Assembly: GCA_022823725.1 (NCBI GenBank)
Contig: JAJEHL010000027.1
Coordinates: 1-64,000, forward strand
DNA: 64,000 nucleotides
Direction of reading: 5' to 3'
Source: Candidatus Latescibacterota bacterium
GTDB taxonomy: Bacteria > Latescibacterota > UBA2968
How positions within the stretch are numbered: position 1 is the stretch's first letter; the number at the start of each line of letters is the position of its first letter. The notes under the pieces were generated by a model. It did no database searches. It was not told the origin of the DNA and saw only the letters and a list, made by a program, of their open reading frames with translations. Below, piece after piece: positions 1 to 64,000 of the stretch. Both the position numbers and the translations under genes were made by a program.

Positions 1-132
1 ATGCGAAGCGAGGTGTTGGCCTGGGCTGCTCGTCGGAATCAGCAGCGACGGGGTCTTATGTGGACCTTTGCGAAAGCTGATGCGCGTGACAAGATGAAAC
101 GACACTATAATAATGTAAATAAACTTATTTGA
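1..132 (+). mobile_element. IS630-like transposase, C-terminal end (partial)
   Basis: The first 43 codons read as the C-terminal tail of an IS630/Tc1-mariner-type DDE transposase. The pattern is an Ala/Arg-rich helix ending in AWAARRNQQ, then WTFAKADARDKMKRHY, which resembles the W-x-F-T-x-x-D-A-R-x-K-L-K-x-x-Y tail of that family. The catalytic domain would lie left of the window, so the DDE residues cannot be checked. The reading frame stops at TGA 130-132, and recQ-like coding sequence follows within about ten bases, so the right end of the element must lie inside or just after this tail. The family call rests on a short tail from memory. Confidence 0.55.
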
Positions 133-741
133 CAGAGCAATATTATCAATGTATTACTCGGTTCAAAAGCAAAGAAGGTTGTTAAGAACCGACACCACCA
201 ACTCTCCGCCTATGGTACTGGCAGAGAGTATAACAAAACGCAATGGAAACACCTGGCACTGCAATTCCTCCAGCACGGACTTCTTAATCGAGATCTACAA
301 CACGGCAGTCTCAAGCTGAGGCCTGATGGGCATGAGGTGGTCAGAGGCAAAATGCAGTTTTGGGGATTTCCAGTGGATTCGACAGACCACATTACTGAAG
401 AACCTGTTTATGATACGACATCCGAAGAATCAAACGAATATAGCCAGGAACTTTTCGAGCTACTTCGCACGAAGCGCAAAGAGTTAGCGGTGGCTGAACA
501 CGTACCAGCGTTCGTTGTTTTTCACGACAGGACGTTGCGAGAAATGGTTGCCCAATTACCACAATCGGTGGAAACATTCGGACAGATTCCCGGTGTTGGA
601 CCTGTGAAAGTTAAGAAATATGCCGATGTCTTTTTGCCCATTATTTGTGCTTATTGCGAAAAACAAGGATTGACCACATCAAGGAAACCGGTGAAATCCC
701 TAACGGCGTCAAGTCTATTCAAAACACTCACATCAGGGTGA
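133..741 (+). pseudogene. recQ: recQ helicase 3' fragment (RQC winged helix + HRDC), 5' part lost
   Basis: Read in one open frame from just after the transposase stop, the sequence gives the end of a RecQ helicase. VLLGSKAKKVVKNRHHQLS and YGTGREYNKTQWKHLALQF match the RQC winged-helix domain, followed by LKLRPDGHEVVRGK. An HRDC domain lies at about 435-680, with LFELLRTKRKELAVAEHVPAF and a helix-hairpin-helix-like turn IPGVGPVKVKKY. The helicase core (Walker A, DEAH) and the zinc-binding region are absent. The only long ATG frame starts at 337, but homology clearly extends to about 142, so the ATG is not the original start. The likely explanation is disruption of recQ by the adjoining insertion element. 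The protein ends at TGA 739-741, about 50 bases before a terminator. Confidence 0.75.
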
Positions 742-789
742 GTTAGTTTTATGTCCAAAGGTAGGGATATGTGGATAATTTTCAACCAG

Positions 790-820
790 AACTCGGCTCT
801 TGCCGAGTTTTTTGTTTTTT
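790..820 (+). terminator. Rho-independent terminator after recQ remnant
   Basis: An 8-bp perfect stem, AACTCGGC / GCCGAGTT, with a TCTT loop is followed by a T-rich run. The same stem sequence recurs at the terminator near 4983. Confidence 0.85.
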
Positions 821-908
821 CTACGATTTTTTATCTGAGGGAACGCCCGACCAGAGATACATGTCTAAACATTAGTTGCGATGTTGATATCACACAGGAG
901 GCTACCTC

Positions 909-2132
909 ATGAGGATTGTCGGGCTTGCGATTATCGCGTGCTTGTTGTGCGCTTTAAAAACAAATGCCTACAGTGTGGATCCAGATACCTTATCCGTAGA
1001 GGCTGGCTATGGTCGGATAGTGCTTCCGGGTACACAGGTTCAACTCAACGCCACAGTTACCAATGGTCCGGGTGCCCGTGTTGTGTGGCGGCAAGTGCAG
1101 GGGACGGTAGCGACGATCAGTTCAGCCAACGCGCTCCAGGCGACTGTTAGCGTTCCTGCCAATGTCAACCAGGCGGAGACATTGCTATTTGAAGTGCGTG
1201 CCGAGATGGAAGCGGGGCAACAAGCATCGGATACGTTTTGGATAGAGGTGTACGTGCCTGAACAGAATCCCGCCGACCTGACGCTTGTGGCAGATTTTTC
1301 GCCGAAAGTTGGTTGGGAGTGCAACCAGGACCCCGTAGAGGTTCCAGAGGTTCAGACCCGTGTTTTGGAAAATGTCATTGAATACACGACCAATGGCATT
1401 CCCGCCCATGCGACGGGAATATTTCCCAATCGGGGAAATCCGAACATGATTTGGTCGGTGCCGCAGACCTGGCGTATTCCCCGCAATCCCGAAAAGACGG
1501 ATACACCCACCGAAATGGCTGTATTTGGCATCACGCTCGAGGGTATCAAACTCGAACGCGACACTGCGGAGAGTTATCGCAACCAGCGGCAGTGGAATTA
1601 CGAGGCACTGACCCCGGGTATGGCGCGCCGATTGAGCGGCAATGCGCGGTTTGAATGGCTGGGTACAGATTGCAATAACGCGCACGTTCAGCCAACGGGT
1701 ATTTACCACTATCACGGCGTGCCGCACAGCTTGATAAATGAACTCACGAGTGGGGTGGAGAGCGAGGAGATGGTATTGGTCGGGTATGCTGCCGACGGTT
1801 TTCCGGTCTATGTTGCCAGCGGACCCAATGCTCCTGAGGGGAGTTGGGAATTGCGTTCGGGTACGCGAGAAAGCGGACCCGGAGGAGAATACGATGGCAC
1901 ATTCCGGGAAGATTGGCAATTTGTTGAGGGATCGGGCGATCTCGACCTATGCAATGGGCGGTTTGGGATTACGCCCGAGTTCCCGGAAGGAATCTACCAT
2001 TACTATCTTACCGACGACTACCCGTACATGCCCCGCTGTGTATGGGGGACACCAGATCCTTCATTTCGTCAACGTAGGGCTGGTGGTCCTGGTGGTCCTG
2101 GTTTTAGAAGGCGTCCACCACGACGTTTCTGA
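909..2132 (+). CDS. Secreted YHYH-domain protein
   Basis: A 407-residue exported protein of unknown function. Residues 1-20 form a signal peptide ending near KTNA. Residues 30-110 resemble an Ig-like/PKD-like beta domain. The rest is a YHYH domain, recognised by GIYHYHGVPHSL at about 264-275 and a second GIYHYYLTDDYPY near 360, both histidine/tyrosine-rich strands. Two Cys residues in the domain (near 256 and in the GDLDLCNG motif) could form a disulfide. The C-terminus is a basic, glycine-rich tail with two GGPGGPG-like steps and RRRPPRRF. The start is supported by an ACAGGAGG ribosome site 8 bases upstream. A second YHYH protein is encoded at 5090. No catalytic activity is established for the family. 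The neighbours are other secreted proteins with dockerin-like motifs. Confidence 0.8.
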   Translation: MRIVGLAIIACLLCALKTNAYSVDPDTLSVEAGYGRIVLPGTQVQLNATVTNGPGARVVWRQVQGTVATISSANALQATVSVPANVNQAETLLFEVRAEMEAGQQASDTFWIEVYVPEQNPADLTLVADFSPKVGWECNQDPVEVPEVQTRVLENVIEYTTNGIPAHATGIFPNRGNPNMIWSVPQTWRIPRNPEKTDTPTEMAVFGITLEGIKLERDTAESYRNQRQWNYEALTPGMARRLSGNARFEWLGTDCNNAHVQPTGIYHYHGVPHSLINELTSGVESEEMVLVGYAADGFPVYVASGPNAPEGSWELRSGTRESGPGGEYDGTFREDWQFVEGSGDLDLCNGRFGITPEFPEGIYHYYLTDDYPYMPRCVWGTPDPSFRQRRAGGPGGPGFRRRPPRRF

Positions 2133-2198
2133 TCTGATAATGAGCAAAATACGCATATAACTTGAACGAGTATATCCACATGGGGGACGACAGACATT

Positions 2199-3356
2199 AT
2201 GTTTTTAAAATTATTGAAATCAAAATGGGTGTTGGGTGCGGTCTTCGCTTTATTTTGCATTTTTAGCCCAATCACTTTGAAAGCATCACTGCCCGACTTT
2301 GATGGAAATGGCAAGGTCGATTTTGCCGATTTTCTACTTTTTGTAGCTGTATTTGGGCAATCGGCTATTGGGCAAAATGCGGTTTACGACCTGGACGCAA
2401 GTGGAACAGTTGATTTTGGAGATTTTTTAATTTTTGCCACTGCATTTGGGCAACCCATTTCTGATCCTGTTCGCGGTGTTAGCACGCAGGGTTTTGCAAC
2501 GAGGACAATATCCAATTTGCTCGATTGTCCTGGGGGGCGTATAAGTAGTGTGGGGACAATTACATCTGACGATGGTAATGTGTGGATTATGCCTGCCCAA
2601 ACGCAATACACAACCGCAAGACATGCATCGGATATGTATAACCAATGCACAGGTGTTTTCAGTTCTAATAGCAATGCTCTCAATTTGTCGGTTGTGCCAG
2701 TTGTAGAGATTGATCAAGAGGGTGAGACGATTACGGGATATATCTTTGCCGATAATTACTTTGAATTGTATGTCAACGGTACCTTGATTGCTGTTGATGC
2801 AGTTCCGTTCACGCCGTTTAATTCGAGCATGGTCCGGTTCAAGGTTAAGCGACCATTTACGATTGCAATGAAGTTGGTTGATTGGGAAGAGAATTTGGGG
2901 CTTGGTACAGAAGCTAATCGCAATTTTTTACACCATCCGGGAGATGGTGGTCTGGTAGCGAGTTTTCACGATGCCAATGGAAATACTGTTGCAATTACAA
3001 ATGGTCAATGGAAAGCGCAGACTTTCTATATCGCACCCATTAGAAATTTGAGTTGTATTGTCGAGAAGGAAACCGAGCATTTGTCCGGTGACTGTGACAC
3101 GCGGGGTACAAATGATGGCAGTCAATTTTACGCAATGCACTATCCCGTCCCATCTAACTGGTACGATAGCGACTTTGATGATTCAGCCTGGCCACAAGCC
3201 TATACTTATACGAATGCGACAGTTGGCGTGAACAACAAACCCGCCTATACGAATTTTACGGATCTATTTGATGATCCAGAACACGATGCACAATTTATAT
3301 GGTCGTCAAATCTCATTTTGGACAATGAGGTGATTGTGCGATATACCGTAAAGTAA
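2199..3356 (+). CDS. Secreted protein with paired dockerin-like EF-hand motifs
   Basis: A 385-residue exported protein. Residues 1-29 are a signal peptide with a long hydrophobic core. Two calcium-loop motifs follow at 33-54 (DFDGNGKVDFADFLLF) and 64-85 (DLDASGTVDFGDFLIF), each ending in a F-G-Q turn. This D-x-D-x-N/S-G-x-V-D-F pattern resembles dockerin or EF-hand repeats. The remaining 300 residues are beta-rich with several Trp and Cys and no motif that I recognise. The final 60 residues (SDFDDSAWPQAYTYTNATVG) resemble the galactose-binding-like fold of glycan-associated proteins. The signal peptide and first EF-hand are very similar, also at DNA level, to those of the gene at 7681. The function is unknown, though display or attachment at the cell surface is plausible. 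Confidence 0.7.
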   Translation: MFLKLLKSKWVLGAVFALFCIFSPITLKASLPDFDGNGKVDFADFLLFVAVFGQSAIGQNAVYDLDASGTVDFGDFLIFATAFGQPISDPVRGVSTQGFATRTISNLLDCPGGRISSVGTITSDDGNVWIMPAQTQYTTARHASDMYNQCTGVFSSNSNALNLSVVPVVEIDQEGETITGYIFADNYFELYVNGTLIAVDAVPFTPFNSSMVRFKVKRPFTIAMKLVDWEENLGLGTEANRNFLHHPGDGGLVASFHDANGNTVAITNGQWKAQTFYIAPIRNLSCIVEKETEHLSGDCDTRGTNDGSQFYAMHYPVPSNWYDSDFDDSAWPQAYTYTNATVGVNNKPAYTNFTDLFDDPEHDAQFIWSSNLILDNEVIVRYTVK

Positions 3357-3461
3357 TGTTCTCTGTGGGAAGCAGGTAGGCGAAGGGGGAAAAATAATCG
3401 GAGAAGGCGGGATCGGAGATGATTTTGTATCCGTTTTTTTATTATTTGATTGGCAATTGTG

Positions 3462-4061
3462 ATGGCAGAAAGAAATCTCTATAAAGAAAATCAAGGCGAG
3501 GGCTTTGATTTTAAGATGCTTGTGGATCAATACCAGGAGAGCGTATTGAATTTGTGCTATCGGTTTGTCAACCATCGGGAAGATGCAGAAGATGTGGCGC
3601 AGGATGTATTTGTGGAAATTTATCGCTCAATTGGAAATTTTCGGAGCGATGCGAAGTTGAGTACCTGGATTCATCGTATTGCCGTTAATAAGTCGCTGGA
3701 TTTTGTGCGAAAGAAAAATCGCAAAAAGCGGTTTGGACAGGTCAGATATTTCCTGGGGCTTGAGGAAGTGGAGAATCAGTTGCGTGCTTCTCCAGACTCT
3801 CAACCCGAGGTTGTGCTGGAGACAAAGGAATGTGCCGCGATTTTGAGACAAGCTGTGGCATCTCTGTCAAAAAAACAACGGACTGCTATAATTTTAAATA
3901 AATTTGAGGGATTCAGCTATGCAGAAGTAGCCGATGTTATGGAGACAACTGTTTCGGCTGTTGATTCCCTCATTCAACGAGGCCTGAAGAATTTGCGAAA
4001 GAAACTCTACAGATATTATGAGGAAGATTTTAAAAATAAAAAAATGCGAAGGGATCTATAA
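3462..4061 (+). CDS. ECF-type RNA polymerase sigma factor
   Basis: A sigma-70 family protein of about 199 residues. Region 2 is clear: YQESVLNLCYRFVNHREDAEDVAQDVFVEIYRS and then WIHRIAVNKSLDFVRKK. Region 4 follows with LSKKQRTAIILNKFEGFSYAEVADVM and a helix-turn-helix ending in LIQRGLKNLRKKL. It would direct RNA polymerase to a small regulon. TTG 3450 and GTG 3459 are in-frame alternatives to the ATG at 3462 chosen here, and none has a strong ribosome site. The next gene encodes a small single-pass membrane protein, the usual position of an anti-sigma factor, and the third a CpxP-like protein. This suggests an envelope-stress or metal-sensing switch. No matching promoter could be assigned by eye. 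Confidence 0.9.
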   Translation: MAERNLYKENQGEGFDFKMLVDQYQESVLNLCYRFVNHREDAEDVAQDVFVEIYRSIGNFRSDAKLSTWIHRIAVNKSLDFVRKKNRKKRFGQVRYFLGLEEVENQLRASPDSQPEVVLETKECAAILRQAVASLSKKQRTAIILNKFEGFSYAEVADVMETTVSAVDSLIQRGLKNLRKKLYRYYEEDFKNKKMRRDL

Positions 4062-4098
4062 AAAATCGCGTCTAACTATAGATGAGGAAAGAAAGTCT

Positions 4099-4410
4099 AT
4101 GAGCCGGGAACGAAAAATAGAAGAAGCTGTTGAGCAAACGCTTCAGAGCTTTGAGTCTGCCGACAGACTGCAACCCTCGCCCTTTTTTTATACAAGACTT
4201 CGGGCGAGGATTGATGGGTTGCATCGAAGAGTGACTCACAAGTATCGATTCGCATTTGGTGTGTTGAGATTCGTTTCTCTCTCGCTACTGCTTATTTGGA
4301 ATATTGTGACAGTGACCTACCTTATTGGAAGTGACCAAACAGATGCCTATGACCGAAGTGAGATGATTAGTGCGTTTGCCGAACTTTATGTGCTTGAAGG
4401 AGAGGAATAA
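4099..4410 (+). CDS. Small membrane protein, candidate anti-sigma factor
   Basis: A 103-residue protein with a cytoplasmic-looking N-terminal part (RKIEEAVEQTLQSFESADRL, then PSPFFYTRLRARI) and one membrane segment at about 60-80 (FGVLRFVSLSLLLIWNIVTVT). A short outer tail rich in acidic residues follows. The P-S-P-F-F-Y-T-R-L-x-A-R-I segment is the kind of amphipathic helix that precedes the membrane span in small zinc-less anti-sigma proteins. The start at ATG 4099 is preferred because GAGGAAAGAAAG precedes it. An upstream ATG at 4018 would overlap the sigma gene. It lies between the ECF sigma gene and the CpxP-like gene, 12 bases before the latter. The anti-sigma role is inferred from position and topology. 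Confidence 0.65.
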   Translation: MSRERKIEEAVEQTLQSFESADRLQPSPFFYTRLRARIDGLHRRVTHKYRFAFGVLRFVSLSLLLIWNIVTVTYLIGSDQTDAYDRSEMISAFAELYVLEGEE

Positions 4411-4422
4411 AAGGGTGTTTAT

Positions 4423-4962
4423 ATGAGCAACTTCTGGCAAAAGGGATTTGGCGCGTGGACTATTGTACTGCTGCTTCTTTTTAATGTATCTACACTGTCG
4501 CTATTGTGGTATAAAGAAATCAATAAACCACCGCGACCCGTGAGAGGTCCTTCTGGGACTAATGCATTAGATAACAGGGAAAGAATACAGCGATTTATTG
4601 AACGCGAACTCGATTTAAGCAGAGAGCAAGCTCGGGAATTTAGAAAGCTACACAGTACATATCTTCAGCAGAGTAAAGTGTTGAGGAATGAAATTCGAGA
4701 TTTGAAGCGGAATCAGTTACAGGTAGAGATGTTTGCAAGCAAAGCAGACACGCTCAAGATAAACCAGGTAGCCAGACGAATTGCCGATAAGCAATTTGAA
4801 TTTGAGAAACAGACCTTCTTACATTTTCAGGAATTGAAAGCCTTGATTGGTGAAGGTCAGGAAGAGAGTTTGAAAGCCTTATTGGATGAAGTATTTATGA
4901 AGCAGGGCAACGGTCGTTCCTTGCGTCGTGGACGATCTCGTCCTCCCAATAACGGGTCATAA
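4423..4962 (+). CDS. CpxP/Spy-like periplasmic sensor (heavy-metal resistor family)
   Basis: A 179-residue protein with an N-terminal membrane anchor at about 10-30 (WTIVLLLLFNVSTLSLLW), a Pro-rich linker, and a mostly helical outer domain. The domain contains ERELDLSREQAREFRKLH, the LS-x-x-Q hallmark of the Spy/CpxP/ZraP/CnrX fold, then long charged helices to residue 160. The C-terminus is a basic tail (RSLRRGRSRPP). In CnrYXH-type systems such a protein senses metals or misfolded protein and releases the ECF sigma factor. Position as the third gene after sigma and membrane partner fits that model. No Met- or His-rich metal site is obvious. Confidence 0.75.
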   Translation: MSNFWQKGFGAWTIVLLLLFNVSTLSLLWYKEINKPPRPVRGPSGTNALDNRERIQRFIERELDLSREQAREFRKLHSTYLQQSKVLRNEIRDLKRNQLQVEMFASKADTLKINQVARRIADKQFEFEKQTFLHFQELKALIGEGQEESLKALLDEVFMKQGNGRSLRRGRSRPPNNGS

Positions 4963-4979
4963 AATGCAGTCCTTTTTGA

Positions 4980-5010
4980 AAAAACTCGGCAAAAGCCGAG
5001 TTTTTTGTTT
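4980..5010 (+). terminator. Rho-independent terminator after the sigma operon
   Basis: The stem AACTCGGC / GCCGAGTT with an AAAA loop is flanked by A- and T-runs that extend the pairing. The stem is the same as that of the terminator at 790. Confidence 0.9.
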
Positions 5011-5089
5011 TTTGCCCACAGGTTTTCTTGCTATATGACGTCTAAGCCTGTAGGTCGGGGGATAAATTAGAGACTACAGGAGGTGGCAA

Positions 5090-7684
5090 ATGACGTGGCA
5101 ACAATTGAAGATGTTCGGATTGGTTTTTTGCCTGATGAGTGTGTTGGGCACCAGTTACGCAGAAGGGCACATGCTCTACAGCGATGAAAGTGACGTGACG
5201 GATTTCAATGACGACGGAAAAACGGACTTAGAGGATTTTATCCTGTTCGCAGCTGCATTTGGTTCGCAGCAGATACAATTCGATCTAAATCAGAATGGTC
5301 TGGTGGATCTTCCCGATTTTCTGGTGTTTATCGCTGCATTTGGACAGCCTGGCTCTGGATCCTCTGGTGGCACGGATGGCGATGCACCTGTGAGCGCACA
5401 AGCATTCCAGCACTTTGCAGACCGGCTGAATATCCAGTGGGACGATGACTTTTTGTATATCGAATCCGACGCTTTTCCCGATCACCGCATGATGGTGGGG
5501 ATTACAGCCTGGAATCAGCAGGTGCCTTTGCCACAGCCTTATCAGGGCGATAATGCATGGCAGATTCCATTGAAACCCGCGGTTGCAGATGTGCCAGTGT
5601 ATGCAAGCCAGACGCTGTTTCGGGGGGCTATTGGTCTGGCGATTAACGGTGTGCCGATTTTTAATCCCATCAAACAGAATGGCCGCACTGACACGTATTT
5701 GGCTGGGGAATTAGATGAATTTGGAGGGCATGCCGGTCGTGCGGACGACTATCACTACCATATCGCGCCTTTGTTTCTTACAGAAAAAGTGGGCGATGGT
5801 GTACCTATTGCGTATGCCCTGGATGGATACCCGATGTATGGAATCAATGAACCCGATGGTACCCCGGCGAAAGATCTGGACGATTTGAATGGACATTTCG
5901 ATGCAAATGGCAATTATCACTATCACAGCACGCTGGATTATCCCTATGTCAACGGTGGATTTAAGGGTGTTATTGAACTGGCCAGGGGAGAGGAAGTCGC
6001 AAATCAGCCCCGTACAAGGCCCGTTCGGCCTTCTGGGACGGGGATGAGGGCGAATATCACAGATTTTGTGAAGGATATAGATGGCTGGTATCGGCTTACG
6101 TATGAGGCAAATGGTGGAACATACGCGATTGCCTATTTTCTGAGACCAGATGGGGATTATGATTTTCAATTTGTAGATGCCAGCGGCAATATCACACGAC
6201 AGACTTACCGCTCCAATGGGAGTGTTGCGGTGGAAGGTGGTGGGGGAACGTCCGGTCAGGGCGGTGTGTCTAATGATTCAGGTCCGCAGAATGTAACCGA
6301 TCCACCCGATGCAGATTCCGAATCTTTGTTTGTTGCATCCGGGTTGTTGGGACGACCAACCGACAGATCCGTGACTGTCAATTTGGTTCCATCAGCAGAC
6401 CTGGAAATTTATCTGGAATATGGAACAGAATCAGGTGTTTACACAAAGCAGACATCTGTGATGGTGGGGACACGAGACACACCGATTGAAATTACGATGG
6501 ATGGGTTGCTTCCTAACACGCGGTATTATTATCGAACGCGTTACCGGCGTGCAGGAGAATCAGAGTTTAAAAGGCGACGCGAATATACGTTTCACACATA
6601 TCGTCCACCGGGTACAACATTCACTTTTTCAATTCAGGCCTGCGCCCATTTAGATGGTCGATCCAGCCTGGAACTCTATCATCGATCGCTGGAAAATGTC
6701 GCAGCATATCAGTCCGATTTTCTCATTGATCTCGGTGATACATTTATGTGCAACAAACACTCAGAACCACTTACGGCGACTGTAAGACCCGCACCCGATT
6801 ACGCAACCGTTGAGCGTCGGTATTTGTACGAGCGTGGGAATTTTGGAAAGATTACGCATTCTATTCCACTGTTTCTCGTCAATGGCAACCACGACGGGGA
6901 AGAGGGATGGTCATTGAATGGCACGCCGAACAATGTGGCTGTTTGGGCTACAATGGCGCGAAAAAAATATTATCCCAATCCCATACCAGATGTGTTCTAT
7001 TCCGGGGATTCCGATGAAGAGCAATTTGTCGGTGTGAGAGAGAGTTATTATTCGTGGTCGTGGGGAGATGCGCTATTTGTCGTGATTGATCCTTATTGGT
7101 ACACGACGACAAAACCCAAACGCGGCGGTGTATCGGATAACTGGCACTGGACTCTTGGCGAAAAGCAATATCAGTGGCTTCGGCAGGTGCTGGAGACGAG
7201 TGATGCGACCTTTAAGTTTGTATTTTCACATCAACTGGTGGGGGGTATTCATACAGGAGAAGGACGCGGCGGTATTGAGATGGCTCCGTATTACGAATGG
7301 GGCGGAAAGAATAGAGACGACAGTTGGGGCTTTGACACAAAACGCGCGGGATGGTACAAGCCGATTCATCAATTGATGGTAGAGAACAATGTGTCGGCTT
7401 TTTTTCACGGTCATGACCATGTGTTTGTAAAGCAGGAGTTAGATGGGGTGGTGTATCAGGTGTTGCCACAACCCAGTAATACAAATTATCGGAATGGCGA
7501 TAAGCTGGCGATTGAAGGGGGATATTTTAGTGGTACTGTCCTGGGAAATTCGGGGCATCTGCGTGTGACTGTTTCTCCAGATGATGTTGTGGTGGAATAC
7601 ATCAGAGCTTATCTGCCAGGGGATGAAGGTGCTGGACGGACAAATGGCGAGGTGGGCTATTCTTATCGGATAGAGAAAAGATGA
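5090..7684 (+). CDS. Secreted dockerin-like / YHYH / metallophosphatase fusion
   Basis: An 864-residue exported protein with at least four modules. These are a signal peptide (1-24), two dockerin-like EF-hand motifs (about 38-58 and 64-85), a YHYH domain (about 110-310) with DDYHYHIAPLF near 218 and NGNYHYHSTLDYPY near 274, and a C-terminal phosphoesterase. The phosphoesterase part starts with a fibronectin-like beta domain (about 410-500), as in purple acid phosphatase or PhoD proteins. It then shows the calcineurin-type metal ligands DLGDTF (about 546), NGNHDG (about 598), SHQ (about 713) and HGHDH (about 772). It probably hydrolyses phosphate esters outside the cytoplasm. The start has a strong AGGAGGTGGCAA ribosome site. 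The stop overlaps the next start in ATGA, indicating coupled translation. Confidence 0.85.
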   Translation: MTWQQLKMFGLVFCLMSVLGTSYAEGHMLYSDESDVTDFNDDGKTDLEDFILFAAAFGSQQIQFDLNQNGLVDLPDFLVFIAAFGQPGSGSSGGTDGDAPVSAQAFQHFADRLNIQWDDDFLYIESDAFPDHRMMVGITAWNQQVPLPQPYQGDNAWQIPLKPAVADVPVYASQTLFRGAIGLAINGVPIFNPIKQNGRTDTYLAGELDEFGGHAGRADDYHYHIAPLFLTEKVGDGVPIAYALDGYPMYGINEPDGTPAKDLDDLNGHFDANGNYHYHSTLDYPYVNGGFKGVIELARGEEVANQPRTRPVRPSGTGMRANITDFVKDIDGWYRLTYEANGGTYAIAYFLRPDGDYDFQFVDASGNITRQTYRSNGSVAVEGGGGTSGQGGVSNDSGPQNVTDPPDADSESLFVASGLLGRPTDRSVTVNLVPSADLEIYLEYGTESGVYTKQTSVMVGTRDTPIEITMDGLLPNTRYYYRTRYRRAGESEFKRRREYTFHTYRPPGTTFTFSIQACAHLDGRSSLELYHRSLENVAAYQSDFLIDLGDTFMCNKHSEPLTATVRPAPDYATVERRYLYERGNFGKITHSIPLFLVNGNHDGEEGWSLNGTPNNVAVWATMARKKYYPNPIPDVFYSGDSDEEQFVGVRESYYSWSWGDALFVVIDPYWYTTTKPKRGGVSDNWHWTLGEKQYQWLRQVLETSDATFKFVFSHQLVGGIHTGEGRGGIEMAPYYEWGGKNRDDSWGFDTKRAGWYKPIHQLMVENNVSAFFHGHDHVFVKQELDGVVYQVLPQPSNTNYRNGDKLAIEGGYFSGTVLGNSGHLRVTVSPDDVVVEYIRAYLPGDEGAGRTNGEVGYSYRIEKR

Positions 7685-9042
7685 CCAGATATACAGAAAG
7701 GGCTTTGGGTGTGGGCCTCGTTTTATTTTGTATTCTTAGCCCAATTACTTTGAAAGCGTCACTGTCTGATTTTGATGGAAATGGCAAGGTCGATTTTCTC
7801 GATTTTCTCGCCTTTGCTGGTGCTTTTGGCACCGATCAAGCCCAATTTGATCTCGATCAAAATGGGCAGGTAGATTTTCCTGACTTTCTGATATTTGTTA
7901 GCGCGTATGGTGCGAATGGTGACACATCCTTACCCGAGCCGTCTGCATTTTACAAGCTACCAGATGATTGGCAGGTTGTACCTATAGAACAACAAAATTG
8001 TGCAAAAGAGGATCTTGTTGGTGTTGATCATGTTTATGTTGAAACGGCATCAAAATTGTTGGTGTGGCTTACTGGCACGGTTGAAGATGCACATTATGAA
8101 CCCATTGGTGAGGTGGCAAATTATTTTGGTTTTGCAGCACTCAGGAACGAGATTCGGGAACGCGATGGGAACAATGCAGATGCCTCTTTTCGGGGGGCAG
8201 TCTATAAGGAAGTCCTAGAGCTTTTGGATGATACTCAACGGTCGTTATTATATGAATTATTAGCCGAGCATCGAACGGCAATCAACGGATTTTTGGAAGA
8301 CCGTGTTTTGTTGGTCGATGAATTGTGGCGATTAAAAAATAACGTTACAATGGACTATGTTCGCGTGATGAACTTGATACAATCAATTGGGGAATACGAA
8401 GGCATCATTGCGGTCATAACGGCCCAATACTATGCAAAATTACTACCTCTTTTAAGCTCCGAACAGGTGCAATACTTAGAAGATATTCGTCGTGGCGTTG
8501 TCACTGTAGATCAGATGCAAAATACCTCATTGCTATATGCTGCAGAAGCGAAAACTCAATTTAACGCACTTAGCCGTGATGATGCTACATTGATGCAGGA
8601 AGTGTCGAGCAAGTTCGTTGCTTGGGCAACGGGTGATTTAGATGACGCGCTCTTTTTGCCAAGAGGTAAAATTGGCAACTACTTTGGGTTTTCAAGCTTT
8701 CGGTATGTAGATCGAACATCAGTGAGTCGTGGGGGGGCTGCGGATTTGATCGATCAGGTATTAACCCCAGATCAACAAGCCATTCTTTGTGGTCTCTCGA
8801 CTAATGTTGTGGGTTATACCCAGGATTATGTTAATGGCCGAGCGGCTTTGATCGCGAAATTGGATGCGCTCAAAAAAGATCCCACGCTGCCAGTAGATCA
8901 TCTTGTAACGGACTATGCTGGCTTGGCTGGCCAGGGTGAGGGCCGCAGAGTGGTGGTAGAAGCATTAACATATCATCTCATAGAGTCTATGATGAGTGCA
9001 GAACAAATCCAAAGTCTTAAAGCACTTAGAGTCACAAATTAG
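7681..9042 (+). CDS. Secreted dockerin-like protein with duplicated LTxxQ-type helical repeats
   Basis: A 453-residue exported protein. After the signal peptide come two EF-hand-like motifs (DFDGNGKVDFLDFLAF, DLDQNGQVDFPDFLIF). The rest is helical and internally duplicated. SKLLVWLTGTVEDAHYEPIG plus NYFGF at about 122-152 is repeated as SKFVAWATGDLDDALFLPRG plus NYFGF at about 308-338. Four short motifs, LLDDTQRSLL, LLSSEQVQYL, VLTPDQQAIL and MMSAEQIQSL, are spaced at about 180, 258, 359 and 437. They resemble the LTxxQ motif of Spy/CpxP proteins, so this may be a tandem array of such units. It starts inside the stop of the metallophosphatase gene. The function is unknown; a secreted chaperone or scaffold is possible. 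Confidence 0.7.
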   Translation: MTRYTERALGVGLVLFCILSPITLKASLSDFDGNGKVDFLDFLAFAGAFGTDQAQFDLDQNGQVDFPDFLIFVSAYGANGDTSLPEPSAFYKLPDDWQVVPIEQQNCAKEDLVGVDHVYVETASKLLVWLTGTVEDAHYEPIGEVANYFGFAALRNEIRERDGNNADASFRGAVYKEVLELLDDTQRSLLYELLAEHRTAINGFLEDRVLLVDELWRLKNNVTMDYVRVMNLIQSIGEYEGIIAVITAQYYAKLLPLLSSEQVQYLEDIRRGVVTVDQMQNTSLLYAAEAKTQFNALSRDDATLMQEVSSKFVAWATGDLDDALFLPRGKIGNYFGFSSFRYVDRTSVSRGGAADLIDQVLTPDQQAILCGLSTNVVGYTQDYVNGRAALIAKLDALKKDPTLPVDHLVTDYAGLAGQGEGRRVVVEALTYHLIESMMSAEQIQSLKALRVTN

Positions 9043-9054
9043 AGGAGTAAAACA

Positions 9055-10467
9055 ATGAAACGCAGAAAATTTCTCGGTATAGTTGGGACTGGCGTATGTG
9101 GGATGGCGGTTGCCAATGCGTTTGGTCAGGTTACGCCTAAGCGTCCCAATTTTGTATTTATCCAGGGGGAAGCGCAGGGTTGGGCGAGTCTGTCTGTACC
9201 GATGGATGATCGGGTGCCCAATTCGGTGAGTGATTTTTTCTATACGCCCAATTTGGCGAAGCTGGCCGAAGATGGGATGCGGTTTTCAAATTTTTACGCG
9301 CCTTCGCCGCGATGCACGCCGTCTCGTGTCTCATATCTTACGGGGAAAAGCCCGGCGAAATTGCGAATGACGTTTGTGAATCAAATTGTAGGTAATACAA
9401 AACTGATTCCGCCGAGGCCCTTGTTGGAGATGCCGATAGAAGAGATTACAATTGCCGATTATTTGAAACAGATGGGTTATGTTTCTGCACATTTTGGCAA
9501 GTGGCATATGGGCAGAAAAGATCCGGGTTTCCACGGTTTTGATGAGAGTGATGGCGCAAATAGTAATGGCGGTCCTGATAATGTTCGCGACCCCAATCCT
9601 AAGCAGGCGTATGCAATAGCCGAAAAAGGGATGGCGTTTATAGAGCGTCAGGCTGGCGCGGGAAGGCCTTTTTATTTGCAGTTGGACCATTATTCGAGTC
9701 GTCGTGAAGCGCATGCTTTGCCTGAAACGCTGAAGGAGGTACAACAACGTGCTGGTGGGACAAGTGATAGGCGTTCGGGAGAAATCGCAGCTTGTCTGGA
9801 TATTGACAAGACCATTGGCATGGTTCTGGATAAAATTGAGGAACTGGATATTGCCGATAATACGTATGTATTTTATTCTGCTGATCACGGTACGCCGGGG
9901 CGGTCGTCAAATGTGCCGCTGACGCTGGGGAAAGGCTCTGTTTGGGAGGGTGGTATTCGCGTTCCACTATTGGTCAGAGGACCGGGGATTAAAGCCAATA
10001 CGTTTGCTTATGCGCGGACAATGGGGATTGATTTATTCCCGACCATTGCAGCATTGTCTCAGGGCAACAGGTCTTTGCCCGAGGATGTTGAGGGCGGGAG
10101 CCTCGTGCCTATTTTGATGAATCAGGGGGAGGGTGAGGTAAAGCGGTCACGCGAGGAACTCGTTTTTCATTTTCCACATTACGATATGGATCCCGCAGGA
10201 CCTGCGTCGGCAATCATGTTGGGTAAATACAAGCTGATCAAATTTTATGAGAGTAATAAATTGCACCTGTTTGATCTGAGTAAAGATATGGAGGAGAAGA
10301 ACGATCTATCAGAGAGTAAACCCGAGGTTGTTGCGAAATTGCACGATCGGCTCAATGAATATTTAGCATCCGTTGATGCCCAAATGCCCCAGACCAATCC
10401 GAATTACGACCCGAGCCAACCCGCTGGTGAGCGCAGGCGCAGAAATAATCGGAGAAGGCGAAATTAG
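9055..10467 (+). CDS. Sulfatase family protein with altered N-terminal metal site
   Basis: A 470-residue alkaline-phosphatase-fold sulfatase. The signature SPRCTPSRVSYLTGK places the formylglycine Cys at residue 87 (C-x-P-S-R), and GKWHMGRKDPGFHGFDES follows. The ADHGTPGR and GKGSVWEGGIRVPLLVRGPG motifs are present. The usual T-D-D-Q-G calcium ligands near the N-terminus read Q-G-E-A-Q-G, so one Asp is replaced by Glu and the other by Ala. The N-terminus (MKRRKFLGIVGTGVCGM) looks like a Tat or lipoprotein-type signal. The C-terminus ends in an unusual Arg/Asn tail. Ribosome site GAGGAG. It is separated by 7 bases from the convergent gamma-glutamyltransferase gene. Activity is uncertain because of the changed ligands. 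Confidence 0.85.
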   Translation: MKRRKFLGIVGTGVCGMAVANAFGQVTPKRPNFVFIQGEAQGWASLSVPMDDRVPNSVSDFFYTPNLAKLAEDGMRFSNFYAPSPRCTPSRVSYLTGKSPAKLRMTFVNQIVGNTKLIPPRPLLEMPIEEITIADYLKQMGYVSAHFGKWHMGRKDPGFHGFDESDGANSNGGPDNVRDPNPKQAYAIAEKGMAFIERQAGAGRPFYLQLDHYSSRREAHALPETLKEVQQRAGGTSDRRSGEIAACLDIDKTIGMVLDKIEELDIADNTYVFYSADHGTPGRSSNVPLTLGKGSVWEGGIRVPLLVRGPGIKANTFAYARTMGIDLFPTIAALSQGNRSLPEDVEGGSLVPILMNQGEGEVKRSREELVFHFPHYDMDPAGPASAIMLGKYKLIKFYESNKLHLFDLSKDMEEKNDLSESKPEVVAKLHDRLNEYLASVDAQMPQTNPNYDPSQPAGERRRRNNRRRRN

Positions 10468-10474
10468 ACTGGAG

Positions 10475-12091
10475 TTATGACTCACATCCTGCGGACCATG
10501 TATTGCCACCCGCCCGGACGGTCCCTTCTGCTTTTAGAAACTCCGCGCAGTGGATCCCGCCACCCAGACTGTTGACAGATGTGATTTCGTGGCCCATTTC
10601 GATCAATCCATTCACGATATCATCGGGCAGGGCATGGGTCACACTTACTGGCTCGTGGGTTTGTACATGCATCCTTGGACCACTGACGGCCTCAAAGGAT
10701 GTTGCGCCGTAATCGACGATTTTTTGTGCCGCACGAGCGTTCACAGAGATGATGCGCCTGCCGCCTGGCATTCCGATTGCGACATCTCGATCTGGAAGCT
10801 GAATGATGAGCGGAACGGTGTTGTTCAGCGGTCGCTTGAGCGAGGCCAAGGAATTTTTGTGACCGGGTCTGGGGTCTAATCTGCACATTCCATGTCCCAG
10901 AATGATGCCTGTATCCGGCACCGTGACAAGGGAACCGAAACCGCCGCCTTGAGAAATCGTTACGGACGCCACATTTCCTTCGGCATCTGCAGAAGAGACG
11001 TGGAGCGTGCCATCATTTGAATCGCCCATTGGCGGTGGCACAAGCTGATCTACTGCATTGGGAAACTGACGCAGTGTTTCCACTCGACCGGCTGCATAAT
11101 CTTTGCTCAGCAGTCGCTCGATCGGTACATCCACATGGTTTGGATCTGCGAGATGAAGAAGGCGATCTCGCCAGACCAGCTTGAGAAGTTCGGCGAGTCG
11201 GTGCCAGTACTCGACCGTGTCTTCCGGTAGGGGATCGAAGCACTCCCACATGTTGAGCAGTTGCAAGCTGGACAATCCGCCGTTGGGTAAAATCGCGCCA
11301 TGTATGGATGCCTCGCGGTAGGTCGTGGTATATGGTTCGGTCACGCGAGGTTTGAAGGCAGCCATATCTTCTATTGTCAAAATACCGCCAGTGGCCTGAA
11401 TGTGATCTACTATTTTGTGGCCGATTTCCCCCGTGTAGAAATCCCGCCATCCGGCTTCTGAAACTCTTGCAAGGGTTTTTTCCATATCGCGGCGGTGCCA
11501 GATGTCATCTGGTGTCGGGATGCGTCCCTCGGGCATCAGGTGTTTTTCTGTTGCTTCGAATCTTCGAATCACGGCCTGGAGATTTTTGATCGCACCTGCG
11601 GTAGAACCGAAGGGAAAGCCATCCTCGAGTAGCTTCAGCGATGGTGCTACCACATCGGACCATTTGAGTTTTCCCCACTTTTCCCAAATGGTGCCCATGC
11701 CTGCCATCATGCCTGGTGGTCCAATGGCAAGAGGTCCATGGACGTTGGCATTGTCCTTTACGGTGCAGTTGTATTCATTTTCATTGATGCCTCCGCGGGT
11801 ACGCGTTGGCAGGATGGTGTACAGGTGTTCGTGAGCCGCTTTGGGCGAAATTGAATTGGCGTCTGTTGACCAGACTTTGCCTGTGGCACCTTCCAGGATC
11901 ACGGCACACAGGACATAACCGCCTACACCCGTTGACTGTGGCTGTAACATGCAGCAGGCCATACTGGTCGCCACTGCAGCATCAAAGGCATTGCCGCCCT
12001 GTTCGAGTATTCTCGCACCGACTCTTGCCGCCTCTGGAGGCCCGGCTGCAACGGCTCCTGTCGTGCTGGTAACTTCGTGTCCTTCCGTCAT
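10475..12091 (-). CDS. Gamma-glutamyltransferase family protein
   Basis: A 538-residue Ntn-hydrolase of the gamma-glutamyltranspeptidase family. GAVAAGPPEAARVGARILEQ, GGNAFDAAVAT, QSTGVGGYVLC and the central SNDGTLHVSSADAEGNVAS are characteristic. The autocleavage/nucleophile Thr is expected at residue 362 (DG-TLH, equivalent to the TTH of well-known members). PGGRRIISVN near the C-terminus is also typical. No signal peptide is visible, so it may be cytoplasmic or an acylase-type member rather than a glutathione enzyme. ATG 12091 is chosen over an upstream in-frame start because AGGAAAAATTGA precedes it and the upstream gene stops only 17 bases away. It is the last gene of the six-gene minus-strand operon. 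Confidence 0.88.
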   Translation of the reverse strand: MTEGHEVTSTTGAVAAGPPEAARVGARILEQGGNAFDAAVATSMACCMLQPQSTGVGGYVLCAVILEGATGKVWSTDANSISPKAAHEHLYTILPTRTRGGINENEYNCTVKDNANVHGPLAIGPPGMMAGMGTIWEKWGKLKWSDVVAPSLKLLEDGFPFGSTAGAIKNLQAVIRRFEATEKHLMPEGRIPTPDDIWHRRDMEKTLARVSEAGWRDFYTGEIGHKIVDHIQATGGILTIEDMAAFKPRVTEPYTTTYREASIHGAILPNGGLSSLQLLNMWECFDPLPEDTVEYWHRLAELLKLVWRDRLLHLADPNHVDVPIERLLSKDYAAGRVETLRQFPNAVDQLVPPPMGDSNDGTLHVSSADAEGNVASVTISQGGGFGSLVTVPDTGIILGHGMCRLDPRPGHKNSLASLKRPLNNTVPLIIQLPDRDVAIGMPGGRRIISVNARAAQKIVDYGATSFEAVSGPRMHVQTHEPVSVTHALPDDIVNGLIEMGHEITSVNSLGGGIHCAEFLKAEGTVRAGGNTWSAGCES

Positions 12092-12108
12092 ATTCAATTT
12101 TTCCTGTG

Positions 12109-12870
12109 TTATTTCGCTGCATATTGATTTGCGCCAACATTGCTTGGCGTCCGTTGATTGGCGCACATAAGGTGGCGTACCAAGTCAGAAGGGTGTTCTA
12201 ACTCTGCCAGTTGGCCGCGCATGTCTTCTTGTGGGATAAACCAGGGGCGCATATACATGCCGAGGAGAACAGATCGAATCTCATCGGTTTGGTTTGGGCG
12301 AGCTGTATGCCAGCAGGCACCGTGCATGACAATGGCGCTTCCGCGTTTGCCGGTGAGGATTTTGCCGCCGTCGATCCATTGACTTTTGAGTTCGGGCGGT
12401 GGCGGTTCGCCTTTGAGGTGGCTTTGGGGCAGCATGGCGGTTGCGCCGTTTTCTTCGGTGAGATCGTTCAGAAGCCAGATGGTTTGACCTGCGAGACGGC
12501 CGGGTGGCCAGGGCGGTTGCACGGACCAATAAGGGTAGTCTGAATGCCAGCCAAAACTGTCTGCGCCCGGATAGACTGTATTGCCAGACCAGGTGGAGCA
12601 GACCATGTCGTCACCGAGGTATTTGCGCCACAGGGTTACGATGGTCGGGTGGGACATGAGTTCGAGAAAGATGGGGTGCTTGACGGCGATGCGCCCTACG
12701 CGCTGCGTTTTGGCAGCAAGCGATTGCTCGGTGGCTTCTTCTTTGAGGAGTTGCTCAAGAATATCTCGTGCTTCATCGGCTTTTTTTTCTGAGATGACCG
12801 AAGGAATGATGTGGAAACCCACTTCATCGAGATCGGTCATGATTTTTTTATAGTCGAGATTTGTTGGCAT
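12109..12870 (-). CDS. Phytanoyl-CoA dioxygenase (PhyH) family oxygenase
   Basis: A 253-residue non-heme Fe(II)/2-oxoglutarate-dependent oxygenase. The iron triad is visible: His109-x-Asp111 (FGWHSDYPYW) and His188 (GACWHTARPN). An Arg ten residues later (DEIRSVLLGMY) is suited to bind 2-oxoglutarate. These enzymes hydroxylate small molecules, and the substrate cannot be inferred. The start has AGGAGCAAAA upstream. It lies between an enolase-superfamily gene and the gamma-glutamyltransferase gene, 13 and 17 bases from each. Two other PhyH genes lie at 27535 and 30145. Confidence 0.9.
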   Translation of the reverse strand: MPTNLDYKKIMTDLDEVGFHIIPSVISEKKADEARDILEQLLKEEATEQSLAAKTQRVGRIAVKHPIFLELMSHPTIVTLWRKYLGDDMVCSTWSGNTVYPGADSFGWHSDYPYWSVQPPWPPGRLAGQTIWLLNDLTEENGATAMLPQSHLKGEPPPPELKSQWIDGGKILTGKRGSAIVMHGACWHTARPNQTDEIRSVLLGMYMRPWFIPQEDMRGQLAELEHPSDLVRHLMCANQRTPSNVGANQYAAK

Positions 12871-12883
12871 TTTTGCTCCTGTT

Positions 12884-14050
12884 TTATTTCACTGCATACT
12901 GCATCAATTTTTCTTCGTCGATTTCAATGCCCAGTCCTGGGCGGTCGGGCAGTTCGAGATAGCTGCCGTTTCGGGTGAGGGAGTGTTTGAGGATCTGGTC
13001 GCTTTTTAGCTGGAAGCTCTGGTCGAAGTGTTCCATGATGACAAAGTTGAGAATGCCCGCCGAGAGCTGGAGTTGCGCAGCGGTGGAGAGGACATTGCCC
13101 GCGCCAACGGCTGGGGCGAGTGGAATGTCGAAGGTTTCGGCGAGGTGGGCGATGCGCTGGCTGCCCGTGATGCCTGTTCGCGCGAGGTCGGGCAAGAGTA
13201 TGTCGGCGGCATGTGCTTCCAGAACAGCGCGGAATTGATAGGCGTTGTAATATTCCTGGCCAATGCAGATGGGTAGGGTGAGGTCGCGCGGCACTTCTGC
13301 ATGGCGACGGAGGTCTTCGCTGGGTACAGGTGATTCGAGCCAGAAGACGTCGAATTTTTCGAGTTCTTTGCCCAGGGCAATTGCACCGGGTACATCGTAA
13401 TGCCAGGTGAGATCGACGAGGATATCGACATCGGGACCAACGGCTTCGCGTGTGGCTTCAACGACGGCAACGGCATTTTTTAGGGGGCGGTTGAGGTGAT
13501 ACTTGACCGCGTCGTAGCCCATTTCAACGGCTTTCAAGGCTTGCTCAACGCCGATTTCGGGCGTGGGACCATGGATGTTGTTGTAGATACGCACTTTGTC
13601 GCGGTAGGGCCCACCGAGGAGGACGTAGCAGGGTACGTCGAGGGCTTTACCCGAAAGATCCCAGAGGGCGTTGTTGATGCCCGCAAGGGCGGCCGCGAGA
13701 TAACCCGCGCGGTAGCCTCGACCGCGCATGGTACCGTAGGTCATGTCGTAGAGCTTTTCGCGGGCGAGCGGATTTTCGCCGATGAGAATGGGGGCAAACA
13801 GGCGATCTACGACTGCTTTGGTGGCTTCGGGAACGAGCAGGGATTGGCCTTCGCCCCATCCGACAAGACCATTGTCGGCGGTGATTTTGACAAAGAGCGC
13901 TTCGGCATAACGCGCAGCGGCCATGTCGTCGATGGGAGGCACTGTGTCGTAGGAGAGCGATTTGCGAGGACGCGCATAATCGGGAATATTTTCAGCAATA
14001 TTGGGACGAGGTAATTTGACGACATAGGCATCGATTTGTTCTATTCGCAT
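12884..14050 (-). CDS. Enolase-superfamily (mandelate racemase-like) enzyme, dyad His absent
   Basis: A 388-residue enolase-superfamily protein: capping domain to about 130, then a TIM barrel. The metal ligands look intact: Asp in ILVDLTWHYD, Glu in WLESPVPSED, Glu in CIGQEYYNA. The second-strand base motif reads K-Y-H rather than K-x-K, and PDLARTG carries the usual dyad Asp. The strand that normally offers the dyad His reads LAPAVGAGN and lacks it, so chemistry may differ from mandelate racemase, as in dehydratase-type members. ATG 14050 is preferred, with GAAAGGAATC upstream. The gene probably acts on a sugar acid released by the neighbouring GH2 and sulfatase enzymes. Confidence 0.85.
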   Translation of the reverse strand: MRIEQIDAYVVKLPRPNIAENIPDYARPRKSLSYDTVPPIDDMAAARYAEALFVKITADNGLVGWGEGQSLLVPEATKAVVDRLFAPILIGENPLAREKLYDMTYGTMRGRGYRAGYLAAALAGINNALWDLSGKALDVPCYVLLGGPYRDKVRIYNNIHGPTPEIGVEQALKAVEMGYDAVKYHLNRPLKNAVAVVEATREAVGPDVDILVDLTWHYDVPGAIALGKELEKFDVFWLESPVPSEDLRRHAEVPRDLTLPICIGQEYYNAYQFRAVLEAHAADILLPDLARTGITGSQRIAHLAETFDIPLAPAVGAGNVLSTAAQLQLSAGILNFVIMEHFDQSFQLKSDQILKHSLTRNGSYLELPDRPGLGIEIDEEKLMQYAVK

Positions 14051-14077
14051 TTGTGATTCCTTTCTTCCATTTGTCAA

Positions 14078-15508
14078 TTACGCAACGCCCCAGCCAGGAT
14101 ACTTATCCGGATCAGCAAATTCCTGTCCCAATTCCAAAAAGCCGCGGGGACCACGCCTGCCGTATTCAAATGGATCTTTTGTCCCTTCCATCCAACGATG
14201 CAATCTTTCTTCCATTTCTTGAAGTACTGGCCGCGCTTCGGCAGAATTCGCCAGATTATCCATCTCGAGCGGATCTTCCTGCCGGTCAAACAACCAGGGA
14301 CCTCGCTCATTCGCAAACCAACGCGCATACGTATAGCGTTCGGTACGCACACCGCGCCAGCGCCCAACCCAACCGTCGCGATTGGGCCAACCGTGTGCCA
14401 TATTCTGCAAATAGACAGACTCCGATCCGCCAGGCGTTAACTCCGTATCTGCAGGCGCTTCACCGCCCTGCCACACGCTCGAAATATCTCGCCCTTGCAA
14501 ACCTTCTGGTAGCGGCACGCCACAAGCACTAAGCAAGGTAGGTACAATATCAATCGCACCAAAGAAAGCATCTGTTCGCGTACCAGCTTCAATAGCATCA
14601 GGCCAACGCACCACAAACGGCACATGGCAAGATTCTTCATAAGGTGTTGCCTTTGAAGCCCGCATTGACTCGTCCAACCAGCGACTACTGGGTTTGCCAT
14701 ATCCATGGCTTGAAAGATGGTCTCCATGATCTGATGTATAACAGACAATTGTATTGTCTTTGACCCCCAGGCGATCCAGGGCTTCCAACAATCGCCCCAT
14801 CTCTGCATCAAGTCCTGTACAACATCCGTAATAGTCTGCGAGTTCCTCATGTGCCCATGCTTTCATCTCGTCTGGTACATTGCCCGGCACATCCATGTCC
14901 GCAGGATCATAAATATTATATTCGTCGGGATACTGCATATATGGCCAGTGAGGAGGTCGCCAGGACACAAAGACGGCAAATGGATCGTCTGTTCGAGCAT
15001 TCAGGTGTTTTTCTATAAATTGAATAGCCAAATCCGTTTCGTTCGTTGGAGCCCAGCCTCCGTAAAAATTTGGTCCCTCATCGTTTTCGTAATAGGTTCT
15101 GTCGAAGTAGGCGCCCCGCCCTCTCCCGCCTGCCAGCGCCGCGAGATAATCCAGCCCGTACCGATTGTCGTCGCCATAAGGCCCTTTACCCAGATGCCAT
15201 GTACCCACGTGCGCAGTGCCATACCCATGCTCGCGCAAAGTGCCTGGCAACGTCGGGATGTCTCGTCGCGGACTGTACTCATTATCAATTACCAAATTTT
15301 GCCAACCATACCGACCGGTTAACAAAATTGCCCGGTATGGCGAACACAGGGGGTGGTTGGAAAACATATTGTCACACACCATTCCTTCAGATGCCATCGC
15401 ATCCAAAACAGGCGTTTGGATTATGTCATTGCCATTCGCACCCAGTGCGCTATAACGTTGCTGATCAGAAAATACGAACAGAATATTGGGGCGTTTCTCA
15501 TTACTCAT
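14078..15508 (-). CDS. Sulfatase
   Basis: A 476-residue type I sulfatase. N-terminal metal motif FVFSDQQRYSALG, formylglycine Cys55 in HPLCSPYRAILLTGRY (C-S-P-Y-R), GTWHLGKGPYG, the CYTSDHGDHLSSHG ligand set, and ATPYEESCHVPFVVRWPD. The C-terminal part contains the usual YTYARW and LFDRQEDPLEMDNLA segments. No signal peptide is present, so it is predicted cytoplasmic unless exported otherwise. The start is taken at ATG 15508, preceded by AAAGGAATTCCC; an ATG 15 bases further up is the alternative. It sits between GH2 (19 bases upstream) and an enolase-superfamily gene. The family desulfates carbohydrate or aryl esters and needs formylglycine maturation, for which no gene lies in the window. 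Confidence 0.93.
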   Translation of the reverse strand: MSNEKRPNILFVFSDQQRYSALGANGNDIIQTPVLDAMASEGMVCDNMFSNHPLCSPYRAILLTGRYGWQNLVIDNEYSPRRDIPTLPGTLREHGYGTAHVGTWHLGKGPYGDDNRYGLDYLAALAGGRGRGAYFDRTYYENDEGPNFYGGWAPTNETDLAIQFIEKHLNARTDDPFAVFVSWRPPHWPYMQYPDEYNIYDPADMDVPGNVPDEMKAWAHEELADYYGCCTGLDAEMGRLLEALDRLGVKDNTIVCYTSDHGDHLSSHGYGKPSSRWLDESMRASKATPYEESCHVPFVVRWPDAIEAGTRTDAFFGAIDIVPTLLSACGVPLPEGLQGRDISSVWQGGEAPADTELTPGGSESVYLQNMAHGWPNRDGWVGRWRGVRTERYTYARWFANERGPWLFDRQEDPLEMDNLANSAEARPVLQEMEERLHRWMEGTKDPFEYGRRGPRGFLELGQEFADPDKYPGWGVA

Positions 15509-15527
15509 GGGAATTCCTTTCATCTGG

Positions 15528-18365
15528 TTATAGGAGGGTCTTGAGCATGTTGCTCAACAAACGGTCAGCCACAGGGTCTGTACCCAGGTTTTCGACAATG
15601 CGATGTGTGCAAAGAATGTATTTCCCATTGCCGTGGGAGATTTGTGTGAGGTCAGCGCCGTGGAAGGCTTCCGTGACGCCGATGTAGTTCTGTTTGTGTT
15701 TGAGACCCGCATACCAGTCGTAGGTGATGTTGCCGCCTATCCAATCGGTTTTTGGTTCTACAATGGACCATTGGGAGGAGATGTTTTGATATTCTTGCCC
15801 CATCAGGCAATTTGAGGGCAAGCCATCGTAGAAGGGGTGGTTTTTGACAACATGACTACAGGGCGTCCATAACCCCTTGCCGGAGTATAGTGATAGTGGA
15901 AATGGGAAAAAGGTGTCTTTGTCGATGTGGCGATGCATGCGGCTTTTTCCCGGCTCCATTTTGAGGAGGTGCATGGCTGGCAGGTTGAGGAAGAGAGCTG
16001 TGCCGCCGTTTTCAACCCATGTGGCGAGATCGGCGAAGCGGGGATCGGGTTTGCCGTTCCAGCCCTGGAGGTTGACGAGTACGATCTGGTCTGTGGGTGT
16101 TTGAGTGGAGAAGGCGGTTGTATTGGAAAGATATCTGCCAAGTGCGCCATTGAGGTCGATTGTCGATATGGATACATCTGGAATGGCGGATTTGCTTTTG
16201 TCGAGGACGTAGATGCAGGATTGATTTTTGATGGGGTCTGCTTCGCCAGATGTGAATGTTGATTCGATATGGCATGGACCTTCGACGCCACGGGTGTTGA
16301 TTTCGTAAGTCGCCAGGTCTGTGATGCCATGGGGTATTGTTATTTGTTCGTTCATGTCGAGCAGGTTCTGTCCGTCGTTTGTGGTGACGCGAAGGGAGAG
16401 TGTGCCCGATAGATCGTTTTTGTCGTTGACAGTGGTGAGCAGGATTTCAACGGATTTGCCTGCATAGACATTTTGTTTGCCGGGGCGAATGGCGACATAA
16501 CAATCGGCGAATACTTCTTTGATGGCGTAATAGGGCTTTTTGGGATTGCGGAAGTTGTCGATTAAGCCAGCCCCGATGACCCAGTCACCATCGTTGAGCG
16601 CGTGGATGCCGATACCCGCGATGTCGGGATTGATGCGGCAGGCTTCGGTCATGAGTTTGTTGCCGATGTAGTGGATTTCTTGAACGGCTTCTACGAAATC
16701 GCGAAAGGTGGAGAAGATCTGGTCTGTGCCGGTTTCGCGGAAGACCGAGAGATAGGAATTGAGCAGGCGTTCGTGCATGCGGTAATCCGGTGTGATTGGA
16801 TTGCCTTCTTTTTTGTACTGTTCAAAATTTGTTTCGAGATCGGGGATACTGCCATACCCGAGTTCTGAGATATTGGTGAGCAAGTCGGGTTTGATTTTGC
16901 TGTTGGTGAACTGGGCGATTTCTAATCCCAGTTCTTTGAGTTGCGCCTCGGTTTTGCCGAGTGCGAGCAAATTGTCGTAACTGCTTTGGGGAAAGGGTGT
17001 GCCGGGATAGTTGTGTACATCGTTGATGACAATGGGTTCGTAAGAGCCGGGGAGGTAAATGCTGCATCCATCGGCAAATCCGCCGGCTTCATCGATGATC
17101 ATGCGGGTGTGATCGCATTCACGCGCTTTTAGGGACACGCTATGTTTGAGGCGTTTGAGGCCGTCGCGCATGATTTCATTAAACATTTCCCAGATGACGA
17201 TGGAGGGGTGGTTGCGGTCGCGTTTGACCATTTCTGTGGCTTCGTTTTCGATGCGTTGTTGAGTATATGGAGTGATCTGGGGCCAGTTGTCCATGCATTC
17301 GACGGGGAGCGCGCCTACAAATAGGACGCCTATTTCATCAGCCAGGTCATAGACGATTGGCGGTTGGGGTTTGCGCCACGGGCGGATCATGTTGATGTTG
17401 CCGTCTTTGATAAGCTGAAATTCTTTTTTTAGAAGATGGAGGTCGCGTGGGTATGCGAGGGAATGTGGATAGAAGGCTTCATTGAAGGTGGTTTTGAGGA
17501 TGATCTTTTCGCCGTTTAAGTAGAAGTTCTTGCCTTTGGCTGTAAATTCTCGGAAGCCGAAACGAGTTTTTTCTATATCTGAGGTTTCGCCCTCAAGAGC
17601 GACTGTGGTGGTGACGACGTAGAGATTGGGTTCGTCGAGTTGCCAGAGTTTGTGGTTTGCGATGGTGAATATTTTTTCGCGGTGATTTGTGCCGGGATTC
17701 AGGTTGATCGTTTCTTGTCCAGAGGCGACCTGTGTGTGGCTTTTGTATTCGGTAATTGACCAGGTGATGGTGGCGGGTTGTATTTTCAAATCCCGATTTT
17801 GAAATATGTTGGCTATGCCTACTTCGCCCGTGTGGATGTCAGATGTAACGAATGTGTCCTCAACGTACACAGGACCCGTAGCGATGAGGGAAACCGATTG
17901 CCAGATGCCACCGGCGATTGCACCGCGCCAGTGCGGCATGTCATCGCGGCCTATGCCATCGATGACCACGTCGCGGAGAATGAGGGGCGTGATGACGCGA
18001 ACGGCGATGAAGTTTTCGCCCTCGGTTAAGAGGTCGTTGATCAGGAGTTCAAAGCCGATGTACCCGCCTTCGTGTGCGCCAGCGGCTTCGCCATTGACCC
18101 ATATTTCTGCGCGATAGTTGACTGCTTCAAAATGCAGGCGGATGGTTTTGTTTTGCCATCCATCTGGAAGTGTGAAGGTTTTGCCATACCAGGCGACACC
18201 TTCGTAATCTTGTTTGAATTCTTCGAGACAGGCGGGAACGGTTATTTGCTCTAAGTCTTCGCAGGCGTAGAAATTTTCGCGATGCTGTAAGTTGAGCGTG
18301 CGGCCCTTGTTGTCGTGATCGTAAATAACTTGCCAGGTTCCGTCGAGTGAGTGGGTTTGTTTCAT
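15528..18365 (-). CDS. Glycoside hydrolase family 2 protein
   Basis: A 945-residue protein with the GH2 order: an N-terminal jelly-roll sugar-binding domain (SLDGTWQVIYDHDN, then WYGKTFTLPDGW), Ig-like domain, TIM barrel (FGFREFTAKGKNFYLNGEKI) and a long C-terminal region. Candidate catalytic acid/base Glu397 lies in WEMFNEIM and the nucleophile Glu501 in ISELGYG. The C-terminal part near 730-900 resembles a glutamine-amidotransferase-like fold, as in beta-galactosidase trimerisation domains. No signal peptide is seen. It may act as a beta-galactosidase, beta-glucuronidase or beta-mannosidase; the exact sugar is not decidable. ATG 18365 is chosen over GTG 18398 on homology to the SLDGTW start, although the GGAAC site is slightly distant. 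It lies 36 bases after the dehydrogenase gene. Confidence 0.88.
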   Translation of the reverse strand: MKQTHSLDGTWQVIYDHDNKGRTLNLQHRENFYACEDLEQITVPACLEEFKQDYEGVAWYGKTFTLPDGWQNKTIRLHFEAVNYRAEIWVNGEAAGAHEGGYIGFELLINDLLTEGENFIAVRVITPLILRDVVIDGIGRDDMPHWRGAIAGGIWQSVSLIATGPVYVEDTFVTSDIHTGEVGIANIFQNRDLKIQPATITWSITEYKSHTQVASGQETINLNPGTNHREKIFTIANHKLWQLDEPNLYVVTTTVALEGETSDIEKTRFGFREFTAKGKNFYLNGEKIILKTTFNEAFYPHSLAYPRDLHLLKKEFQLIKDGNINMIRPWRKPQPPIVYDLADEIGVLFVGALPVECMDNWPQITPYTQQRIENEATEMVKRDRNHPSIVIWEMFNEIMRDGLKRLKHSVSLKARECDHTRMIIDEAGGFADGCSIYLPGSYEPIVINDVHNYPGTPFPQSSYDNLLALGKTEAQLKELGLEIAQFTNSKIKPDLLTNISELGYGSIPDLETNFEQYKKEGNPITPDYRMHERLLNSYLSVFRETGTDQIFSTFRDFVEAVQEIHYIGNKLMTEACRINPDIAGIGIHALNDGDWVIGAGLIDNFRNPKKPYYAIKEVFADCYVAIRPGKQNVYAGKSVEILLTTVNDKNDLSGTLSLRVTTNDGQNLLDMNEQITIPHGITDLATYEINTRGVEGPCHIESTFTSGEADPIKNQSCIYVLDKSKSAIPDVSISTIDLNGALGRYLSNTTAFSTQTPTDQIVLVNLQGWNGKPDPRFADLATWVENGGTALFLNLPAMHLLKMEPGKSRMHRHIDKDTFFPFPLSLYSGKGLWTPCSHVVKNHPFYDGLPSNCLMGQEYQNISSQWSIVEPKTDWIGGNITYDWYAGLKHKQNYIGVTEAFHGADLTQISHGNGKYILCTHRIVENLGTDPVADRLLSNMLKTLL

Positions 18366-18401
18366 GTGTTGAAAAGTTCCTTTTTTATAAGAGTTCACGG
18401 A

Positions 18402-19403
18402 CTAACGCGGTCGAAACCGGTTTATTGCATCATCTGCCCGCGCGTGATTTGCATCAATCGTGCGCCCGGCATTGTGCGGCGTGTGAACCACATTGTGGCG
18501 GCCAAGCAGTGGAGAATCCAGACGCACCGGTTCAATATCCCAGACGTCTGCGGCCAGGGCGAGTTCGTCATTGAGGACCCGTTGATACAATGTTTCGGTG
18601 TCGCAGATCGCTGCGCGTGTCACCAGAACGACGAGCGATTGATGAGGCAATGTGCGAATGGCCTCCGGGCCAACCAGCCCACGCGTATCGTCCTTCAGGG
18701 GTACCATCGGTGCAAAAATATCGGCATCTTTCACGAGTTCTGAGAGATCGAAGCATCGCCTGACACCGGCAAGCGTAAACGATGCCTCCGGAGCAAATGG
18801 ATCCCAGACAGCCACATCTGCTCCCATGTTCGAACACCACGAAGCGTACCGTCCTCCAATATTACCAATGCCAACGACGCGTACTCGTTTCCCGGCAATA
18901 GTGCCGCTCACAAAGCGTGGATCGTCGCCAAACTGGGTGCCCCTTTGGCCGGGCTTGCCAACGTCCGGTTTGTATTTCCATGTCTTGTGGCTCTCCATCA
19001 TCGCCACGTAGGTCTGCGGTATCCGTCGCAATGCACTTATTGTGAGCCCGAGCGCAAACTCAGCAACCGTTTGTCCCCATTGGATAGTGCCACGGGGGCG
19101 AATTATGTCCACCCCACGGGCATGTGCATCATCGAGGCCAGCGTTTGATTGGCCTGCTGCATCGTGGTAGAGTTCTTCAAGACCGGAAAATGGCTCGAGA
19201 TCCTCAGTGTCTGCCGGAAGGCCCAGGAGGACGAGCCGATGTACCGATGAAGGATTCTCCACCATCTGTGGCGCTCGAGCCCCTTTTTCCTCGGTGCGAT
19301 AGAGTTCGCACGCTCCCGATTCCTGCCAACGGCGGTTCCAGTGGTCGGCAGTAAAGGGCCAGGCAGCGTCAAAGCGTTCGTGAACACAGATTACTGATCT
19401 CAT
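18402..19403 (-). CDS. D-isomer-specific 2-hydroxyacid dehydrogenase family protein
   Basis: A 333-residue NAD-dependent dehydrogenase. The Rossmann motif is VVGIGNIGGRYASWC, with an acidic or polar residue after the second strand (AVWDPF). The catalytic Arg lies in VLVTRAAICDTETL, the Glu region in ADVWDIEP, and the His in VVHTPHNAG. It is expected to interconvert a 2-hydroxy acid and a 2-oxo acid in the cytoplasm. The usual sequence R-G-x-x-x-D reads R-A-A-I-C-D. The start at ATG 19403 has GGAGAAGATA upstream. It is the first gene of the six-gene minus operon, so the promoter should lie in the 185-base divergent gap before the sulfatase gene at 19589. Confidence 0.88.
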   Translation of the reverse strand: MRSVICVHERFDAAWPFTADHWNRRWQESGACELYRTEEKGARAPQMVENPSSVHRLVLLGLPADTEDLEPFSGLEELYHDAAGQSNAGLDDAHARGVDIIRPRGTIQWGQTVAEFALGLTISALRRIPQTYVAMMESHKTWKYKPDVGKPGQRGTQFGDDPRFVSGTIAGKRVRVVGIGNIGGRYASWCSNMGADVAVWDPFAPEASFTLAGVRRCFDLSELVKDADIFAPMVPLKDDTRGLVGPEAIRTLPHQSLVVLVTRAAICDTETLYQRVLNDELALAADVWDIEPVRLDSPLLGRHNVVHTPHNAGRTIDANHARADDAINRFRPR

Positions 19404-19588
19404 TATCTTCTCCTTTCGTTAGCAGATTGAGTAATAAAACGCAATTTAGCTTACAAACGTATTTAAATCAAGTTTTCAAGGATGTTACCGATTATTTGTT
19501 CTGAGCATTCTCCTTGACACTTCCACTTGAACATCGTAGATAAGACCGATAAATCGGAATGCAGGCAAATACGACAGGAGGAGGGATT

Positions 19589-20974
19589 ATGGCGCCCAAT
19601 ATTGTTTTGTTTCTTACGGATCAATTGAGACGCGATGCGTTGGGATGTTATGGCAATGAGATATGCCAGACGCCGAATCTGGATCAACTCGCGGAGGAAG
19701 GTGTGCGATTTGATCAGGCATATACCACAAGTCCCGTTTGTTCACCTGCGCGCGCTTCTTTGATGAGCGGCCTTTATCCGCACAATCACGGGGTGATGCT
19801 CAATACGCATATCGCGCCTGCGTGGAATAGGGGATTGTCAACAGATGTGCCGACGTTTAGCCGTTTGCTCAAAGAGGCGGGGTATGTGCTGGATTATGCG
19901 GGGAAGTGGCATGTCCATCAAGATATTGGACCAGAGGAATACGGCTTTGATCGGCATAAGATGGGGAGGGGGACACGCGGGAAAATAGTCCCTGGTACAG
20001 AATTGACGGTTGAGTTTCCCGGAAGTTCTTTTCCTGTGGCGGGTACAGGTGAGATGTCGCCAGAAGAATACAAAACGTGGCGGGTAACGGATTGTGGGAT
20101 CGAGATGTTGCGCGAGCGGGCAGGAGGAGAGGAGCCATTTTTTTTGCGAATTGATGCGACAGCACCTCATTTTGCCAATATTGTTCCGGAGCCTTATGCG
20201 TCGATGTACGATCCTGAATCCATTCCACCCTGGCCAAATTTTGACGAATCCTTTGAGGGCAAACCCGCGGCTCATTTGCGAAAACATCGAGAATGGAATC
20301 TTCAAGATAAAAATTGGGCGTGGTGGCGACAGGTGGTTGCCAAATATTACGGCGATGTGTCTCTGATTGATACATGCGTGGGGCGCGTGTTGGATGCGAT
20401 ACGGAAATGTGGGATTGAGGACAATACGATATTCCTTTTCAGTACAGATCACGGCGATTCCATGGGTAGTCACAAACATTTTGAAAAATCCGGTACAATG
20501 TACGATGAGGTGTTTCGGGTCCCATTGCTGATGAAAGTGCCAGGGGGTGTAAGTCGCAATGTGTCGCAATTTGTTCGACTGATGGATTTGATGCCGACCT
20601 TTGTCGAATGGGGTGGTGGGAAATTGCCCGAGGGACTGGATGCGAGGAGTTTGGTGCCGCTTGTGAATGGCGATGATCCCGACGATTGGGTAGATAGTGT
20701 GTATTGCGAAAGCCACGGTGAGGTCTGGGGTTATAGCTCGCAGCGAATGGTGCGGACGGAGAAATGGAAATACGTTTATACACCTCACGATCTGGATGAG
20801 TTATACGATCTCGAAGCCGATCCTGCGGAGATGAATAATCGGATTGATGATCCGATGTATGCCGATGTGTTAGAGAATATGAAAGGGCGCCTATTGGGAT
20901 GGAATGATGCGACCAATGATATGTTTCAGTGGCATTGGGTGAGATGGAATTTTCCCGAGCCGATTGCGCCATAA
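19589..20974 (+). CDS. Sulfatase
   Basis: A 461-residue type I sulfatase. LFLTDQLRRDALGCYG gives the first metal ligands, Cys51 in SPVCSPARASLMSG the formylglycine site (C-S-P-A-R), GKWHVHQDIGPEEYGFDRH the catalytic Lys region, and LFSTDHGDSMGSHKHFEKSG the second metal set. It ends with the expected YVYTPHDLDELYDLEADP segment. No signal peptide. The ATG at 19589 is preceded by AGGAGGAGGG; a frame starting 30 bases earlier is less likely. It is transcribed divergently from the hydroxyacid dehydrogenase operon. A TTGACA box at 19514 may be the -35 element, but the -10 is poor. Confidence 0.93.
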   Translation: MAPNIVLFLTDQLRRDALGCYGNEICQTPNLDQLAEEGVRFDQAYTTSPVCSPARASLMSGLYPHNHGVMLNTHIAPAWNRGLSTDVPTFSRLLKEAGYVLDYAGKWHVHQDIGPEEYGFDRHKMGRGTRGKIVPGTELTVEFPGSSFPVAGTGEMSPEEYKTWRVTDCGIEMLRERAGGEEPFFLRIDATAPHFANIVPEPYASMYDPESIPPWPNFDESFEGKPAAHLRKHREWNLQDKNWAWWRQVVAKYYGDVSLIDTCVGRVLDAIRKCGIEDNTIFLFSTDHGDSMGSHKHFEKSGTMYDEVFRVPLLMKVPGGVSRNVSQFVRLMDLMPTFVEWGGGKLPEGLDARSLVPLVNGDDPDDWVDSVYCESHGEVWGYSSQRMVRTEKWKYVYTPHDLDELYDLEADPAEMNNRIDDPMYADVLENMKGRLLGWNDATNDMFQWHWVRWNFPEPIAP

Positions 20975-20997
20975 ATAACGGAAAACAAAGGTAAGGC

Positions 20998-21020
20998 ATG
21001 GAATATCGCGAGTTGGGAAA
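20998..21020 (+). repeat. Direct repeat, copy 1: duplicated start of aldo/keto reductase gene
   Basis: These 23 bases, beginning ATGGAATATCGCG, are identical to the first 23 bases of the aldo/keto reductase gene at 21806-21828. About 11 bases upstream of each copy are also alike (AAGGTAA followed by a purine and GC). The two copies bracket the toxin-antitoxin genes. Confidence 0.9.
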
Positions 21021-21084
21021 TCAGAGAGGACCTGGCAAAATGCGCTTGACAAAATATGACTTGAAAGGCATATTTTGGTCATGA
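20998..21084 (+). CDS. 28-codon leader ORF derived from aldo/keto reductase start
   Basis: The duplicated reductase start opens a reading frame of 28 residues (MEYRELGNQRGPGKMR and so on) whose TGA (21082-21084) overlaps the toxin ATG (21081-21083) as ATGA. The first seven residues match the reductase; the rest is novel. The toxin itself has no clear ribosome site, so translation through this leader could feed it. The leader may also be a simple scar without function. Confidence 0.4.
   Translation: MEYRELGNQRGPGKMRLTKYDLKGIFWS
21046..21077 (+). promoter_or_regulatory. Promoter with inverted-repeat operator for the toxin-antitoxin module
   Basis: TTGACA (21046-21051) is followed after 17 bases by CATATT (21069-21074), a plausible sigma-70 promoter. 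A perfect 9-bp inverted repeat, CAAAATATG (21050-21058) and CATATTTTG (21069-21077), overlaps both boxes. That is the layout expected for autorepression by the antitoxin. The predicted transcript start is at or next to the toxin ATG, so the mRNA could be leaderless. Confidence 0.7.
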
Positions 21085-21449
21085 TTTGGAAAGTCGAATT
21101 CGATCCGGCCTTCGACTCGGAATTCGAGGCTCTGCCCATCGCAGTACAGGATGAGTTGCTTGCGCAGGCCACACTTCTTGAGGCGTTTGGACCGGCACTT
21201 GGTCGTCCGCGGGTAGATACTCTAAATGGATCGCGCTACGCCAATATGAAGGAACTACGCTTTCAGGCTGCGGATGGCGTATGGCGAGTCGCCTTTGCCT
21301 TTGACCCCAGGCGGAAAGCTATCTTGCTTGTGGCTGGCGACAAATCGGGTGTCAGCGAAAGACGCTTTTACAGAGGGCTGGTCAAAAAGGCGGACGACAG
21401 GTTCGACTTACACCTCGAACAACTGAAAGATAAGAGGAAGACAAGATGA
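21081..21449 (+). CDS. higB: HigB/RelE-type toxin
   Basis: A 122-residue protein of the phage-derived Gp49-like HigB group within the RelE/ParE superfamily. The sequence runs from WKVEFDPAFDSEFEALP through GPALGRPRVDTLNGSRYANMKELRF to GVWRVAFAFDPRRKAILLVAGDK and the basic C-terminus. Conserved basic residues on the central strands (KELRF, WRVAF) are those expected to bind or cut mRNA at the ribosome. The gene precedes its antitoxin, the order seen in higBA loci, and overlaps it by four bases (ATGA). ATG 21081 is the natural start; TTG 21075 is in frame but lies inside the promoter. The module is embedded between copies of the reductase gene start. Confidence 0.85.
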   Translation: MIWKVEFDPAFDSEFEALPIAVQDELLAQATLLEAFGPALGRPRVDTLNGSRYANMKELRFQAADGVWRVAFAFDPRRKAILLVAGDKSGVSERRFYRGLVKKADDRFDLHLEQLKDKRKTR

Positions 21450-21784
21450 CGACTCTAACAGAGAGACTGGATCGGCTCCCCCCAGCGCGTCGGAAGAAAG
21501 TGGAAGAGCGAGCCAAAGCGTTGATCGCCGAAGAGATGTCTCTGCGAGACTTGCGCAAGGCGCGAAAGCAGACGCAGGTGCGTGTAGCAAAGGAACTCGG
21601 GATTAACCAGGAAAACGTATCCCGTATTGAAAAGCGTAGCGATCTGCTGATATCCACGCTCAGTGGCTACGTCGAAGCGATGGGTGGAACATTGCGCCTG
21701 GTAGCGGAATTCCCCGATCGTCCGCCCGTCGCGCTGACGGGCATTGCGGCTCTGGATAAGGAAGACACTCCGGCAAAGTCATAG
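21446..21784 (+). CDS. higA: HigA-type antitoxin, XRE-family regulator
   Basis: A 112-residue protein. The N-terminal helix (ERLDRLPPARRKKVEERAK) precedes a helix-turn-helix of the Cro/CI/XRE type: LRKARKQTQVRVAKELGI, then NQENVSRIEKRSDLLISTL. The C-terminal part (AMGGTLRLVAEFPD) is typical of antitoxins paired with Gp49-like toxins. It should neutralise the toxin and bind the operator found at 21050-21077. It is translationally coupled to the toxin by an ATGA overlap and stops 21 bases before the reductase start. Confidence 0.87.
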   Translation: MTTLTERLDRLPPARRKKVEERAKALIAEEMSLRDLRKARKQTQVRVAKELGINQENVSRIEKRSDLLISTLSGYVEAMGGTLRLVAEFPDRPPVALTGIAALDKEDTPAKS

Positions 21785-21805
21785 TGGTGCACATAAGGTA
21801 AAGCT

Positions 21806-22735
21806 ATGGAATATCGCGAGTTGGGAAAAACGGGTTTGAAAGTCTCTGTGCTGAGTTACGGGGCATCTGGTTTGGGCAGTATTTATGGCACGCCCGATGA
21901 AGCTCGGGGAATCAAAGCTGTGCATACAGCTATTGACTGTGGGATCAATTTGATTGATACCTCGCCGCTTTACGGCGGGACAAAATCGGAGCGCGCGCTG
22001 GGCAAGGCTTTGAAGGAGATTCCGCGAGACAAATATTATCTGGCAACCAAAGTTGGGCGTTATGCCGGTGGGGTGTCCGATTTTTCAGCCGGGCGAATTG
22101 TGAAAAGTATGGATGAGAGTCTTATGCGACTGGGGTTGGATTATGTGGATATTTTCCAGTGTCACGATATCGATTTTGTCTCGCTGGACCAGATCGTAGA
22201 AGAAGCACTTCCCACTTTACGGTGGTTGCAGGAGCAGGGTAAGACCAGGTTTGTGGGCATCACCGGATTTCCGCTAAAAGTCTATCGATATGTGCTCGAT
22301 CGGACGGATGTGGATACGGTGCTGTCGTTTTGCCACTATATGCTACATGATACATCATTTGAAATGCTGGTGCCTTATTTACAGAAAAAGGGTGTGGGTA
22401 TGATCAATGCTTCACCTTTGGGGATGGGACTGTTCACTGAACGCGGACCTGCGCCAGGTCATCCCGCTACCGAAAAGATCAAGCGGGTTTGTGCAAAGGT
22501 TGTGGCGTCTTGTAAACAGAAAGGCGAAAATATTTCTAAGCTGGCTATGCAATTTGGATTGGCCAATCCAGATTTTGCAACGACGCTGGTCGGTACAACA
22601 CGGCCTGAACATTTGAAAGAGAATATCGAGTGGTTAGAATCGCCGATTAATGAAGTATTGCTTGCTGAGGTACTTGAAATCCTGAAGCCGATACAGAACA
22701 CGACCTGGACTCGTGGACTGCCTGAGAACAATTGA
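21806..22735 (+). CDS. Aldo/keto reductase (L-galactose/L-fucose dehydrogenase-like)
   Basis: A 309-residue TIM-barrel oxidoreductase. The catalytic tetrad can be placed: Asp in LIDTSPLYGG, Tyr in the same motif, Lys in YLATKVGRYAG and His in FQCHDIDF. The sequence is close to the L-galactose or L-fucose dehydrogenase branch (SPLGMGLFTERGPAPGHP, TTLVGTTRPEHL). It would oxidise a sugar with NAD(P). The adjoining enolase-superfamily enzyme, convergent with it, could act on the resulting sugar acid. The start and upstream 11 bases are duplicated at 20998, so the native promoter may have been displaced by the toxin-antitoxin genes. No strong ribosome site is seen; AAGGTAAAGCT is the nearest. Confidence 0.92.
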   Translation: MEYRELGKTGLKVSVLSYGASGLGSIYGTPDEARGIKAVHTAIDCGINLIDTSPLYGGTKSERALGKALKEIPRDKYYLATKVGRYAGGVSDFSAGRIVKSMDESLMRLGLDYVDIFQCHDIDFVSLDQIVEEALPTLRWLQEQGKTRFVGITGFPLKVYRYVLDRTDVDTVLSFCHYMLHDTSFEMLVPYLQKKGVGMINASPLGMGLFTERGPAPGHPATEKIKRVCAKVVASCKQKGENISKLAMQFGLANPDFATTLVGTTRPEHLKENIEWLESPINEVLLAEVLEILKPIQNTTWTRGLPENN

Positions 22736-22748
22736 AATACAAGCTGAT

Positions 22749-23846
22749 CTATACTGCGTATTGCTTCACTGCCTCGGGATCCAGTTCCAGGCCCAGACCT
22801 GGCTTGTCGGGATTGGGTGACCAGACGCCATTGACCGGCTCGGAAAATTCTGTGTAGGTTATCCGGTCGGCTTCTTCTACCATGCCGAGGTATTCCACTA
22901 TTCGCAGATTTGGAGTCGCACAAGATAGGTGCAGGTGGATGAGCTGGTAGGCGTGTGGCGCAACGGGCAGGTTGAAGGCGTGCGCTAAATGCGCTACTTT
23001 CATCCATTCGGTGATGCCGCCGACCCGGCCTACATCGGGTTGGACGATATCCGCTCCGCCCCGGGCGATAAGGTCTTTAAAGCCGTATTTGGTGTACTCG
23101 TGTTCGCCAGTTGCGATGGGGATCGCGGTGGCGCGAGCAATGGCGGCCAGGCCTTCGATGTCATCGGCCAGTACGGGTTCTTCAAACCAGCCGATATTGT
23201 ATTCCTCAAACGCCTGGGCCATGCGAATGGCTTGCTTGGCGTAGTACCCATTATTTGCGTCAATGAGAATCTCCACGTCATCGCCCAGTGCTTTCCGCAC
23301 CGCAGATAGTCGCGCAATATCTTCACTCTCACTTTGGCCAAAATCTTTGCCGACCTTCATTTTGACGGACTTCATGCCGCGTTCTACATAGCTGGCCTGT
23401 TCGGCAATTAATTCATCTATGCTGAAGTGGGTCCAACCGCCACTACCGTAAACCGGGACAGTGTCGGTATAAGGACCGAGCAGTTTGTAGAGGGGGGTTT
23501 GATAATATTTGGCTTTCAGGTCCCACAGGGCAATATCAACTGCTGAAAGGGCACAAAAAGCCAGACCCTTGCGGCCCACACCGCGTATGCGCCAGAACAT
23601 GTCGTCCCATAATTGTTCGATGTTAAGTGGGTCCTGACCTATTAGAATGGGTTTGAGCGACCCTTCGATGATCTCACGGGCAGCCCGGGCGCCTCCTCCG
23701 GTGCCCAGTCCTTCCAATCCCTCATCGGTGACGATGTGGACAAAGCACTGCGTTCTGCCCTGTTCAAGGTGACGGATGGTGGCGTCCTGGATGCCTGATA
23801 GATGAGGCATCGACAGGACGGTTGTTTTTACATCTGTGATTTGCAC
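22749..23846 (-). CDS. Enolase-superfamily sugar-acid dehydratase/racemase
   Basis: A 365-residue mandelate racemase-type protein with a complete active site. The residues are KMKVG (K-x-K base), Asp in ILIDANNGYY, Glu in WFEEPVLADD, Glu in ATGEHEYTK, Asp in IVQPDVGRVGG and His in VAPHAYQLI. The capping domain ends near 120, and LCATPN with RIVEYLGM closes the barrel. It is expected to abstract the alpha proton of a sugar acid, giving dehydration or epimerisation. The start has AGGAGAACATCACC upstream. It is convergent with the aldo/keto reductase, with 13 bases between the stops. It is distinct from the two other family members here, which have altered base residues. Confidence 0.92.
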   Translation of the reverse strand: MQITDVKTTVLSMPHLSGIQDATIRHLEQGRTQCFVHIVTDEGLEGLGTGGGARAAREIIEGSLKPILIGQDPLNIEQLWDDMFWRIRGVGRKGLAFCALSAVDIALWDLKAKYYQTPLYKLLGPYTDTVPVYGSGGWTHFSIDELIAEQASYVERGMKSVKMKVGKDFGQSESEDIARLSAVRKALGDDVEILIDANNGYYAKQAIRMAQAFEEYNIGWFEEPVLADDIEGLAAIARATAIPIATGEHEYTKYGFKDLIARGGADIVQPDVGRVGGITEWMKVAHLAHAFNLPVAPHAYQLIHLHLSCATPNLRIVEYLGMVEEADRITYTEFSEPVNGVWSPNPDKPGLGLELDPEAVKQYAV

Positions 23847-23893
23847 GGTGATGTTCTCCTTGGGGTGTTATACATGTTTTTTTCATGCTCTAA

Positions 23894-23927
23894 AAAGGCT
23901 ACATAGCGATATAAATTACGACTACAT
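23894..23927 (+). repeat. Relic copy of the start region of a GMC oxidoreductase gene
   Basis: Thirty-two of 34 bases match 36086-36119, which hold the ribosome site and first codons of the GMC oxidoreductase gene at 36103. One of the two differences turns the start ATG into ATA. Matching stops on both sides. It lies in the 146-base divergent gap before the GH3 gene and looks like a leftover of a deleted paralogue. Confidence 0.75.
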
Positions 23928-23992
23928 TAATTAAAAGTCTATCGTGATATGTCGGGCATATACACGCCCCTTAATACATTGGAGGGTATGAA

Positions 23993-26038
23993 ATGGAGAA
24001 AATCGGTTTATGGATCATGAGTTTATTGACTGTGTCTGTGCTGTATTCAAATGTAGAAGCACAGGGCACATACTTATCTCAGCCTATGCTCGATGCACGG
24101 GTTGTTGATATTTTGCATTTAGATGGTTTGCAGTTCAAAGACTTGAATAAAAATGGCAGAGTTGATGTGTACGAAGATTGGCGTCAGCCCGTTGATCAGC
24201 GTGTGGCGAATCTGCTTTCGCACATGACATTAGAAGAAAAGGCTGGCATGTTGCTCATCAATACGTTAAACGCCGAGTCTGGTGGTCGGCTCTCTGATCG
24301 CGCTGTGCAATTTGTTGAGACGGAAAGGATGACCCGCTTTATCTTTCGCAACACTGTTACTGCGACGCCCGGCTCTGACACGGGGTCGCGGTGGCGCGGT
24401 GCTGAAATTACCCCTTATGAAGCCGCGCAGTTTATGAATGCGATGCAGGAACTTGTAGAGTCGTCCCGTCTGGGTATTCCCGCTCTGTTCAAATCCAATG
24501 CCAGAAATCACTACGAGCACGACGCAAGAGCAGGCATCAGCGTTTCGGCAGGCTCGTTTTCGGAATGGCCAAAAGAAGCAGGGCTGGCGGCAACGCGAGA
24601 TATGGATCTGATTGCTGAGTTTGCCCAGATCATGGCCAGGGAGTGGACATCGATTGGTTTGCGATCGATGTATGGCTATATGGCCGATCTTGCGACAGAA
24701 CCACGCTGGTATCGGGTTCATGAGACATTTACAGAAGATGCAGACCTGGCCGCCAATATCATGACTGTTCTGGTGAAGAATCTACAGGGTGAGCAACTGA
24801 ATTCAAAAAGTGTTGCGCTGACAATGAAGCACTTTCCCGGCGGCGGTCCCCAGGAAGGCGGTGGTGATCCGCACTACGATTTTGGTAAGAATCAGGTTTA
24901 TCCTGCGAAAAACTTTGATTATCATGTAAGACCATTTAAAGCTGCCATCGATGCAGGGGTGTCATCAATTATGCCTTATTATGGCGTTCCAATCGGTCAG
25001 CAGTATTTGCCCAATGATGTGGGAATGGCTTTTTCGAAGGGGATTTTGACCGAGTTGCTGCGAAACGACCTCGGGTTTAAGGGGTATGTCAATTCTGATA
25101 CAGGTATTATTGGTGATCGCGCCTGGGGTTTGGAAGACAAGAGCATTGATGAGCAGATTGTCATAGCTGTAGAAGCTGGAACTGACGTACTGTCTGGTTT
25201 TAACAATAACAAACAGATTTTGAATCTTGTGACTGGTGGACAGCTTTCTGTAGATCGGGTTGATCTGTCTGTGCGCAGGCTCTTAAGAGAACAATTTCAG
25301 TTGGGTCTTTTTGAAAATCCTTATGTGGATCCCAATCGGGCAAGTTATCTGGTGGGCAACCGGGCATTTCAAAAGAAGGCGGAGATTGCGCAGCGCAAAT
25401 CTATTGTTTTGCTACAAAACAACGCTGGTGTATTGCCCTTGAAGGCCCAAAGTGAGACCGATTCCATTCAGATTTATACAATGGGTATGAATCCCGAAGT
25501 GGTAAGGGATCCACTGTGGTCAAGTTATGTTGTGGTGGCAGGAGATTATGATTCGAGCAAGGGTGAGGTGCGACCAGTTGTGCCAAAAGGGATGGATTAT
25601 GCGATTTTGCGAGTTGTTGTCTCTAATCCGCGTTCACGGGAAAGGCGCTTTGGCGGGGCCAGCCCGGATGAACTGGATTTGCTGGCGTTTTCTGATATGG
25701 CAAGGGCCAGATCCTGGTCCATTTCACCTTCTCTCGCGGATATTCAGGGTGTTATGAAGGAAGTGGGGGCCGACAAGACTATTCTCGCCATTCGGTTTCG
25801 GCAACCCTATGTTCTGGATCAGCACAGTGGGTTGAGAAAGGCTGGCGCGATTCTGGCGACTTTTGGCGTGAGCGATGCAGCTATTTTAGATATTCTGACT
25901 GGAAAATTCAAGCCTTCGGGGAAACTTCCTTTTGCTCTGGCTAAAAATGCAAAGGCGGTTGTGAAACAGGATCCAGACGCACCGGGATACGACAAAGTAG
26001 GTACGCTGTTTCCGTTTGGTCATGGTTTGAGTTATTAG
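23993..26038 (+). CDS. Glycoside hydrolase family 3 protein
   Basis: A 681-residue secreted GH3 enzyme. Residues 1-23 form a signal peptide ending VEAQ. A short calcium-loop-like stretch (DLNKNGRVDVYEDWR) follows, then the N-terminal barrel with LSHMTLEEKAGMLL, KHFPGGGPQEGGGDP and the nucleophile region VNSDTGII (Asp369). The C-terminal alpha/beta sandwich starts near 465 (AQRKSIVLLQNNAGVLPL) and ends with FPFGHGLSY. There is no fibronectin-like third domain, so it is shorter than many beta-glucosidases. It is predicted to release beta-linked sugars outside the cytoplasm. GGAGGG 7 bases upstream supports the start. It is transcribed divergently from the enolase-superfamily gene. Confidence 0.93.
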   Translation: MEKIGLWIMSLLTVSVLYSNVEAQGTYLSQPMLDARVVDILHLDGLQFKDLNKNGRVDVYEDWRQPVDQRVANLLSHMTLEEKAGMLLINTLNAESGGRLSDRAVQFVETERMTRFIFRNTVTATPGSDTGSRWRGAEITPYEAAQFMNAMQELVESSRLGIPALFKSNARNHYEHDARAGISVSAGSFSEWPKEAGLAATRDMDLIAEFAQIMAREWTSIGLRSMYGYMADLATEPRWYRVHETFTEDADLAANIMTVLVKNLQGEQLNSKSVALTMKHFPGGGPQEGGGDPHYDFGKNQVYPAKNFDYHVRPFKAAIDAGVSSIMPYYGVPIGQQYLPNDVGMAFSKGILTELLRNDLGFKGYVNSDTGIIGDRAWGLEDKSIDEQIVIAVEAGTDVLSGFNNNKQILNLVTGGQLSVDRVDLSVRRLLREQFQLGLFENPYVDPNRASYLVGNRAFQKKAEIAQRKSIVLLQNNAGVLPLKAQSETDSIQIYTMGMNPEVVRDPLWSSYVVVAGDYDSSKGEVRPVVPKGMDYAILRVVVSNPRSRERRFGGASPDELDLLAFSDMARARSWSISPSLADIQGVMKEVGADKTILAIRFRQPYVLDQHSGLRKAGAILATFGVSDAAILDILTGKFKPSGKLPFALAKNAKAVVKQDPDAPGYDKVGTLFPFGHGLSY

Positions 26039-26050
26039 ATTAACATAAGG

Positions 26051-26155
26051 ATGACGGCTCAACGACCTGTTGCCCAATTGCTCAATTGGGGAAAGCAAAT
26101 TCGGGGATATTGGGATACACATCCCGAGTTGGAGGAGATGCGGATACAGTTTTAG
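26051..26155 (+). CDS. Small ORF of 34 codons, possible gene remnant
   Basis: An open frame from ATG 26051 to TAG 26155 encodes an amphipathic, protein-like sequence (QLLNWGKQIRGYWDTHPELE and so on). It lies 12 bases after the GH3 stop and 40 before the next sulfatase. The ribosome site (ATAAGG) is weak. I do not recognise the peptide; it could be the tail of a lost gene. Confidence 0.3.
   Translation: MTAQRPVAQLLNWGKQIRGYWDTHPELEEMRIQF
26073..26090 (+). promoter_or_regulatory. Perfect palindrome, possible operator
   Basis: CCCAATTG and CAATTGGG are perfect inverted 8-bp arms separated by CT. The site is 105 bases upstream of the sulfatase start at 26195 and has no T-run, so an operator is more likely than a terminator. 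It also lies within the small ORF. Confidence 0.4.
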
Positions 26156-26194
26156 TTGGCGCAACCACAGATGGAAAAAAGAAAGGTTTAGCAG

Positions 26195-27487
26195 ATGAGC
26201 AAGACGATAGATGATGATCTCAAAGAACGTCCCAATATTCTGATTATTTTTACCGATGATCAGGGATATGCAGATCTTGGGTGTTTTGGAAATAAAAAGA
26301 ACAAGACACCGCGACTGGATCAACTGGCGAAGGAGGGGACCCGCTTCACCAGCTTTTACGCTCAGCCGGTGTGCGGTCCGTCTCGGTCAGCATTGCTTAC
26401 TGGTCGCTATCCGGTCCGCAGTAAAGGCTGGGGGATGCCCGCCAGTGAGATTACTTTTGCCGAGTTGATGAAACCCGCAGGATACCAGACGGTTTGTATT
26501 GGTAAGTGGGACGTCTCGAATAGGAAGGAAATTATCGAGCGCATGCCGAACGCGCAGGGATTTGATTATTATTACGGTACTCTTGGCGCAAACGACAATG
26601 GATTTATAAAGTTTCACGAGAATAACACGGCGGTTGGTGAAACGGAAGACATGAGCTGTACAATTCGTCTGTACACCGATAAAGCGATTGATTTTCTGGA
26701 GAATCGTCGAGATCCAAATAAGCCGTTTGTGCTCTATCTGGCGCATACGATGTTGCACACGATCATCGATGCATCTCCTGAGTTTAAGGGAAAATCGGCT
26801 GGTGGGTTATATGGAGATGTGGTCGAAGAGTTAGACCATGAGACCGGGCGTTTGCTCGACAAGCTGGACACACTGGGGTTGCGCGACAACACACTGGTGA
26901 TCTATACGACCGATAACGGGCCATGGTGCCAGTCCAAATACTATGAAAACAAGAAAGGTCATCCAGAGGGGTCCATCTTTTGGGGCGATCCTGGTCCGTT
27001 GCGCGCCGGTAAGGGGTCCGCTTACGAAGCCGGGTCTCGTGTGCCTTGTATTGTTCGCTGGCCGGGTAAAGTCCCGGCTGGGCGTACCTCTGATGCGCTC
27101 TGGGCCACGATTGATTTAATGCCGACTTTTACCGCACTATCAGGTGTCAAACCGCCGCAGGATCGCGTGATTGACGGTATTGATCAGACTGCATTGCTTT
27201 TGGGACAGGCCGAAGAAGGCCGAGAAACCTTTATCTATGATCAGGTGGGAGATGGCGATGCCAATATGGGCGTCGGTATTAGAAAGGGGAAGTGGAAGCT
27301 GCTGCTCCCCGGGCGCAAACCAGAACAAGACCATCGCTTTCTGATGGATTTTGGAACAAATGGTCTGGAGTTATACGATCTGGATCGCGACATTGGCGAA
27401 AAGAACAATGTCGTGGACGATCATCCTGAAGTTGTGAAAGAACTCCGTGAAACCTTAGACAGTTTTGAAAGAGGTGTAAAAGAATGA
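26195..27487 (+). CDS. Sulfatase
   Basis: A 430-residue type I sulfatase. IIFTDDQGYADLGCFG gives both calcium Asp residues, Cys60 lies in QPVCGPSRSALLTGRY (C-G-P-S-R), GKWDVSN replaces the more usual GKWH, and YTTDNGPWC provides the second metal set. The GKGSAYEAGSRVPCIVRWPG and GLELYDLDRDIGEKNNV segments are typical of arylsulfatase-A-like enzymes. No signal peptide. The start has GAAAGGTTTAGCAG upstream. It is followed after 47 bases by a PhyH gene and then another sulfatase, likely one operon. The Trp-Asp change at GKWD removes a conserved His beside the catalytic Lys. Confidence 0.92.
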   Translation: MSKTIDDDLKERPNILIIFTDDQGYADLGCFGNKKNKTPRLDQLAKEGTRFTSFYAQPVCGPSRSALLTGRYPVRSKGWGMPASEITFAELMKPAGYQTVCIGKWDVSNRKEIIERMPNAQGFDYYYGTLGANDNGFIKFHENNTAVGETEDMSCTIRLYTDKAIDFLENRRDPNKPFVLYLAHTMLHTIIDASPEFKGKSAGGLYGDVVEELDHETGRLLDKLDTLGLRDNTLVIYTTDNGPWCQSKYYENKKGHPEGSIFWGDPGPLRAGKGSAYEAGSRVPCIVRWPGKVPAGRTSDALWATIDLMPTFTALSGVKPPQDRVIDGIDQTALLLGQAEEGRETFIYDQVGDGDANMGVGIRKGKWKLLLPGRKPEQDHRFLMDFGTNGLELYDLDRDIGEKNNVVDDHPEVVKELRETLDSFERGVKE

Positions 27488-27534
27488 TGGAAAGGTCGTT
27501 TGTAGATGGTACAACCGCCAGGAAGGAGTAGAGA

Positions 27535-28326
27535 ATGGGTGCGTTTTATATCCCCGAAGATGCAGAGGAGCAGTTTGAAGAACGCGGTTATTTTGTGGTT
27601 CGAAATCTGATTTCAGCCCGAGCAGTTGAGGCGGTGCGAAGCGAACTTGAACGGGTCATCGCAGAAAAGCCGGAAGGATTCAGATTGACCACTGATCGCG
27701 CAGATGACACAGGTGTTGACGGTGATGCGGCGGTATGGGCTGTGGGCGATCGGGACCTTCATAGCCGGGTGCTTTGGGAGGAGTGGCTGACAGCAGAGAA
27801 TGTGATTGCAATGAACCAACGCTTTCTGGGTGAAAATGTTCGCGTGCAAGGCACGCGTTTTTTTACGAAGCAGGCTCGAATCGGCGAATCGGTTCCCTGG
27901 CATCAGGACATTTGGCTGTGGGAGCGCGATGCCTCGCATGGCATCAGGCCACACAAGCGCGAACATTTTAATTGTTGGGTGGCTCTGGAGGCTGTCGATC
28001 TGGAGAATGGGTGTTTGCATGTGATGCCGGGCGCCCACAAAGGCGACGTGATCGAACATGTGCAGTATGATGGCTTGCATCCAGAGATTCCGCGTGAGCT
28101 GGTCGCGGAGAGAACGCCTGAACCTGTGCCACTTGGACCGGGCGATGCGGTGATCTGGCATGCGCACATGTGGCATATGAGTCCCCCGAATCCGAGCGAT
28201 CGCACGCGATGGGGCGGTGTTATGATCACGTTTCGCGATGAGATGGCTGAAAAGGCGAATCAGGCCGATCGGGGGATGCTCATCCGCAATGGGCAGGCGT
28301 GTTCTTATCCAGGACCGATTCGTTGA
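27535..28326 (+). CDS. Phytanoyl-CoA dioxygenase family oxygenase
   Basis: A 263-residue 2-oxoglutarate/Fe(II) oxygenase. The iron ligands are His123-x-Asp125 in VPWHQDIWLWE and a His in the cluster VIWHAHMWHMSPPN near 209-214. An Arg in DRTRWGGVMITF may bind 2-oxoglutarate. The N-terminal FEERGYFVVRNLISARAVEAV segment is the usual PhyH entry. Substrate unknown. Ribosome site AAGGAG. It sits between two sulfatase genes, 47 bases after the first and 21 before the second, so co-transcription is likely. Confidence 0.92.
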   Translation: MGAFYIPEDAEEQFEERGYFVVRNLISARAVEAVRSELERVIAEKPEGFRLTTDRADDTGVDGDAAVWAVGDRDLHSRVLWEEWLTAENVIAMNQRFLGENVRVQGTRFFTKQARIGESVPWHQDIWLWERDASHGIRPHKREHFNCWVALEAVDLENGCLHVMPGAHKGDVIEHVQYDGLHPEIPRELVAERTPEPVPLGPGDAVIWHAHMWHMSPPNPSDRTRWGGVMITFRDEMAEKANQADRGMLIRNGQACSYPGPIR

Positions 28327-28347
28327 GTCATAGAGAAAGGGTGTGCG

Positions 28348-30042
28348 ATGTCTAAACCGAATGTAATTTTTGTTTTAACCGATGACCAGGGATATGGCGA
28401 CCTCTCTTGTCACGGAAATCCAGTGATTAAAACGCCTTATCTGGATGCCTTGCGTGAAGAAAGCGTTCGCTTTACAGATTTCCATGTGTCACCCATGTGT
28501 ACCCCGACACGGGGCGAATTAATGACGGGGCAGGATGCGCTTCGCAATGGGGCCACTTTTGTGTGTATGGGGCGATCGCTGATCAATCCCGAATTGCCAA
28601 CGATTGCAGATATTTTTGGCAATAATGGTTATCGCACAGGGCATTTTGGCAAATGGCACCTGGGTGACAATTATCCCTACCGGCCACAGGATCGCGGCTT
28701 TCAGGAAACGATTCATCATCCCGCCTGGGGGGTTACTTCTGCGGCAGATTATTTCGGCAACGACTATTTTGACGATACCTATCGACACAATGGTGAGTAT
28801 GAAGCGTTTGAGGGGTATTGCACGGATGTGTGGTTTGATGAAGCGATGAAGTGGATTGAACGAAGTGATGATGGCCCTTTTTTTGCTTATATCGCAACCA
28901 ATGCGCCGCACACGCCCCTCTGGGTGCCTGATAAATATCGCCAGCCCTATCTTGAGCAGGTCGATTATCCTGTGGCCAGTTTCTTTGGCATGATCGTGAA
29001 CATTGATGAGAATATGGCCAGACTCGATGCATTTCTAAAAGAGAAGGGCTTGTATGAGAATACCATTCTGATTTTTATGACCGACAATGGCACTGCAAGT
29101 GGCGAGTCGGTGTACAATGCCGGTATGCGCGGCAAAAAAACGATGCTTTATGAGGGGGGGCATCGCGTGCCGTTTTTTATTCGTTGGCCTGAAGGCGGGC
29201 TGGGAGTACCGCGCGATATTTCGGATATGACACATGGAACAGATTGTGCGCCGACGCTGGTTTCATTATGCGGTCTGGAAACACCTGAGGACACCGCGTT
29301 TGATGGCGTTTCACTTGCGGGTTTATTGCGGGGAGAGTGTGATCATCTGGAAGATCGCATAAAAGTGGTGCAGTATGGACAGACAGAGAACAAAGAACGG
29401 CGATTTACGGGCAAAGGTAATGCTGCTGTGTTGTGGCATCGCTGGCGCCTGGTCGATTATGAAGAACTCTATAACCTCAATGACGATCCCGGGCAGAAAA
29501 ATAATATTGCAGATCAACATCCCGATGTGGTTGAGCAAATGCAATCACATTACGATGGATGGTGGAATGAATTGGGCAACAATTTTGAACGCTATTATCC
29601 CATTGCAATTGGAACCGATATTGAAAACCCTGCCCGATTGTCGAGTTGCGATTGGTTGCGCGTCTATTGCGATAATCCCAACGGTGTGCGTGGTTGCGTG
29701 ATGGACAGTGGGATCTGGCAACTTGCGGTTTCGCAGGATGGGACCTATGAAATTACTTTGAGGCGGTGGCCAGAAGAATCTGGTTTGGCAATCACTGCAC
29801 CCGCTCCTGTGATGGAAGGTGTGGATGGCACGCTGATGGAAGGCAAAGCGCTTCCTGCAGTGAGGGCGTGGATGCAGATTGGCAAGTCTGTGCAGGAGAC
29901 GGAGGTGCAGGTCGATGACGCGGCTGTGACGATGACTGTAGATTTGGAGGAAGGGCCTACTCATTTGCAGACATGGTGGATTGATGAAAAGGGCGAACGC
30001 CTGGCAGGTGCTTATTATGTAACGATTGAACGCGTTTCTTAA
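28348..30042 (+). CDS. Sulfatase with C-terminal beta extension
   Basis: A 564-residue type I sulfatase. FVLTDDQGYGDLSCHG holds the first ligands, Cys51 is in SPMCTPTRGELMTGQ (C-T-P-T-R), GKWHLGDNYPYRPQDRGF is complete, and FMTDNGTASG is the second metal set. KTMLYEGGHRVPFFIRWPEG follows. After the normal end of the domain near 440 there are about 120 further residues predicted as a beta domain (CDWLRVYCDNPNG, TYEITLRRWP, PTHLQTWWIDEKG), present in one arylsulfatase subgroup. No signal peptide. The start has GAAAGGGTGTGCG. It is the third gene of the 26195 cluster. Confidence 0.93.
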   Translation: MSKPNVIFVLTDDQGYGDLSCHGNPVIKTPYLDALREESVRFTDFHVSPMCTPTRGELMTGQDALRNGATFVCMGRSLINPELPTIADIFGNNGYRTGHFGKWHLGDNYPYRPQDRGFQETIHHPAWGVTSAADYFGNDYFDDTYRHNGEYEAFEGYCTDVWFDEAMKWIERSDDGPFFAYIATNAPHTPLWVPDKYRQPYLEQVDYPVASFFGMIVNIDENMARLDAFLKEKGLYENTILIFMTDNGTASGESVYNAGMRGKKTMLYEGGHRVPFFIRWPEGGLGVPRDISDMTHGTDCAPTLVSLCGLETPEDTAFDGVSLAGLLRGECDHLEDRIKVVQYGQTENKERRFTGKGNAAVLWHRWRLVDYEELYNLNDDPGQKNNIADQHPDVVEQMQSHYDGWWNELGNNFERYYPIAIGTDIENPARLSSCDWLRVYCDNPNGVRGCVMDSGIWQLAVSQDGTYEITLRRWPEESGLAITAPAPVMEGVDGTLMEGKALPAVRAWMQIGKSVQETEVQVDDAAVTMTVDLEEGPTHLQTWWIDEKGERLAGAYYVTIERVS

Positions 30043-30144
30043 AGATGATGACGATAGCCCAACCTGAGGAGAAATACAATTCGAACGGCTTGAACTATTG
30101 CCACAGACATAGTTTTTTTCACCCTTAAACCAACTGAGTTGATT

Positions 30145-31326
30145 ATGTCAAAACACTTAAATTTAGATGAGCGGCTGCGCGTCCCCTACTCCATCGGCAC
30201 GGGCATTTCCAACGATGCAGAGATTGAAGGGTATGTGCAATCGCTGCGAACCCAGGGTTTCTGCGTCATTGAGCGGGTGATTCCCAAAGATCAGGTTGAC
30301 GCGGTGCGCGAGAGTGTGCATCGGGGGCGCGAGCTGTTGCAACAGGACCGCGAGGCGGAGCGTCGCAAGCGCATAGAGATAGAGCGTCAGAGAGACCCCG
30401 ATGCCGAGATTGACGACAGCCCTGAGCGCTTCGAAAGATGGCGCGAGGACCCGGTGCGGCCACCGTTGGCACCGCACGCCGAGCTGTGCGATATCGCGCG
30501 GTGCGAGATATTCGCCGAGTACCTCGCGGAGCCTCGCGTACTGCGGGTTGCCAGAGCCATGCTCGATACGCACATCCGTATTTTGCAGACGGAGGTCAAC
30601 AAGTCGTCGCGACCGGCGAAGAAACCGCTATCCGAGCAGCAACTTAAGCACCGCGGTTGGCATTCTGACTGGCCACACGATCTGAGCGCGTATGGGCCAA
30701 ACAGCGAACATCCCTGGAAGCACTGCGGCGCAGTCGCCCAGCCCTTCCCCGACGTCTGCATGGCACTATCCACGGTCTGGTACCTCGGTCCGGAAGACGT
30801 GACCCCGTTCAACGGCGGCACGTGGATCGTGCCGGGGTCGCACAAAGACCCGCGTAACCCGCGAGGTCCCGACGACGGCATCGACGCACGCGCGCCAATT
30901 CCAGGAGAATTCCAGGTCTCTGCCCCGGCAGGCTCGGTTTTTATGCAGGACACAAGGAGTTGGCACTCGACCGGGCTTAACCAGAGCGAACACGAGCGCA
31001 CGGCGGTGGTGTGCCGATATGCGCCCTGGTGGCTGTCTGGGAATGAGTTTAGCAACTTGCACTCGGGCGGCCACACACTAAGGACCTATGTGCCTCGAGA
31101 GGTTTTCGCCAGGTTCTCCCCGGAACTGAAGCTGCTGTATCGGCACATCGCCGAGGGCGAGGAGGATGTGCTACAGCCCGAGAACCAGCACAAGGCGTTG
31201 CGCGCCAGGTTTCTCGATCAACCGGAACTGCGCCATCCGGACCGCATCGGCGACAACAGCCACATCGTCGCCGGGGACATGAGCGTTGAGGAATGGGAAC
31301 GCAGCCGCGTCCAAAACGAGCATTGA
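30145..31326 (+). CDS. Phytanoyl-CoA dioxygenase family oxygenase, GC-rich
   Basis: A 393-residue member, larger than the two others here. An N-terminal charged segment (LLQQDREAERRKRIEIERQ) precedes the oxygenase fold. His173-x-Asp175 in GWHSDWPHD and His274 in SWHSTGLNQ give the iron triad. HERTAVVCRYAPWWL supplies a candidate 2-oxoglutarate-binding Arg. WIVPGSHKDPRNPRGPDDG is typical of the ectoine-hydroxylase-like branch. Base composition is clearly more GC-rich than the flanking genes, with more G/C third positions, which suggests recent transfer. ATG 30145 is preferred over TTG 30139, but no strong ribosome site is visible. Confidence 0.9.
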   Translation: MSKHLNLDERLRVPYSIGTGISNDAEIEGYVQSLRTQGFCVIERVIPKDQVDAVRESVHRGRELLQQDREAERRKRIEIERQRDPDAEIDDSPERFERWREDPVRPPLAPHAELCDIARCEIFAEYLAEPRVLRVARAMLDTHIRILQTEVNKSSRPAKKPLSEQQLKHRGWHSDWPHDLSAYGPNSEHPWKHCGAVAQPFPDVCMALSTVWYLGPEDVTPFNGGTWIVPGSHKDPRNPRGPDDGIDARAPIPGEFQVSAPAGSVFMQDTRSWHSTGLNQSEHERTAVVCRYAPWWLSGNEFSNLHSGGHTLRTYVPREVFARFSPELKLLYRHIAEGEEDVLQPENQHKALRARFLDQPELRHPDRIGDNSHIVAGDMSVEEWERSRVQNEH

Positions 31327-31338
31327 GCTTTCTAAACT

Positions 31339-32474
31339 ATGAGTGAATCATTATACAATGGGATTGTTTTGCCAGAAACTTGGCCGCCGAGGGATGTGGA
31401 TGGAGAAAGCACTGATCCTTTGAAGGCGAAGGCTGGTTGCATACGTCGCCTGATGGTGTTCACTGGTCTGACCCGGTTGTGACAACACCTGTGGGCGATA
31501 ACACGTCGCTGTTCTACAACCCCTTTCGCAAGAAGTGGTGCATGAGTGTGCGGCGTAAACACGCAGGTTTGCGGGCGCGTTTTTATACTGAGCGCGATGA
31601 TTTTTTGCAAGGTGTGCCTTGGGATCAAGAGCGCGAAGAGGTTTTGTGGCAACGGATTGACAACCGGTCGCTCTCCGATCCTCTGCGACCTGATCATCGC
31701 GTGGCACTCTACGATGTCAATGTGACGCCTTACGAGAGTTTGATGCTGGGATTGTTTGCGATTTTTCGTGGTCCTGAGAACAACATTTGTGCAGATGAAG
31801 GCGTGCCCAAGACGATAGACCTGGAAATCGGTTACAGCCGCGATGGGTTTCATTTTAGTCGGCCCGATCGCACACCGCTTCTGGCGGCATCTCGACAAAT
31901 AGGTGATTGGAATCGTGCGTATCTGCATGCAGTCGGTGGGGTATGTATGGTTGTTGGCGATGAGGTGTGGATTTATTTTACTGGATTTTCTGGTGAATCC
32001 CCGAAACTTGGTAAAACCGATGTGGGAGCGCCCGGACGAACCCGACGTGTTATGTACGCGGGTGCAAGCACGGGGTTGGCGACCATTCGGCGGGATGGGT
32101 TTGTATCGATGGATGCGGGTGTTGATGGGGGCGTGCTGACCACGAGGCCTGTCGTCTTTCAAGGGCATCGGTTATTTGTCAATGTGGATAGCCCCAACGG
32201 GGAATTGACAGCGGAAGTCTTGATTGATAACCAGCCTGTAGATGGTTTGGGTGCTGCGTCTTGTGTGCCTGTTTCTCAAGATAGCACCTGCTGTGAAGTC
32301 ACCTGGCGTTCTGGTATTGATCTGTCGGGTGTTGCCGGGCAGCCTGCACAGATTCGATTCCATTTAAAATCGGGACGGTTGTTTTCTTTTTGGATTACGG
32401 ACGATGTCGGTGGGGCAAGTGCTGGTTATGTCGGTGCGGGTGGGCCGGGATATGCCAATAGTAGGGATCTTTAG
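31339..32474 (+). pseudogene. Broken glycosidase (five-bladed propeller, GH32/43-like) with internal deletion
   Basis: ATG 31339 opens a normal-looking start (MSESLYNGIVLPETWPPRD, then ESTDP), which runs out of frame at about 31420 and stops at 31470. From about 31419 another frame reads FEGEGWLHTSPDGVHWSD and continues for about 345 codons to TAG 32474. It carries propeller motifs such as IGYSRDGFHFSRPDR and FRGPENN. Together they look like the N-terminus and C-terminal two thirds of one sugar-hydrolase gene with the middle removed and the frame lost. The main frame has only an in-frame TTG at 31437 as a possible start and no ribosome site. It probably makes no active enzyme. Confidence 0.75.
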
Positions 32475-32480
32475 TCAATT

Positions 32481-32597
32481 CAGTATCCTGACATCATCGA
32501 GAAGATGACGCAGTATGCCAGGGATGCTCACACTCCGGTTCGCGAAGGCGATATTCTCGATCCGTCTATGGGATTCAAAGGACACGATGAGGATTAA
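32481..32597 (+). pseudogene. Sulfatase C-terminal remnant (38 codons)
   Basis: An open frame ending at TAA 32595-32597 reads QYPDIIEKMTQYARDAHTP and then a short acidic tail with FKGHDED. This is the characteristic extreme C-terminus of arylsulfatase-A-like enzymes: helix, then AHTP-x-R-E-G, then D-P-S-x-G-F. No start codon or upstream sulfatase sequence exists; the broken glycosidase stops 7 bases earlier. It is a stub left by a deletion that fused the two loci. Confidence 0.7.
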
Positions 32598-32606
32598 GCT
32601 AAACTT

Positions 32607-33446
32607 CTACCAACGTCTCTTTAGCGAATCGTGGACACTGACCTCTAAGTGAGGACCGAATCCCTCGATCTCCAACCGAACCACGAAGCCATCCTGAATC
32701 GGTGACAGTGCTTCGTGATGGGTGCCGGTTGCAACGACATCCCCTGGTTCCAGGGTGATAACGCTGGTGATTTCCTCCAGTAACTCGGGAATATGGCGGG
32801 CCATTTCGCCTGTAGAAAAATCGTGTTTGAGGGTGTCGTTGACCCATAGCTTCACTGAAAGGTCATTTGGATTTGATACCTCATCAGCCGTCACCAGAAC
32901 CGGTCCCAGGGGAGCAAATGTGTGCCAGCTTTTTCCCAGGAAGAAGCCACCGGGCAATCCTCGGGCCGAAACATCTATGAACTGTGTGTAACCAAAGACG
33001 TGGTCCAGCGCGTCGGCTTGCGAGAGATAGCTTGCCCTCTTGCCGATTACCAGAGCCAATTCTGGCTCAAAATGGAAAACGCTCGCTTCGGCGTCCGGGA
33101 GTTCAACCGTGCTGCCGGTAGGCATTATGCTGGTGTTGGCCTTGAGAAAGCCATTGAACAGACCACGCTCCGGGTGCCCTGGCTCGATATAATTGCCGGC
33201 TGAACACATGAGTTGACCGGGGCGGGGCAGGGGGGATTGCAAAGTTACCGTATCGAGGGCGATACCATTCCCACCTTCTATGGCATTCTCGATTCTGGAT
33301 TGCATGGCATCCCAATCATTAATAATCATCTGCATCATTTCTTGTGCGTTGTGATGCCCCAGGTCTGCGATTGAATCACCAACTGGGACGACTGTATCGC
33401 CCTGCAAAACACCCAGTTGAGAATCATTATAGAGTACGAGTTTCAT
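32607..33446 (-). CDS. Fumarylacetoacetate hydrolase family protein
   Basis: A 279-residue protein of the FAH superfamily. The metal-binding residues are visible in FHFEPELALVIGKRA (E-x-E), and an Asp would be expected in FGYTQFIDVSARG. FFLGKSWHTFAPLGPVLV and LEPGDVVATGTHHEAL are also characteristic. These enzymes cleave or decarboxylate 2-oxo acids such as 2,4-diketo-3-deoxy sugar acids or aromatic breakdown products. In this context a deoxy-sugar acid route is plausible but not proven. The start has AAGGAGACTCTC upstream. It follows the GH51 gene by 30 bases on the same strand, so the two are probably co-transcribed. Confidence 0.9.
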   Translation of the reverse strand: MKLVLYNDSQLGVLQGDTVVPVGDSIADLGHHNAQEMMQMIINDWDAMQSRIENAIEGGNGIALDTVTLQSPLPRPGQLMCSAGNYIEPGHPERGLFNGFLKANTSIMPTGSTVELPDAEASVFHFEPELALVIGKRASYLSQADALDHVFGYTQFIDVSARGLPGGFFLGKSWHTFAPLGPVLVTADEVSNPNDLSVKLWVNDTLKHDFSTGEMARHIPELLEEITSVITLEPGDVVATGTHHEALSPIQDGFVVRLEIEGFGPHLEVSVHDSLKRRW

Positions 33447-33476
33447 GAGAGTCTCCTTATTTAGAGGTTGGATGGA

Positions 33477-35474
33477 TTAAGCCTGATTGATCATCACCGC
33501 ATTTACAGAGTGCGGAGAGAGTGATATCTTAAAGTTGGAGCCGCCAATTGGGATTTCACGCGTGTCAATCACAACTTCATTGGGTGAATTCCAGTCGTTT
33601 CGAGACATGTAACTCTCACCGGCAATGGTTTGGAGTTTTGCGGTATTAGCTGGGTCGAAGTTGCTGAGTTCGCAAGTGATCTCGATTTCTTCAGTGGGAT
33701 GGCGATTGAGAATCAGGAGAATCAAGCCATTATCCGAGGCCGCTGCAAGGGCATCGACGTAAGGCAGGTTGGACCCCGTCATGATGGATTTGATGTTCGC
33801 CGTGAAGGTTGGCGATGAGGTGACAGAATGCACAAGGGTCGCCTCGGGAAGATTGCCGTAGAGGTGTGACACCCAGTGAACCGGAGCCGGGTAAACGATC
33901 TCCCGCTCCTTCTTCAGTCCGCCTCCGTGATTTACCAACGCACTGTGGGTGAACAGCTCGACGAGATCGCCTTGCCGCATTGCGCTGTGTAACGCGCCTG
34001 ATAGGTAGAGCGACTCCGCTTGTGTGGCATTGGTCGGTAAGTGGGGGACGCCACACATAATCTGATGCTCTGTGACGGCGATTTTCACATCCGGGTTGTG
34101 TGGTGCCGCCTGAGCTTGCAGTTCCTCGAGTTTATCATCGTACGAGGCGATGTAGCCCATAAGAGACAAATAGACCGCTTCGGCATCCTTTTCCCGACGC
34201 GCCCCACCACCGGTCAGGGTGTGCAAAGAGAGCGACCGAACTATCTTTCCTTTCCGCTCGACCAGGGGCTTGTTCCATTCGAGAGATTGGCCATTGGCGA
34301 TGATCAGCAATTCGGGATCGACCCGGAGCATCGCAGCGCGGAAGGCTTCGTACCTTTCGGCGTATTCTTCCGGTGTACAGTGGCCAATTTGCCAACGGCC
34401 GTACAGCTCATTTCCGATTTCCCAGTAGCGAATATTGTGGGGTTCTGGGTGGCCGTATTCGGCTCTGAGAGCACCGTTTGGCGTATCGGTTCCACCATTG
34501 CAGTATTCCACCCACTCTGCCGCTTCCTGTGGTGTTCCATTTCCCGCGTTCACGCAAATCAGAGGCTCACAGCCTACTGCTCTGCAGAAGTCTATAAACT
34601 CGTCCGTTCCCACATGATTGGGTTCGATAATGGGCCATGCGGGGTTTGGCAAAACGGGACGCCTTTCCAAAGGTCCAATGCCATCTCGCCAATGGTACCC
34701 CGATACAAAATTCCCTCCAGGATATCGCAGTAGCGGAAGGCGTGATTCTTTTAGCATTCGGATAACGTCCGGGTCAAAGCCAGAGATGTGATCGTCTGGA
34801 AAGAGAAATATCTGGTCGATCCACACCTGCCCGCGATTGGGAAGGCTAATCTGAAATTCAACTTCCTCACCTCTTTCCAGAGAATCGGCCGGAAGTTGGA
34901 GATCGGCTGTGTAGGCGGACAAGTCGTCTGTGAGGCCGGTTACGTCGGCTTCCGCAAGCACCTGGCTGGATGACGTTTTGGCGAGCGAGATCCGGATGGA
35001 TTCAGCTTGTCCTCTTGCGTAGAAGGAGACTGTGTATCCCAATGTTCTGTGGGCTGGCAAGTAGATCGATTGGCGGATTCCCGCTTCAGACCCAGGGACT
35101 GTGATTCGCTGGCTGGTTTTGGCGTTGTACGGGTTAAGCCAGTCAATGAGATAGGTCGCATCTTCTGAGCCGCAGGGTAGCCATCGGTAGGCGATACCCT
35201 TCTCGTAGGCGGATCTGTGTCGCTCGATATCGGGATCCCTCAGATGATCGGCCTCTGGCGTCCAGATCCGACTGAAGAAAGACCAGTCTGCAAAGGATGT
35301 GTTCTCTAAGATCTGCGCCCACATCCCATTGTAGATGTTGCGACCGAGATGCTCTGTGAATTTCCCGAAAAGATTTCGATTGATGGGTTTATCCGCTTTC
35401 CGATTGCAATCAATGAATATACGGGCCTCGCCATCGGTTGGTTTAATCTGGATCAGAGGATCGGCGTCGGGCAT
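33477..35474 (-). CDS. Alpha-L-arabinofuranosidase-like glycoside hydrolase, family 51
   Basis: A 665-residue protein. The N-terminus has NRNLFGKFTEHLGRNIYNGM, then a carbohydrate-binding-like insert at about 110-230, then the barrel with LRYPGGNFVSGYHWRDGIGP and RYWEIGNELYGRWQIG (acid/base Glu356). The nucleophile is Glu469 in AVTEHQIM. The C-terminal beta domain ends with FKISLSPHSVNAVMIN. It is expected to release terminal arabinofuranose residues. No signal peptide is seen. It is the first gene of a two-gene minus operon with the FAH protein. The 5' region from 35475 shows no recognised regulator site on this strand. Confidence 0.92.
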   Translation of the reverse strand: MPDADPLIQIKPTDGEARIFIDCNRKADKPINRNLFGKFTEHLGRNIYNGMWAQILENTSFADWSFFSRIWTPEADHLRDPDIERHRSAYEKGIAYRWLPCGSEDATYLIDWLNPYNAKTSQRITVPGSEAGIRQSIYLPAHRTLGYTVSFYARGQAESIRISLAKTSSSQVLAEADVTGLTDDLSAYTADLQLPADSLERGEEVEFQISLPNRGQVWIDQIFLFPDDHISGFDPDVIRMLKESRLPLLRYPGGNFVSGYHWRDGIGPLERRPVLPNPAWPIIEPNHVGTDEFIDFCRAVGCEPLICVNAGNGTPQEAAEWVEYCNGGTDTPNGALRAEYGHPEPHNIRYWEIGNELYGRWQIGHCTPEEYAERYEAFRAAMLRVDPELLIIANGQSLEWNKPLVERKGKIVRSLSLHTLTGGGARREKDAEAVYLSLMGYIASYDDKLEELQAQAAPHNPDVKIAVTEHQIMCGVPHLPTNATQAESLYLSGALHSAMRQGDLVELFTHSALVNHGGGLKKEREIVYPAPVHWVSHLYGNLPEATLVHSVTSSPTFTANIKSIMTGSNLPYVDALAAASDNGLILLILNRHPTEEIEITCELSNFDPANTAKLQTIAGESYMSRNDWNSPNEVVIDTREIPIGGSNFKISLSPHSVNAVMINQA

Positions 35475-35777
35475 GTATTGGTCTCCAGAATTTGGATGAT
35501 GTCGGTTGTATTATAATCCATACGCAAATCGGTGTTGCGTTTAATTGCCCTTTTTCGCTAATTGCAAAGACTTGAACTTTGCCTGCAAAATAAAAAATTC
35601 GCCTCCGAGTGAGACGTACATATGCGTGGCCATATTTGAAGATCCTTTTCTGAGAATCCATCCCGTTTAAGCTGGGCCAATATAAGACATTTTCCCGGGT
35701 TTTGAAAATCTGAATTTTCGAAAAAAGATGATGGTTTGCGATTTCTTTCACAGGTACTATCTATTTAAATACACATA

Positions 35778-35912
35778 ATGAAGACGCATATGGATGAAAC
35801 GAACGACGATTGGGGTAGGATGGCGATTTTTCCCCCGCCCAATTTTCAAACCCACGACGAGGGGCATGCCTACTTTCAAGAGCTAATTGAAAAGGCTATT
35901 GTTGAGGAGTGA
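35778..35912 (+). CDS. Small ORF of 44 codons in the GH51-GMC gap
   Basis: The 628-base gap between GH51 and the GMC gene contains an open frame from ATG 35778 to TGA 35912. Its product has a negative overall charge (MKTHMDETNDDWGRMAIFPP and then an acidic helix FQELIEKAIVEE). No clear ribosome site precedes it, and I do not recognise the peptide. It could be the tail of a lost gene or a small genuine protein. The rest of the gap is AT-rich; apart from the operator and promoter at 36011-36064, I see nothing in it. Confidence 0.3.
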   Translation: MKTHMDETNDDWGRMAIFPPPNFQTHDEGHAYFQELIEKAIVEE

Positions 35913-36010
35913 TTGTGATGCAGAAACTACCAGCTAATTTCATTTTTATTTTTGCCATGAATGTATGAAAGCGATGTTCCCGTAATTTTTTAAAGCTGAT
36001 TTTTCCTGTT

Positions 36011-36064
36011 AAAGAAACGATCGATTCATAGAAGCCTTGACAAAGAAACGAACGTTTCTTTAAT
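36011..36064 (+). promoter_or_regulatory. Promoter with two operator-like palindromes before the GMC gene
   Basis: A perfect inverted repeat, AAAGAAACG-AA-CGTTTCTTT, spans 36042-36061. A second, imperfect copy with an identical left arm and 6 of 9 matches in the right arm spans 36011-36030, exactly 31 bases (three helical turns) upstream. TTGACA at 36037-36042 and TTTAAT at 36059-36064, 16 bases apart, form a good promoter whose spacer is filled by the perfect palindrome. This is a typical repressor arrangement. The regulator is not in the window. Confidence 0.75.
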
Positions 36065-36102
36065 GAGTGAGATAGGATACTTCGGAAAGGCTATATAGCG
36101 AT

Positions 36103-37671
36103 ATGAATTACGACTACATCATAATTGGCGCGGGATCTGCCGGGTGTGCGGTTGCGGGTCGTTTGAGTGAAAGTAGGCAGTATCGCGTTTTATTGTTGGA
36201 AGCCGGTGGACCGGATGATCGGGACGCGATTCACATTCCCGCGCGATTTCCAGATCTGTTTCATACGGATAAAGATTGGGATTATGAAACCACACCGCAA
36301 GCCGGGTTTAATGGGCGGCAGGATTACGTGCCGCGTGGCAAAATGTATGGCGGTTCAAGTTCGATCAATGCGATGGTCTATCAGCGAGGTCATCCGAGCA
36401 ATTACGACCAGTGGGCTGCGATGGGGAATGACGGCTGGGCGTATGTTGATGTATTGCCCTATTTCAAGAAGATGCAGCACCAGACGCGGGGAAGCTCTGA
36501 ACATCACGGGATAGAAGGTCCGATTCATGTATCAGATCCTCGGGATCCAAATCCATTGAGTGTGGCTTTTGTCGAAGCGGCTCGGCAGGCGGGGTTCCGT
36601 CTGAATCGAGACTTCAATGACGGAGATCAGGAGGGATTTGGTCTGTATCAGGTTACACAGAAGGAAGGCCAGAGGTGCAGCGCGGCGGTGGGGTATTTGC
36701 ATCCGGCATTGGAGAGAGACAACTTTACCGCAATTCCTTATGCCTATGTTACACGTCTTGAATTTGATGGCAACAGGTGTGTTGGTGTTCATTATGTGAG
36801 CGAAGGGCAGGCGCAGGAGGTTGAGGCTGGTAGAGAGGTGGTACTTTGTGGCGGGGCGATCAATTCGCCTCAGTTGCTAATGCTGTCGGGCATTGGTCCG
36901 TCAGAACATCTCAACGCGCAGGGTATTCCGGTTGTAAAGGCATTACCGGGTGTGGGACAAAATTTGATGGAGCACGTTCAGGTAGGGATCGCATATGCCT
37001 GCACTGAGGAGATTACACAGGCTGGCAAAGACAACCCTGAGCAAGCGATCAGATACCAGAACGAAAGAATGGGTTTGCTCACTTCCAATTTGGGGGAGGC
37101 GGGTGGGTTTGTGAAATTGTCTGCGGATGCGTCTGCGCCAGAATTGCAATTTCATTTTGGACCTGATTGGTTTGTTTTGCACGGGTTTCAAGAGATGGAA
37201 GGACATGGATTCACAATTCTACCGGGACTGGTGGGTACAAAAAGCGTGGGAGACCTTAAGCTGCGTTCGGCAGATCCGTTTGACGCACCATTGATCAATC
37301 CCCAATTCCTGACCGAAGAGGCCGATGTGCATGTGATGCTGGAAGGTGTTAAACTGGCACGCAAGATTGTACAGGCACAAGCTTTTGACCGATACCGGGG
37401 GCGGGAGTTTTTGCCGGGGGATGACGTGCGGGATGATCAGGCGCTGGTTGATTTTATTCGCAATTATTCAACGAGCATTTATCATCCGGTAGGTACGTGT
37501 AAGATGGGCAACGATGATATGGCCGTGGTGAACAATCGACTTCAAGTACACGGAATTGAGGGGTTGCGCGTAGCAGATGCTTCGATTATGCCATTGATTA
37601 TCAATGCAAATACTAACGCACCCTGTATGATGATCGGGGAGAAGGCGGCAGATATGATTCTGGGTGACTAA
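36103..37671 (+). CDS. GMC-family FAD oxidoreductase (choline dehydrogenase-like)
   Basis: A 522-residue flavoprotein. The dinucleotide-binding motif YIIIGAGSAGCAVAGRL opens the protein. GKMYGGSSSINAMVYQRG and GAINSPQLLMLSGIGP are the two GMC signatures. The active-site pair is His461 in YHPVGTCKMG and an Asn near 504 in IINANTNAP. It should oxidise an alcohol group, possibly of a sugar or polyol, with FAD. GAAAGG precedes the start by 14 bases. Regulation is probably through the palindromes at 36011-36061. Downstream lie an SDR gene and two sulfatases on the same strand. A short relic of the same gene start is present at 23894. Confidence 0.93.
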   Translation: MNYDYIIIGAGSAGCAVAGRLSESRQYRVLLLEAGGPDDRDAIHIPARFPDLFHTDKDWDYETTPQAGFNGRQDYVPRGKMYGGSSSINAMVYQRGHPSNYDQWAAMGNDGWAYVDVLPYFKKMQHQTRGSSEHHGIEGPIHVSDPRDPNPLSVAFVEAARQAGFRLNRDFNDGDQEGFGLYQVTQKEGQRCSAAVGYLHPALERDNFTAIPYAYVTRLEFDGNRCVGVHYVSEGQAQEVEAGREVVLCGGAINSPQLLMLSGIGPSEHLNAQGIPVVKALPGVGQNLMEHVQVGIAYACTEEITQAGKDNPEQAIRYQNERMGLLTSNLGEAGGFVKLSADASAPELQFHFGPDWFVLHGFQEMEGHGFTILPGLVGTKSVGDLKLRSADPFDAPLINPQFLTEEADVHVMLEGVKLARKIVQAQAFDRYRGREFLPGDDVRDDQALVDFIRNYSTSIYHPVGTCKMGNDDMAVVNNRLQVHGIEGLRVADASIMPLIINANTNAPCMMIGEKAADMILGD

Positions 37672-37706
37672 ATTCACTACACACTTTTAAGAATGAAAGG
37701 ATTTAC

Positions 37707-38417
37707 ATGAAAACTAAAGATGCGACAGGACAGACTGTGATTATAACCGGCTCGAATCGGGGAATCGGGCTTGGATGGGTGAAGCATTATCTGAACGCGG
37801 GTGATTCTGTCGTGGCTACTTGTCGGGCGCCAGCGGAGGCAACGGATCTGATTGCGCTGAAGGAAGAATACGGGAATAAGCTGTTGATTGAGCAGTTGGA
37901 TCTGTCAAATGAAGAACATTTCGACCGTTTGGGAGAATCCCTGGCCCGATACAACGTGCGTATTGATATTGCTATCAATAATGCTGGCTCAGGCAGTGGA
38001 AAACCATTTGGCGAGTGGGACTCGGAGAGTTTTGCGATTACTTTCGAGGTGCATACCATTGGTTCTGCTTTGTTTGCACAGATGGTTACGCCACTGCTGA
38101 ACGACGGGGCAAAGATGGTGCTGACTTCTTCTGGTGTGGGTAGTATTACGCGCGCCAATCGCCAAAATGAAATGGATGCTTACGCCATTGCCAAAGCGGG
38201 GGTCAATATGCTTGCCCGGCGATTGTCCGTCAGGCTCGCCGACCGCAATATTGTGGTGGTTGCTATCACACCGGGTTCTGTACTCACCGGCATGAACCCG
38301 AACGGTACGATTTCCGTGGAGGAGTCCGTTGGTCTGATGTCCAGCACACTGGATAAGTTGACCATGGAGGAAAGTGGCAGCCTTCTCCATAATAATGGCA
38401 CGGTGGTGCCCTGGTAG
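37707..38417 (+). CDS. Short-chain dehydrogenase/reductase
   Basis: A 236-residue SDR. The cofactor motif is VIITGSNRGIGLGWVKHYL, NNAG follows near 91, and the catalytic residues are Ser141/142 in LTSSGVGS, with Tyr159 and Lys163 in DAYAIAKAG. Arg after the glycine motif suggests NADP preference, but weakly. ITPGSVLTGMNPNG is the usual post-active-site loop. Substrate unknown; the neighbouring GMC enzyme could provide an aldehyde or ketone. AAAGGATTTAC supports the start. It lies 35 bases after the GMC stop and 22 before a sulfatase. Confidence 0.92.
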   Translation: MKTKDATGQTVIITGSNRGIGLGWVKHYLNAGDSVVATCRAPAEATDLIALKEEYGNKLLIEQLDLSNEEHFDRLGESLARYNVRIDIAINNAGSGSGKPFGEWDSESFAITFEVHTIGSALFAQMVTPLLNDGAKMVLTSSGVGSITRANRQNEMDAYAIAKAGVNMLARRLSVRLADRNIVVVAITPGSVLTGMNPNGTISVEESVGLMSSTLDKLTMEESGSLLHNNGTVVPW

Positions 38418-38439
38418 CTCTTGAGAGAGGACCCTTTAT

Positions 38440-39930
38440 ATGGCAGAGAAACCCAATGTAATCGTGATTTTTACAGATGATCAGGGATATGGTGACGCGA
38501 GTTGCTTGAATCCAGGTGCGAAGTTTCAGACGCCAAATCTGGATCGGTTGGCAGCAGAAGGGATCGCTTTTACCAATGGGCATTGCTCAGATACGGTTTG
38601 CACACCTTCGCGTTATGGATTGCTGACTGGCCGCTATTCCTGGCGGACGTTGAAGAAACAGGGCGTTTTTCCCGCCGAAGTCCCGTGTCTGATTACAGAC
38701 CAACGCATGACGTTGGCTTCAATGTTTGGGGCAATTGGATATGATACGGCGATGGTAGGCAAGTGGCATCTGGGTATGAATTTTCCCGGCGAGGTGGGCA
38801 ATCGCAATTGGAGTCAGCCAGTCACCGATATGCCGTTGGATAAAGGATTTGATTATTTCTATGGCATACCCGCTTCGCTCAATTACGGAATTCTCGCCTG
38901 GTTTGAAGGGCGATATGCCAGAGTACCGCCGACAGTTTATACGGCTAAGAAGCCCAATGAGCGGCATGTGGATTATCGCATCATGCCGCCTTATGAGAAT
39001 ACGCCAGAAGAAACGCTTGAAGCATTGGGCACAATGGGGATGGAGATTGCGCCCGATTTTATTGACAATGAGTGTTTGACGCGGTTTACCGATAAGGCGA
39101 TTGCGTGGATGCAGGGCAAAGAAGCAAGCGCCAGAAGTGGTAAGCCGTTTTTTTTGTATCTGCCATTTACATCGCCGCACTATCCCGTGTGCCCGCGCAA
39201 GGAATTTTGGAATCAGGGCGATTGTGGTGGCTATGGTGAGTTTGTGATTGAGACAGATCACCATGTAGGGCGCGTGCTGGATTATCTGGAACAGTCGGGA
39301 TTGGATGACAATACGATTGTTGTGTACACCAGTGATAATGGCCCGGAGAATTCGTGGCGTGGGCGGGTAGAAGAATTTGGGCATCATAGCAATGGTATTT
39401 ATCGCGGAGGCAAAAGGGATATTTACGAAGGTGGACATCGCGTGCCATTTTTTATGCGGTGGCCCAAAGGCATTCAGAATCCCGGGCGCGAATGTAATGA
39501 TCTGGTAGGACTGGTCGATTTGATGGCGACTTTTGCTGAGATTGTAGGGGCGGCGTTGCCTGCTGATGCGGGCGAAGATAGCCAGAGTTTTGCGAAGATA
39601 CTCAGTGACCCTGACACACCTCATGAACGATTGCCTTTAATTAACCACGGTGCTGGGGGACGGTTTGCGATTACAGAAGGTACGTGGAAGCTGGTTATGG
39701 CGCACAAGAATGAGCCGCTGGAGCTTTACGATCTCGCGCATGATCCCGGTGAGACAAAAAACGCGATTGGCGATCACCCCGAGATTGTAGCAGACCTGAC
39801 CGATAAAATTACAAGCATTGTGTGCAGTGGGCGTACGACCTCTGGAGAAAATCAGGCGAATGATACCGATTACTGGGATGATTTGACGTGGATTTCATCT
39901 GAGGATTATCAGGCAAGGCAACTAATATGA
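38440..39930 (+). CDS. Sulfatase
   Basis: A 496-residue type I sulfatase. VIFTDDQGYGDASCLN gives the first metal ligands, Cys54 is in SDTVCTPSRYGLLTGRY (C-T-P-S-R), GKWHLGMNFPG is complete, and VYTSDNGPENSWRG is the second ligand set. The YRGGKRDIYEGGHRVPFFMR segment and LELYDLAHDPGETKN are typical of arylsulfatases. No signal peptide. The ribosome site GAGAGGACC supports the start. Its stop overlaps the start of the next sulfatase gene by four bases (ATGA), so both are translated together. Confidence 0.94.
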   Translation: MAEKPNVIVIFTDDQGYGDASCLNPGAKFQTPNLDRLAAEGIAFTNGHCSDTVCTPSRYGLLTGRYSWRTLKKQGVFPAEVPCLITDQRMTLASMFGAIGYDTAMVGKWHLGMNFPGEVGNRNWSQPVTDMPLDKGFDYFYGIPASLNYGILAWFEGRYARVPPTVYTAKKPNERHVDYRIMPPYENTPEETLEALGTMGMEIAPDFIDNECLTRFTDKAIAWMQGKEASARSGKPFFLYLPFTSPHYPVCPRKEFWNQGDCGGYGEFVIETDHHVGRVLDYLEQSGLDDNTIVVYTSDNGPENSWRGRVEEFGHHSNGIYRGGKRDIYEGGHRVPFFMRWPKGIQNPGRECNDLVGLVDLMATFAEIVGAALPADAGEDSQSFAKILSDPDTPHERLPLINHGAGGRFAITEGTWKLVMAHKNEPLELYDLAHDPGETKNAIGDHPEIVADLTDKITSIVCSGRTTSGENQANDTDYWDDLTWISSEDYQARQLI

Positions 39931-41084
39931 GGAACTCTCAACAAATACCGGGGCAGCGTTCCAATATTCTGATTATATGCAGCGATCAGCATCATCCGGC
40001 AATGATGGGGTATCGGCAGTATCCATTCGTCGAGACGCCCAACCTGGATCGCCTGGGCCGCAAAGGTACACATTTTACAAGGGCGTATGCCAATTGTGCG
40101 GTGTGCGGTCCCAGTCGCATGAGTTTTATGACAGGGAAGTACGTTCACCAGATTGATAGCTGGTCAAATGGTGTGCCTCTGCCCGAAGAAGAAAAACAAA
40201 AGACTTGGGCAGCGCGGCTGGATCAAAATGGTATCGAATCGACTTGTATAGGCAAAATCGACTCCGTTGGCACTGCTGACGATCACAACCCGGGATTTAC
40301 GCATTTTGACGAACCTCTCCACCGAACGGCATGGAACCCCTATATGCTTCGCCGGACGATTGCTGCTTATTGCGGTATGATCACCTGTATGGATGATATG
40401 ATCGGCGAGATTCTCGATGAGTTGCAGGACCAGGGGCTTTATGAAAATACATACATCATCTACACATCAGATCATGGGGAATCCATGGGCGAGCACGGAC
40501 TTTTTTTTAAGCACTGTTCTTATGAAGGAGCTATTGGGGTTCCCCTCGTGATTACAGGACCGGGTATTCCCGCAGGAAAGGTCAATACCGACACGCCCAT
40601 TTCTCTTGTGGATCTCTATCCTACGATTCTGGACATGGCGGGTGTGGATTCCGAACCTGGTCTGCCTGGCGCAAGCTGGTTGCCACTTGTGAGGGGTGAA
40701 CCACACAAACGGTCTGAGGGCGTTTTTGCAGAATGGCATGGTCCGCAACTTCGAGGTGCGTATTACATGATTGTGCGGGGGGATTACAAATACACCTGGT
40801 ATGAATTTCATCCGCCCTCGTTATTCAATGTGAAGGAAGATCCGAAGGAAGAACGCGATCTCGCATCGGATATTGAACAGGCCGATAGGCTCAGAGCATT
40901 TGAAGAGGAGTTACATTCTATAGTAGATCCAAAGGCGACGGCTCTGCGCGCCAAGCGAGATTTGGGACTGATCGCGCCAGATGGCACGGATATGACCGAT
41001 AGCCTGATACCCTGGGCGGGATTTGAAGACGGGACACTTGAGAAAATTCAGCGTGCCGACAGTGCGCGGCACAGGCGGTCATAA
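39927..41084 (+). CDS. Sulfatase lacking the central active-site segment
   Basis: A 385-residue sulfatase-like protein, about 80-100 residues shorter than its relatives. The N-terminus is normal: IICSDQHHPAMMGYRQYP, then Cys60 in NCAVCGPSRMSFMTGKY (C-G-P-S-R) and CIGKIDSVG. After PGFTHFDEPLHRTAW the sequence passes directly to NPYMLRRTIAAYCGMITCMD. The usual segment holding the P-H-x-P catalytic His is missing, with the frame kept. The second metal set (YTSDHGESMGEHGLFFKHCSYEGAI) and the C-terminus are present. It may be inactive or have changed specificity. It starts inside the stop codon of the previous sulfatase. Confidence 0.85.
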   Translation: MRNSQQIPGQRSNILIICSDQHHPAMMGYRQYPFVETPNLDRLGRKGTHFTRAYANCAVCGPSRMSFMTGKYVHQIDSWSNGVPLPEEEKQKTWAARLDQNGIESTCIGKIDSVGTADDHNPGFTHFDEPLHRTAWNPYMLRRTIAAYCGMITCMDDMIGEILDELQDQGLYENTYIIYTSDHGESMGEHGLFFKHCSYEGAIGVPLVITGPGIPAGKVNTDTPISLVDLYPTILDMAGVDSEPGLPGASWLPLVRGEPHKRSEGVFAEWHGPQLRGAYYMIVRGDYKYTWYEFHPPSLFNVKEDPKEERDLASDIEQADRLRAFEEELHSIVDPKATALRAKRDLGLIAPDGTDMTDSLIPWAGFEDGTLEKIQRADSARHRRS

Positions 41085-41097
41085 TGGAGAAAAAGAT

Positions 41098-42152
41098 ATG
41101 ACACCTGTAAATAATTCATTGCCCTTTAGATTAGGTGTGGGGGCTGCATTAAAAGCTGTGGCGTCGGCTTATTCGCAGACTGTTCGCAACGAGCCTGGGC
41201 TTTTGGCCTATTGGCGAGTGGGGGATACTCAGGATGCGGATGCCAGTAGAGAGCGTTCGTATGTGGCTTTGGGGATTGTGCCACATCTGGATGAAGATCC
41301 ACTGGGCGATGCATCTACAGACGCGGCGCTTTCACGATACACTTTATGCGTCGAATCTCCCACACTGGTTGCTGGATCGAATTAGTTCTCAGGTTGCCGT
41401 GCTGAGAAGCAAGACGTGTTTTTGGGTACAAGATGGGTATTTTGGAGCCAATGAAGGTTGTGCACCAACTTCGGGTTGTTGCTTGGGGAATTGCAGTCAT
41501 GTATGGCATTATGCACAGGCGCATGCGCGTCTTTTTCCCGAGATTGCGCGGAGAATGCGCGAGCAGACCTTTGCCCTGCAGCGAGAAGATGGAGGATTGC
41601 CTTTTCGCCATAGCGATCGCCATTTTGAAACACAAGGCCCGGCAATCGATGGCATGCTCGGCGATATTTTGAGTACGTATCGCGAGTATCAGTGTAGCTC
41701 AGATCAACAGTGGTTACACGCGCATTGGCCCAGCACGCGGAGGGCGATGGATTTTGTGATTGCGCGGTGGGATTCAGATGAAGATGGCTTGTTATCTGGC
41801 TCACAACACAATACGCTTGATGGTGAACTGTCGGGGTCAACATCGTGGATGGGGACACTTTATCTGTCGGCTCTTGCGGCGTGTGAAAAGATGGCTGCAT
41901 TGGAAGATGATGCGCAGTCCGCCGACCGATATCGCAGATTGCGCGAGAAGGGAACTAAAAACCAGAATCAGACGCTCTGGAATGGCGCGTATTATGTGCA
42001 GAGTCCCGACGAGGATGCCCATGAAGACTGAGGAGGTGAGTAATATCGCCTCATTCAGCGATTCTAAAGTGACTCTGACTCTGGAAGACGAATTGGTTTT
42101 GACCGCTGGAGGTAAGATGGCCGTTGAGGTGTCGTTCAATCTGGGTGGGTGA
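41098..42152 (+). pseudogene. Broken GH116-like glucosidase, fused to an unrelated start
   Basis: Three pieces lie in three frames. ATG 41098 (ribosome site GGAGAAAAAG) gives about 74 residues (LPFRLGVGAALKAVASAYSQ, NEPGLLAYWRVGDTQ) resembling a LamG-type N-terminus. From about 41320 another frame gives the GH116 barrel: FHDTLYASNLPHWLLDRISS, SKTCFWVQDGYFGANEG, CSHVWHYAQAHARLFPEIAR and ALSGTSWMG-like motifs (SGSTSWMGTLYL). That frame stops at 42029-42031, just where the family's acidic active-site helix (Y-G-T-G-C-H) should begin. A final piece (SKVTLTLEDELVL) in a third frame to 42152 resembles the family's C-terminal strand. Internal deletions and frame loss make a working enzyme unlikely. 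Confidence 0.75.
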
Positions 42153-42478
42153 TGGACATGGTGTTGCCCCGAAAATGATTACTGGTGCCGACAATGGTAG
42201 CACCCAACTCAGCAGTGGTCGCTGTGATCCCGAGCCAGTGTTTATGAAATGGCTTTTTGCGCAGAAACGCACGGCTGATTGAGTAGATTTTTGGGCACTT
42301 GAAGAAGAACAGTATGTTCATATTTTGGAATGTAAATTGAACATTGTGTTGCAAATATTGCCTCCTTTTTTTGACATTCAAAATGTAAGTATTTGTTAAT
42401 AAACAATTTGAAAAATATCCCGATCAACGGCACTAAATTTGCATGATGCTGTGAAAAACGATATCAGGGAGATGGGAC
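42153..42478. other. Intergenic region before radC
   Basis: This 326-base gap is AT-rich at its right half, with a TTTTTTTGACATTC stretch near 42367. A short open frame on the plus strand (about 42150-42280, TGADNGSTQLSSGRC) reads like protein but has no start or recognised family. It could be part of the degraded locus on the left. The only clear site is the sigma-54-like promoter listed separately. Confidence 0.5.
42429..42443 (+). promoter_or_regulatory. Sigma-54-type (-24/-12) promoter upstream of radC
   Basis: GGCAC-TAAAT-TTGCA matches the consensus GGCAC-N5-TTGCA, with exactly 10 bases between the GG and GC dinucleotides. It lies 36 bases before the radC ATG, giving a predicted transcript start at about 42454. 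No activator-binding site or sigma-54 activator gene was found, so chance similarity is possible. Confidence 0.5.
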
Positions 42479-43171
42479 ATGAATGGTTTTGTAAAAAATA
42501 GAGGAGGTATCGCAGGTGTGGCGGATGTGGATATGCCACGAGAAAAGCTCGAGCGTTTGGGGCCAGAGGCATTGCGCGATGAGGAACTGCTGGCGATTTT
42601 GCTGCGGACGGGATACGAGGGCCGAAATGTGCTGGAAATTTCGCGCGGGATTGTCAAGAGATACTCTGTTAATAATCTCGTGGATATGGATCTGAAAAAA
42701 CTCACGACGATCAAGGGAATCGGGCGGGCAAAAGCCGCGGGTCTGGTCGCGGGATTTGAACTGGCAAAACGGGGTCTCAATCAAGGCATAGGGATCGAGC
42801 CATCTATTACGAGTCCGGTAGATGTTTTGGGGTTTTTGACAGATATTAAAGATCGGCGCAAGGAATATTTTGTGGCACTTTTTCTCAATGCGCGAAATCA
42901 GGTGATTTGCCGCGAAGATGTATCGGTTGGCTCGCTCAACGCCTCGCTCGTGCATCCGAGAGAGGTGTTTGCCCCTGCCGTGGGGTCATCTGCTGCGAGT
43001 GTAATCCTGGCGCACAATCATCCCAGCGGTGATGTAACACCGAGTCGCGAAGATATTGAACTTACACGCCGCATGGTGCAGGCTGGTGAGATTATGGGGA
43101 TTGAGATCCTGGACCATCTGATCGTCGGCTCTGAGCGGTTCCTGAGTATGAAAGAGGCGAATGTCTTTTAG
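42479..43171 (+). CDS. radC: RadC family JAB/MPN-domain protein
   Basis: A 230-residue protein. The N-terminal part has a helix-hairpin-helix (LEISRGIVKRYSVNNLV, then LTTIKGIGRAKAAGLVAGFE). The C-terminal JAB1/MPN metalloprotease-like domain contains HNHPSGDVTPSREDIELTRR, with His179, His181 and the following Asp as expected zinc ligands, and DHLIVG near the end. The family was once linked to DNA repair but its activity is unresolved. AGGGAGATGGGAC upstream supports the start. Eight bases separate it from the next gene, so co-transcription is likely. Confidence 0.95.
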   Translation: MNGFVKNRGGIAGVADVDMPREKLERLGPEALRDEELLAILLRTGYEGRNVLEISRGIVKRYSVNNLVDMDLKKLTTIKGIGRAKAAGLVAGFELAKRGLNQGIGIEPSITSPVDVLGFLTDIKDRRKEYFVALFLNARNQVICREDVSVGSLNASLVHPREVFAPAVGSSAASVILAHNHPSGDVTPSREDIELTRRMVQAGEIMGIEILDHLIVGSERFLSMKEANVF

Positions 43172-43179
43172 GTGGTAAT

Positions 43180-43989
43180 ATGAGCCGAATATTAACACTG
43201 ACAACGGATTTTGGCATTTCTGATGGCTATGTTGCTGCGATGAAGGGCGTGGTGCTCACCTGTGTGCCAGATGCTCAAATTGTCGATATAACGCATCAGG
43301 TGCCGCCTCAGGATATTGCTGCCGGCGCGTTTGCCATGTATGGCGCATGCCCGTTTTTTCCAGGAGGCAGCGTGCATGTTGGGGTGGTCGATCCCGGGGT
43401 GGGGAGCGACCGACGGGGTATTGTCGTTGAGACGGGACAATTTCTGTATGTCGGGCCGGATAATGGTCTGTTTTCTCCTGTTTATGAGCGAGAAAAGGTG
43501 TGGCGTATTGTGGCAATTGAAAATGAGGCATTGATGCGCCCTCAGGTGAGTTCGACGTTTCACGGTCGAGATGTATTTGCCCAGGTGGGCGCGCATTTAC
43601 TCAGGGGAATATCGTGTGGCGAGATCGGACCGGAAATTGAGGATCCAGTTACATGTGATTTGTGGGGTGTTGAAGAACACGCTGACGCACTCGTTGGGCG
43701 GGTGGTGTGTGTCGATCATTTTGGCAATGCGATTTCAATGATTGCGCGGTCTCAAATTGATGAAAAATATCCCGATGGGGATTTTGAGATCGCGATTGGC
43801 AAGACCCGGTTTGATCGGATATGCCAGACATATAGTGAGGTCAAAGAGGGGAAAACGCTGGCGCTTTACGGCAGTTTGGATACGCTGGAGGTCGCGGTTT
43901 GTGGGGGTAGTGCGAGCCAGACCCTTGGTATAAAACGAGGGGATGTGATATGCGTTTGCAGGAGTCAGGACAGGATAGGTAGGAGCTGA
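43180..43989 (+). CDS. SAM hydroxide adenosyltransferase (DUF62 family)
   Basis: A 269-residue protein of the SAM hydrolase / halogenase family. The diagnostic motifs are ILTLTTDFGISDGYVAAMKG, VDITHQVPPQDIAAGAF, GSVHVGVVDPGVGSDRRGI and YVGPDNGLFSPV. FHGRDVFAQVGAHL follows. Members without the fluorinase loop hydrolyse S-adenosylmethionine to adenosine and methionine in the cytoplasm. The C-terminal beta domain ends near RSQDRIG. It lies 8 bases after radC and overlaps the convergent HAD gene by 25 bases. Confidence 0.93.
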   Translation: MSRILTLTTDFGISDGYVAAMKGVVLTCVPDAQIVDITHQVPPQDIAAGAFAMYGACPFFPGGSVHVGVVDPGVGSDRRGIVVETGQFLYVGPDNGLFSPVYEREKVWRIVAIENEALMRPQVSSTFHGRDVFAQVGAHLLRGISCGEIGPEIEDPVTCDLWGVEEHADALVGRVVCVDHFGNAISMIARSQIDEKYPDGDFEIAIGKTRFDRICQTYSEVKEGKTLALYGSLDTLEVAVCGGSASQTLGIKRGDVICVCRSQDRIGRS

Positions 43990-44654
43990 GAAATGTGGTC
44001 TATTTCGATATCGGGCTGTTCTAATGGCGTTTGAGGCTTTCTGCTTTTTTGTCGGCCATGGCGCATGCGTACGGTGGTCATACCCAGGGTTTTAGCTGTG
44101 GCGATTTCGTCGGTGAGCTTGTCGCCCACGCATAGAATGTGAGCATAGGGCAGGGATAGTGCTTTTGCTGCTTGCGTGAGGGCGGGTGTTTTATCACTGC
44201 TTTTTCGGTCGTCGTGCAAAATGAGGGTATTGTCGGCCTCACTAAAATAACCGCACAGGCCGAGAAGCCGAACTTTTTCGCGCTGGCGGTCGGGCTTTCC
44301 AGAGGTGACAAGGGCGAGTTGATAACCGCGTTGGACAAAGGCAGCGAGGGTGGGGAGTACATCGGGGAAAGGGGTAATGGATTCTACGTTGCGGGGATTG
44401 TAGGCATTGAGCGCCTGTTCTACAATGTTGGGCGGGATATTGTACTGGGTGCCAAGTATGCGAATGGCCTCTGAAGAACCATGTGTTTGGGAAAGCAATA
44501 CCTGCTGCTGATAACCGGTCTCAATTGATAGGTTGGGATGTGCTGAAGCGAGGATTTGAGCTGCTCTGCGGCGCGCGGGTTGGGTGAGTTGACCCGTGCA
44601 ATCAAAAAGGGTGTCGTCGAGGTCAAAAATAATACCTCTAACTTTTGCTGTCAT
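43965..44654 (-). CDS. HAD-superfamily hydrolase
   Basis: A 229-residue protein. Motif I is FDLDDTLFD, motif II is ALVTSGKPDRQREK, the motif III Lys lies in DDRKSSDKTP or the preceding segment, and motif IV is CVGDKLTDEIATAK. The cap is a small helical bundle of the phosphoglycolate phosphatase type. The substrate is unknown. ATG 44654 is chosen because the HAD fold starts there and overlaps the stop of the upstream gene in ATGA; the open frame extends 60 residues further without homology. It shares general architecture with the N-terminal half of the upstream fusion, suggesting a paralogous pair. Confidence 0.88.
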   Translation of the reverse strand: MTAKVRGIIFDLDDTLFDCTGQLTQPARRRAAQILASAHPNLSIETGYQQQVLLSQTHGSSEAIRILGTQYNIPPNIVEQALNAYNPRNVESITPFPDVLPTLAAFVQRGYQLALVTSGKPDRQREKVRLLGLCGYFSEADNTLILHDDRKSSDKTPALTQAAKALSLPYAHILCVGDKLTDEIATAKTLGMTTVRMRHGRQKSRKPQTPLEQPDIEIDHISQLLPILS

Positions 44655-46609
44655 TCGTCCAGGCCCCAGTAGTCGGGCACGCTCAGGCCGCAGAAAATGC
44701 GGCAGATCGCATCGGCGACTTTGGCAGGGTCGTGGCTGATAAAATCGCCTGCATCGCGCTCTATGGCATCGGGACGAAATTCTTCTAAGAAGTCTGCGCA
44801 GGTCCAGGCGCCGAGTGTGTCGAGGGTTTCTGAATCGCATTCAACCAGGACTTTGCCATCTTTTTTGTATTTTTTGAGCAGTGGGTGCCAGTCCTCGCCT
44901 TTGGATGTTTGGAATATGCGGAGATCCTGCACCAGTGAGTGATCGATAACGCCATCGAGTTGATTTTGGGGTAGGTGTTTGAGGATGGCTTTGAGGTGGT
45001 CAGAGGCTCTGAAATCATCGGTCTGTCCGGGTTGTGTGACGATGTTGCAAACATAGATGGTTTTGCCTTGAACGCGTTTGCCCAGTGCTTTCTGAATGTC
45101 GGGTACGAGGAGATTGGTGATGACACTTGTGTACAGGCTGCCCGGTCCAATGACGACGATATCTGCATCTGCAATGGCTTGCAGAGCACCGCGCGGCGCT
45201 CTGATCTGATTTTGTTCCAGATTTGCTCTGTGCCCCTGGCATACGCGGATTTCAACCTGTCCTGTTTCGGGATCTATGACGCGCTCGAGCGCGCTGTTTT
45301 TGCGATTGAGTTCGCGCAATAGGGCGTCGTTGGTGATGAGATACGCCCGCTCAATTGGTGGCTTGCCGGTTTTTCTGACCATCCATTCGGTATATTGATG
45401 TTCGCCATTTGCCAGTTTGGCGCAAATATCGACATTGTCGGTGCTGGCCGGGAAAACTGTGCCCTGTACGTGCAACATGTCGCTGGCTGTTTTTATGGCA
45501 GCATTAAAATCGCCGAGTTGCTGGGTGAGCGCGGCCACGAGAAAATTGCCAATATGGTCGTTCTTAAAAATACCGGATTCTTGTTCGCTGTTGGGAAAGC
45601 GGTGTTGGAAAACGTTAAAAAGACCCTGAGATATCTGTTCGGGATCGGCGAGCGCTGTGAGGGCGTTGCGTATGTCGCCGGGGGGCTGTACCCCCAAATT
45701 CCAGCGGATACGACCCGAGGAAGATCCGGTATCGGTCACTGCAACGACGGCTGTGGGATGACGGGTATAGGGACGCAGTCCGCGCAAAACAGTGGGCAGG
45801 CCGGTGCCGCCGCCGATAACGGCGATTTTGAACCGGTCGGGAGTTTTGCCGATCCGCGAGAGGTGCAACAATGTGGATAGTTGGGCGAGGTACTTGATTT
45901 CGTAGTTGGGGCGGTCGCCTATCGCGGGTGTTTCTCGGGAAAATCTTCCGCGCCGCAACCAGATTGTGGTGAGGCCCTGGCGATTGCCCGCACGAATTTC
46001 ATCGTGGGTGCGGTCGCCAACGACGATGAGTTGGTCGGGAAAGAGATTGTGGCTTTCCATGAGTTCTGAAAACCAGTAAGCATGTGCAGGGGGGCCTTCG
46101 TTGATGATGCGATCAAAATAAGGAGCAATGCCCAGGCGTTCAATTTTGTTGCGCTGACGGCGCACCCTGCCCAGCGTGATCAGAAATAGTTTATAGCCCG
46201 CCTGGCGCAATTCCCGGAGGGTATGTAAGGCGTCGGGGTAGGGGCGAATGTCTTCTACATCTTCGGCATTGTAAACGCGCTCCATTTCTGCTACGAGGGC
46301 TTCGACCGGCTCGGCTTCCGGGTCGGTATTTTGTTTGTCGAGAAAACGACGCACCTGATCTGGTTTGTCTTTGAAGACGGCTTTGGCAATATCGAAAAAA
46401 GCGAAATAATAGGGCGAGGATGAATAATAAGGACCGTGTTTGCGTTCGAGCGTATTGATGCGCCGAAGAGCGTAGGCGCGGGTGGCAAAAAAACCGTTTG
46501 AAAACAGAAAGGTAGCAACGCGTAGGCGCGCGGCATGTACGACGGGTGTCAGATCAAAGAGGGTTCCGTCGAGGTCGAATGCGATTGCGCGGGCATTTTC
46601 CAGAGACAC
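44651..46609 (-). CDS. Fusion of HAD hydrolase and YvcK/CofD-like domain
   Basis: A 652-residue protein. Residues 1-260 form a HAD domain: FDLDGTLFDLTPV, FLITLGRVRRQR and VVGDRTHDEIRAGNRQG. Residues 275 to about 610 form a YvcK/CofD (UPF0052) domain with AVIGGGTGLPTVLRGLRPYT, VAVTDTGSSSGRIRWNLGV, PGDIRNALTALAD and VVIGPGSLYTSVITNLL. YvcK proteins bind UDP-sugars and affect cell-wall synthesis and central carbon flux. GTG 46609 is preferred, with GGAG 7 bases upstream; the open frame continues 24 codons further without homology. The fusion is uncommon. It is coupled to the next HAD gene by an ATGA overlap and lies divergent from comF. Confidence 0.88.
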   Translation of the reverse strand: MSLENARAIAFDLDGTLFDLTPVVHAARLRVATFLFSNGFFATRAYALRRINTLERKHGPYYSSSPYYFAFFDIAKAVFKDKPDQVRRFLDKQNTDPEAEPVEALVAEMERVYNAEDVEDIRPYPDALHTLRELRQAGYKLFLITLGRVRRQRNKIERLGIAPYFDRIINEGPPAHAYWFSELMESHNLFPDQLIVVGDRTHDEIRAGNRQGLTTIWLRRGRFSRETPAIGDRPNYEIKYLAQLSTLLHLSRIGKTPDRFKIAVIGGGTGLPTVLRGLRPYTRHPTAVVAVTDTGSSSGRIRWNLGVQPPGDIRNALTALADPEQISQGLFNVFQHRFPNSEQESGIFKNDHIGNFLVAALTQQLGDFNAAIKTASDMLHVQGTVFPASTDNVDICAKLANGEHQYTEWMVRKTGKPPIERAYLITNDALLRELNRKNSALERVIDPETGQVEIRVCQGHRANLEQNQIRAPRGALQAIADADIVVIGPGSLYTSVITNLLVPDIQKALGKRVQGKTIYVCNIVTQPGQTDDFRASDHLKAILKHLPQNQLDGVIDHSLVQDLRIFQTSKGEDWHPLLKKYKKDGKVLVECDSETLDTLGAWTCADFLEEFRPDAIERDAGDFISHDPAKVADAICRIFCGLSVPDYWGLDE

Positions 46610-46701
46610 GGCACATCTCCGCGGTTGAGTTGTAGAGGCAAAGGGGAAGATAAGACTTTTTAGATTAAGAAAAAAAATCAAAGTGGGGAAGAAGAAAGAT
46701 T

Positions 46702-47409
46702 GTGCAGATAATGTGTAAAATTTGGAAGGCGGCGCTCAATTTTGTTTATCCGTCGTCTTGTATGCTTTGCCAGGCATCACTGCCGGATTCGCCAGGGCTG
46801 TGTGATTCGTGTTGGGATGATATCGATATTTGGGATTCGGGATTACACGAGGTGGGTTTTGAACACGAATTTGATCAGATAGTTATTTTGTATCAATTTA
46901 ATGATTGTGTTCGATCTTTAATTCACGCGCTCAAATACCGGGGAAAAACACTTCCTGGACAGATAGTTGGGAAGGCTTTGGGGCAGCGCATTGGGGGCAT
47001 CTTCGATTCCGATACGGTGATCGTCCCGGTACCTCTTCACTCTGCAAAAAAAAGAGCGCGCGGATACAATCAAAGTGAGATTATTGCACGGGCTACAGGA
47101 CGAGTGTCGGGTTTGCAAGTGCTGGCAAACGCGCTGAAAAGAGTGCGACCAACGCCTACGCAGACACAACTGGGCGTTTTGGAACGTCAATACAATGTGC
47201 AGGGAGCATTTCACGTGCGCTGTCCCGCAGCTATTGAGGGAAGAAAGATATTTCTGATTGACGATGTCATCACAACGGGCGCGACGCTAAATGCATGTGT
47301 TCTGGCGCTTAGATCTGCAGGGGCGCAATGCGTGTCTGTTGGTGCTGTTGCCAGTCCCCTATTGGGAGAAGATGATCTGTCTCAAGACGTGGAAAAATCG
47401 GGGTCTTGA
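46702..47409 (+). CDS. comF: ComF family phosphoribosyltransferase-like protein
   Basis: A 235-residue protein. Four Cys (20, 23, 34, 37: SSCMLC and LCDSCW) form a zinc site. ALKYRGKTLPGQIVG and VPVPLHSAKKRARGYNQSE follow, and the PRPP-binding loop LIDDVITTGAT lies at 185-195. The family is linked to DNA uptake in naturally competent bacteria, but is widespread in non-competent ones. The start may be GTG 46702 or ATG 46711, with GAAGAAAG upstream of both. It is divergent from the HAD-YvcK gene and precedes the glycolytic operon promoter. Confidence 0.92.
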   Translation: MQIMCKIWKAALNFVYPSSCMLCQASLPDSPGLCDSCWDDIDIWDSGLHEVGFEHEFDQIVILYQFNDCVRSLIHALKYRGKTLPGQIVGKALGQRIGGIFDSDTVIVPVPLHSAKKRARGYNQSEIIARATGRVSGLQVLANALKRVRPTPTQTQLGVLERQYNVQGAFHVRCPAAIEGRKIFLIDDVITTGATLNACVLALRSAGAQCVSVGAVASPLLGEDDLSQDVEKSGS

Positions 47410-47457
47410 CGCCAACTTTATATTTTAGTGGGCACCCCTGCGCTAAATACAACGGGC

Positions 47458-47486
47458 TTGACATGTATGTTGTAATACCTTAAACT
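47458..47486 (+). promoter_or_regulatory. Promoter of the glycolytic operon
   Basis: TTGACA (47458-47463), a 17-base spacer and TAAACT (47481-47486) form a plausible sigma-70 promoter about 72 bases before the phosphofructokinase start. It is the best candidate in the comF-pfk gap. Confidence 0.55.
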
Positions 47487-47557
47487 TCAGGTCTTTGAAA
47501 ATCTCGCAGGACTCTGGCGATTATGCTCATGATAGTGATTTTGTAAGAGGAGATATT

Positions 47558-48598
47558 ATGTCTGTAAAACGCGTTGGCATACTTACAGGTGGCGGCGATT
47601 GCCCAGGTCTTAATGCAGTAATCCGCGCGATTGTACGCAAAGGCATTATGGTTTACGATTACGACATGACGGGTGTGCAGGAGGGATGGCGAGGGATGCT
47701 TGAAGGGCTGTCAGTGCCTCTGGATTTGAATGCTGTTTCTGGGATTTTGCCGCGCGGGGGCACAATTTTGGGATCTTCGCGGACAAATCCGTATCAAGAT
47801 GGTGCAGATGGCGGTGCGCTCGTGCGAGCGGGGATGGAGAAAATGGGTCTGGACGCGCTGATTGCCATTGGGGGAGACGATACACTCGGTGTGGCCCATC
47901 GTCTCACAGATCAAGGTATCAAAGTGGTCGGTGTCCCTAAAACCATTGATAATGACCTGGATGGCACAGACCAGACCTTTGGTTTTGATACGGCTATCAA
48001 TATCGTGATGGAAGCGATTGACCGCTTGCACACAACAGCTGAATCTCACAACCGCGTAATGGTTGTTGAGGTTATGGGCCGCCATGCGGGTTGGATTGCC
48101 GTGGAGGCTGGTATTGCAGGGGGAGCGGATGTGATTCTGATTCCCGAAGTCCCGTTTGATCTGGATGACGTGTGCGATACCATCAGAAAACGCCATGCCC
48201 GTGGGAAGACATTCAGTATTGTGGTGGCGGCTGAAGGTGCCAAGCTCGACGATGATAGTATGGTTTTGCAATCTCAGGAAAAAGATGCATTTGGGCATGT
48301 TCGTCTGGGTGGTATTGGCAATTTGCTGAGTGATGAAATTGAACGGCGCACTGGATACGAAAGTCGCGCAACCGTGCTGGGTCATATTCAACGCGGAGGT
48401 AGCCCCTCTGCTTATGATCGGGTGCTGGGGACGCGATTTGGAATTGCGGCTATTGATCTGGTACACGAAGACAATTTTGGTAAAATGGTGGCACTGCGCG
48501 GGCAAAATATTATTGCAATTGATTTGAAAGAGGCCGTGTCGAAATTGCGCACTGTTGATATGGGCCTTTACGATATTGCCAAAGTATTTTTTGGATAA
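47558..48598 (+). CDS. pfp: 6-phosphofructokinase, probably pyrophosphate-dependent
   Basis: A 346-residue phosphofructokinase. [20 protein letters not shown] opens the fold, and [12 protein letters not shown] holds Gly-Gly-Asp-Asp at 105-108. [18 protein letters not shown] carries Lys128, and [11 protein letters not shown] binds fructose 6-phosphate. In the family, Asp at the second position of the GGDG/GGDD motif and Lys in PKTIDND favour pyrophosphate over ATP as donor. The enzyme would phosphorylate fructose 6-phosphate reversibly. ATG 47558 is selected by AGAGGAGATATT upstream. It leads an operon with gap, pgk, tpi and secG. Measured donor specificity remains open. Confidence 0.9.
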
Positions 48599-48615
48599 CG
48601 AGTTTGGAGGAAATT

Positions 48616-49647
48616 ATGGTGGGAATGAGAGTAGGAATCAATGGATTTGGGCGGATTGGACGGTTGGTATTTCGCGCGGCTATGGCGCGCGGTCTCAATG
48701 TGGTGGCTGTAAACGATTTGACCGATGCGGCGAGTCTGGCGCATTTGCTCAAATACGATTCGACGCACGGGCGGTATCCGGGGCGCGTTAAACATCGGGA
48801 AAACGGCGTGCAAGTTGAGAAGTCATCGGTTGACGCGCTTGTGGTAGATGGCAAAATGGTGGCTGTTTTGTCCGAACGCGATCCCGCACAATTGCCCTGG
48901 AGATCATTGGGTGTGGATGTGGTAGTTGAATCGACGGGCTTTTTTACCGATAAAGAGTCTGCGAGTGCTCATTTGGGAGAAAAAGGTGCAAAAAAGGTGA
49001 TTATTTCTGCGCCTGCCAAAGGGGATTTGCCCACTGTGGTGGTGGGGATTAACGATGATATCTTGCAAGAGGATGATACGATTATTTCCAATGCATCGTG
49101 TACGACCAATTGTCTGGCACCTATGGTGAGTGTGTTGCACGATTCTTTTGGCGTTGTACACGGGCTTATGACCACTATCCATTCTTATACGGGCGATCAG
49201 CGTCTTATCGATGCACCCCATTCCGATATGCGCCGTGCGCGATCTGCTGCCCTGTCGATGATACCGACAACTACGGGCGCTGCGAGTGCAGTAGGGCTGG
49301 TTATTCCCGAACTCAATGGAAAACTCGATGGTATGGCCGTGCGCGTGCCCACGCCAGATGGTTCATTTACCGATTTTGTCGCGGTGCTTGAAAAAGAGGT
49401 GACCGCAGAAGAGGTGAATGATGCCTTTAAGTGTGCAGCGCATGGGCGTTTGAAAGGTATTTTGGAATATACCGATGATCCCATTGTTTCTGCTGACATA
49501 ATAGGGAATGCCCATTCTTGTATTTTCGATTCGATGATTACCACGGTGATGGCTGGCAATATGGTGAAGGTGTGTGGGTGGTACGACAATGAGTGGGGGT
49601 ATTCCAATCGGTGTGTGGATTTGATCGCGAAGTTGGCAAATATGTAA
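48616..49647 (+). CDS. gap: Glyceraldehyde-3-phosphate dehydrogenase, type I
   Basis: A 343-residue enzyme. The Rossmann start is [18 protein letters not shown], and the catalytic Cys162 lies in [12 protein letters not shown]. Substrate-binding residues are in [20 protein letters not shown]-type sequence ([12 protein letters not shown]), and [11 protein letters not shown] ends the barrel. It oxidises glyceraldehyde 3-phosphate with NAD and phosphate in glycolysis. GGAGGAAATT just before ATG 48616 selects that start. Eighteen bases separate it from the phosphofructokinase stop. Confidence 0.97.
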
Positions 49648-49684
49648 AAATAGTCGCTGATTTTAGCTTTTGAGAGGCGATCAC

Positions 49685-50887
49685 GTGGCGAAGTTGTCGA
49701 TTACAGACCTGGATATGAGGGATAAGCGCGTTCTGGTGCGCGTTGATTTTAATGTGCCCATTGAAAATGGGCAGATCGCGGATGACACGCGCTTGCGGGC
49801 TTCTTTGCCTACGATCCAATACATTTTGGATGCAGGTGGGCAGCCCGTGTTAATGTCACATTTGGGGCGTCCAGAGGGTGAGGTAGTGTCCGGACTATCG
49901 CTTAAACCCGTGGCCGAAGTCCTTCAGGTGCTGCTGGGACGCGAAGTGCTTTTGTCGCCAGACTGCGTGGGTGAGGAAATAAGCTCACTGGTGAAACGCG
50001 CGCCCGAAGGTTCGGTTGTACTGCTCGAAAATTTGCGTTTTCACGCTGAAGAAGAAAAAAATGCGCCGGGTTTTGCCACACAATTATCGGAATTGGGTGA
50101 TGTGTATGTCAATGATGCCTTTGGCAGTGCCCATCGCGCGCATGCCTCTACGGAGGGGATTACCCATTATTTTGTTGACTGCGCTGCGGGTTTGTTGATG
50201 CAGAAAGAATTGGAGTATCTGGGTACAGCATTGGCCGATCCAGGACGGCCTTATGTTGCTATTATGGGCGGGGCAAAAATTTCCGGTAAAATTGATGTGA
50301 TTGAAAATTTGTTTTCAAAAGTGGATGCCCTGCTCATTGGCGGTGGCATGGCGTTTACGTTTTTTAAGGCGATGGGTCTGGAAATTGGGAAGTCGTTATT
50401 GGAGGAAGACCGCGTTGGAGTCGCTGCCCATTTGTTAAAGCGTGCAGAGGCAGAAGGCGTAGATCTGATATTGCCAACCGATACGGTTGTGGCAGCAGAG
50501 ATGACGGAAGGAATACCTGCTCAGATTGTGCCGCGAGATCAAATTCCAGCGGATTTGGAGGGATTTGACATTGGGATTGAGACGCGTAGGCGATTTTCCG
50601 ATGTGGTTTTAAGTGCCCAAACTGTGGTGTGGAATGGACCTTTGGGAGTGTGTGAGATTTTCTCTTTTTCAAAGGGGTCGCGTGCGGTTGCCGAGGCACT
50701 GGTTACGGCAACTGAGCGCGGTGCAACGACGATTGTTGGCGGGGGGGAAACTGCTGCTGCAATGGCGGATTTTGGCGTGGCGGAAAAATTGAGCCATGTC
50801 TCGACCGGAGGCGGGGCTTCTCTGGAGTTTTTAGAAGGCCAAACACTGCCTGGTGTGGCGGCACTTTCGGATAGGGAAGAAGCTTAG
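49685..50887 (+). CDS. pgk: Phosphoglycerate kinase
   Basis: A 400-residue kinase. RVLVRVDFNVPIENGQIADD is the family signature, MSHLGRPEGEV binds 3-phosphoglycerate, and FGSAHRAHAST and AIMGGAKISGKIDVIENL follow. The nucleotide site includes GGGETAAAMADFG, and THVSTGGGASLEF-like sequence (HVSTGGGASLEF) closes it. It makes ATP and 3-phosphoglycerate from 1,3-bisphosphoglycerate. GTG 49685 is chosen, with GAGAGGCGATCAC upstream; an in-frame TTG lies at 49670. Confidence 0.97.
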   Translation: MAKLSITDLDMRDKRVLVRVDFNVPIENGQIADDTRLRASLPTIQYILDAGGQPVLMSHLGRPEGEVVSGLSLKPVAEVLQVLLGREVLLSPDCVGEEISSLVKRAPEGSVVLLENLRFHAEEEKNAPGFATQLSELGDVYVNDAFGSAHRAHASTEGITHYFVDCAAGLLMQKELEYLGTALADPGRPYVAIMGGAKISGKIDVIENLFSKVDALLIGGGMAFTFFKAMGLEIGKSLLEEDRVGVAAHLLKRAEAEGVDLILPTDTVVAAEMTEGIPAQIVPRDQIPADLEGFDIGIETRRRFSDVVLSAQTVVWNGPLGVCEIFSFSKGSRAVAEALVTATERGATTIVGGGETAAAMADFGVAEKLSHVSTGGGASLEFLEGQTLPGVAALSDREEA

Positions 50888-50928
50888 GATCTGGGGGACT
50901 GACAACTGACAACGGAAAGGGAGTAGTG

Positions 50929-51684
50929 ATGAGAACGCCGTTTGTGGCGGGAAATTGGAAGCTCAATAAAACACCTGATGAGGCAGAAACTCTTGCGCGA
51001 TGCGTGGTGGATGCGGTATCGGGCGTGACGGGTGTAGATGTGGCGATATGTCCGCCTTTTACGGCACTGGAGCGGGTTTCAAGTGTGGTGTGCTGTACTG
51101 GCGTAAGGCTGGGTGCTCAGAATATGTACTGGGAGGCCGAGGGTGCGTTTACAGGTGAGGTTTCGGCCCCCATGCTGTTGACTTGCGGTTGTGAATACGT
51201 TATATTAGGACACTCTGAACGGCGGCAATTTTTTGGCGAAACAGACGATACTGTAAACCGCCGATTAAAAGCTGCTCTGAGTGCTGATTTGAAGCCTATT
51301 GTGTGTATTGGCGAGTCTTTTGACGAGCGTCAGGCCGATGTGACCGAGCGAGTGGTCGAGACGCAAATGCGAGGTGCTCTCAACGGCATTTCCGCTGATG
51401 ATGCACAGGGTATTACCCTGGCTTATGAGCCTGTTTGGGCCATTGGCACAGGGCTAACGGCGACGCCGGAACAGGCAGAGGCTGTCCATGCGTTTCTCCG
51501 CCAGGTGTTGGCGCAAATTTATGACAACGATGTCGCACAGGGGATTCGCATTCAATACGGCGGATCTGTAAAGCCCGATAATGCGGTGGAGTTGTTTCAG
51601 CAGGACAATATTGACGGAGGATTGATCGGCGGGGCTTCGCTGGAAGCCGACGATTTTGCCGCTATTGTGAATGCGGCTATATAG
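50929..51684 (+). CDS. tpiA: Triosephosphate isomerase
   Basis: A 251-residue TIM barrel. Substrate Lys and Asn are in VAGNWKLNK, the catalytic His in YVILGHSERR, and the catalytic Glu in LAYEPVWAIGTG. QYGGSVKPDNA and GGLIGGASL bind the phosphate. It interconverts dihydroxyacetone phosphate and glyceraldehyde 3-phosphate. ATG 50929 follows GGAAAGGGAG. It lies 41 bases after pgk and 8 before secG. Confidence 0.97.
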   Translation: MRTPFVAGNWKLNKTPDEAETLARCVVDAVSGVTGVDVAICPPFTALERVSSVVCCTGVRLGAQNMYWEAEGAFTGEVSAPMLLTCGCEYVILGHSERRQFFGETDDTVNRRLKAALSADLKPIVCIGESFDERQADVTERVVETQMRGALNGISADDAQGITLAYEPVWAIGTGLTATPEQAEAVHAFLRQVLAQIYDNDVAQGIRIQYGGSVKPDNAVELFQQDNIDGGLIGGASLEADDFAAIVNAAI

Positions 51685-51692
51685 AGGGTGAT

Positions 51693-52082
51693 ATGGAAAT
51701 ATTTCTTTTGATTGTTCATGTGATAGTTTGTGCGGTACTCATTCTGGTTATTTTGATGCAGCCCGGCAGAAGTGGTGGGCTGTCCGGTGGTGCTTTTGGC
51801 GGTATGGGGGGGGGCACATCGATGTTTGGCGGTGGTGGTGCCGTGCCTATGTTGGCAAAAGTGACGACGTATGTGGGGATTATTTTTGCGCTGACGTGCA
51901 TCGGGCTTTGGTATGCGGGACGTTCGACGGACTCTGTACCGTCAACGGCAGCTGAGCGGCTAATGGAAGAAGGGCAGATGCCCATGCAGCAAATTCCTCA
52001 ACCTTTGACCTTTCCGGAAACCACACCCACCGAAGGAACAACCCAAACAGCACCGGCCGATACCGGCAGTACCACGCCGTAG
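51693..52082 (+). CDS. secG: Preprotein translocase subunit SecG
   Basis: A 129-residue protein with two membrane segments (about 3-22 and 55-74) separated by a Gly-rich loop (LMQPGRSGGLSGGAFGGMG, then SMFGGGGA), the SecG pattern. The C-terminal 55 residues are a Pro/Thr-rich extension without homology. SecG assists the SecYEG channel in protein export. Placement after tpi and before tRNA-Leu is a widely conserved arrangement. Confidence 0.92.
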   Translation: MEIFLLIVHVIVCAVLILVILMQPGRSGGLSGGAFGGMGGGTSMFGGGGAVPMLAKVTTYVGIIFALTCIGLWYAGRSTDSVPSTAAERLMEEGQMPMQQIPQPLTFPETTPTEGTTQTAPADTGSTTP

Positions 52083-52089
52083 ATTTTGT

Positions 52090-52176
52090 GCCGAAGTGGT
52101 GGAATTGGTAGACACGCTGTCTTGAGGGGGCAGTACTCGAAAGGGTGTAGGGGTTCGAATCCCCTCTTCGGCACCA
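52090..52176 (+). tRNA. tRNA-Leu (anticodon GAG)
   Basis: The acceptor stem GCCGAAG / CTTCGGC pairs fully, followed by A and an encoded CCA. The anticodon stem CTGTC / GGCAG closes the loop TTGAGGG with anticodon GAG. The T-arm is GGGG-TTCGAAT-CCCC. A long variable arm (about 52134-52149) marks a class II tRNA. It reads CUC and CUU codons. It lies 7 bases after secG. Confidence 0.97.
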
Positions 52177-52186
52177 CAATAAAAGC

Positions 52187-52219
52187 AAGGGCTTGTGATA
52201 TGGATCGCAAGCCCTTTTT
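52187..52219 (+). terminator. Rho-independent terminator after tRNA-Leu
   Basis: A 9-bp stem, AAGGGCTTG / CAAGCCCTT, with a 12-base loop is followed by TTTTC. It ends the glycolytic operon. Confidence 0.85.
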
Positions 52220-52241
52220 CTGTCAATAGGGGTAAGATGCC

Positions 52242-53822
52242 ATGCGTTGGCATATTCTCGCCTTGCTATTCATGGTGCTTCTGATCCAACCACTTCGAGC
52301 CGATGTCGCGTTAGAACAAGTCTCCAGTCCAGATTTTGATAATAGTGGCGTGGTTGATTTTCCCGACTTTTTGCTTTTTGTCGCGAGGTTCGGGGCGCGC
52401 CAGGGCGATGAAAAGTATGATGATCGTTTTGACCTGGATGGCAATGGCGAGATTGAATTCGGCGATTTTTTGCGTTTTGCCGCAAATTTTGGGAAAGCAG
52501 TCGCGCCAAATGGAGGGACGCCCCCTGATGGGAAAATTCTCGGCTCGTTATTTATATCGAAGGTATGGGCTGGGCATCCCGTTAGTTTTGATCTGTTGAC
52601 TTATGGCGATGTACAATTTGTCGCATTTTACGATGCCAACCGAAAAATGACGGTAGGGATGAGAAATTTAGATGCAGCAACTTGGACATTTGAACAGCCC
52701 AGAGGTGTATGGCTGGAAAATCGAGGGCGACTGTCGTCGGAAACTGGATGGGACACCCACAATTACCTGACGATGACCATTGACGCCGACGATCACATTC
52801 ATCTGAGCGGCAATATGCACGTGGATCCGCTGATTTACTTTCGCACAAAGCGGCCACTCGATGTGACGAGTTTTGAGCGCATTGATTCTATGGTGGGAGA
52901 AAGTGAAGACCGCTGTACTTATCCCGTGTTTATGCGCGGTCCTAATAATGAGTTAATTTTTCGGTATCGGGATGGCAGTAGTGGCAATGCGGTCGAATTT
53001 TACAATATCTATGATGTTGAGACCAGAACCTGGCGAAGGTTGCACAATACGCCGTTATTGGATGGGTTAGGGCGCATGAATGCGTACGCACGCAGCCCCC
53101 AGAAAGGTCCCGATGGGATGTTCCACATGATCTGGATGTGGCGCGATACACCCGATGCTGCGACCAATCACGATATCTCTTATGCCCGCAGCCGAGACCT
53201 GGTCGCCTGGGAAACGGGTGGCGGCGATGCGCTGGAATTGCCGATTACAATAACAAGCGGAGCTATTGTCGATCCCGTGCCGCCGAGGGGCGGGATGATC
53301 AATATGACGCAGTCATTGGGGTTTGATCATCAGAAACGCCCGGTGATTAGCTATCACAAGCACGATGAGAATGGATACACACAAGCCTATTGTGCGCGGT
53401 TGGAATACGGCGAATGGGTCATTTACAAGGTGAGTGATTGGACCTATCGGTGGGAATTTGGCGGAGGGGGATCAATTGTTGCAGAGATTCGGTTGGGCAG
53501 CGTAAAGGTGGCATCCGATGGGGGCCTGAGTATGAGCTATATACATGTGAAAGAAGGACGGGGAATCTGGAAGTTGGATCCCCAAACCATGCAAGTGATC
53601 GGGACCTATCCGCCGCCTCCGAGTGCGATACCCGAAGAATTGGCGCGAGTGACTTCTCAATATCCGGGCATGAGAATCAACACGCGCTGGGCGCGGGGGG
53701 CGGGCACAAGGCCCGGCGAGCGATACCTCTTGCGCTGGGAAACGCTGGGGCGCGATCGAGACCTGCCCCGAGAGGAGATCCCACCGCCGAGTGACTTGAG
53801 GCTTTATATTTTCGAGAGATGA
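52242..53822 (+). CDS. Secreted dockerin-like BNR-4 repeat protein
   Basis: A 526-residue exported protein. A signal peptide spans 1-20. Two EF-hand-like motifs lie at 31-52 (DFDNSGVVDFPDFLLF) and 64-84 (DLDGNGEIEFGDFLRF). From about 100 a beta-propeller of the BNR-4 family follows, with NYLTMTIDADDHIHLSGNMH, EDRCTYPVFMRG, FRYRDGSSGNA and GLGRMNAYARSPQKG. BNR-4 proteins include polysaccharide lyases, such as those acting on ulvan or rhamnogalacturonan, and putative glycosidases. The His/Arg/Tyr residues in these motifs could form such an active site. It probably binds or cleaves a uronic-acid-containing glycan outside the cell. Confidence 0.82.
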   Translation: MRWHILALLFMVLLIQPLRADVALEQVSSPDFDNSGVVDFPDFLLFVARFGARQGDEKYDDRFDLDGNGEIEFGDFLRFAANFGKAVAPNGGTPPDGKILGSLFISKVWAGHPVSFDLLTYGDVQFVAFYDANRKMTVGMRNLDAATWTFEQPRGVWLENRGRLSSETGWDTHNYLTMTIDADDHIHLSGNMHVDPLIYFRTKRPLDVTSFERIDSMVGESEDRCTYPVFMRGPNNELIFRYRDGSSGNAVEFYNIYDVETRTWRRLHNTPLLDGLGRMNAYARSPQKGPDGMFHMIWMWRDTPDAATNHDISYARSRDLVAWETGGGDALELPITITSGAIVDPVPPRGGMINMTQSLGFDHQKRPVISYHKHDENGYTQAYCARLEYGEWVIYKVSDWTYRWEFGGGGSIVAEIRLGSVKVASDGGLSMSYIHVKEGRGIWKLDPQTMQVIGTYPPPPSAIPEELARVTSQYPGMRINTRWARGAGTRPGERYLLRWETLGRDRDLPREEIPPPSDLRLYIFER

Positions 53823-53878
53823 AGATGCCTTTTGTTGCGTATATTTTAATATGTGTACAACCTTAACGGAGAATGCTT

Positions 53879-54367
53879 ATGAAACGGCTCTATATCGTGC
53901 GACACGCCAAGTCGGATTGGAGCAATTTCGGATTGGCTGATTTTGATCGGCCTCTGAACAAGCGGGGAAAAAGGGATGCGCCACGCATGGGCAAATATCT
54001 GAAGCGGGTATGGAAGGTCGAGCCAGATTACGTGTTGTGCAGCACGGCCAAGCGCGTGCGATCTACGGTCAAGCGGTTGCGAAAAACGCTCAATTTCTCC
54101 AAAAAACGGATTTCATGGCACGAGCGCATTTATTCGGGGCATAGTGGGGATGTGTTAGATCTGATACGACAGGTCGATAATCGCTATCGGGAAGTTATGG
54201 TGATAGGACACAACCCGGATATGACCGTATTGGTCAATGAATTAACGGGATCTGCTATCGCCAATGTGCCGACTTGTGGCGTTGCAGGTATTGATCTGCC
54301 GATTGACGATTGGTCAGATGCGGTGTCGGGAGATCTGGTTTTTTTTGAGGTTCCCAAATCGATTTGA
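53879..54367 (+). CDS. sixA: SixA-type phosphohistidine phosphatase
   Basis: A 162-residue histidine phosphatase. RHAKSDW puts the catalytic His at residue 9 after the R-H-G/A motif. Arg and His partners occur in LCSTAKRVRSTVKRL and VMVIGHNPDMT. SixA dephosphorylates histidine-phosphotransfer proteins; related proteins act on small molecules. ATG 53879 is better spaced from GGAG than the in-frame ATG at 53873. It lies alone between the BNR protein and a strong terminator. Confidence 0.9.
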   Translation: MKRLYIVRHAKSDWSNFGLADFDRPLNKRGKRDAPRMGKYLKRVWKVEPDYVLCSTAKRVRSTVKRLRKTLNFSKKRISWHERIYSGHSGDVLDLIRQVDNRYREVMVIGHNPDMTVLVNELTGSAIANVPTCGVAGIDLPIDDWSDAVSGDLVFFEVPKSI

Positions 54368-54375
54368 CGTGGCTG

Positions 54376-54418
54376 TAACTTATCCGACACTTTGTTGTCA
54401 CAGAATACGGATAAGTTA
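54376..54418. repeat. Inverted repeat downstream of sixA
   Basis: TAACTTATCCG and CGGATAAGTTA form an 11-bp perfect stem with a loop of about 21 bases and no T-run. It could be an mRNA-stabilising hairpin or a protein-binding site. It stands directly before the terminator at 54440. Confidence 0.6.
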
Positions 54419-54439
54419 TTCATCAGTCAGCTTCCGCGT

Positions 54440-54482
54440 GGGGGTCGGTTCTTTGCTTGAGGATCGGCCCCCGATTTTTTCT
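54440..54482 (+). terminator. Rho-independent terminator between convergent genes
   Basis: GGGGGTCGG pairs with TCGGCCCCC (two wobble pairs) across a 15-base loop, then GATTTTTTC. It serves sixA and lies just past the stop of the minus-strand dehydrogenase. Confidence 0.8.
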
Positions 54483-54483
54483 C

Positions 54484-55644
54484 TTAATACGTCTCTGACA
54501 CATCGAGCACTGTGTTGTCTTCCTCGCTTTTAGTTGTATTGGAATTTTTGATCTTTTTCCGGAGTTTATCATAGAAGAGATCGCTGTCAACCGGGATATC
54601 TACCCAGTTATCTGTCCAGGCGGATAAGAGCATGGCGTTGGCGAGTTCGACGCCTTTGATCCCCTCGACCCCAGGTGCGAGGAGTGGCTTGCCCGTGCAT
54701 ATGGCATCTACCCAGTTTTGCGTGATGCCGCGATGGGCTTCGCCGCTGCTGCCCGTGGGGATGTCGCATTTCCAGGCTTCGGGACTGCCAAAGCCGCCTT
54801 TGTATTCTTTGCAGAATTTGCTGACGGATTCGCGGGTGCGCCAGAAGGTGATGTTTCCGCCTTCCATGACGACTTTGCCGCGATCGCCAGTGATCTCGAG
54901 GCGGTTGGTGCCTGGGGCTTCGCCTGTTGTGGTGATGAATACGCCCGTTGCGCCATTCTCGTATTCCACATAAGCGGTAACTTCGTCATCGACTTCGATA
55001 TCGTGGTATTTTCCAAATCCGACAAATGCCCTGCATCGGATGGGCATACCGCAAATCCATTGCCACAGGTCCAGATTGTGCGGGCACTGGTTCATTAAGA
55101 CGCCGCCGCCCTCACCTTCCCAGGTCGCGCGCCACCCCCCTGAATCGTAATAACTTTGCGAGCGGAACCAGGTGGTGATGATGTAGTTCGTGCGCTGAAT
55201 TTCTCCCAGATCCCCCGATGCGACCAGATCTTTGAGTTTTTGGTGCGCGCCTATGGTGCGCTGGTTGAACATGAGGCCGAAAACACGATCGCTTTTTTCA
55301 GCTACGGCGTTCATTTCTGCGACCTGTTTGGTATAAACCCCTGCGGGTTTTTCGATGAGTACATGCAGCCCGCTGTTCATGGCTTGAATTGCCAGTGGCG
55401 GATGGAGGTAGTGCGGTGTGGCGACAATGACGGCATCGACGGTTCCAGATGCCATCATGTCATCGGCGCTATCGAATGTGCGGATATTTTCACCCAGGTT
55501 TTCGCGTGCCCACTTGATGCGGTCGGGATGTATGTCGCAGATGGCGGTTAGTTCGGCATTGGATACCTGGCCCGGGTGCAAGTAGAGACTATGTCCACTG
55601 CCCATGTTGCCGATGCCGATAATGCCGATGCGTACCTTATCCAT
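54484..55644 (-). CDS. Gfo/Idh/MocA family oxidoreductase
   Basis: A 386-residue NAD(P)-dependent sugar dehydrogenase. IGIIGIGNMGSGHSLYL is the nucleotide-binding motif, HVLIEKPAG carries the conserved Lys of E-K-P, and the second half has GGWRATWEGEGGGVLMNQCP, then NLDLWQWICG, with the His-x-x-Asp pattern of the active site (H-N-L-D). It likely oxidises or epimerises a sugar or inositol. The start has AAAGGAGAATTTTT upstream. It is the last of three genes in a minus operon after a sulfatase and an enolase-superfamily gene. Confidence 0.93.
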   Translation of the reverse strand: MDKVRIGIIGIGNMGSGHSLYLHPGQVSNAELTAICDIHPDRIKWARENLGENIRTFDSADDMMASGTVDAVIVATPHYLHPPLAIQAMNSGLHVLIEKPAGVYTKQVAEMNAVAEKSDRVFGLMFNQRTIGAHQKLKDLVASGDLGEIQRTNYIITTWFRSQSYYDSGGWRATWEGEGGGVLMNQCPHNLDLWQWICGMPIRCRAFVGFGKYHDIEVDDEVTAYVEYENGATGVFITTTGEAPGTNRLEITGDRGKVVMEGGNITFWRTRESVSKFCKEYKGGFGSPEAWKCDIPTGSSGEAHRGITQNWVDAICTGKPLLAPGVEGIKGVELANAMLLSAWTDNWVDIPVDSDLFYDKLRKKIKNSNTTKSEEDNTVLDVSETY

Positions 55645-55683
55645 AAAAATTCTCCTTTATTTTTGTTGGGGGCAGGGACATCC

Positions 55684-56823
55684 CTACATCCCGATCCTGT
55701 TTTTTTCGATATAATCCCAGTTGATGTTCATGCCCAATCCAGGACGCTGGGGGACGTGTACGAATCCTTTGTCGTCCAGGGGTTCGCCGTGTTCGTGAAG
55801 CCAGGGCGCGTGTTCGTCGAAGTCGATGAAAGGGTGAAGGAGGCCGCGTTCGTAAAATTCGCCATTGGACATGGCGCACAGGGCGTGCAAGTTGCCGGGA
55901 CCGCCTCCGTGGATTTCGCAGCGCATGCCAAAGGATTCGCACAGATGAACGGTTTTCATCAGGGGAGTCAGGCCGCCCACATCCCCGACACCGCAGCGGG
56001 AAATATCGCACGCTCCGGCTTTGATCCATTCGGCACGGACATACATTTTGCCTTCGCAGGTCTCGGGACCACATATTGGTAAGGACGTTTGTTCGCAGAG
56101 CCAGACATAGGACGACATGCTGTGTTCGTCCATGGGTTCTTCCATCCAGTAATAGTCGAGTTTTTCAAGTCCTTTTGCCAGGGCGAGTGAGGCTTCGCGG
56201 TCGTAATAGTGATAGGGATCGAGCATGAGGGGCACATCGGGACCGACGGCTTCGCGCACGGCAGCGCAGGCTTCGAGATCGCGTTTGACACTCGGGGCGC
56301 CCTCATAAGGTGGTTGCCAGGTGTGGAGTTTGAAGGCGGGGTATCCGCGTTTCATACACCATTCGGCAAAGCGGGCATAGTCTTCAGGCGTAGCCAGACC
56401 GCCTTCGAGGTCGTCGCCGCACATGGTCGAGGCATAGGCGGGGACTTTGTCGCGGTAGCCTCCGAGCAATTTGTAAACGGGTTGATTGAGGGCGCGCCCG
56501 GCCAGGTCCCAGAGGGCGAGGTCAACGGACATGATGACTCTATCGGTTATCGTGTCTGAGTTGATGCGCTGGCGGTGGTTGAGGTCGTGCCAGATTTGTT
56601 CGCGCATAAAGGGGTCTTTGCCAATGAGTTCTGGCTTGATCATGCTGTTGATCACCTGTGCATTTGCACCAAACCAGTATCCGGAAACGTCTTCGTCGGT
56701 TGAAATTACGAGCAGGGTTTGAACGGCTTCGCGGTCGGGACCGGGATGCCCGTGTCCATCGCTATCGCGTTCGGTGTTGGCGATGTATTTGAATTGAATG
56801 GTTTCGACATCGGTGATTTTCAA
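55684..56823 (-). CDS. Enolase-superfamily enzyme with K-x-H base motif
   Basis: A 379-residue mandelate racemase-type protein. Metal ligands are Asp in LMLDPYHYYD, Glu in WMEEPMDEHS and Glu in CGPETCEGK. The second-strand motif is F-K-L-H-T-W (K-x-H). At the position usually giving the dyad Asp the sequence reads SRCGVGDVGG, and CEIHGGGPGN supplies a His. It probably dehydrates a sugar acid; the substrate is unknown. AGGAGTTCTCCTTG precedes the start. It lies 12 bases after the sulfatase stop and 39 before the Gfo/Idh gene. Confidence 0.88.
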   Translation of the reverse strand: MKITDVETIQFKYIANTERDSDGHGHPGPDREAVQTLLVISTDEDVSGYWFGANAQVINSMIKPELIGKDPFMREQIWHDLNHRQRINSDTITDRVIMSVDLALWDLAGRALNQPVYKLLGGYRDKVPAYASTMCGDDLEGGLATPEDYARFAEWCMKRGYPAFKLHTWQPPYEGAPSVKRDLEACAAVREAVGPDVPLMLDPYHYYDREASLALAKGLEKLDYYWMEEPMDEHSMSSYVWLCEQTSLPICGPETCEGKMYVRAEWIKAGACDISRCGVGDVGGLTPLMKTVHLCESFGMRCEIHGGGPGNLHALCAMSNGEFYERGLLHPFIDFDEHAPWLHEHGEPLDDKGFVHVPQRPGLGMNINWDYIEKNRIGM

Positions 56824-56835
56824 GGAGAACTCCTT

Positions 56836-58287
56836 TCAATAAAGCGGTCTGTAACGCAGGTCGCCGCCTTCTTCGCGTTGTTTTTTGTAATCGGCTTCAA
56901 GTGCCTCTCGCACCCAGTATTGCGGGGCAGATGTGTAGTTCGATTGGTGTTTCTGGTTGTCAATCCAGTGCTCGATCAAGCGGGATTTGAGGTCTTGTTC
57001 AACGTGGGTGAGTTGCGCGTCGCCCGCGCGGTTAGCAATTTCGTCGGGGTCGTTTTCGAGGTCGTAAAGTTCGGCAGATCCATCGGCGTAGTGCGCGTAT
57101 TTGTAGCCTTCGGTTCGCACCATAGCGCGACCGCCGATTTCGCAAAATGCGGCTTGCCGAATGGTCGCGGTGGGGTCTTTGAATAGTGGGCGAATGTCTT
57201 CTCCTTGAAGTGTGCTCGGCAGTTCGGCATCGCAGGCGTGATAAATAAGTGGCACGAGATCAATGATACTGACGAGGCCCGGTGCGCGCTGATCGGCGGG
57301 AATGTCGGGACCGCGAATGATGAGAGGCACGCGCGACATGCAGTCGTAAAAGAAGCCTTTGAAGGGCAGGCCGTGATCGCCCAATGCGTCGCCGTGATCG
57401 CTGGTGAAGATGATGAGGGTGTCGTCGAGTACGCGGTGGGCTTCCAGTGCGGCGATGATTTTACCAATGCCTTCGTCAATTAAGCTGATGTTGGCGTAGT
57501 AGTGCTCGCGCCATTTTCGGTAGTGTTCAGGGGTTGCTTGTGAATAGTCCTGGCGAAACATGGAGTTGGACAGGGTGCCGCGACCGCGGTCTCTTTGTGC
57601 GGGTGGTTTATTGACGAGTTCTTCTGGGGAACCAACGGGGTCGGGTATGGGCGCGTCGGCATACATACGGGCCATGTCTTCTGGCGGATCGTAGGGGTCG
57701 TGCGGTCCGGGAAAGCTGACCCAGGCGGCAAAGGGGTCGTTTCCATTTTTTTGGAGCCATTCGGCAGCCTGATCACCGACAAAGCCATCGACGTGAAATT
57801 TTCGCTCGCGCGGTGTGATAGATGCGCCCAGATTTTCGTAATACCCCGGCAATGTGGTGGGGTGGGGCCGATCGAGGCCGTGTGCAGCGAGAAATTGTAC
57901 GTGGTGGTCGGGCAGAAAAATGTGCCGTTTGTCTTCGGCCATGATGCGTTCGTCAAAGCCCTGGTGTGAGTCCCAGGGATGAAAGTGCATTTTGCCGATG
58001 GCTGCGGTGCGCCGTCCGGTTTGCGAGATGATGCGCGGCCATGTCGGCACGTGATCGGGTAACCAGTTGCCATTGCCGAGCACGCCGGTTACGCTGGGGT
58101 ACTGCCCGCTCATGATAGACGCGCGGCAGGGTACGCATACAGGGGAGGGGACAATGCAATGGTCAAATACCATGCCTTCGCGTGCAAGGCGGTCGAGGTT
58201 GGGGGTTTGCATAAAGTCGAGGCCATAACAGGGGAGGCTGTCCCAGCGCTGTTGATCGGTGGTGATTAAAAGGAGGTTGCGAGCCAT
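56836..58287 (-). CDS. Sulfatase with C-V-P-C-R signature
   Basis: A 483-residue type I sulfatase. LLITTDQQRWDSLPCYG gives the first ligands, Cys51 is in SPVCVPCRASIMSGQY (C-V-P-C-R, with Cys54 where Ser or Ala is usual), GKMHFHPWDSHQGFDER the catalytic Lys region, SFPGPHDPYDPPE the catalytic His, and FTSDHGDALGDHGLPFKG the second metal set. No signal peptide. ATG 58287 has GGAGCACCTT upstream; the open frame extends 32 codons further with no homology. It heads the sulfatase-enolase-dehydrogenase operon. Confidence 0.92.
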   Translation of the reverse strand: MARNLLLITTDQQRWDSLPCYGLDFMQTPNLDRLAREGMVFDHCIVPSPVCVPCRASIMSGQYPSVTGVLGNGNWLPDHVPTWPRIISQTGRRTAAIGKMHFHPWDSHQGFDERIMAEDKRHIFLPDHHVQFLAAHGLDRPHPTTLPGYYENLGASITPRERKFHVDGFVGDQAAEWLQKNGNDPFAAWVSFPGPHDPYDPPEDMARMYADAPIPDPVGSPEELVNKPPAQRDRGRGTLSNSMFRQDYSQATPEHYRKWREHYYANISLIDEGIGKIIAALEAHRVLDDTLIIFTSDHGDALGDHGLPFKGFFYDCMSRVPLIIRGPDIPADQRAPGLVSIIDLVPLIYHACDAELPSTLQGEDIRPLFKDPTATIRQAAFCEIGGRAMVRTEGYKYAHYADGSAELYDLENDPDEIANRAGDAQLTHVEQDLKSRLIEHWIDNQKHQSNYTSAPQYWVREALEADYKKQREEGGDLRYRPLY

Positions 58288-58393
58288 AAGGTGCTCCGGA
58301 ATGAGGAAGAATTCAAGTGGATCAAAAGGACGGGATAAGATAGGACGGGGAGATAGGTCTGGCAAAGTATTTTTGTTGGTCAAGTTAAAGAAA

Positions 58394-58422
58394 TTGACGT
58401 TGACTCAAACAAGTTTTATGTT
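58394..58422 (+). promoter_or_regulatory. Promoter of the ATPase/TOPRIM module
   Basis: TTGACG (58394-58399), a 17-base spacer and TATGTT (58417-58422) lie 54 bases before the ATPase start, in the divergent gap with the sulfatase operon. A second overlapping TTGACT occurs at 58400. Confidence 0.5.
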
Positions 58423-58475
58423 AGTATTCATTGAAGCATACTACCTTTAGCGTCTGTTTGTCGAGGAGGCTTGCA

Positions 58476-59645
58476 ATGTTACAGGAATTTCGCGTTGATA
58501 ATTTTAAGTCTTTGATTAACATTGTATTTAAGCCACAGGAAATCAATCTGCTTCTTGGTAAGAACAATTCCGGAAAGACCAATCTCTGTCAGGCTTTGCA
58601 GTTTGTGGGGTGTAGTTCAATTTTCCCGCTCAATGAGTGTGCGGAGAAAGTTGCGGGTGGACGGTTTGGTATGACCAATTTCGCGTTTGAAAAATCCACC
58701 ATAGATTTTTATGTCCGAGCAAAAGTGCCTTATGAGGAAGAGGTTCTGGCCTTTGAATATGAACTTACGATTTCACCACCAAAGGACGGTATGGGAGAAG
58801 TAAAAGTTGAGCGAGAGATTTTGAGTGTTACCGGTGGGAAATTTGAGCAAACCATTCTGCTTGAAAATATCTCTGGACGAATACGGCTTTTGCAGGAGAA
58901 TGATTTTATAGATGGAACGGTGAATTATGTTGAAACGAGTGCGTCCAGAGATGCAACAATGTTGCAGCGTCTCTACGATTCGGAAAACAATGTATGTGTC
59001 AATCGCTTCAAACGCTATTTGAGCAATTGGATCTGCTATGATCTTTCGGCTACTGCTATGAGAGGATCGGACTATAAGCCCAATGAGGTTTTTCTCAATA
59101 GCGACGGAAGCAATCTCGCTTCAGTGCTATACTGGTTAAAGACCCACAATGAACGAGATTATCGCAAGCTGATGAAAGTCATGCAAGTGATTGAGCCAAA
59201 ATTTGATATTATCAATTTTCCCGTTGGCTCGGAGAGTGTTGTGGTTATGCTTTTTGAAGATTCAGATGGACATTCATTGCCAGCCTGGAATGCTTCAAAT
59301 GGAACACTGCGATTTTTGGCCCTGACTTATGTCTTGTTGATTCAAACACAACTGATACTGGATTCGCGTCCATTGTTCATGATTGAGGAGCCGGAAAATG
59401 GCATTTATGTCGGTTTTCTAAAAACTCTACTCGAAATGATTGATCGGTCTCAGGGGCCTCAGATCATTTTTACCTCGCACGCGCCTTATTTTATTGATCT
59501 TTTTGACGAGTATTTGGACGGGATTTTTGTACTTGATCGCGACGAACAGCACACGTCGATTACACAACCAGATATTGATGAGGTGAAGACACGCCTTGAA
59601 CATTTTCCATTGGGAGAGCAGCATTTTCGGGAGATGTTGGGATGA
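58476..59645 (+). CDS. AAA/ABC-type ATPase (OLD/AAA_15-like)
   Basis: A 389-residue ATPase. Walker A is LLLGKNNSGKTNL (28-35), placed after the typical start EFRVDNFKSLINIVF. Walker B is PLFMIEEPENGIY near 300, followed by the switch His in IIFTSHAPYFIDLFD. The middle (about 60-250) is divergent, as in OLD-family and phage-defence ATPases. The gene overlaps the TOPRIM-like gene by four bases (ATGA), so the two products are made together. Such ATPase-TOPRIM pairs occur in anti-phage systems. ATG 58476 has a GAGGAGG ribosome site; an ATG at 58431 is in frame but lies within the likely leader. Confidence 0.85.
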   Translation: MLQEFRVDNFKSLINIVFKPQEINLLLGKNNSGKTNLCQALQFVGCSSIFPLNECAEKVAGGRFGMTNFAFEKSTIDFYVRAKVPYEEEVLAFEYELTISPPKDGMGEVKVEREILSVTGGKFEQTILLENISGRIRLLQENDFIDGTVNYVETSASRDATMLQRLYDSENNVCVNRFKRYLSNWICYDLSATAMRGSDYKPNEVFLNSDGSNLASVLYWLKTHNERDYRKLMKVMQVIEPKFDIINFPVGSESVVVMLFEDSDGHSLPAWNASNGTLRFLALTYVLLIQTQLILDSRPLFMIEEPENGIYVGFLKTLLEMIDRSQGPQIIFTSHAPYFIDLFDEYLDGIFVLDRDEQHTSITQPDIDEVKTRLEHFPLGEQHFREMLG

Positions 59646-60238
59646 AGATCGGGTATTATGTACAAGGGGATGCAGATGAAGCCGTTGTAAAGGGACTGGC
59701 GAAACGCTGGTGTCCCGATGCAGAATTGGCAGAGGGTAAGTTCAGAGGTGCGTCGAGGGAATCTTTCAGACGGGAGATTGCCAATTCCTTAAGGGATTTG
59801 AAAAGCGATAAAAGGTGTGATATTCTGGTTGTTTTAACGGATGCCGACGCAAATCTCTGGCGGGATGTCAAAAGACTCGAATGGGATAGGATTCCAGAAG
59901 ACTGTCAGCATTTGACCCTATTTGGTGTGGCTGATCGAAATATTGAGTGCTGGATGGCGATTGACCGGGGCGCTCTTGCCCGTGAATTAAAATGTCGTGT
60001 GGAGGAGATTCCCACAGATGATCCTTCTGATTTTATTAAACGGCATTTTGGATTGCCCGGCTCTAATAAACTTGATAAAGATGATGCAAAAGCGCGTATC
60101 AGAGATTATGTTGCGGAGGCACCATTGAGGGCGTGGATTAGGAATTCAGATTCCTTTGAGGATTTTTACGAAGATGCGCGTGATTTAGCTGCTCAAAATG
60201 AGTGTTCGATTCCCAATGAAAGGGAACGCGGAGATTGA
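59642..60238 (+). CDS. TOPRIM-like protein paired with the ATPase (DUF4276/DUF4435-type)
   Basis: A 198-residue protein. The N-terminus IGYYVQGDADEAVVKGLAKR resembles the first TOPRIM strand with acidic residues at 9-13. LVVLTDADANLW (63-73) gives the D-x-D pair, and GVADRNIECWMAIDRG (95-110) resembles the R-x-I-E-x-W motif of DUF4276-type proteins. The C-terminus carries a charged helical region. A metal-dependent nuclease role is inferred, not shown. It starts inside the ATPase stop (ATGA) and is followed by a strong terminator, so the pair forms a closed two-gene unit. Confidence 0.7.
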   Translation: MKIGYYVQGDADEAVVKGLAKRWCPDAELAEGKFRGASRESFRREIANSLRDLKSDKRCDILVVLTDADANLWRDVKRLEWDRIPEDCQHLTLFGVADRNIECWMAIDRGALARELKCRVEEIPTDDPSDFIKRHFGLPGSNKLDKDDAKARIRDYVAEAPLRAWIRNSDSFEDFYEDARDLAAQNECSIPNERERGD

Positions 60239-60261
60239 ATACGGTTATATTAGACAAAGAT

Positions 60262-60302
60262 AGAGCCTGTTCTGTATCATTCAGAGCAGGCTCTTGTTTT
60301 TT
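60262..60302 (+). terminator. Rho-independent terminator after the ATPase/TOPRIM module
   Basis: AGAGCCTGTTCTG pairs with CAGAGCAGGCTCT (12 Watson-Crick pairs and one wobble) around a 7-base loop, followed by TGTTTTTT. Confidence 0.92.
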
Positions 60303-60397
60303 ATGCATTGTGCTGTTGCGTATATCGAGGTCTAACACTATCTTGTGGGGCGATTTGTTTACACTTTTGAACTGCTGCCGCATCGGAAGGATGTGTT

Positions 60398-62203
60398 ATG
60401 GATATGTTGCTGGATGATGTCAAATTGCCGTCGCATTTAGATCGTCTGACAGATACGGATCTGGATCTCAGGCGCGTTCAAGGGATGGTGCGCGTTGGTT
60501 CTGAAGTATTATTTGTGGTATTGAGCGGCTCCTTGTTCAAGTTGACGACGGAGAGGGCTGTGCTCGAGCCAGTGTTTGATTCTGTGACACGCTTATGGCC
60601 AGCCGATGAAAATTGTGCGCTGGTTGAATCAGAAGGCGCGCTATGGCGGGTTGATCTGGATGGTACAAAGGGGCGTTTGCTCACTATTCCCAGAGGGACG
60701 ATTTCCTATGATGTCAAATGGGGAATACGGGGCCTGGTTGTGGGTGCTCTTGTAGATCGCCGCGAGCCTGTGGATCCCAAAGCACCGTATTTTTATCCGA
60801 CACAGAGAGAAAAGGTCACGCTGTGCAGATATGCTTCAATTGAGGGTTGGCACGATCTCGCCGATGTGCCAGAAGGATGTGGGAACCTGAGTATGTGCCG
60901 GTATGGTCGTCGAATCGCGTGGCGAGAATCTCTTAATGTGATTCCAGAAGAAGCGCAGCGAGGAGAGTTTTACGGTTTTGATTTGAATACAAATGAGGTA
61001 CGAAAGTTGACCGAGGGTGCGGGCAAAGCCGGTCGCGTGGTGATGGCTTCGGATGGCTCTGCGCTGCTTTACGAAGCCAATCACGAGGCGGTGTATCCCA
61101 TTACAACGCATACGGATTTGTGGTGGTTGTCCTGGGATGGCAACGAACGGGTGAATCTCACAGAGGGTGGGCGTTGTATTGCGCGCTTTGGCTGGGGGCC
61201 TCGGGAAAAAACCGCCTGGGTATCGTTTGTGGAGGGTTTGGAAACACAGACGGAAGTGCTGGCTCTGGATGGAACGCCAGAAGGGACATTTGGCGATTTG
61301 GACGCGGTATCAGATATTGTATGGATGCCCGATGGTCTGGCTATTTTTGAAACCGAAGACGCGGAGCGATTTCCCGCAATTTGGACGGGAACGCGCCGTG
61401 TGCCTTTGCCTCAGCCAGCGAATTACGAGGATTTGCGCGTTTTAGAAATGGAATGGGAAGCCCCCGATGGCATGGAGATTGAAGGGGTGCTCTACGAAGC
61501 AGACGGCCTTAGAGGCCCTGCGCCGTTGCTGGTGTCGGCACATGGCGGGCCTGCTGCGCCAGTGGAAAATGTGCGGAGTGAGGCGGTTCGATATCGCCAT
61601 TTGCTGCGGGCGGGCTACCGGGTTTTTCGTCCGGCATTTCGGGGTTCTCTGGGTTTTGGAGATGATTTTGCGCGGAGCAATATCGGATGCCAGGGGCGGG
61701 CTGATCTCGAAGATATTATTTCGGGTATTGATTTTTTGATTGAAGAAGGGCTTGCATTAAAAAACAGGGTGGGTATTTTCGGTGCGTCTTACGGGGGATA
61801 TATGACTCTGCGGGCACTGTCTGTGACGGATCGATTCCATGCCGGTGTCGCGCTTTTCGGTTTTATCGACAATAGGCGGATGACCCTGGAGACGGGTGAT
61901 TTTACGTATGAGACTGAGTATTTGGAACCGCTATCGTGGCCGATTACAGAGCGTACGCGCGGGGGCGATGTGTTTCCCAATTTGGGTGCGATTCGCACAC
62001 CGCTGCTGTTGTTACACGGCGACCAGGACCCGATTTGTCCACTGTCGGAATCCAAAGTCACTTGTCGCGCGCTGGAAGCACTGGGGGTTCCGGTGGGGCT
62101 GGTGGTGTATCCGGGCGAGGGACATGGGTTTCGGAAAGAGAAAAACCGCCGCGATAGTGCGCGGCGGACGTTGGCATGGTTTTTGAACTACTTGCCGCCG
62201 TGA
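60398..62203 (+). CDS. Prolyl oligopeptidase family (S9) serine peptidase
   Basis: A 601-residue protein with an N-terminal beta-propeller (to about 350) and a C-terminal alpha/beta-hydrolase domain. The catalytic triad is Ser464 in FGASYGGYMTLRAL, Asp544 in LHGDQDPICPLSES and His576 in YPGEGHGFRKEKN. SAHGGPAAPVENVR and FRPAFRGSLGFGDDFA form the oxyanion-side loops. It cleaves oligopeptides or acyl groups. No signal peptide. The ribosome site GGAAGG is 11 bases upstream. It overlaps the convergent Gfo/Idh gene by 16 bases at the end. Confidence 0.92.
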   Translation: MDMLLDDVKLPSHLDRLTDTDLDLRRVQGMVRVGSEVLFVVLSGSLFKLTTERAVLEPVFDSVTRLWPADENCALVESEGALWRVDLDGTKGRLLTIPRGTISYDVKWGIRGLVVGALVDRREPVDPKAPYFYPTQREKVTLCRYASIEGWHDLADVPEGCGNLSMCRYGRRIAWRESLNVIPEEAQRGEFYGFDLNTNEVRKLTEGAGKAGRVVMASDGSALLYEANHEAVYPITTHTDLWWLSWDGNERVNLTEGGRCIARFGWGPREKTAWVSFVEGLETQTEVLALDGTPEGTFGDLDAVSDIVWMPDGLAIFETEDAERFPAIWTGTRRVPLPQPANYEDLRVLEMEWEAPDGMEIEGVLYEADGLRGPAPLLVSAHGGPAAPVENVRSEAVRYRHLLRAGYRVFRPAFRGSLGFGDDFARSNIGCQGRADLEDIISGIDFLIEEGLALKNRVGIFGASYGGYMTLRALSVTDRFHAGVALFGFIDNRRMTLETGDFTYETEYLEPLSWPITERTRGGDVFPNLGAIRTPLLLLHGDQDPICPLSESKVTCRALEALGVPVGLVVYPGEGHGFRKEKNRRDSARRTLAWFLNYLPP

Positions 62204-63387
62204 GGGTAATGATCGTAGTTCGTCATGTCATAGGGCTGCGTTGAGATTGCCCAGTTGACGCCGAGTTCTGAGAAGAGCTTGCCCGTGCGAAAGCTGCGGT
62301 CTAACAGGTCGTCCAGGTCCTTGATGATGTGGAAGGTCGCGCCGTCGCGTTTGACGTCGCGGCCATCAACTGTGACGATAGTGGGGCAGCTTTCGTGTGC
62401 GCCATTAACGCACAGGGTTTGTGCGCGTGCGACTTCTGGCGGGCACAGGGGTGTGGCGTTATTTTGCATTACGTCGATGGCGTTGTGAAACGGGCCGTGA
62501 TGGTCGCGCAGGTTGTGCTCTTCAAAGGATTCTGTGCTGCCGTCATTGTAGCGGATGATCGAACCGGGGCGACTCCATTCGGCTGTTCCGTGCTCGCACT
62601 GAAGTTGCATGAGGGGATTGAAGTTTTCACGTGTGGAATGGGAGAGGCCGATGAGGACATTGACGCCATTTGCCAAAATGCGGAGTACGGCTGTGTCGAG
62701 TGTTTCGATATCGCGTGCGCGGTAGAGTTCGGCCTGTACGGTTTCGGGCATGGCCGATTCGTGATGGGTTGCGCCGCACAGGTACATGGCATTGTTGAGG
62801 TCGTGCGCCATGGCGTTGTTGATTGGGCTGTCGAGGACCCATGTGCTATCGTCGAGTGTGAGCCGCCCAGCCCAGGTATTGCGGCTGTAGTACAGGTTGT
62901 TGCGCGGCCATCCGCCTTTGATGCGAATCGCGTGCAACTTTCCCAGCCGCCCATCCAATAAGCGGGTTTTGATGGTCTGGATGCTGGGGGCGTAGATTGA
63001 CTGATACCCGATGAGCGCAACTTTGTTTGTTTTATTTTTTATCTTTATTAAATGATTGGCATCCTGTATCGTGGCTGCCAATGGTTTTTCACAGATGACA
63101 TTGAATCCCGCTTTGAGTGCTGCGACGGAATAGGGAACGTGATAGTGAATGCCAATGGGCAAGGTGATGTAATCTATGCCTCCTGCACTGAGGAGATCGT
63201 CATACGTGTCGTAAACGCGAACATTGCGGGTTTTAAATTCGGCGAGTTTTTCGGGATGGTTTTCAGGGTCAATGACAACGGCGGCATCGATGCGCGCGCG
63301 TCCCTCTCGTTCGAGTGCTTCGACAGAGCGGACGTGTGTTTGTCCAAAACCGCCAATGCCAACAATGCCAAATTTTACGGGATTCAT
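62188..63387 (-). CDS. Gfo/Idh/MocA family oxidoreductase
   Basis: A 399-residue NAD(P)-dependent dehydrogenase. FGIVGIGGFGQTHVRSV is the cofactor motif, NVICEKPLAATIQDA the E-K-P motif, and the C-terminal domain has NNAMAHDLNNAMYLCG (H-D-L-N) where the active-site His is expected. RPGSIIRYNDGSTESF and PEVARAQTLCVNGAHES are typical. A sugar or inositol substrate is likely. The start has TTAGGAGCAATTT. Its last 16 bases overlap the S9 peptidase gene. The third family member starts 149 bases away, divergently. Confidence 0.93.
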   Translation of the reverse strand: MNPVKFGIVGIGGFGQTHVRSVEALEREGRARIDAAVVIDPENHPEKLAEFKTRNVRVYDTYDDLLSAGGIDYITLPIGIHYHVPYSVAALKAGFNVICEKPLAATIQDANHLIKIKNKTNKVALIGYQSIYAPSIQTIKTRLLDGRLGKLHAIRIKGGWPRNNLYYSRNTWAGRLTLDDSTWVLDSPINNAMAHDLNNAMYLCGATHHESAMPETVQAELYRARDIETLDTAVLRILANGVNVLIGLSHSTRENFNPLMQLQCEHGTAEWSRPGSIIRYNDGSTESFEEHNLRDHHGPFHNAIDVMQNNATPLCPPEVARAQTLCVNGAHESCPTIVTVDGRDVKRDGATFHIIKDLDDLLDRSFRTGKLFSELGVNWAISTQPYDMTNYDHYPHGGK

Positions 63388-63412
63388 AAATTGCTCCTAA
63401 GTTAAAAGCAGT

Positions 63413-63436
63413 ATCCGCAGGCATGTCCCTGCGGAT
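63413..63436. repeat. Short hairpin in divergent gap
   Basis: ATCCGCAGG and CCTGCGGAT form a perfect 9-bp stem with a loop of 6 bases, between the two Gfo/Idh genes, without a T-run. It may be an operator or part of an intergenic repeat. Confidence 0.5.
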
Positions 63437-63535
63437 GTAAGCAGGGATGGACGCAGATAGACACAGATGAAACAAAAAACACAAAAGCGATTGTAGGGGC
63501 AACTGAAATTAGTGGGATAAACGCAGGAGGACATG

Positions 63536-64000
63536 ATGAAAGACATTTTATCTGTTGGGCTTATTGGCGCAGGCTCGAATGCGGGGGGGCATGCGCGCGG
63601 TATTGCAGCGAATGAGAATATCCGTCTGGCAGCGGTTATGGATATTGACCGCAGTCGGGCAGAGGCTCTTGCGGGTGAGCACAACGCCCGCGCCTATGGG
63701 GTGTTGGATGATTTATTGAATGATCCCGAGGTGGAGGCCGTGCATGTGTGTTCGATCCACAAAGCACACGCCGAGCAGGTGGTTGCCGCGGCGCGTGCGG
63801 GCAAACATGTCCTGGTTGAAAAGCCTATGGCGTTGTCTGTGGCTGAATGCGATCGCATGATTGCGGCGTGTGAAGATGCCGGTGTGGTGCTGATGGTGGG
63901 ACAGGTGATGCGGCACTTTCCCGTGAATTTGAAGGTGAAGGCGCTGATTCGGGAAGGTGCGATTGGCGAGGTGGGACACATGATCCGGAGGCGATACGGC
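63536..64000 (+). CDS. Gfo/Idh/MocA family oxidoreductase (partial, runs off the window)
   Basis: An open frame of 155 codons reaches the window end without a stop. VGLIGAGSNAGGHARGIA is the cofactor motif (G-x-G-x-x-x-G variant), AAVMDIDRSRAEALAGEH follows, and VLVEKPMALSVAECD holds the E-K-P Lys. VMRHFPVNLKVKALI and GAIGEVGHMIRRRYG belong to the start of the C-terminal domain. ATG 63536 is preferred over ATG 63533 because AGGAGG lies 5 bases upstream. It is divergent from the other Gfo/Idh gene at 62188. Confidence 0.92.
   Translation, partial: MKDILSVGLIGAGSNAGGHARGIAANENIRLAAVMDIDRSRAEALAGEHNARAYGVLDDLLNDPEVEAVHVCSIHKAHAEQVVAAARAGKHVLVEKPMALSVAECDRMIAACEDAGVVLMVGQVMRHFPVNLKVKALIREGAIGEVGHMIRRRYG

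Follow-up and report, generated by a model that had tools for sequence, protein, structure and literature searches.

A divergent HEC-01-class ATPase/Toprim-like gene pair as a candidate stand-alone phage-defence unit

Do two overlapping genes on one bacterial contig make up a self-contained unit against phages, and to which known system are they closest? We addressed this question for an ATPase gene (gene A) and its small partner (gene B) in the window, the whole stretch of 64,000 nucleotides analysed here. The reading we favour, at a probability of about 0.6, is that the pair is a divergent, stand-alone two-gene phage-defence candidate of the HEC-01 class.

Layout of the pair and its ATPase

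Gene A (58476-59645, + strand, 389 aa) was assigned as an HEC-01A-like ABC/OLD-type ATPase from profile matches, a structure model and an alignment of relatives, and gene B (59642-60238, + strand, 198 aa) as a Toprim-like protein of the DUF4276/HEC-01B superfamily from profiles, a clade alignment and the AF2 topology. The two genes are adjacent on the + strand, and the stop of A overlaps the start of B in a 4-bp ATGA (59642-59645, + strand), exactly as the original prediction had described. A single scan over 84,980 species genomes yielded 15 relatives, and two more distant ones were added, giving 17. A lay directly 5' of B in 17/17 relatives, and the same 4-bp overlap was present in 14 of the 15 first measured. 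This constant order, like the purifying selection on both genes described below, goes beyond chance. The start of A was placed at the ATG at 58476 rather than at the upstream TTG at 58431, because the relatives align from that Met and a Shine-Dalgarno-like GAGGAGG (58463-58469, + strand) lies 6 bases 5' of it; the same motif was found at two related loci (L035 and L036).

The pair had also been credited with its own promoter and terminator, and of these a promoter-like site was borne out, the terminator not. A consensus scan (9/12) identified two promoter-like sites on the + strand (58394-58427), TTGACG-17-TATGTT (58394-58422) and TTGACT-16-TAGTAT (58400-58427), which are partly kept in the congener G032 and fall within the inserted stretch described below; by themselves they are weak, since the scan returned 8 such sites compared to 4.4 +/- 2.1 in shuffled sequence. 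The terminator hairpin (60262-60294, + strand; 13-bp stem and T-run) lies just outside the insert and also stands at this site in congeners that lack the pair. As the empty sites retain the hairpin, we dropped it as evidence of a self-contained unit. The possibility that it is a dispersed genome repeat was rejected, as the 14-mer GCCTGTTCTRTATC occurs once in the window's own genome, G000, and once in genome G038, each time directly 3' of the pair.

Profile searches with A returned Pfam AAA_21 (2e-24) and, as the best PADLOC model, HEC-01A PDLC04182 (5.2e-41, residues 2-372). Against solved chains, the A profile matched OLD 6p74 (3e-10, the nearest OLD), Eco8 (2e-7), GajA (2e-6) and AriA (1.5e-5). 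The structure model (pLDDT 87) matched the heads of Rad50, SMC, PtuA and GajA in Foldseek, with 8eea and retron Ec78 among the matches. All ABC-ATPase motifs were intact, as judged over 15 relatives: the Walker A GKNNSGKT (residues 28-35; 58557-58580, + strand), with G28, N30, G33 and K34 invariant; the ABC-signature-like SNGTLRF (residues 274-280; 59295-59315, + strand), with S274, G276, T277 and L278 invariant; the Walker B LFMIEEPENG (residues 300-309; 59373-59402, + strand), with E304, E305, P306, E307 and N308 invariant; and the H-loop TSH (residues 333-335; 59472-59480, + strand), with T333 invariant and H335 nearly so. A conserved LGExHFRxML marks the C-terminal end of A across relatives. 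These results confirm the predicted OLD-like ATPase, with AAA_21 and 6p74 placing A in the OLD/SMC type.

Family, fold and altered acid site of gene B

B itself matched no Pfam and no NCBIfam model, and its sole PADLOC models were HEC-01B (3e-7, 1.5e-4 and 4e-3), the best of which, PDLC04194, was a partial match over residues 5-127. PDLC04194 was matched by 15 of the 16 clade members at E up to 0.1, the remaining one falling below threshold. PF14103 (DUF4276) did not match B and was found in 3/16 clade members (best 1.9e-4). When the clade of 16 sequences was aligned by hhalign with a comparison set of 20 DUF4276 proteins, mostly PF14103 matches, the match reached 98.3% (E 1.3e-14, 174 columns), so that B is best described as a divergent DUF4276/HEC-01B-type protein. 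Across the phylum, Pfam DUF4276 was matched by 18 of the 23 B proteins that the HEC-01B model recovers, the window protein and two close relatives being among the 23. Thus, one of the three families named beforehand for profile comparison, DUF4276, was recovered by way of the clade. Neither B nor its clade matched DUF4435 (no AriB in PADLOC, no PF14491 in Pfam), and no OLD-like TOPRIM match was found in Pfam.

The AF2 model of B, built from the 16-row alignment (pLDDT 93.1), has the order b1-a1-b2-a2-b3-a3-b4-a4, with Q8 after b1, D67xD69 ending b3 and E102/W104 in a4. When element order was compared, it fitted the Toprim b-a-b-a-b-a-b arrangement with the DxD at the end of strand 3. Foldseek with this model returned no solved (PDB) Toprim at E up to 0.001 and nothing significant in BFVD; the best-shaped viral match was an RloB-like protein (TM 0.44, E 0.1, not significant). 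As no solved structure matches, the Toprim label for B rests on topology, motifs and family, and the small TOPRIM-like protein proposed originally holds as a DxD protein of predicted Toprim-like topology.

Two of the conserved DUF4276 features are present in B, namely the DxD (DAD, D67-x-D69; 59840-59848, + strand) at the end of strand 3 and the family ExW motif (E102-C-W104; 59945-59953, + strand), which is invariant in all DUF4276 relatives aligned. The third, the Toprim motif I Glu, is replaced by Gln8 (59663-59665, + strand). In the 20 other DUF4276 proteins this Glu is invariant and the DxD nearly so. Within the clade, residues 8/69 were Q/D in eight members (the window and 7 others), E/N in 6, E/D in 1 and Q/N in 1, so that exactly one acid is swapped for its amide in most members; the share of Gln over Glu at position 8 may be inflated, as Q8 lies within one of the search patterns, MKIGYYVQ, although both residues occur. 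To account for the Q/D state, two or more changes on the tree are required. The E8/N69 and Q8/D69 states looked coupled by these counts (Fisher P = 0.009), but the coupling is weakened by shared ancestry and by the two outlying, more distant relatives, which are Q/D and E/D. Residue 67 was always Asp, and E102 and W104 were likewise invariant across the clade, the conservation of the DRNIECW stretch being partly search-made, since DRNIECW was also a search pattern.

In AriB, the Toprim mutant E26A loses tRNA cleavage (PMC12409363), and by analogy E26 would be the counterpart of Q8 in B. The change from Glu8 to Gln would point to a protein that differs from AriB in its use of metal, or that is no plain two-metal nuclease. 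A further step would be to read B as a Toprim without catalytic activity that binds nucleotide or nucleic acid, leaving the ATPase as the effector. Motif I carries Gln in two or more separate lineages of the clade, and most of the others have Asn at the second DxD position. There is also a precedent in E. coli YbjD, an OLD protein able to protect without its Toprim part, whose anti-phage phenotypes need the ATPase while the Toprim domain is dispensable (PMC13261556). The residues argue the other way, because D67, E102 and W104 do not vary and the changes are isosteric (E/Q and D/N) rather than random decay. Selection on B does so as well: its dN/dS was 0.27 compared to G032 and 0.23 compared to G038 (A: 0.11 and 0.20, respectively). 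Both genes are under purifying selection, and the low dN/dS together with the three invariant residues shows that B is being kept, not decaying. We regard a dead B as possible but doubtful, and retain the defence pair with B as its putative effector.

Insertion, spread and surroundings

We compared positions 57900-60800 by blastn with the orthologous sulfatase/S9-peptidase junctions of congeners. The pair lies in an inserted unit of about 1.87 kb (58394-60261, no strand assigned) that is missing from the same site in six congeners and present in one (G032). The junction of G031 aligns over 57900-58393 and then from 60262 onwards with zero bases between, and five further junctions gave the same edges to within some 30 bases. 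A search for a target-site duplication turned up AAAGA at both edges, which is too short and too rich in A to carry weight, and the pair comes without a recombinase gene. The S9 and fabZ trees do not resolve the congeners, and the pair may have been gained at this site or lost elsewhere. G038 carries the pair at another site, with an ABC-F gene on one side and fabZ on the other; in congeners this junction is short and holds no insert. A similar hairpin follows the pair, and the 74 bases 5' of it share 84% identity with the stretch upstream of the S9 peptidase of G038 itself (G038:C1:496185-496258 and 994866-994949; L036 and L060), which suggests, from sequence likeness, that this copy came from the S9 site. 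The 74 bases look like a piece of the pair's earlier site that was taken along, its order permuted.

Other relatives revealed similar placements. At an Anaerolineales locus (L040, 6286-9906; OY/JABTUK010000002.1) the pair separates nuoE from nuoF without a seam, and B runs 8 bases into the start of nuoF; in the nearest relative (NuoF 94% identical), nuoE and nuoF are adjacent, about 24 bases apart. Elsewhere it was found between guaB and guaA, after purH and before valS. Clean insertions between such housekeeping genes (nuoE/nuoF, guaB/guaA and beside purH), away from defence islands, would also suit a selfish unit of toxin-antitoxin type, in which A would restrain B as a growth inhibitor, the unit would be kept mainly because its loss is costly and it sits between useful genes, and phage protection would be incidental. 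We consider this unlikely, as most congeners lack the pair at the sulfatase/S9-peptidase junction with no sign of cost, one relative lies within a defence operon, and the toxicity of B is only putative.

The patchy spread of the pair speaks for defence. The 17 relatives span at least seven phyla, the 15 from the scan including Latescibacterota, Planctomycetota, Gammaproteobacteria, Anaerolineales, WOR-3 (Caldifarciminota), Ignavibacteriota and Sumerlaeota. The trees of A and B showed the same main clades and did not follow host phyla; the nearest kin of the window pair outside its phylum were one gammaproteobacterium and Planctomycetota. The clade is rare, occurring in 2 of 392 Planctomycetota and 1 of 400 Chloroflexota genomes. 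B was absent from the phage, plasmid and viral-contig collections at the sensitivity used, and from PHROGs. A housekeeping or regulatory ATPase pair outside defence, comparable to the archaeal OLD-class Cran1 in the cell cycle (PMC12796447), would fit operon partners such as the nuo, gua, pur and valS genes. This is very improbable given the patchy presence of the pair, its different neighbours in each lineage, its spread across phyla against host phylogeny and its absence from most congeners.

In WOR-3 (L043, 2262-12770), the pair lies between HmaA (1.3e-194, upstream) and HmaB (2.2e-62, downstream), the Hma-embedded setting from which the name HEC derives (PMC12988326). A large Eco57I-type methylase gene follows 3', and this is a true Hma-embedded copy. 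About 13 relative contexts were informative, one being this defence operon and the rest housekeeping or metabolic genes; homologues never lying near defence genes would have counted against the original prediction, which escapes refutation on this point, but only just. In the window, the genes flanking the pair encode a sulfatase and an S9 peptidase. No Hma operon surrounds the pair, and a defence island was rejected, as ten neighbours in and beyond the window had no PADLOC match. The window holds many sulfatase, mandelate-racemase/enolase-like and Gfo/Idh-like genes (9055-40000 and 56836-58383), and is a region of sulfated-polysaccharide and sugar-acid catabolism rather than a defence island. 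Large proteins encoded at 2199-3356, 5090-7684, 7681-9042 and 52242-53822 share a dockerin-like DFDGNGKVDFxDFLxFxxxFG, which may be a module for anchoring or secretion peculiar to this lineage.

Related pairs are frequent in this phylum. In a search with PDLC04194, 25 of 64 genomes gave at least one match and one gave as many as six, with an AAA ATPase gene directly 5' where the locus was long enough. G000 carries three more ATPase and DUF4276-type pairs of other subfamilies (C16:12000-12596, C2:368088-368504 and C45, L122: 533-2361), and G038 has six HEC-01B-model matches, so the family looks expanded in the genus. Common as such ATPase/DUF4276 pairs are here, the term DUF4276 was not found in the literature searched.

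Proposed function and comparison with known systems

The proposal that this ATPase/Toprim module is a defence candidate gained support from the HEC-01A (5e-41) and HEC-01B (3e-7) matches and from the one relative in an Hma operon. By analogy, the pair is most likely a PARIS-like phage-defence pair of ATPase sensor and Toprim effector. In PARIS, an AriA hexamer holds AriB until a phage protein triggers its release (PMC11455837). In the present pair, A would assemble in an ATP-dependent manner, sense infection and keep B inactive; an infection trigger would free or reposition B; and the released B would halt growth by attacking or binding nucleic acid, as in PARIS-like abortive infection. Coupled translation and joint inheritance of A and B fit such a model of sensor or holder and effector. 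The patchy spread over at least seven phyla, the strict co-inheritance of A and B and the Hma-embedded relative speak for defence. Against it stand the lack of a defence island around the pair in the window, the mostly housekeeping contexts, the lack of a mobile-element copy in the collections searched, the lost motif I acid and the missing match to a solved Toprim.

A more specific reading is that the pair belongs to a separate clade in which B gave up one carboxylate (Glu8 or Asp69) and whose members spread as minimal inserts of two genes, seamless between genes even in essential operons and without a recombinase of its own. With one carboxylate lost, B would have an altered chemistry or a non-cutting sensor role. 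We put this forward tentatively, as rather unlikely. The clade is a natural experiment, since the Glu-to-Gln and Asp-to-Asn substitutions that one would introduce to probe a Toprim site have already arisen in it, and it can tell whether protection by such partners depends on cutting nucleic acid. It further supplies dated examples, resolved to the base, of how a two-gene defence candidate comes into genomes and is lost from them, one of them between the genes of a complex I operon.

Several systems have an ATPase related to A and differ in the partner. OLD nucleases, Gabija GajA and the retron Eco8 effector have a related ATPase head. In class 1 OLD proteins, ATPase and Toprim form one protein, whereas here they are split over two ORFs and A extends no further than the ATPase, stopping at residue 389. 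Gabija was rejected, as the window pair has no GajB helicase, its neighbours being the sulfatase and the S9 peptidase; unlike retron Eco8, the pair adjoins no reverse transcriptase. A matched the AbiLi model (1.5e-20), and AbiL was rejected as no AbiLii model matches B. For MADS (Mad3/Mad4), A matched mad3 (2e-18); the system was rejected, as mad4 reached just 0.026 in 3/16 clade members and other MADS genes are not adjacent to the window pair. The ATPase fold of A resembles PtuA of Septu and retrons (Foldseek 8eea, retron Ec78), and Septu was rejected as B is no HNH nuclease.

PARIS (AriA/AriB, proposed as OLD class 4) likewise encodes an ABC ATPase and a Toprim protein as separate genes, ATPase first, and solved AriA is among the matches of A. 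With the PADLOC AriA models, A scored 1e-25 and 3e-17, less well than with HEC-01A. B matches neither AriB nor DUF4435, and its motif I Glu is Gln, whereas AriB is dead as E26A. Membership of PARIS was rejected on the AriB and PF14491 results for B and its clade, and the PARIS-type resemblance noted originally survives as an analogy of design. HEC-01, the "Hma-embedded candidate 01" of PADLOC (AAA ATPase and DUF4276), shares the adjacent same-strand pair, the strong match of A and the copy inside an Hma operon. The pair differs from it in that B stands at the edge of the HEC-01B models, is missed by Pfam DUF4276 and belongs to a clade in which most members have an active-site acid replaced. 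The HEC-01 class is known from computation and little studied, and the clade, the altered acid site and the seamless insertions are the new details. On its profile matches, the pair is a divergent member of HEC-01 and not of PARIS.
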